A DNA stretch of 9,044 bases from the NCBI GenBank assembly GCA_001873285.1, contig MNYV01000010.1, positions 1-9,044 on the forward strand, given 5' to 3'. The stretch is from Nitrospirae bacterium CG2_30_53_67. Its GTDB lineage: Bacteria > CG2-30-53-67. Below are positions 1 through 9,044 of the stretch, piece by piece (the stretch's first letter is position 1; each line of letters begins with the position of its first letter). Below the pieces are notes generated by a model, which made no database searches, was not told the DNA's origin, and saw only the letters and a program-made list of their open reading frames with translations. A program made the translations under genes and the position numbers.

Positions 1-157
1 AGTGAAGTGCTAAAGACATAAGGGGCCGAGGGTCATAGGGTTCAAGGATTCCAGTGTTTTTCTCTGGAGATTTTGCTTGCGTTTAAGTATTTCACTTGAC
101 CCCTTGAACCCTGGAATCCTCGAACCCTTTTTACCCACTAAATGGGAGAAGAACCAG
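1..157. repeat. Long interspersed repeat, copy A (left end cut by window)
   Basis: Positions 1 to about 117 match 5142 to about 5246 nearly base for base in the same orientation, with scattered substitutions and an 8-base length difference. A tail at about 129-157 matches about 5362-5391. The right arm (about 90-128, beginning ttcacttgacccc) is the approximate reverse complement of the left arm of copy B (5110-5150). The unit is therefore an element of roughly 170 bases with inverted ends, like a MITE or a large palindromic repeat. No coding capacity is visible in the core. It abuts cbiX and supplies its upstream region. Confidence 0.85.
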
Positions 158-177
158 AAAAGAAGAGAAGTGAAGTG

Positions 178-561
178 ATGGAAGCTTTATTATTAATCGG
201 TCATGGAAGCCGGGCCGAGCAGGCCAATGAGGGGATGTTCCGGATCGCAGGGATGATCCGGAAGGCGGGTGGTTTCACCATTGTGGAGTGCGGCTTTCTT
301 CAGCTCTGCCCTCCGACCATCGAAGATGCGGTGGAGCGCTGTATTGCTCAGGGTGCGGAAAGGGTCTTGATGGTCCCCTATTTTCTGCATACCGGAATTC
401 ACATCCGGGAGGATCTCCCGAGTGTGTTCGTGGAGTTGAAAAAACGGTTTCCGCATGTGGAGATGGCCATGGGCACGGAACTGGGGAACGACCCCCTGCT
501 CGCCCAAGTGGTCATGAACCGGGTGGAAGAGATGCGAAACAGTCCATCCAAGGAGCAGTGA
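178..561 (+). CDS. cbiX: Sirohydrochlorin cobaltochelatase, short form (CbiXS)
   Basis: Inserts Co2+ into sirohydrochlorin to give cobalt-sirohydrochlorin, the committing step of the anaerobic B12 pathway in the cytoplasm. The protein is 127 residues, the length of the short, homodimeric CbiX/SirB-type chelatases; the long form is about twice this. The N-terminal LLLIGHGSR holds the first conserved metal-site His (H9). The second lies in the segment LHTGIHIREDLP (H75, with H71 nearby). I chose the ATG at 178 because the family begins just before the LIGHGSR strand. An in-frame ATG at 142 lies in the conserved tail of the upstream repeat and would only add a charged 12-residue stretch unlike the family. 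A GA-rich stretch (161-170) may serve as ribosome site. The stop codon abuts the cbiC start, so the two are probably co-translated. Nickel or iron chelation is possible from sequence alone, but the context favours cobalt. Confidence 0.93.
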   Translation: MEALLLIGHGSRAEQANEGMFRIAGMIRKAGGFTIVECGFLQLCPPTIEDAVERCIAQGAERVLMVPYFLHTGIHIREDLPSVFVELKKRFPHVEMAMGTELGNDPLLAQVVMNRVEEMRNSPSKEQ

Positions 562-1197
562 ATGCAGATCAGGAGAGAAGGGCCTGCCATAGAGGCGGAG
601 AGCTTCCGGATTATTGAACAGAAAATGGGTGAACATGGGTTCAGCCCCCTCGAGTTCCCTCTGGTCCGCCGGGTGGTCCATGCTACAGCGGATTTCGAGA
701 TCGGGTGTTCTTTGGTCTTTTCCGCAGGAGCGGTGCAGGCAGGGATGCAGTTGATCCGACGCGGGTGTCCGATCCTAACCGATATCCGCATGGTGGCCTC
801 GGGAATCTCCAGGGCGGCCCTGAAGAAGGCCGGCGGCGGGGAGGTCCTTTGCAGAATCGCCGACCCGGACGTCAGTGCCCAGTCCCAAGCCTCTGGAATG
901 ACCCGGTCCGCGGCCGCTGTCCGCTCCTTCGGTTCCCTTCTTACGGAGTCGATCCTGGTCATCGGGAATGCACCTACGGCGCTCCGGGAGGTCCTCCGCC
1001 TCAATCAGGAGGAAGGGATTGCTCCCGCGTTTCTGATCGCCGTCCCGGTCGGGTTTGTGGACGCTGCCGAATCCAAAGAGGCCCTGATGCAGACGGACCT
1101 TGCTTACATCACAAACCGCGGGAGAAAGGGCGGGACCCCTGTGGCCGTGGCCCTTGTGAACGCGTTATTAAAAATGGCGGAAGGGGGTGATACATGA
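562..1197 (+). CDS. cbiC: Cobalt-precorrin-8 methylmutase CbiC
   Basis: Moves the methyl group from C11 to C12 of cobalt-precorrin-8 to give cobyrinic acid, the last ring-forming step of corrin synthesis. At 211 residues it has the usual CbiC/CobH size. Family landmarks are present in order: RRVVHATADFE with the catalytic His (H40), TDIRMVASGI, GNAPTAL, the VPVGFVDAAESKE segment that helps shape the active site, and GRKGGTPVAVAL near the C-terminus. The start ATG directly follows the cbiX stop, and AAGGAG (550-555) inside the cbiX end is its ribosome site. Base composition is GC-rich (37 of 60 in the line from 841), like cbiX, cbiD and cbiE and unlike the next five genes. The cobalt form of the substrate is inferred from the presence of cbiX and cbiD. 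Confidence 0.95.
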   Translation: MQIRREGPAIEAESFRIIEQKMGEHGFSPLEFPLVRRVVHATADFEIGCSLVFSAGAVQAGMQLIRRGCPILTDIRMVASGISRAALKKAGGGEVLCRIADPDVSAQSQASGMTRSAAAVRSFGSLLTESILVIGNAPTALREVLRLNQEEGIAPAFLIAVPVGFVDAAESKEALMQTDLAYITNRGRKGGTPVAVALVNALLKMAEGGDT

Positions 1198-1214
1198 ACA
1201 GATAGATTGAATCA

Positions 1215-1386
1215 GGCATAAGGTGTAAAGAATCAGGGAATGAAGAAGCGGAAAGAGGTGAAAATCCTCTGCTGTCACGCAGCCGTGAAGGGAACGAAAA
1301 CCCAACTATAGCCACTGTCCTGAGCTTGTCGAAGGATGGGAAGGCGGGTGAGTAGGCAGCCCTGAGCCGGAAGACCTCTCATTCCC
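1215..1386 (+). ncRNA. Cobalamin (B12) riboswitch controlling the cobalt transport genes
   Basis: The conserved parts of the AdoCbl riboswitch can be read in order. AGGT (1221-1224) can pair with ACCT (1374-1377) of the B12 box. GCGGAA (1248-1253) is followed by GGTGAAAATCC (1257-1267), then the GC-rich hairpin region GCTGTCACGCAGC. GCCACTG (1311-1317) and GGGAAGGC (1338-1345) close the lower internal arm, and the B12-box sequence GCCGGAAGACCT (1366-1377) ends the aptamer. It lies between cbiC and the outer-membrane protein gene and would lower expression of that gene and of cbiMNQO when B12 is plentiful. No stem with a T run follows, so control by masking the ribosome site (1401-1405) is more likely than termination; that is an inference. 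The 5' edge is uncertain by about 10 bases. Confidence 0.9.
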
Positions 1387-1411
1387 ACAACCTCGATGGA
1401 AGGAGAAAAAT

Positions 1412-2170
1412 ATGTGTTTTAAGAGAACTGTTGCAATAATGGTTATATTTCTCTGGTCAGAGACAGCTTTTGCATCTCATCCGCTCATTACGGACGACAC
1501 AGACACACAGGGAAAAGGAAAATTTCAACTCGAAGTCAATGGCGAGTATGCCCATGAAGACGAAGACGGCGTAACTGAGAACGCCACCGAGATAGCGACA
1601 ATGCTGTCTTATGGAATAGCAGACAACATAGACATTGTTTTGGGCATTCCCTACCAGGATATGAGGACAAAGGATCCGGGAACTACGTCCGGAGAAAGCG
1701 GGATCGCGGATACCTCCCTTGAATTCAAGTGGCGATTCTACGAAAAGGATGGTCTGGGTTTTGCCTTGAAACCCGGCATGACCATGCCAACGGGCGATGA
1801 TGGAAAAGGTCTGGGTGCCGGAAAGGCAACGTATAGTTTGTTTTTCATTACCACACGGGAACTAAATCCATGGGCATTCCACCTCAATCTCGGATACAGA
1901 AGAAATGAAAACAAGGTTGATGAACGAAATGACATATGGCATACATCTCTTGCCGCTGAAGTGGAGGTTATGAAGGATCTAAAGGTTGTTGGAAATATCG
2001 GGATAGAGAGAAATCCCGATAAGACATCCAATACACACCCTGCATTTATACTCGGCGGGCTGATCTATTCGATATCTAAAAGCATTGCCATTGATGCTGG
2101 TGTAAAGGGCGGGCTTAACAAGCCGGATACGGATCTAACCCTGCTTGCAGGAATAACCTTTAGATTTTAG
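1412..2170 (+). CDS. Riboswitch-controlled outer-membrane beta-barrel protein, putative cobalt/corrinoid channel
   Basis: A 252-residue protein with a typical signal peptide (K4 R5, a hydrophobic run from V7 to W15, cleavage probably after AFA at A21). The rest is made of alternating polar/hydrophobic strands separated by short turns and charged loops. It ends in the aromatic pair RF with a terminal Phe, the usual outer-membrane insertion signal. The N-terminal HPLITDDTDTQGKGKFQLEVNG motif, the LSYGIADNIDIVLGIPYQ strand pair and the PTGDDGKGLGAG segment resemble the transporter-like barrel family distantly related to phenol-degradation MetA proteins. I know of no proven function. It is the first gene after the B12 riboswitch, has a good ribosome site (AGGAG, 1401-1405), and its stop lies within the cbiM ribosome site, so it is probably co-transcribed with the cobalt importer. 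The inferred role is passage of cobalt or a cobalt complex through the outer membrane. Confidence 0.75.
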   Translation: MCFKRTVAIMVIFLWSETAFASHPLITDDTDTQGKGKFQLEVNGEYAHEDEDGVTENATEIATMLSYGIADNIDIVLGIPYQDMRTKDPGTTSGESGIADTSLEFKWRFYEKDGLGFALKPGMTMPTGDDGKGLGAGKATYSLFFITTRELNPWAFHLNLGYRRNENKVDERNDIWHTSLAAEVEVMKDLKVVGNIGIERNPDKTSNTHPAFILGGLIYSISKSIAIDAGVKGGLNKPDTDLTLLAGITFRF

Positions 2171-2178
2171 GAGGCGCT

Positions 2179-2943
2179 ATGAAAATTAAAAGTTTAAAGT
2201 TAAAAGTTTTTATTCTTTCACTGTTCACTGTTCACTGTTCACTATTCACTGCCTCTGATGCTCATGCCATGCATATCTCAGAAGGGATATTGCCTTTCAA
2301 CTGGGCATTGCTCTGGTCTCTGGTTGCAGTCCCTTTTGTGGCGTGGGGCTTGTATAAGCTCAAGAAACTATCGTCAATTGACCTCTCATTCAAGCCTCTC
2401 GTCGGGTTAATGGCGGCTGTTGTATTCATCATTTCGTGCATGCCGATACCTGTGCCCACTGCAGGCACATGTTCCCATCCATGCGGAACCGGGATCTCAG
2501 CGATCCTCCTTGGCCCTGCAATAAGCGTACTTATTTCATCAGTTGCCCTATTGATTCAGGCCCTATTTCTTGCCCACGGGGGTCTGACCACATGGGGCGC
2601 TAATATCGTGTCCATGGGCATCATGGGTTCCTTTGCAGGATATCTGACCTTCAGAGGATTGAGAGCGTTAAAAGCTAATCTTTGGATTGCAGGCTTCATG
2701 GCTGGTCTCTTTGCAGACTGGGCAACATATTTGACTACATCCGTTGAGCTCGCATCAGGCATAAAAGGAGATTCGCAGTTTCTGCCGCTTTTCTGGAAGA
2801 TTCTTATTGCCTTTATCCCGACACAACTTCCATTGGGAATCCTTGAAGGGGCAATGACTGCAGGCATGGTGGTATTGCTTTATAAAAAGAGGCCTGATTT
2901 GCTCGTAAAAATGAAGGTATTAAAACCAGAGGAGGCATTATGA
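2179..2943 (+). CDS. cbiM: Cobalt ECF transporter substrate-binding membrane protein CbiM
   Basis: S-component of the CbiMNQO cobalt importer in the inner membrane. The 254-residue precursor carries a 30-residue signal peptide ending SDAHA. Cleavage after A30 would expose the mature N-terminus MHISEGILP, as in Salmonella CbiM. In the related NikM structure the first two residues (Met1, His2) and internal His residues hold the metal. Here the internal site is TAGTCSHPCGTG, with H70 of the mature chain flanked by two Cys. About six hydrophobic segments follow, including the family segments GPAISVLISS, LAHGGLTTWGANI and FIPTQLPLGILEGAMTAGMV. AGGAGG (2169-2174) overlapping the previous stop is the ribosome site. 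The signal-peptide codons are built from heptanucleotide repeats (see findings). Cobalt rather than nickel is inferred from the B12 context. Confidence 0.93.
   Translation: MKIKSLKLKVFILSLFTVHCSLFTASDAHAMHISEGILPFNWALLWSLVAVPFVAWGLYKLKKLSSIDLSFKPLVGLMAAVVFIISCMPIPVPTAGTCSHPCGTGISAILLGPAISVLISSVALLIQALFLAHGGLTTWGANIVSMGIMGSFAGYLTFRGLRALKANLWIAGFMAGLFADWATYLTTSVELASGIKGDSQFLPLFWKILIAFIPTQLPLGILEGAMTAGMVVLLYKKRPDLLVKMKVLKPEEAL
2187..2251. repeat. Heptanucleotide tandem repeats encoding the CbiM signal peptide
   Basis: Three units of type taaaagt/ttaaagt (2187-2207) are followed by five units of ttcactg or ttcacta (2217-2251). They lie inside the cbiM reading frame and encode residues 3 to about 25, that is the basic and hydrophobic part of the signal peptide. 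Seven bases read in three frames give a seven-residue period, visible as SLFT recurring. A very similar tract occurs in the next gene. Confidence 0.85.
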
Positions 2944-3242
2944 AATTTCAAATTTCAAATTTCAAATTTCAAATTTTCTCCATCATTTTTTTACTGTTTA
3001 CTATTCACGGTTCACTATTCACTGACACTGTCACTGCCTCTGACAAATGGCCGGGCGTTGATGAGTCCGTCGTCGAAAAATATGCAAAGGAGCAAGGCAG
3101 GGAGGCAAGGGAACCGTTCATAAATACGGATCAGGGCGACTTGCTTCTTTTTGTCTTTCTCCTCGCAGGCACAATCGGAGGCTTTACTGCAGGATATTAC
3201 TGGAAGGAACTGGCAGTCAAAGGACAGCGGCATGATAGTTGA
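2940..3242 (+). CDS. cbiN: CbiN-like small subunit of the cobalt ECF transporter
   Basis: A 100-residue membrane protein with the CbiN plan: an N-terminal hydrophobic segment or signal peptide (about 11-27), an extracytoplasmic loop, and a C-terminal transmembrane helix (about 68-88). The loop has the motif KWPGVDESVVEKYAKEQG and the second helix runs GDLLLFVFLLAGTIGGFTAGYYW. CbiN is known as an auxiliary subunit that helps load Co2+ into CbiM. Its ATG overlaps the cbiM stop (ATGA), and GGAGG (2931-2935) is the ribosome site, so the two are translationally coupled. The sequence is divergent from enterobacterial CbiN; I assign it from topology, motif and gene order. Its first 28 residues come from heptamer repeats, so the true start could conceivably lie elsewhere, but no better ATG is visible. 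Confidence 0.85.
   Translation: MKFQISNFKFQIFSIIFLLFTIHGSLFTDTVTASDKWPGVDESVVEKYAKEQGREAREPFINTDQGDLLLFVFLLAGTIGGFTAGYYWKELAVKGQRHDS
2943..3024. repeat. Heptanucleotide tandem repeats encoding the CbiN N-terminus
   Basis: Four copies of aaatttc plus one aaatttt (2943-2977) are followed by five degenerate units of tttactg/ttcactg type (2990-3024). They are in frame and encode the N-terminal hydrophobic part of the CbiN-like protein. The second tract and the following bases cactgcctctga match the same positions of the cbiM signal-peptide tract, so the two regions look like copies or independent products of the same repeat family. Confidence 0.85.
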
Positions 3243-3275
3243 GAAAAAAAAGATTTTGAAGAGTTAAAGTTTAGT

Positions 3276-3346
3276 CTGTCATTCCTGCGGAAGCAGGAAT
3301 CCATGTTCATTAAATAGTCTGGATTTCCGCCTACGCGGGAATGACA
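3276..3346. repeat. Palindromic interspersed repeat between cbiN and cbiQ
   Basis: The left arm (tgtcattcctgcggaagc...) and right arm (...gcgggaatgaca) are imperfect inverted repeats of about 27 bases. Each arm also folds on itself: ATTCCTGC-GGAA-GCAGGAAT is a perfect 8-base-pair stem, and the right arm forms a similar stem around CTAC. This is the widely dispersed type of palindromic repeat seen in many environmental genomes. It occupies most of the 117-base gap and could stabilise or attenuate the mRNA. Confidence 0.85.
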
Positions 3347-3359
3347 TAAAAGGATACCA

Positions 3360-4112
3360 ATGGAACTATTTTCAGAATACTTTAAAAAAGAGCAGCTCCT
3401 TTCAAAAGTTGATGCAAGGCTGAAACTTATTATAGCCCTCACTCTTCTGGGAATGATTTTAAGCTATAAGGGATTTACTCTTCCCCTGCTTGTGACAGCG
3501 CTTTGTTTATTGTTCTGTTTAAAGATGCGGATACCCTTAAAGATTTTTGCTCTCAGGTTTTCACAGCCATTGTTCATTATATCGGTCTTGCTTATTCTAA
3601 AAGTATTCTTCTCTGGAGAAGGCATCCTGTTTTCCATCAACATCTTCGGCATCAAAGTTGTCGGACATAAAGACGGGTTCATGGAAGGACTTATGATAGG
3701 AAGCAGAATCATAGGCGCAGTATCAGTCGTTGCAGTCATGGGATTCTCCACGCCGTTTACTGAATTCATGGCAGGCCTTTCATGGCTGAGGGTTCCAAAG
3801 GGTTTTATAGAAATATTGATGTTTGCCTACAGATATATCTTTGTGCTTCTTGAAGATGCGATGGTCATTTACAATGCGCAGAAAAACCGCCTCGGCTACT
3901 CAAACATAAGGCGGGGATTGAGTTCATTCGGCACTCTGTCAGGCTCTTTGATTCTTAAGGCATTTGATCACAGCCGGAATATTACTGTATCAATGATTCA
4001 AAGGGGCTATGACGGCAATATCCCCATGTTAAGACACAAGCCATTTAAGTCTTCTGAGATTATAGTTTCACTTCTATTTATCATTGCCATGGGGGTTGTA
4101 TGGAAGATTTAA
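3360..4112 (+). CDS. cbiQ: Cobalt ECF transporter T-component CbiQ
   Basis: Integral membrane coupling subunit that links the CbiO ATPase to CbiM. The 250-residue length and pattern fit the family: a short cytoplasmic N-terminus with VDARLKLI, several hydrophobic helices (about 22-52, 68-84, 111-130, 232-248), and the large cytoplasmic coupling domain. The two coupling motifs are seen as AQKNRLGY (173-180, A-x-x-x-R-x-G pattern) and MIQRGYDG (212-219); these engage grooves on the ATPases in known ECF structures. AAAGGA (3348-3353) is a plausible ribosome site six bases before the ATG. It overlaps cbiO by 13 bases, so the two are probably translated together. Confidence 0.94.
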   Translation: MELFSEYFKKEQLLSKVDARLKLIIALTLLGMILSYKGFTLPLLVTALCLLFCLKMRIPLKIFALRFSQPLFIISVLLILKVFFSGEGILFSINIFGIKVVGHKDGFMEGLMIGSRIIGAVSVVAVMGFSTPFTEFMAGLSWLRVPKGFIEILMFAYRYIFVLLEDAMVIYNAQKNRLGYSNIRRGLSSFGTLSGSLILKAFDHSRNITVSMIQRGYDGNIPMLRHKPFKSSEIIVSLLFIIAMGVVWKI

Positions 4113-5071
4113 TCAGAATACAGAATGCAGAGCATATCCCCCCCGCCCATCCCTCCCCCTCGATGGGGGATGGTAAGGGAGAGGGTGAAAATTCGGATCC
4201 CGGACTCTGTGCTCTGGGTTCTGAGATAAGACTATCAGTCAAGATAGATTCCTTTAAATATCCGGATGGGACCGCAGCACTGTCCGATATAAGCTTTGAG
4301 ACAAGAAGAGGCGAATTTATTGGAATACTGGGGGCAAATGGCTCAGGAAAGACGACCCTCTTAAAGATCATGGATGGGTTGATGAAAGACTTTGAAGGCG
4401 GCGTCCACCTTGATGGTGTTAACATCAGGAAACTCTCTCCAAAGGAGATATATAAAAAGGTTGGTCTTGTCTTTCAAAACCCTGATGACCAGCTCTTTGC
4501 AACAACCCTTTTTGAGGATGCTGCCTTTGGTCCTATAAATATGGGGATCGGCACTAAAGAGGTTGAAATACGGGTCTTAACTGCCTTACAAGAGGTTGAA
4601 CTTCAAGGGCTTGAAAAGAAATCCATCCATAACCTAAGCTTTGGGCAGAGGAAAAGGGCCTGCATCGCCGGGCTCCTTGCCATGGGTCATGAAATTTTAT
4701 TGCTCGATGAGCCGACTGCCGGGCTTGACCCCATGGGTGAATATAAGATGATGCGTCTTCTTAGAAAGCTTAATAAGGATAATGGCGTAACGATCGTCAT
4801 GGCCACCCACAGCGTTGACCTCGTCCCCTTGTTTCTTGACAGGCTGTATATTTTAAGCAAAGGTTATCTGGTAAGGGGCGGCACTCCTGAAGATGTATTC
4901 ACAGCGCCTGAGGAGATGTCAAATGTCAAGCTCAGGCTTCCTCAAATCGCCGAGCTGATTTACCGTCTCAAACATGAGGACAGTTTACCGTTTGAGAAAA
5001 TCCCGCTCACCATCGGCGAGGCTCGAAGGGAGATCATAAAGATCATGCAGAATTCAAGATCCATGGTTTAA
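4100..5071 (+). CDS. cbiO: Cobalt ECF transporter ATPase CbiO
   Basis: ATP-binding subunit powering the CbiMNQO importer at the inner face of the membrane. All ABC motifs are intact: Walker A GANGSGKTT (78-86), Q-loop at Q126 in FQNPDDQ, signature LSFGQ (179-183), Walker B ILLLDE (199-204) with D-loop AGLD, and switch His H237 in MATHSVD. A C-terminal extension after about residue 265 is usual for CbiO. At 323 residues it is longer than the typical 270-280. The excess is an N-terminal stretch of about 42 residues (rich in P, S, G) before IRLSVKIDSFKYPDG, where the domain starts. That stretch is encoded by palindromic repeat DNA. No ATG, GTG or TTG lies between the repeat and the domain, so translation must start in or before the repeat; the ATG overlapping cbiQ is the best choice. 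Confidence 0.95.
   Translation: MEDLIRIQNAEHIPPAHPSPSMGDGKGEGENSDPGLCALGSEIRLSVKIDSFKYPDGTAALSDISFETRRGEFIGILGANGSGKTTLLKIMDGLMKDFEGGVHLDGVNIRKLSPKEIYKKVGLVFQNPDDQLFATTLFEDAAFGPINMGIGTKEVEIRVLTALQEVELQGLEKKSIHNLSFGQRKRACIAGLLAMGHEILLLDEPTAGLDPMGEYKMMRLLRKLNKDNGVTIVMATHSVDLVPLFLDRLYILSKGYLVRGGTPEDVFTAPEEMSNVKLRLPQIAELIYRLKHEDSLPFEKIPLTIGEARREIIKIMQNSRSMV
4112..4227. repeat. Repeat DNA inside the 5' end of cbiO
   Basis: Outer arms (tcagaatacagaatgcagag at about 4113 and tgctctgggttctga at about 4209-4223) are roughly inverted. They enclose a C/G-rich hairpin (4148-4172) with CCCCC-TCGAT-GGGGG at its tip, followed by aagggagaggg. Such sequences are typical intergenic repeats, yet here they are in frame and read through as the extra N-terminus of CbiO. 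Confidence 0.7.
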
Positions 5072-5109
5072 ATTTTGGGATCATCTCTAAAAGAGTGGGT
5101 GAAAACATC

Positions 5110-5391
5110 AGGGGTCAAGGGGTCCAGGATTCCAGGGGTCAAGTGAAGTGCTAAGAACATAAGGGGCCGAGGGTTATAGGGTTCCAGTGTTTTTCTCCGG
5201 AGATTTTGCTTGCGTTTCAGTATTTCACTTGAACCCTTGACCCCAAGATACGTTAGTGTAGTAGCCGTCGCAGACGGTCCCGGCCCGGCAAAAATAGATT
5301 CAAGGAGATGCCGGGATCTAACGACAAAAATAGAGAAAAGCGGGGCACGCGAAGCGTAACCCTTCTTACCCACTATGTGGGAGAAGAACCT
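5110..5391. repeat. Long interspersed repeat, copy B, interrupted by an insert
   Basis: From 5142 to about 5246 this matches copy A (1 to about 117) in the same orientation. Its left arm 5110-5150 (aggggtcaaggggtcc...) is visible, unlike in copy A, and is inverted relative to 5220-5245 and to the right arm of copy A. The conserved tail (ttacccacta..gggagaagaacc) resumes at about 5365. Between them lie about 110 bases that copy A lacks. The repeat fills most of the 347-base gene-free gap between cbiO and the peptide gene. Confidence 0.85.
5251..5323. other. Potential three-way-junction structure inside repeat copy B
   Basis: CGTTAG (5251-5256) pairs with CTAACG (5318-5323). Inside, CCGTC-GCA-GACGG (5265-5277) forms a hairpin, followed without spacing by TCCCGGC (5278-5284) pairing with GCCGGGA (5310-5316). 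All three stems are perfect and fit together as one three-way junction with an eight-base joining segment on one side. I do not recognise a known RNA family. It could be a leader RNA of the peptide operon or merely part of a mobile palindromic element. Confidence 0.5.
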
Positions 5392-5403
5392 ATTTTACAA
5401 GAA

Positions 5404-5410
5404 AGGAGGT
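5404..5410 (+). promoter_or_regulatory. Strong ribosome binding site of the precursor peptide gene
   Basis: AGGAGGT lies eight bases before the ATG at 5419. It is among the strongest ribosome sites in the window, which supports this short frame being a real, highly translated gene. Confidence 0.85.
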
Positions 5411-5418
5411 GAAAAGAT

Positions 5419-5571
5419 ATGACTAAAAAGACCAAAGCCGAGAATAAAAAAACCCGGAACAGCAAAAAGCCAAGCGCTGTCTCTTATCACCTGAAGTGCG
5501 CCAAGACAGCCAATGGGCTCACTCATTTTGTTATGTACGGCGATGTGCCGAAAAAGAAGATGCCTCTGTAG
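5419..5571 (+). CDS. cbpA: Precursor peptide for radical SAM modification (CbpA-like)
   Basis: A 50-residue peptide with a lysine- and asparagine-rich N-terminal half (residues 2-18, leader-like, no hydrophobic core) and a distinct C-terminal half: SYHLKCAKTANGLTHFVMYG followed by DVPKKKMPL. The core has a single Cys (C27), two His (H24, H36), two Tyr and a Phe, all possible sites for crosslinking or metal binding. It has a near-perfect ribosome site and sits 240 bases upstream of a SPASM radical SAM enzyme with only hairpins between, the usual layout of a RiPP precursor and its maturase. I recall a family called modified peptide precursor CbpA, paired with radical SAM CbpB in corrin-related contexts. 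The match is from memory and not verified. The mature product and its role are unknown to me. Confidence 0.75.
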   Translation: MTKKTKAENKKTRNSKKPSAVSYHLKCAKTANGLTHFVMYGDVPKKKMPL

Positions 5572-5582
5572 AAAAAGTTTAA

Positions 5583-5614
5583 GCGGTTCAAGCGGGTTAA
5601 ACCGCTTGAACCGC
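5583..5614. promoter_or_regulatory. Strong hairpin between precursor and maturase genes
   Basis: GCGGTTCAAGCGG (5583-5595) and CCGCTTGAACCGC (5602-5614) form a perfect 13-base-pair stem with a six-base loop, starting 12 bases after the peptide stop. No T run follows on the + strand, so it is not a canonical terminator there. It could protect the 3' end of the short peptide message or lower read-through into the maturase gene, giving more peptide than enzyme. On the opposite strand a short T run follows the stem. Confidence 0.7.
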
Positions 5615-5658
5615 CAAAGTTGATATTAAGGTTCTCGTAATAGAAACGACATCATATC

Positions 5659-5734
5659 GAAAATCCCTCCTGACCTCCCTTTTTCAAAGGGAGGAATTCC
5701 CCCTCTTTGGAAAAGAGGGGCAAGGGGAGATTTT
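5659..5734. repeat. Double-hairpin palindromic repeat upstream of the maturase
   Basis: Two adjacent perfect hairpins, CCTCCCTTT-TTC-AAAGGGAGG (5674-5694) and CCCCTCTTT-GGA-AAAGAGGGG (5700-5720), are enclosed by roughly inverted ends aaatccctcc and ggggagattt. This is a compact dispersed repeat, like that between cbiN and cbiQ but of a different family. A TTG at 5707 lies within it and opens a longer frame into the maturase, which I do not accept as the real start. Confidence 0.8.
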
Positions 5735-5811
5735 ATGAACCATGTTCATTCTATTTCGAGACTATTAATAAGTTGCCTGAACTATTTATTATAGGAAAGG
5801 AATTCAAACGC

Positions 5812-7149
5812 ATGAACAACAACAACCGCGTCATCTCTTTTTCCGACATTGATGCTGACTGGAAGCTGGCCCTTGATGCCGACAATGTCTTCTGGGGGGT
5901 TATTCCGAAAAAGGTTGACGGCGCCTTTATGATGCCTGATGACCTGATAACTCTGTATCAGAAGGAGAGAGAGCATCTTGACAAGGAGCTTTATGATTTC
6001 AGATTCAATGCGGATTTAAATTGCATATACATTGACCCTACCGACAGATGCAATGCCGACTGCCCTTACTGTTACATCCCGTCAAGGATAAGAAAAAAGG
6101 GCACACAGATGACAGGTGGAGAGCTTGATACCGTGTTGACAAAGATTGCCGCGCATTTCAAGACTTCATCCAAAAAACCGGTCATTGTCTTCCATGCTGC
6201 AGAACCGCTTCTGGTAAAAGGCATCCTGTTTAATGCAATAGACAGGTTCCACAAAGAACTTCTTTTCGGCATTCAGACCAATGCTCTCCTTCTTGAAAAA
6301 GAGGATGTTGAGTTTATGAAAAAACACAGAATGGGCGTCGGCATATCCCTTGACGCCCCTGAAGCGGATATCAATAACGTTTCACGGGCAACGACAAGAG
6401 GAAACGGCAACTTTGAGAAAGCAGTGCAGGCCATAGACTGGTTTGACGGTTATGAGGGATTGAATGTCATTTCAACCGTCACTAAATTCAATGTTCATAG
6501 ACTTTCCGACCACGTGAGGTTTCTTCACAAGAAAAAGGTCCCCTGTGTGCTTCTCAATCCGGTAAGAGTGACAAGGAAGCCCGCATTGAAACTGAAACCG
6601 GACCAAAAGGTATTCGCGGAAAATCTCATGGACGCTGTTGATACGGCAATGGATTTATCAATAAAATCCGGACGGCAGATTGTTGTGGGGAACTTTTCCA
6701 ACGTTATTCTCGCCATCATATCGCCGTCTGCCAGACGGATGATGTGTGATATTTCTCCATGCGGAGGCGGCCGTACCTTTCTCACGATCACGGCCGGCGG
6801 CGACATGGTCCCCTGCGGAGAATTTATCGGTTCCAAGGAATTTTCAGGCGGGAATATCTTTAATACGACGATTTCAAAGGCCATAAACTCAAAACCTTTT
6901 AAGGAAATACGTTCAAGGACCGTGGAAAAGATTGAAGAATGTAATACCTGCGACTTCAGACATATATGCGGCTCGCCCTGCCCGGCTGAAATGCACGCCC
7001 GCGGCAATATGTACAAAAAGGCGGAGTTTTGTGATTTTTATAAAGAGATCATAAGGCATGCCTTTAAATTGATTGCTGAAGACAAAGTTGAATATCTCCT
7101 GCGTAAAGATTCATTGGCACATATGCAATATGAGTATCAGTATAAATGA
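5812..7149 (+). CDS. cbpB: Radical SAM/SPASM peptide maturase (CbpB-like)
   Basis: A 445-residue enzyme expected to cleave SAM reductively and install a radical-made modification on the upstream peptide. The radical SAM cluster motif is CNADCPYC (C80, C84, C87). The C-terminal SPASM domain is complete: C317, G330-x4-C335, then the exact CX2CX5CX3C pattern at C377, C380, C386, C390, and C407; C312 is an extra Cys. The segment that normally reads GGEP is AAEP here (129-132, in VFHAAEPLL). The first 70 residues, before the barrel, could hold a peptide-recognition region, but I cannot see a clear RRE fold. I chose ATG 5812, which has AGGAAAGG (5793-5800) upstream; the in-frame TTG at 5707 lies in a repeat. 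The 3' end overlaps cbiD by four bases. Low GC (26 of 60 in the line from 6601) contrasts with cbiD. Family name CbpB is recalled, not checked. Confidence 0.85.
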   Translation: MNNNNRVISFSDIDADWKLALDADNVFWGVIPKKVDGAFMMPDDLITLYQKEREHLDKELYDFRFNADLNCIYIDPTDRCNADCPYCYIPSRIRKKGTQMTGGELDTVLTKIAAHFKTSSKKPVIVFHAAEPLLVKGILFNAIDRFHKELLFGIQTNALLLEKEDVEFMKKHRMGVGISLDAPEADINNVSRATTRGNGNFEKAVQAIDWFDGYEGLNVISTVTKFNVHRLSDHVRFLHKKKVPCVLLNPVRVTRKPALKLKPDQKVFAENLMDAVDTAMDLSIKSGRQIVVGNFSNVILAIISPSARRMMCDISPCGGGRTFLTITAGGDMVPCGEFIGSKEFSGGNIFNTTISKAINSKPFKEIRSRTVEKIEECNTCDFRHICGSPCPAEMHARGNMYKKAEFCDFYKEIIRHAFKLIAEDKVEYLLRKDSLAHMQYEYQYK

Positions 7150-8270
7150 AAAATGATGAAGTCTCGGACAGGCCGCTCCGCAAAGGATACACCACAGGCG
7201 CCTGTGCCGCGGCCGCGGCCAAGAGCGCGGCACTGGTCCTGGTGACCGGGGTACCGGTCTACCGGATAGAGATTGATCTCCCCGCGGGAGGGTCGGTCGT
7301 GCTTCCGGTTAAGACCCTAAGGTGCGATGACCTGACGGCCTCCTGTTCCGTGGTCAAGGATGCGGGGGACGATCCGGACGTGACCCACGGTGCGGAGATC
7401 ATGGCCAGGGTCCGCAAAGCACCGGGCGAAGCGGATCAGAAAGGATATGAACTCACGATAGCGGGAGGTGAAGGGGTCGGCCGGGTGACCAAGCCGGGTC
7501 TCCCCATTGCGGTCGGGGAGTGGGCCATCAATCCGGTGCCCAGGTCCATGATTGCAAATGAAGTGACCCAGGTCTTGAGGCACTTCTCAAAGAAGTGCCA
7601 GGGCGTCCGGTTTGAAGTGACCATTGAGGTGCCGGAAGGCAAAAACCTTGCTGAAAAGACCCTGAACCCCCGGCTGGGGATTCTGGGCGGGATCTCGATT
7701 CTGGGGACCACGGGGATCGTGGAGCCCCTCTCCCACAAGGCATGGGAAGAGACCATTGCCGCGCAGATCCAAGTGGCCGTGGCCTGCGGGAATCAAGCGG
7801 TGGTCCTGACTCCGGGCCGGTCCAGCGAGAAGGCGGCCGAGGCGCTCCTGCCGGGCCTTCCCTCGGAGGTCTTTGTACAGATGGGGGACTTTGTGGGCGC
7901 ATCTCTTCGGCTGTGTTCAGACCAGGGAGTTTCCGAGGTGACCGTGGTGGCCATGCCCGGCAAGATGTCCAAGATCGCCATGGGGTATGAGGACACGCAT
8001 TACAAGGCCTCGGAATTGAGATTTGACGTTCTGGGTTCCTGGGCCGTGGGCCTCGGGATGGACGAAGGTTCTGTGCAGAGGGTCATTCATGCCAACACCA
8101 GCCGGGAGATCTGGGAAATCCTGCCTGAAGATTCACCTCTGTATAATGAGATCTGCCGTCGGGCCAGGGAGAGCTGTGAATCCCTCTCGAGCGGCAAGGT
8201 CAGGGTAAAGACCGTGCTGATCGGATACGACGGGAAGGTGCTGGCGGACACGATGGGATTTGAGATTTGA
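7146..8270 (+). CDS. cbiD: Cobalt-precorrin-5B C1-methyltransferase CbiD
   Basis: Methylates C1 of cobalt-precorrin-5B with SAM to give cobalt-precorrin-6A, a step specific to the anaerobic pathway. The 374-residue length is normal. The diagnostic N-terminal motif LRKGYTTGACAAAAAKSA starts at residue 11, and the C-terminal region has the PGKMSKIAMG motif (from about 271) with a conserved His (H285) in YEDTHYKASELRFDVLG. The ATG overlaps the stop of the radical SAM gene (ATGA), and I see no clear ribosome site in the AT-rich bases before it. Its translation may therefore depend on ribosomes finishing the maturase gene. It is GC-rich (38 of 60 in the line from 7741), like cbiC and cbiE, with an abrupt change in composition at the overlap. 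The stop codon lies inside a palindromic repeat. Confidence 0.96.
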   Translation: MKNDEVSDRPLRKGYTTGACAAAAAKSAALVLVTGVPVYRIEIDLPAGGSVVLPVKTLRCDDLTASCSVVKDAGDDPDVTHGAEIMARVRKAPGEADQKGYELTIAGGEGVGRVTKPGLPIAVGEWAINPVPRSMIANEVTQVLRHFSKKCQGVRFEVTIEVPEGKNLAEKTLNPRLGILGGISILGTTGIVEPLSHKAWEETIAAQIQVAVACGNQAVVLTPGRSSEKAAEALLPGLPSEVFVQMGDFVGASLRLCSDQGVSEVTVVAMPGKMSKIAMGYEDTHYKASELRFDVLGSWAVGLGMDEGSVQRVIHANTSREIWEILPEDSPLYNEICRRARESCESLSSGKVRVKTVLIGYDGKVLADTMGFEI

Positions 8271-8330
8271 AATTTTAAATTTGAGATAAGGGATTTGTGA
8301 TGTCAAATTTCAAATCTTAAATTTCAAATC
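8257..8330. repeat. AT-rich inverted repeat spanning the cbiD stop
   Basis: The 28-base arms 8257-8284 and 8303-8330 are inverted with 24 of 28 positions matching, separated by 18 bases. The units (gatttga, aaatttc) are the same heptamer family found at the 5' end of the cbiN-like gene. The left arm includes the last codons and stop of cbiD. A stem of this size between cbiD and cbiE could stabilise the message or slow transcription; there is no evident terminator T run. Confidence 0.8.
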
Positions 8331-8349
8331 GCCCAAAGAGCGGAGCAAA

Positions 8350-9044
8350 ATGAGACCAGGAAAGAGACTCCATCCGATCCAGATCATAGGTGTGGGACTC
8401 AAGGGACCGGAGGGGCTGTGTCCCGAGGTGCTGGATCGAATCCAACAGGCGGACCTGCTGGTCGGTGGGAGAAAGATCCTGCAGGGTTTCAGGGGATTCC
8501 CCGGCCAGAGGTTTTCGCTGGATGGGCATCTCAAGGGGCTTGACAGCAAGATCCATCATGCCGTCAAACTCGGGAAGAGGGTGGTGGTGCTGACCTCGGG
8601 CGATCCCAATTTCTTCGGGATTGCGAGGTTCCTTTTCAAGTCTTTCCGGCCTGAAGAGATGGAGATCCATCCCCATGTGAGCTCCATGCAGCTCGCCTTT
8701 GCACGGGTCCGGATCCCCTGGGACGATGCGGCTTTTGCCTCGGCCCATGGACGGGATCTCCTCTCGGTGATTCATACGGTCAGGAGCCGCACCAAGGTGG
8801 CCGTGCTCACGGATCCGAAGAACCATCCGTCGCGGATCGCGAGGGCCTTGCTGAAAGCCGGTCTTCCGGACACGACGGTCTATGTCTGCAGCCGGTTGGG
8901 AGGACCGGATGAGAAGGTCTGGCAGGGGAACCTCTCTTCACTGACCGGGAAGCGGTTTCCCGATCTGAACGTGATGATTATCCTGAACGACCGGGCCGGG
9001 GAGGAGGGATTCGGGATCCCGGATCATGTCTTGGCCCCCGACAA
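8350..9044 (+). CDS. cbiE: Cobalt-precorrin-7 C5-methyltransferase CbiE, probably CbiET fusion (3' end outside window)
   Basis: SAM-dependent corrin methyltransferase of the tetrapyrrole methylase family; 231 codons are visible and the frame is still open at the window end. Seen motifs: PIQIIGVGLKGPEGL near the N-terminus (9-23, the family glycine-rich turn), ADLLVGGRKIL (34-44), and VVVLTSGDPNFFGIARFL around residues 78-95, the SAM/substrate-binding SGDP loop starting at S83. The C-terminal strand LNVMIILND closes the CbiE domain. The following FGIPDHVLAPD resembles the linker that leads into the CbiT (C15-methylating, decarboxylating) domain of CbiET/CobL fusions, so a fusion is likely but not seen. 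GGAG (8342-8345) is a close ribosome site, four bases before the ATG. It is GC-rich like cbiD. Confidence 0.92.
   Translation, partial: MRPGKRLHPIQIIGVGLKGPEGLCPEVLDRIQQADLLVGGRKILQGFRGFPGQRFSLDGHLKGLDSKIHHAVKLGKRVVVLTSGDPNFFGIARFLFKSFRPEEMEIHPHVSSMQLAFARVRIPWDDAAFASAHGRDLLSVIHTVRSRTKVAVLTDPKNHPSRIARALLKAGLPDTTVYVCSRLGGPDEKVWQGNLSSLTGKRFPDLNVMIILNDRAGEEGFGIPDHVLAPD

Follow-up and report, generated by a model that had tools for sequence, protein, structure and literature searches.

The window (the whole 9,044-nt stretch of DNA analysed here) carries a peptide–maturase gene pair, cbpAB, inside a cobalamin operon, and its 50-residue frame and the SPASM gene that follows are confirmed as real genes. 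The pair has homologues in many bacteria and a few archaea, which share a peptide core motif, nearly always lie in B12-related surroundings, often have a cobalamin riboswitch in front, and occur in genomes that apparently only salvage B12. Regulation by B12, the iron-sulfur clusters of CbpB, and modification of CbpA by CbpB would follow from what is known of these families. It is therefore probable that the peptide has its role in the handling of B12 as such and not just of cobalt ions. Our leading interpretation, in which we place slightly less than even confidence, is that CbpAB is a B12-regulated RiPP-like system that acts at the corrinoid level, between entry or ring synthesis and the finished cobamide.

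Layout of the operon

The 11 genes of the window all lie on the + strand, in the order cbiX, cbiC, an outer-membrane-type (OMP) gene, cbiM, a gene at the CbiN position, cbiQ, cbiO, cbpA, cbpB, cbiD, and cbiE (Table 1). Pfam and NCBIfam confirm the family identities of cbiX, cbiC, cbiM, cbiQ, cbiO, cbiD, and cbiE. The original prediction placed the pair between cbiO and cbiD with a 4-base overlap with cbiD, and noted that the window encodes neither a protease nor an exporter dedicated to the peptide; both statements hold. The cobalamin riboswitch is on the same strand as cbpA, ~4 kb upstream. The protein at the CbiN position (100 aa; motif KWPGVDESVVEKYAKEQGREA) is kept in nine loci and has no match in Pfam or NCBIfam.

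Table 1 Features of the window.
Feature	Position	Strand	Basis or remark
cbiX-like chelatase	142–561	+	PF01903
cbiC	562–1197	+	PF02570
Cobalamin riboswitch RF00174	1212–1397	+	69.1 bits; heads the OMP-cbiMNQO-cbpAB-cbiDE gene string
Outer-membrane-type protein (Phenol_MetA_deg family), 3' of riboswitch	1412–2170	+	PF13557; homologue in L020
cbiM	2179–2943	+	PF01891; TIGR00123 over cut-off
CbiN-position small membrane protein	2940–3242	+	Related loci also have it between cbiM and cbiQ
cbiQ	3360–4112	+	TIGR02454 over cut-off
cbiO	4100–5071	+	PF00005; ECF cobalt ATPase families
Shine-Dalgarno of cbpA, GGAGGTGA	5405–5412	+	6 nt before ATG, from sequence
cbpA, precursor peptide, 50 aa, divergent CbpA branch	5419–5571	+	Motif and position 5' of cbpB
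CbpA invariant core C27-x5-G33-L34-T35-H36-F37	5497–5529	+	C, G, L, H in 43/43; S/T/A; Y/F
Stem-loop directly 3' of cbpA stop, without T-run; possible stoichiometry element	5583–5614	+	z = -6.8
cbpB, radical SAM/SPASM peptide maturase, 445 aa	5812–7149	+	TIGR04163
cbiD	7146–8270	+	TIGR00312 over cut-off; 4-nt overlap with cbpB
cbiE, start only, leaves window	8350–9042	+	TIGR02467 over cut-off

The gap between cbiO and cbpA is 348 nt in the window and 29 nt in a same-genus genome (L017, identical with G001/L006). The long gap is specific to the window and is occupied by a repeated MITE-like element. This repeat, with inverted arms, lies at positions 1–155 and 5090–5390 and has 72 match places in the genome of the window; one copy separated cbiO from cbpA.

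The cbiMNQO-cbpAB block has a GC content of 41–47%, as against 55–61% for cbiX, cbiC, cbiD, and cbiE. The low-GC stretch, OMP-cbiMNQO-cbpAB (1412–5071 and 5419–7149), thus sits inside a high-GC cbi operon and is akin to Nitrospirota: CbpB and CbiO show this kinship, and CbiC, CbiD, and CbiE do not. The common low GC and the shared kinship suggest that cbiMNQO and cbpAB arrived together, and the block was probably transferred as a whole into a lineage belonging to a different phylum. In five Nitrospirota loci, a 261-aa protein with HD-like residues (L020, 14707–15492) is encoded 3' of the cbi/cbp genes; a Pfam search with it gave no match.

The peptide and its maturase

The ribosome site of cbpA is strong, as the original prediction held, and the same AAAGGAGGTGA is found in L017, L019, and L020. 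The motif C-x(4-7)-G-L-[STA]-H-[YF] is common to all 43 CbpA peptides compared. The residue after the His is Y or F, the residue before it is S, T, or once A, and the stretch before the core reads [IV]-[AS]-x-[RH] in nearly all 43. Among the residues predicted to form the core, C27 and H36 (window numbering) are conserved, whereas H24 is not, its position being occupied by R in 33 peptides, H in nine, and K in one; a functional role for H24 is thus not supported. The shortest members have 25 residues (L037 and L054), indicating a very short leader.

The motif lies just 5' of cbpB in 39 of the 41 listed loci, and in the other two (L033 and L041) cbpB is at a contig edge. The peptide frame is thus kept next to the maturases, which supports the predicted pairing of a RiPP-type precursor with a SPASM enzyme. 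No further copy of the motif occurs in 583 kb of listed CbpB loci, and none in 664 kb around 39 listed control SPASM loci. Over the last 32 codons of cbpA, the eight closest listed copies outside the window differ by 399 synonymous and 89 nonsynonymous changes, summed over pairs; the synonymous share expected from random single changes is ~22%. The synonymous excess, together with the restriction of the motif to sites 5' of cbpB, indicates that the reading frame is more than chance.

The CbpA/CbpB family named in the original prediction is the correct one, on the score of CbpB and on the core motif of the peptide. The window peptide itself matches no NCBIfam or Pfam model, and the CbpA model TIGR04164 does not match it even at an E value of 10. 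TIGR04164 matches 31 of the 38 peptides scanned, and the seven that it leaves out are the window peptide and its nearest relatives; therefore, the window carries a CbpA branch that the public model misses. This branch differs from the main one in its tail, THFVMYGD(V/I)P, and in an H in place of R before the Cys. A search of 21 genomes with TIGR04164, including that of the window, gave no match; absence of the peptide is rejected as the cause, the branch being too divergent. A CbpA profile matched only antibody chains among solved structures, by chance.

CbpB scores 496.1 bits against TIGR04163 (cut-off 375), with residues 16–428 aligned to positions 10–426 of the 428-position profile, and is ~40% identical to the main CbpB branch. 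The mechanical open reading frame opens at a TTG (5707), but homology begins near the ATG. In accordance with the predicted complete cysteine patterns, both the radical SAM cysteines (C80xxxC84xxC87) and eight C-terminal SPASM cysteines (C312, C317, C335, C377, C380, C386, C390, and C407) are invariant in 37 homologues, and three iron-sulfur clusters are therefore expected. The AlphaFold model (mean pLDDT 88.9) is nearest in fold to anSME (Z 33) and CteB (Z 32). The first 66 residues of the model, a possible leader-binding (RRE) domain, consist of three strands and a long helix; by itself this part has no significant match in the PDB, but the complete model can be aligned with CteB starting at residue 6.

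A CbpB-like gene in L010 (G245) reaches 340 bits, under the cut-off, has no CbpA motif beside it, and was left out; it adjoins an MFS transporter. In L041 (8–1592), a fragment of a second CbpB lies directly 5' of a full CbpB, at the contig edge.

In the window, cbpA and cbpB are separated by 240 nt that hold the strong hairpin of Table 1. Hairpins with z of about -2 or lower are present in 25 of the ~40 listed cbpA–cbpB gaps, and their sequences differ. Some of them may be repeats for which the site is merely tolerant.

B12 context across genomes

Genome contigs were scanned with a CbpB alignment, which gave at least 41 homologous loci (L017–L057), a sample; below L057 the scores drop sharply to other SPASM enzymes, 39 of which (L058–L096) serve as control loci. 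We define B12 context as a same-strand B12 gene within 5 kb, recognised by comparison with labelled B12 proteins, or a cobalamin riboswitch (Rfam). By this definition, 36 of the 41 listed CbpB loci have a B12 context. B12 genes are nearby in none of the 39 listed control loci (Fisher p = 3e-8), and a cobalamin riboswitch was present in none of the seven control loci searched.

The riboswitch ends less than 350 nt 5' of cbpA in 15 listed loci, and by coordinates also in G030 and G291. Most of these directly led pairs stand alone without B12 genes around them, as in Rhodoblastus acidophilus and Magnetospirillum fulvum, and they come from Pseudomonadota, Myxococcota, Thermodesulfobacteriota, Spirochaetota, Lentisphaerota, and Nitrospinota. 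Other pairs lie in salvage clusters with CobU, CobT, CobS, a FecCD-type permease, a periplasmic binding protein, DUF71, and TonB receptors. Pfam confirms CobU/T/S/C, the FecCD-type permease, the periplasmic binding protein, and DUF71 as neighbours; we read the permease and binding protein as BtuCF from their context. De novo cbi operons hold cbpAB in the clade of the window and in a few Verrucomicrobiota and Elusimicrobiota. Such clear cbi contexts make up about a quarter of the listed loci, the rest being salvage or transport clusters or a riboswitch-led pair alone. Common cbi neighbours, expected by the original prediction, are thus a feature of the window's clade and not of the family in general, in which the B12 context itself is general.

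Two associations within this set are recorded here. In L034, L044, and L049, the salvage clusters have cbpAB flanked by an Asn_synthase-type ATPase, a DUF71 ATPase, and radical SAM proteins of small size. In L046 (5626–7599), a BluB-type nitroreductase–CobT fusion in one reading frame lies just 5' of the riboswitch and cbpAB.

Of the five loci without a B12 link within our limits, L034 carries CobO and B12 import-type genes slightly beyond them, the contigs of L041 and L054 are short or cut, and the two from Planctomycetota, L040 and L043, show no B12 link. A permissive Rfam search of loci without a riboswitch found none. For cbpAB on the Methylovirgula plasmid pHY1, neither a riboswitch nor B12 neighbours were detected; the prediction that this copy would carry a riboswitch failed, with nothing convincing by eye or by pattern. 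This copy (L097, 8792–10371) adjoins a Crp/Fnr regulator and pqqADE.

In the CbpB tree, a long branch separates two deep clades. One comprises the window, Nitrospirota, archaea, and some Omnitrophota, and the other comprises the remaining sequences. Across this tree the B12 link is retained, although the type of B12 context switches at least six to eight times.

The pair is also not confined to makers of the corrin ring. Of 45 distinct CbpAB genomes (G001 and G386 counted as one), 16 have no CbiC, and 13 of these 16 have no CbiF over the cut-off either, including G291 (99% complete) and G312 (95%); for 11 of the 13, the apparent salvage-only status is read from draft genomes in which the two markers are absent. 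In these genomes, the pair is often beside CobU/T/S or BtuCDF-type genes, or alone behind a riboswitch. CobT, which synthesis and salvage share, occurs in 42 of the 45. BluB over the cut-off is present in nine of the 45, a distribution that gives no pattern of BluB as a complement of CbpAB. Because apparent non-makers of the corrin ring keep the pair, cobalt uptake or insertion is unlikely to be its only role, and the step that CbpAB serves should be one common to synthesis and salvage.

Function of CbpAB and comparison with known systems

The original prediction was that the matured peptide may bind or sense cobalt or a corrinoid intermediate. The corrinoid part of this proposal fits the data better, and the part resting on cobalt ions alone is weakened. 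A corrinoid role is supported by a B12 link that persists in both deep clades of CbpB even though the type of context varies; the Methylovirgula pHY1 copy and the two planctomycete loci weaken it, as does the finding that no gene for export or processing accompanies the pair constantly.

In the mechanism that we propose, low intracellular cobalamin would let cbpAB be expressed through the cobalamin riboswitch, which stands at the head of the gene string in the window and directly 5' of cbpA in many other species. CbpA would probably be in excess over CbpB, and the strong ribosome site and intergenic hairpin would fit more peptide than enzyme. With SAM and three clusters, one of the radical SAM type and two of the SPASM type, CbpB would modify the core C-x(4-7)-G-L-[ST]-H-[YF], most likely by cross-linking or oxidation around the single invariant Cys. 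The product would be a small peptide with a conserved Cys (or a derivative of it) and His, which may bind, carry, or tune a corrinoid between cell entry (or ring synthesis) and the finished cobamide. The type of bond, the corrinoid binding, and the step served are put forward as suggestions.

An alternative is that the peptide, once matured, chelates cobalt(II) or acts as a metallochaperone for it, supplying the transporter–chelatase side of B12 synthesis. The order cbiMNQO-cbpA-cbpB-cbiD in the window and its Nitrospirota relatives, the apparent joint travel of the low-GC block, the invariant Cys and His of CbpA, and the NiCoT gene adjoining L047 are consistent with it; indeed, in the window's clade, where cbpAB sits beside cbiMNQO and the two seem to have moved together, a cobalt role fits equally well. 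However, six of the 13 genomes without CbiC and CbiF also lack CbiM/NikM, the cobalt transporters searched for, and the pair in the 13 sits with salvage or import genes or alone behind a riboswitch. We therefore consider this role unlikely.

Stand-alone riboswitch-cbpA-cbpB units could also point to a product that supports a B12-sparing or alternative function, such as a peptide-derived cofactor, replacing a B12-dependent process under scarcity. The same layout is seen for B12-independent isozymes, and PQQ and mycofactocin are peptide-derived cofactors made by SPASM enzymes. However, in about half of the listed loci the pair is embedded in clusters for B12 synthesis or salvage, a placement that speaks for a part in producing or obtaining B12, and no partner enzyme is conserved beside the pair, making this explanation improbable. 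SPASM-modified peptides are often antibiotics or signals, but a signal or bacteriocin-like antagonist made under B12 limitation is still less probable, since no exporter, protease, or immunity gene is conserved in the 41 listed loci and the core is nearly invariant across phyla, unlike diversified bacteriocin cores. Least probable of all is that the peptide supplies part of the cobamide itself, such as a lower-ligand or linker precursor: CobT is encoded directly 3' of cbpB in L028 and L031, near it in others, and present in the 42 genomes above, but it is common in B12 salvagers anyway, and the nine genomes with BluB can make dimethylbenzimidazole.

The corrinoid-level reading has a bolder form, which we regard as possible but doubtful: a widespread, riboswitch-controlled, SPASM-cross-linked peptide would be a dedicated corrinoid carrier or tuning cofactor in makers and salvagers, bacteria and archaea, and the first B12-handling RiPP. 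Should this be true, a peptide with post-translational modifications would join the components of B12 handling, among which no such type has been recognised so far. Both the riboswitch and the occurrence in salvage-only genomes assign CbpAB to the B12 economy as a whole, and its role is testable in the culturable hosts R. acidophilus and M. fulvum.

The family itself has been named: RefSeq already names a CbpA/CbpB pair on a plasmid, and NCBIfam lists its members as TIGR04164 (modified peptide precursor CbpA) and TIGR04163 (peptide-modifying radical SAM enzyme CbpB), which share the gene order and core motif seen in the window; the names come from the family builders. Papers that use these names concern unrelated subjects, and we found none describing the product or its role. 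Riboswitch control and salvage-only occurrence of CbpAB were likewise not described in the literature searched. What the analysis newly adds to the family is its divergent branch of peptides, riboswitch control directly ahead of the pair, and its occurrence in apparently salvage-only genomes.

Among solved structures, the best sequence match of CbpB is CteB (PDB 5WGG), which makes a thioether in a ranthi/sactipeptide precursor. The folds match over the whole length, N-terminal part included (Z ~32), at 16–18% identity; CbpB differs in its eight C-terminal cysteines, which outnumber those in the corresponding region of CteB, and in a much shorter substrate with a single invariant Cys. The highest structural score is with anSMEcpe (PDB 4K36–4K39; Z 33 over the radical SAM and SPASM domains), which likewise has eight SPASM cysteines. 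In anSME, the third SPASM cysteine is followed by an Asp (PCDF), the proposed base of formylglycine formation, whereas CbpB has the loop [SG]-E-F-[IV]-G after C335, which resembles HQFVG of CteB and not DFYVL of anSME; in addition, no sulfatase lies beside CbpB. As the loop is CteB-like and without the Asp of anSME, formylglycine would be a somewhat less likely product than a cross-link, such as a thioether.

DUF71-B12 (COG2102) is an ATP-pyrophosphatase predicted to act in B12 salvage (PMC3541065). Its function, too, was predicted from clustering with B12 salvage genes, and it adjoins cbpAB in L034, L044, L049, and others; the protein is unrelated to CbpB and has no peptide substrate.

Metal-binding RiPPs of the methanobactin and bufferin type depend on MNIO-family enzymes, handle copper, and have their own transporters or signal sequences. 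What methanobactin and the bufferins (PMC12452194) would have in common with CbpA is the concept of a Cys/His peptide that is modified in order to deal with a metal species.
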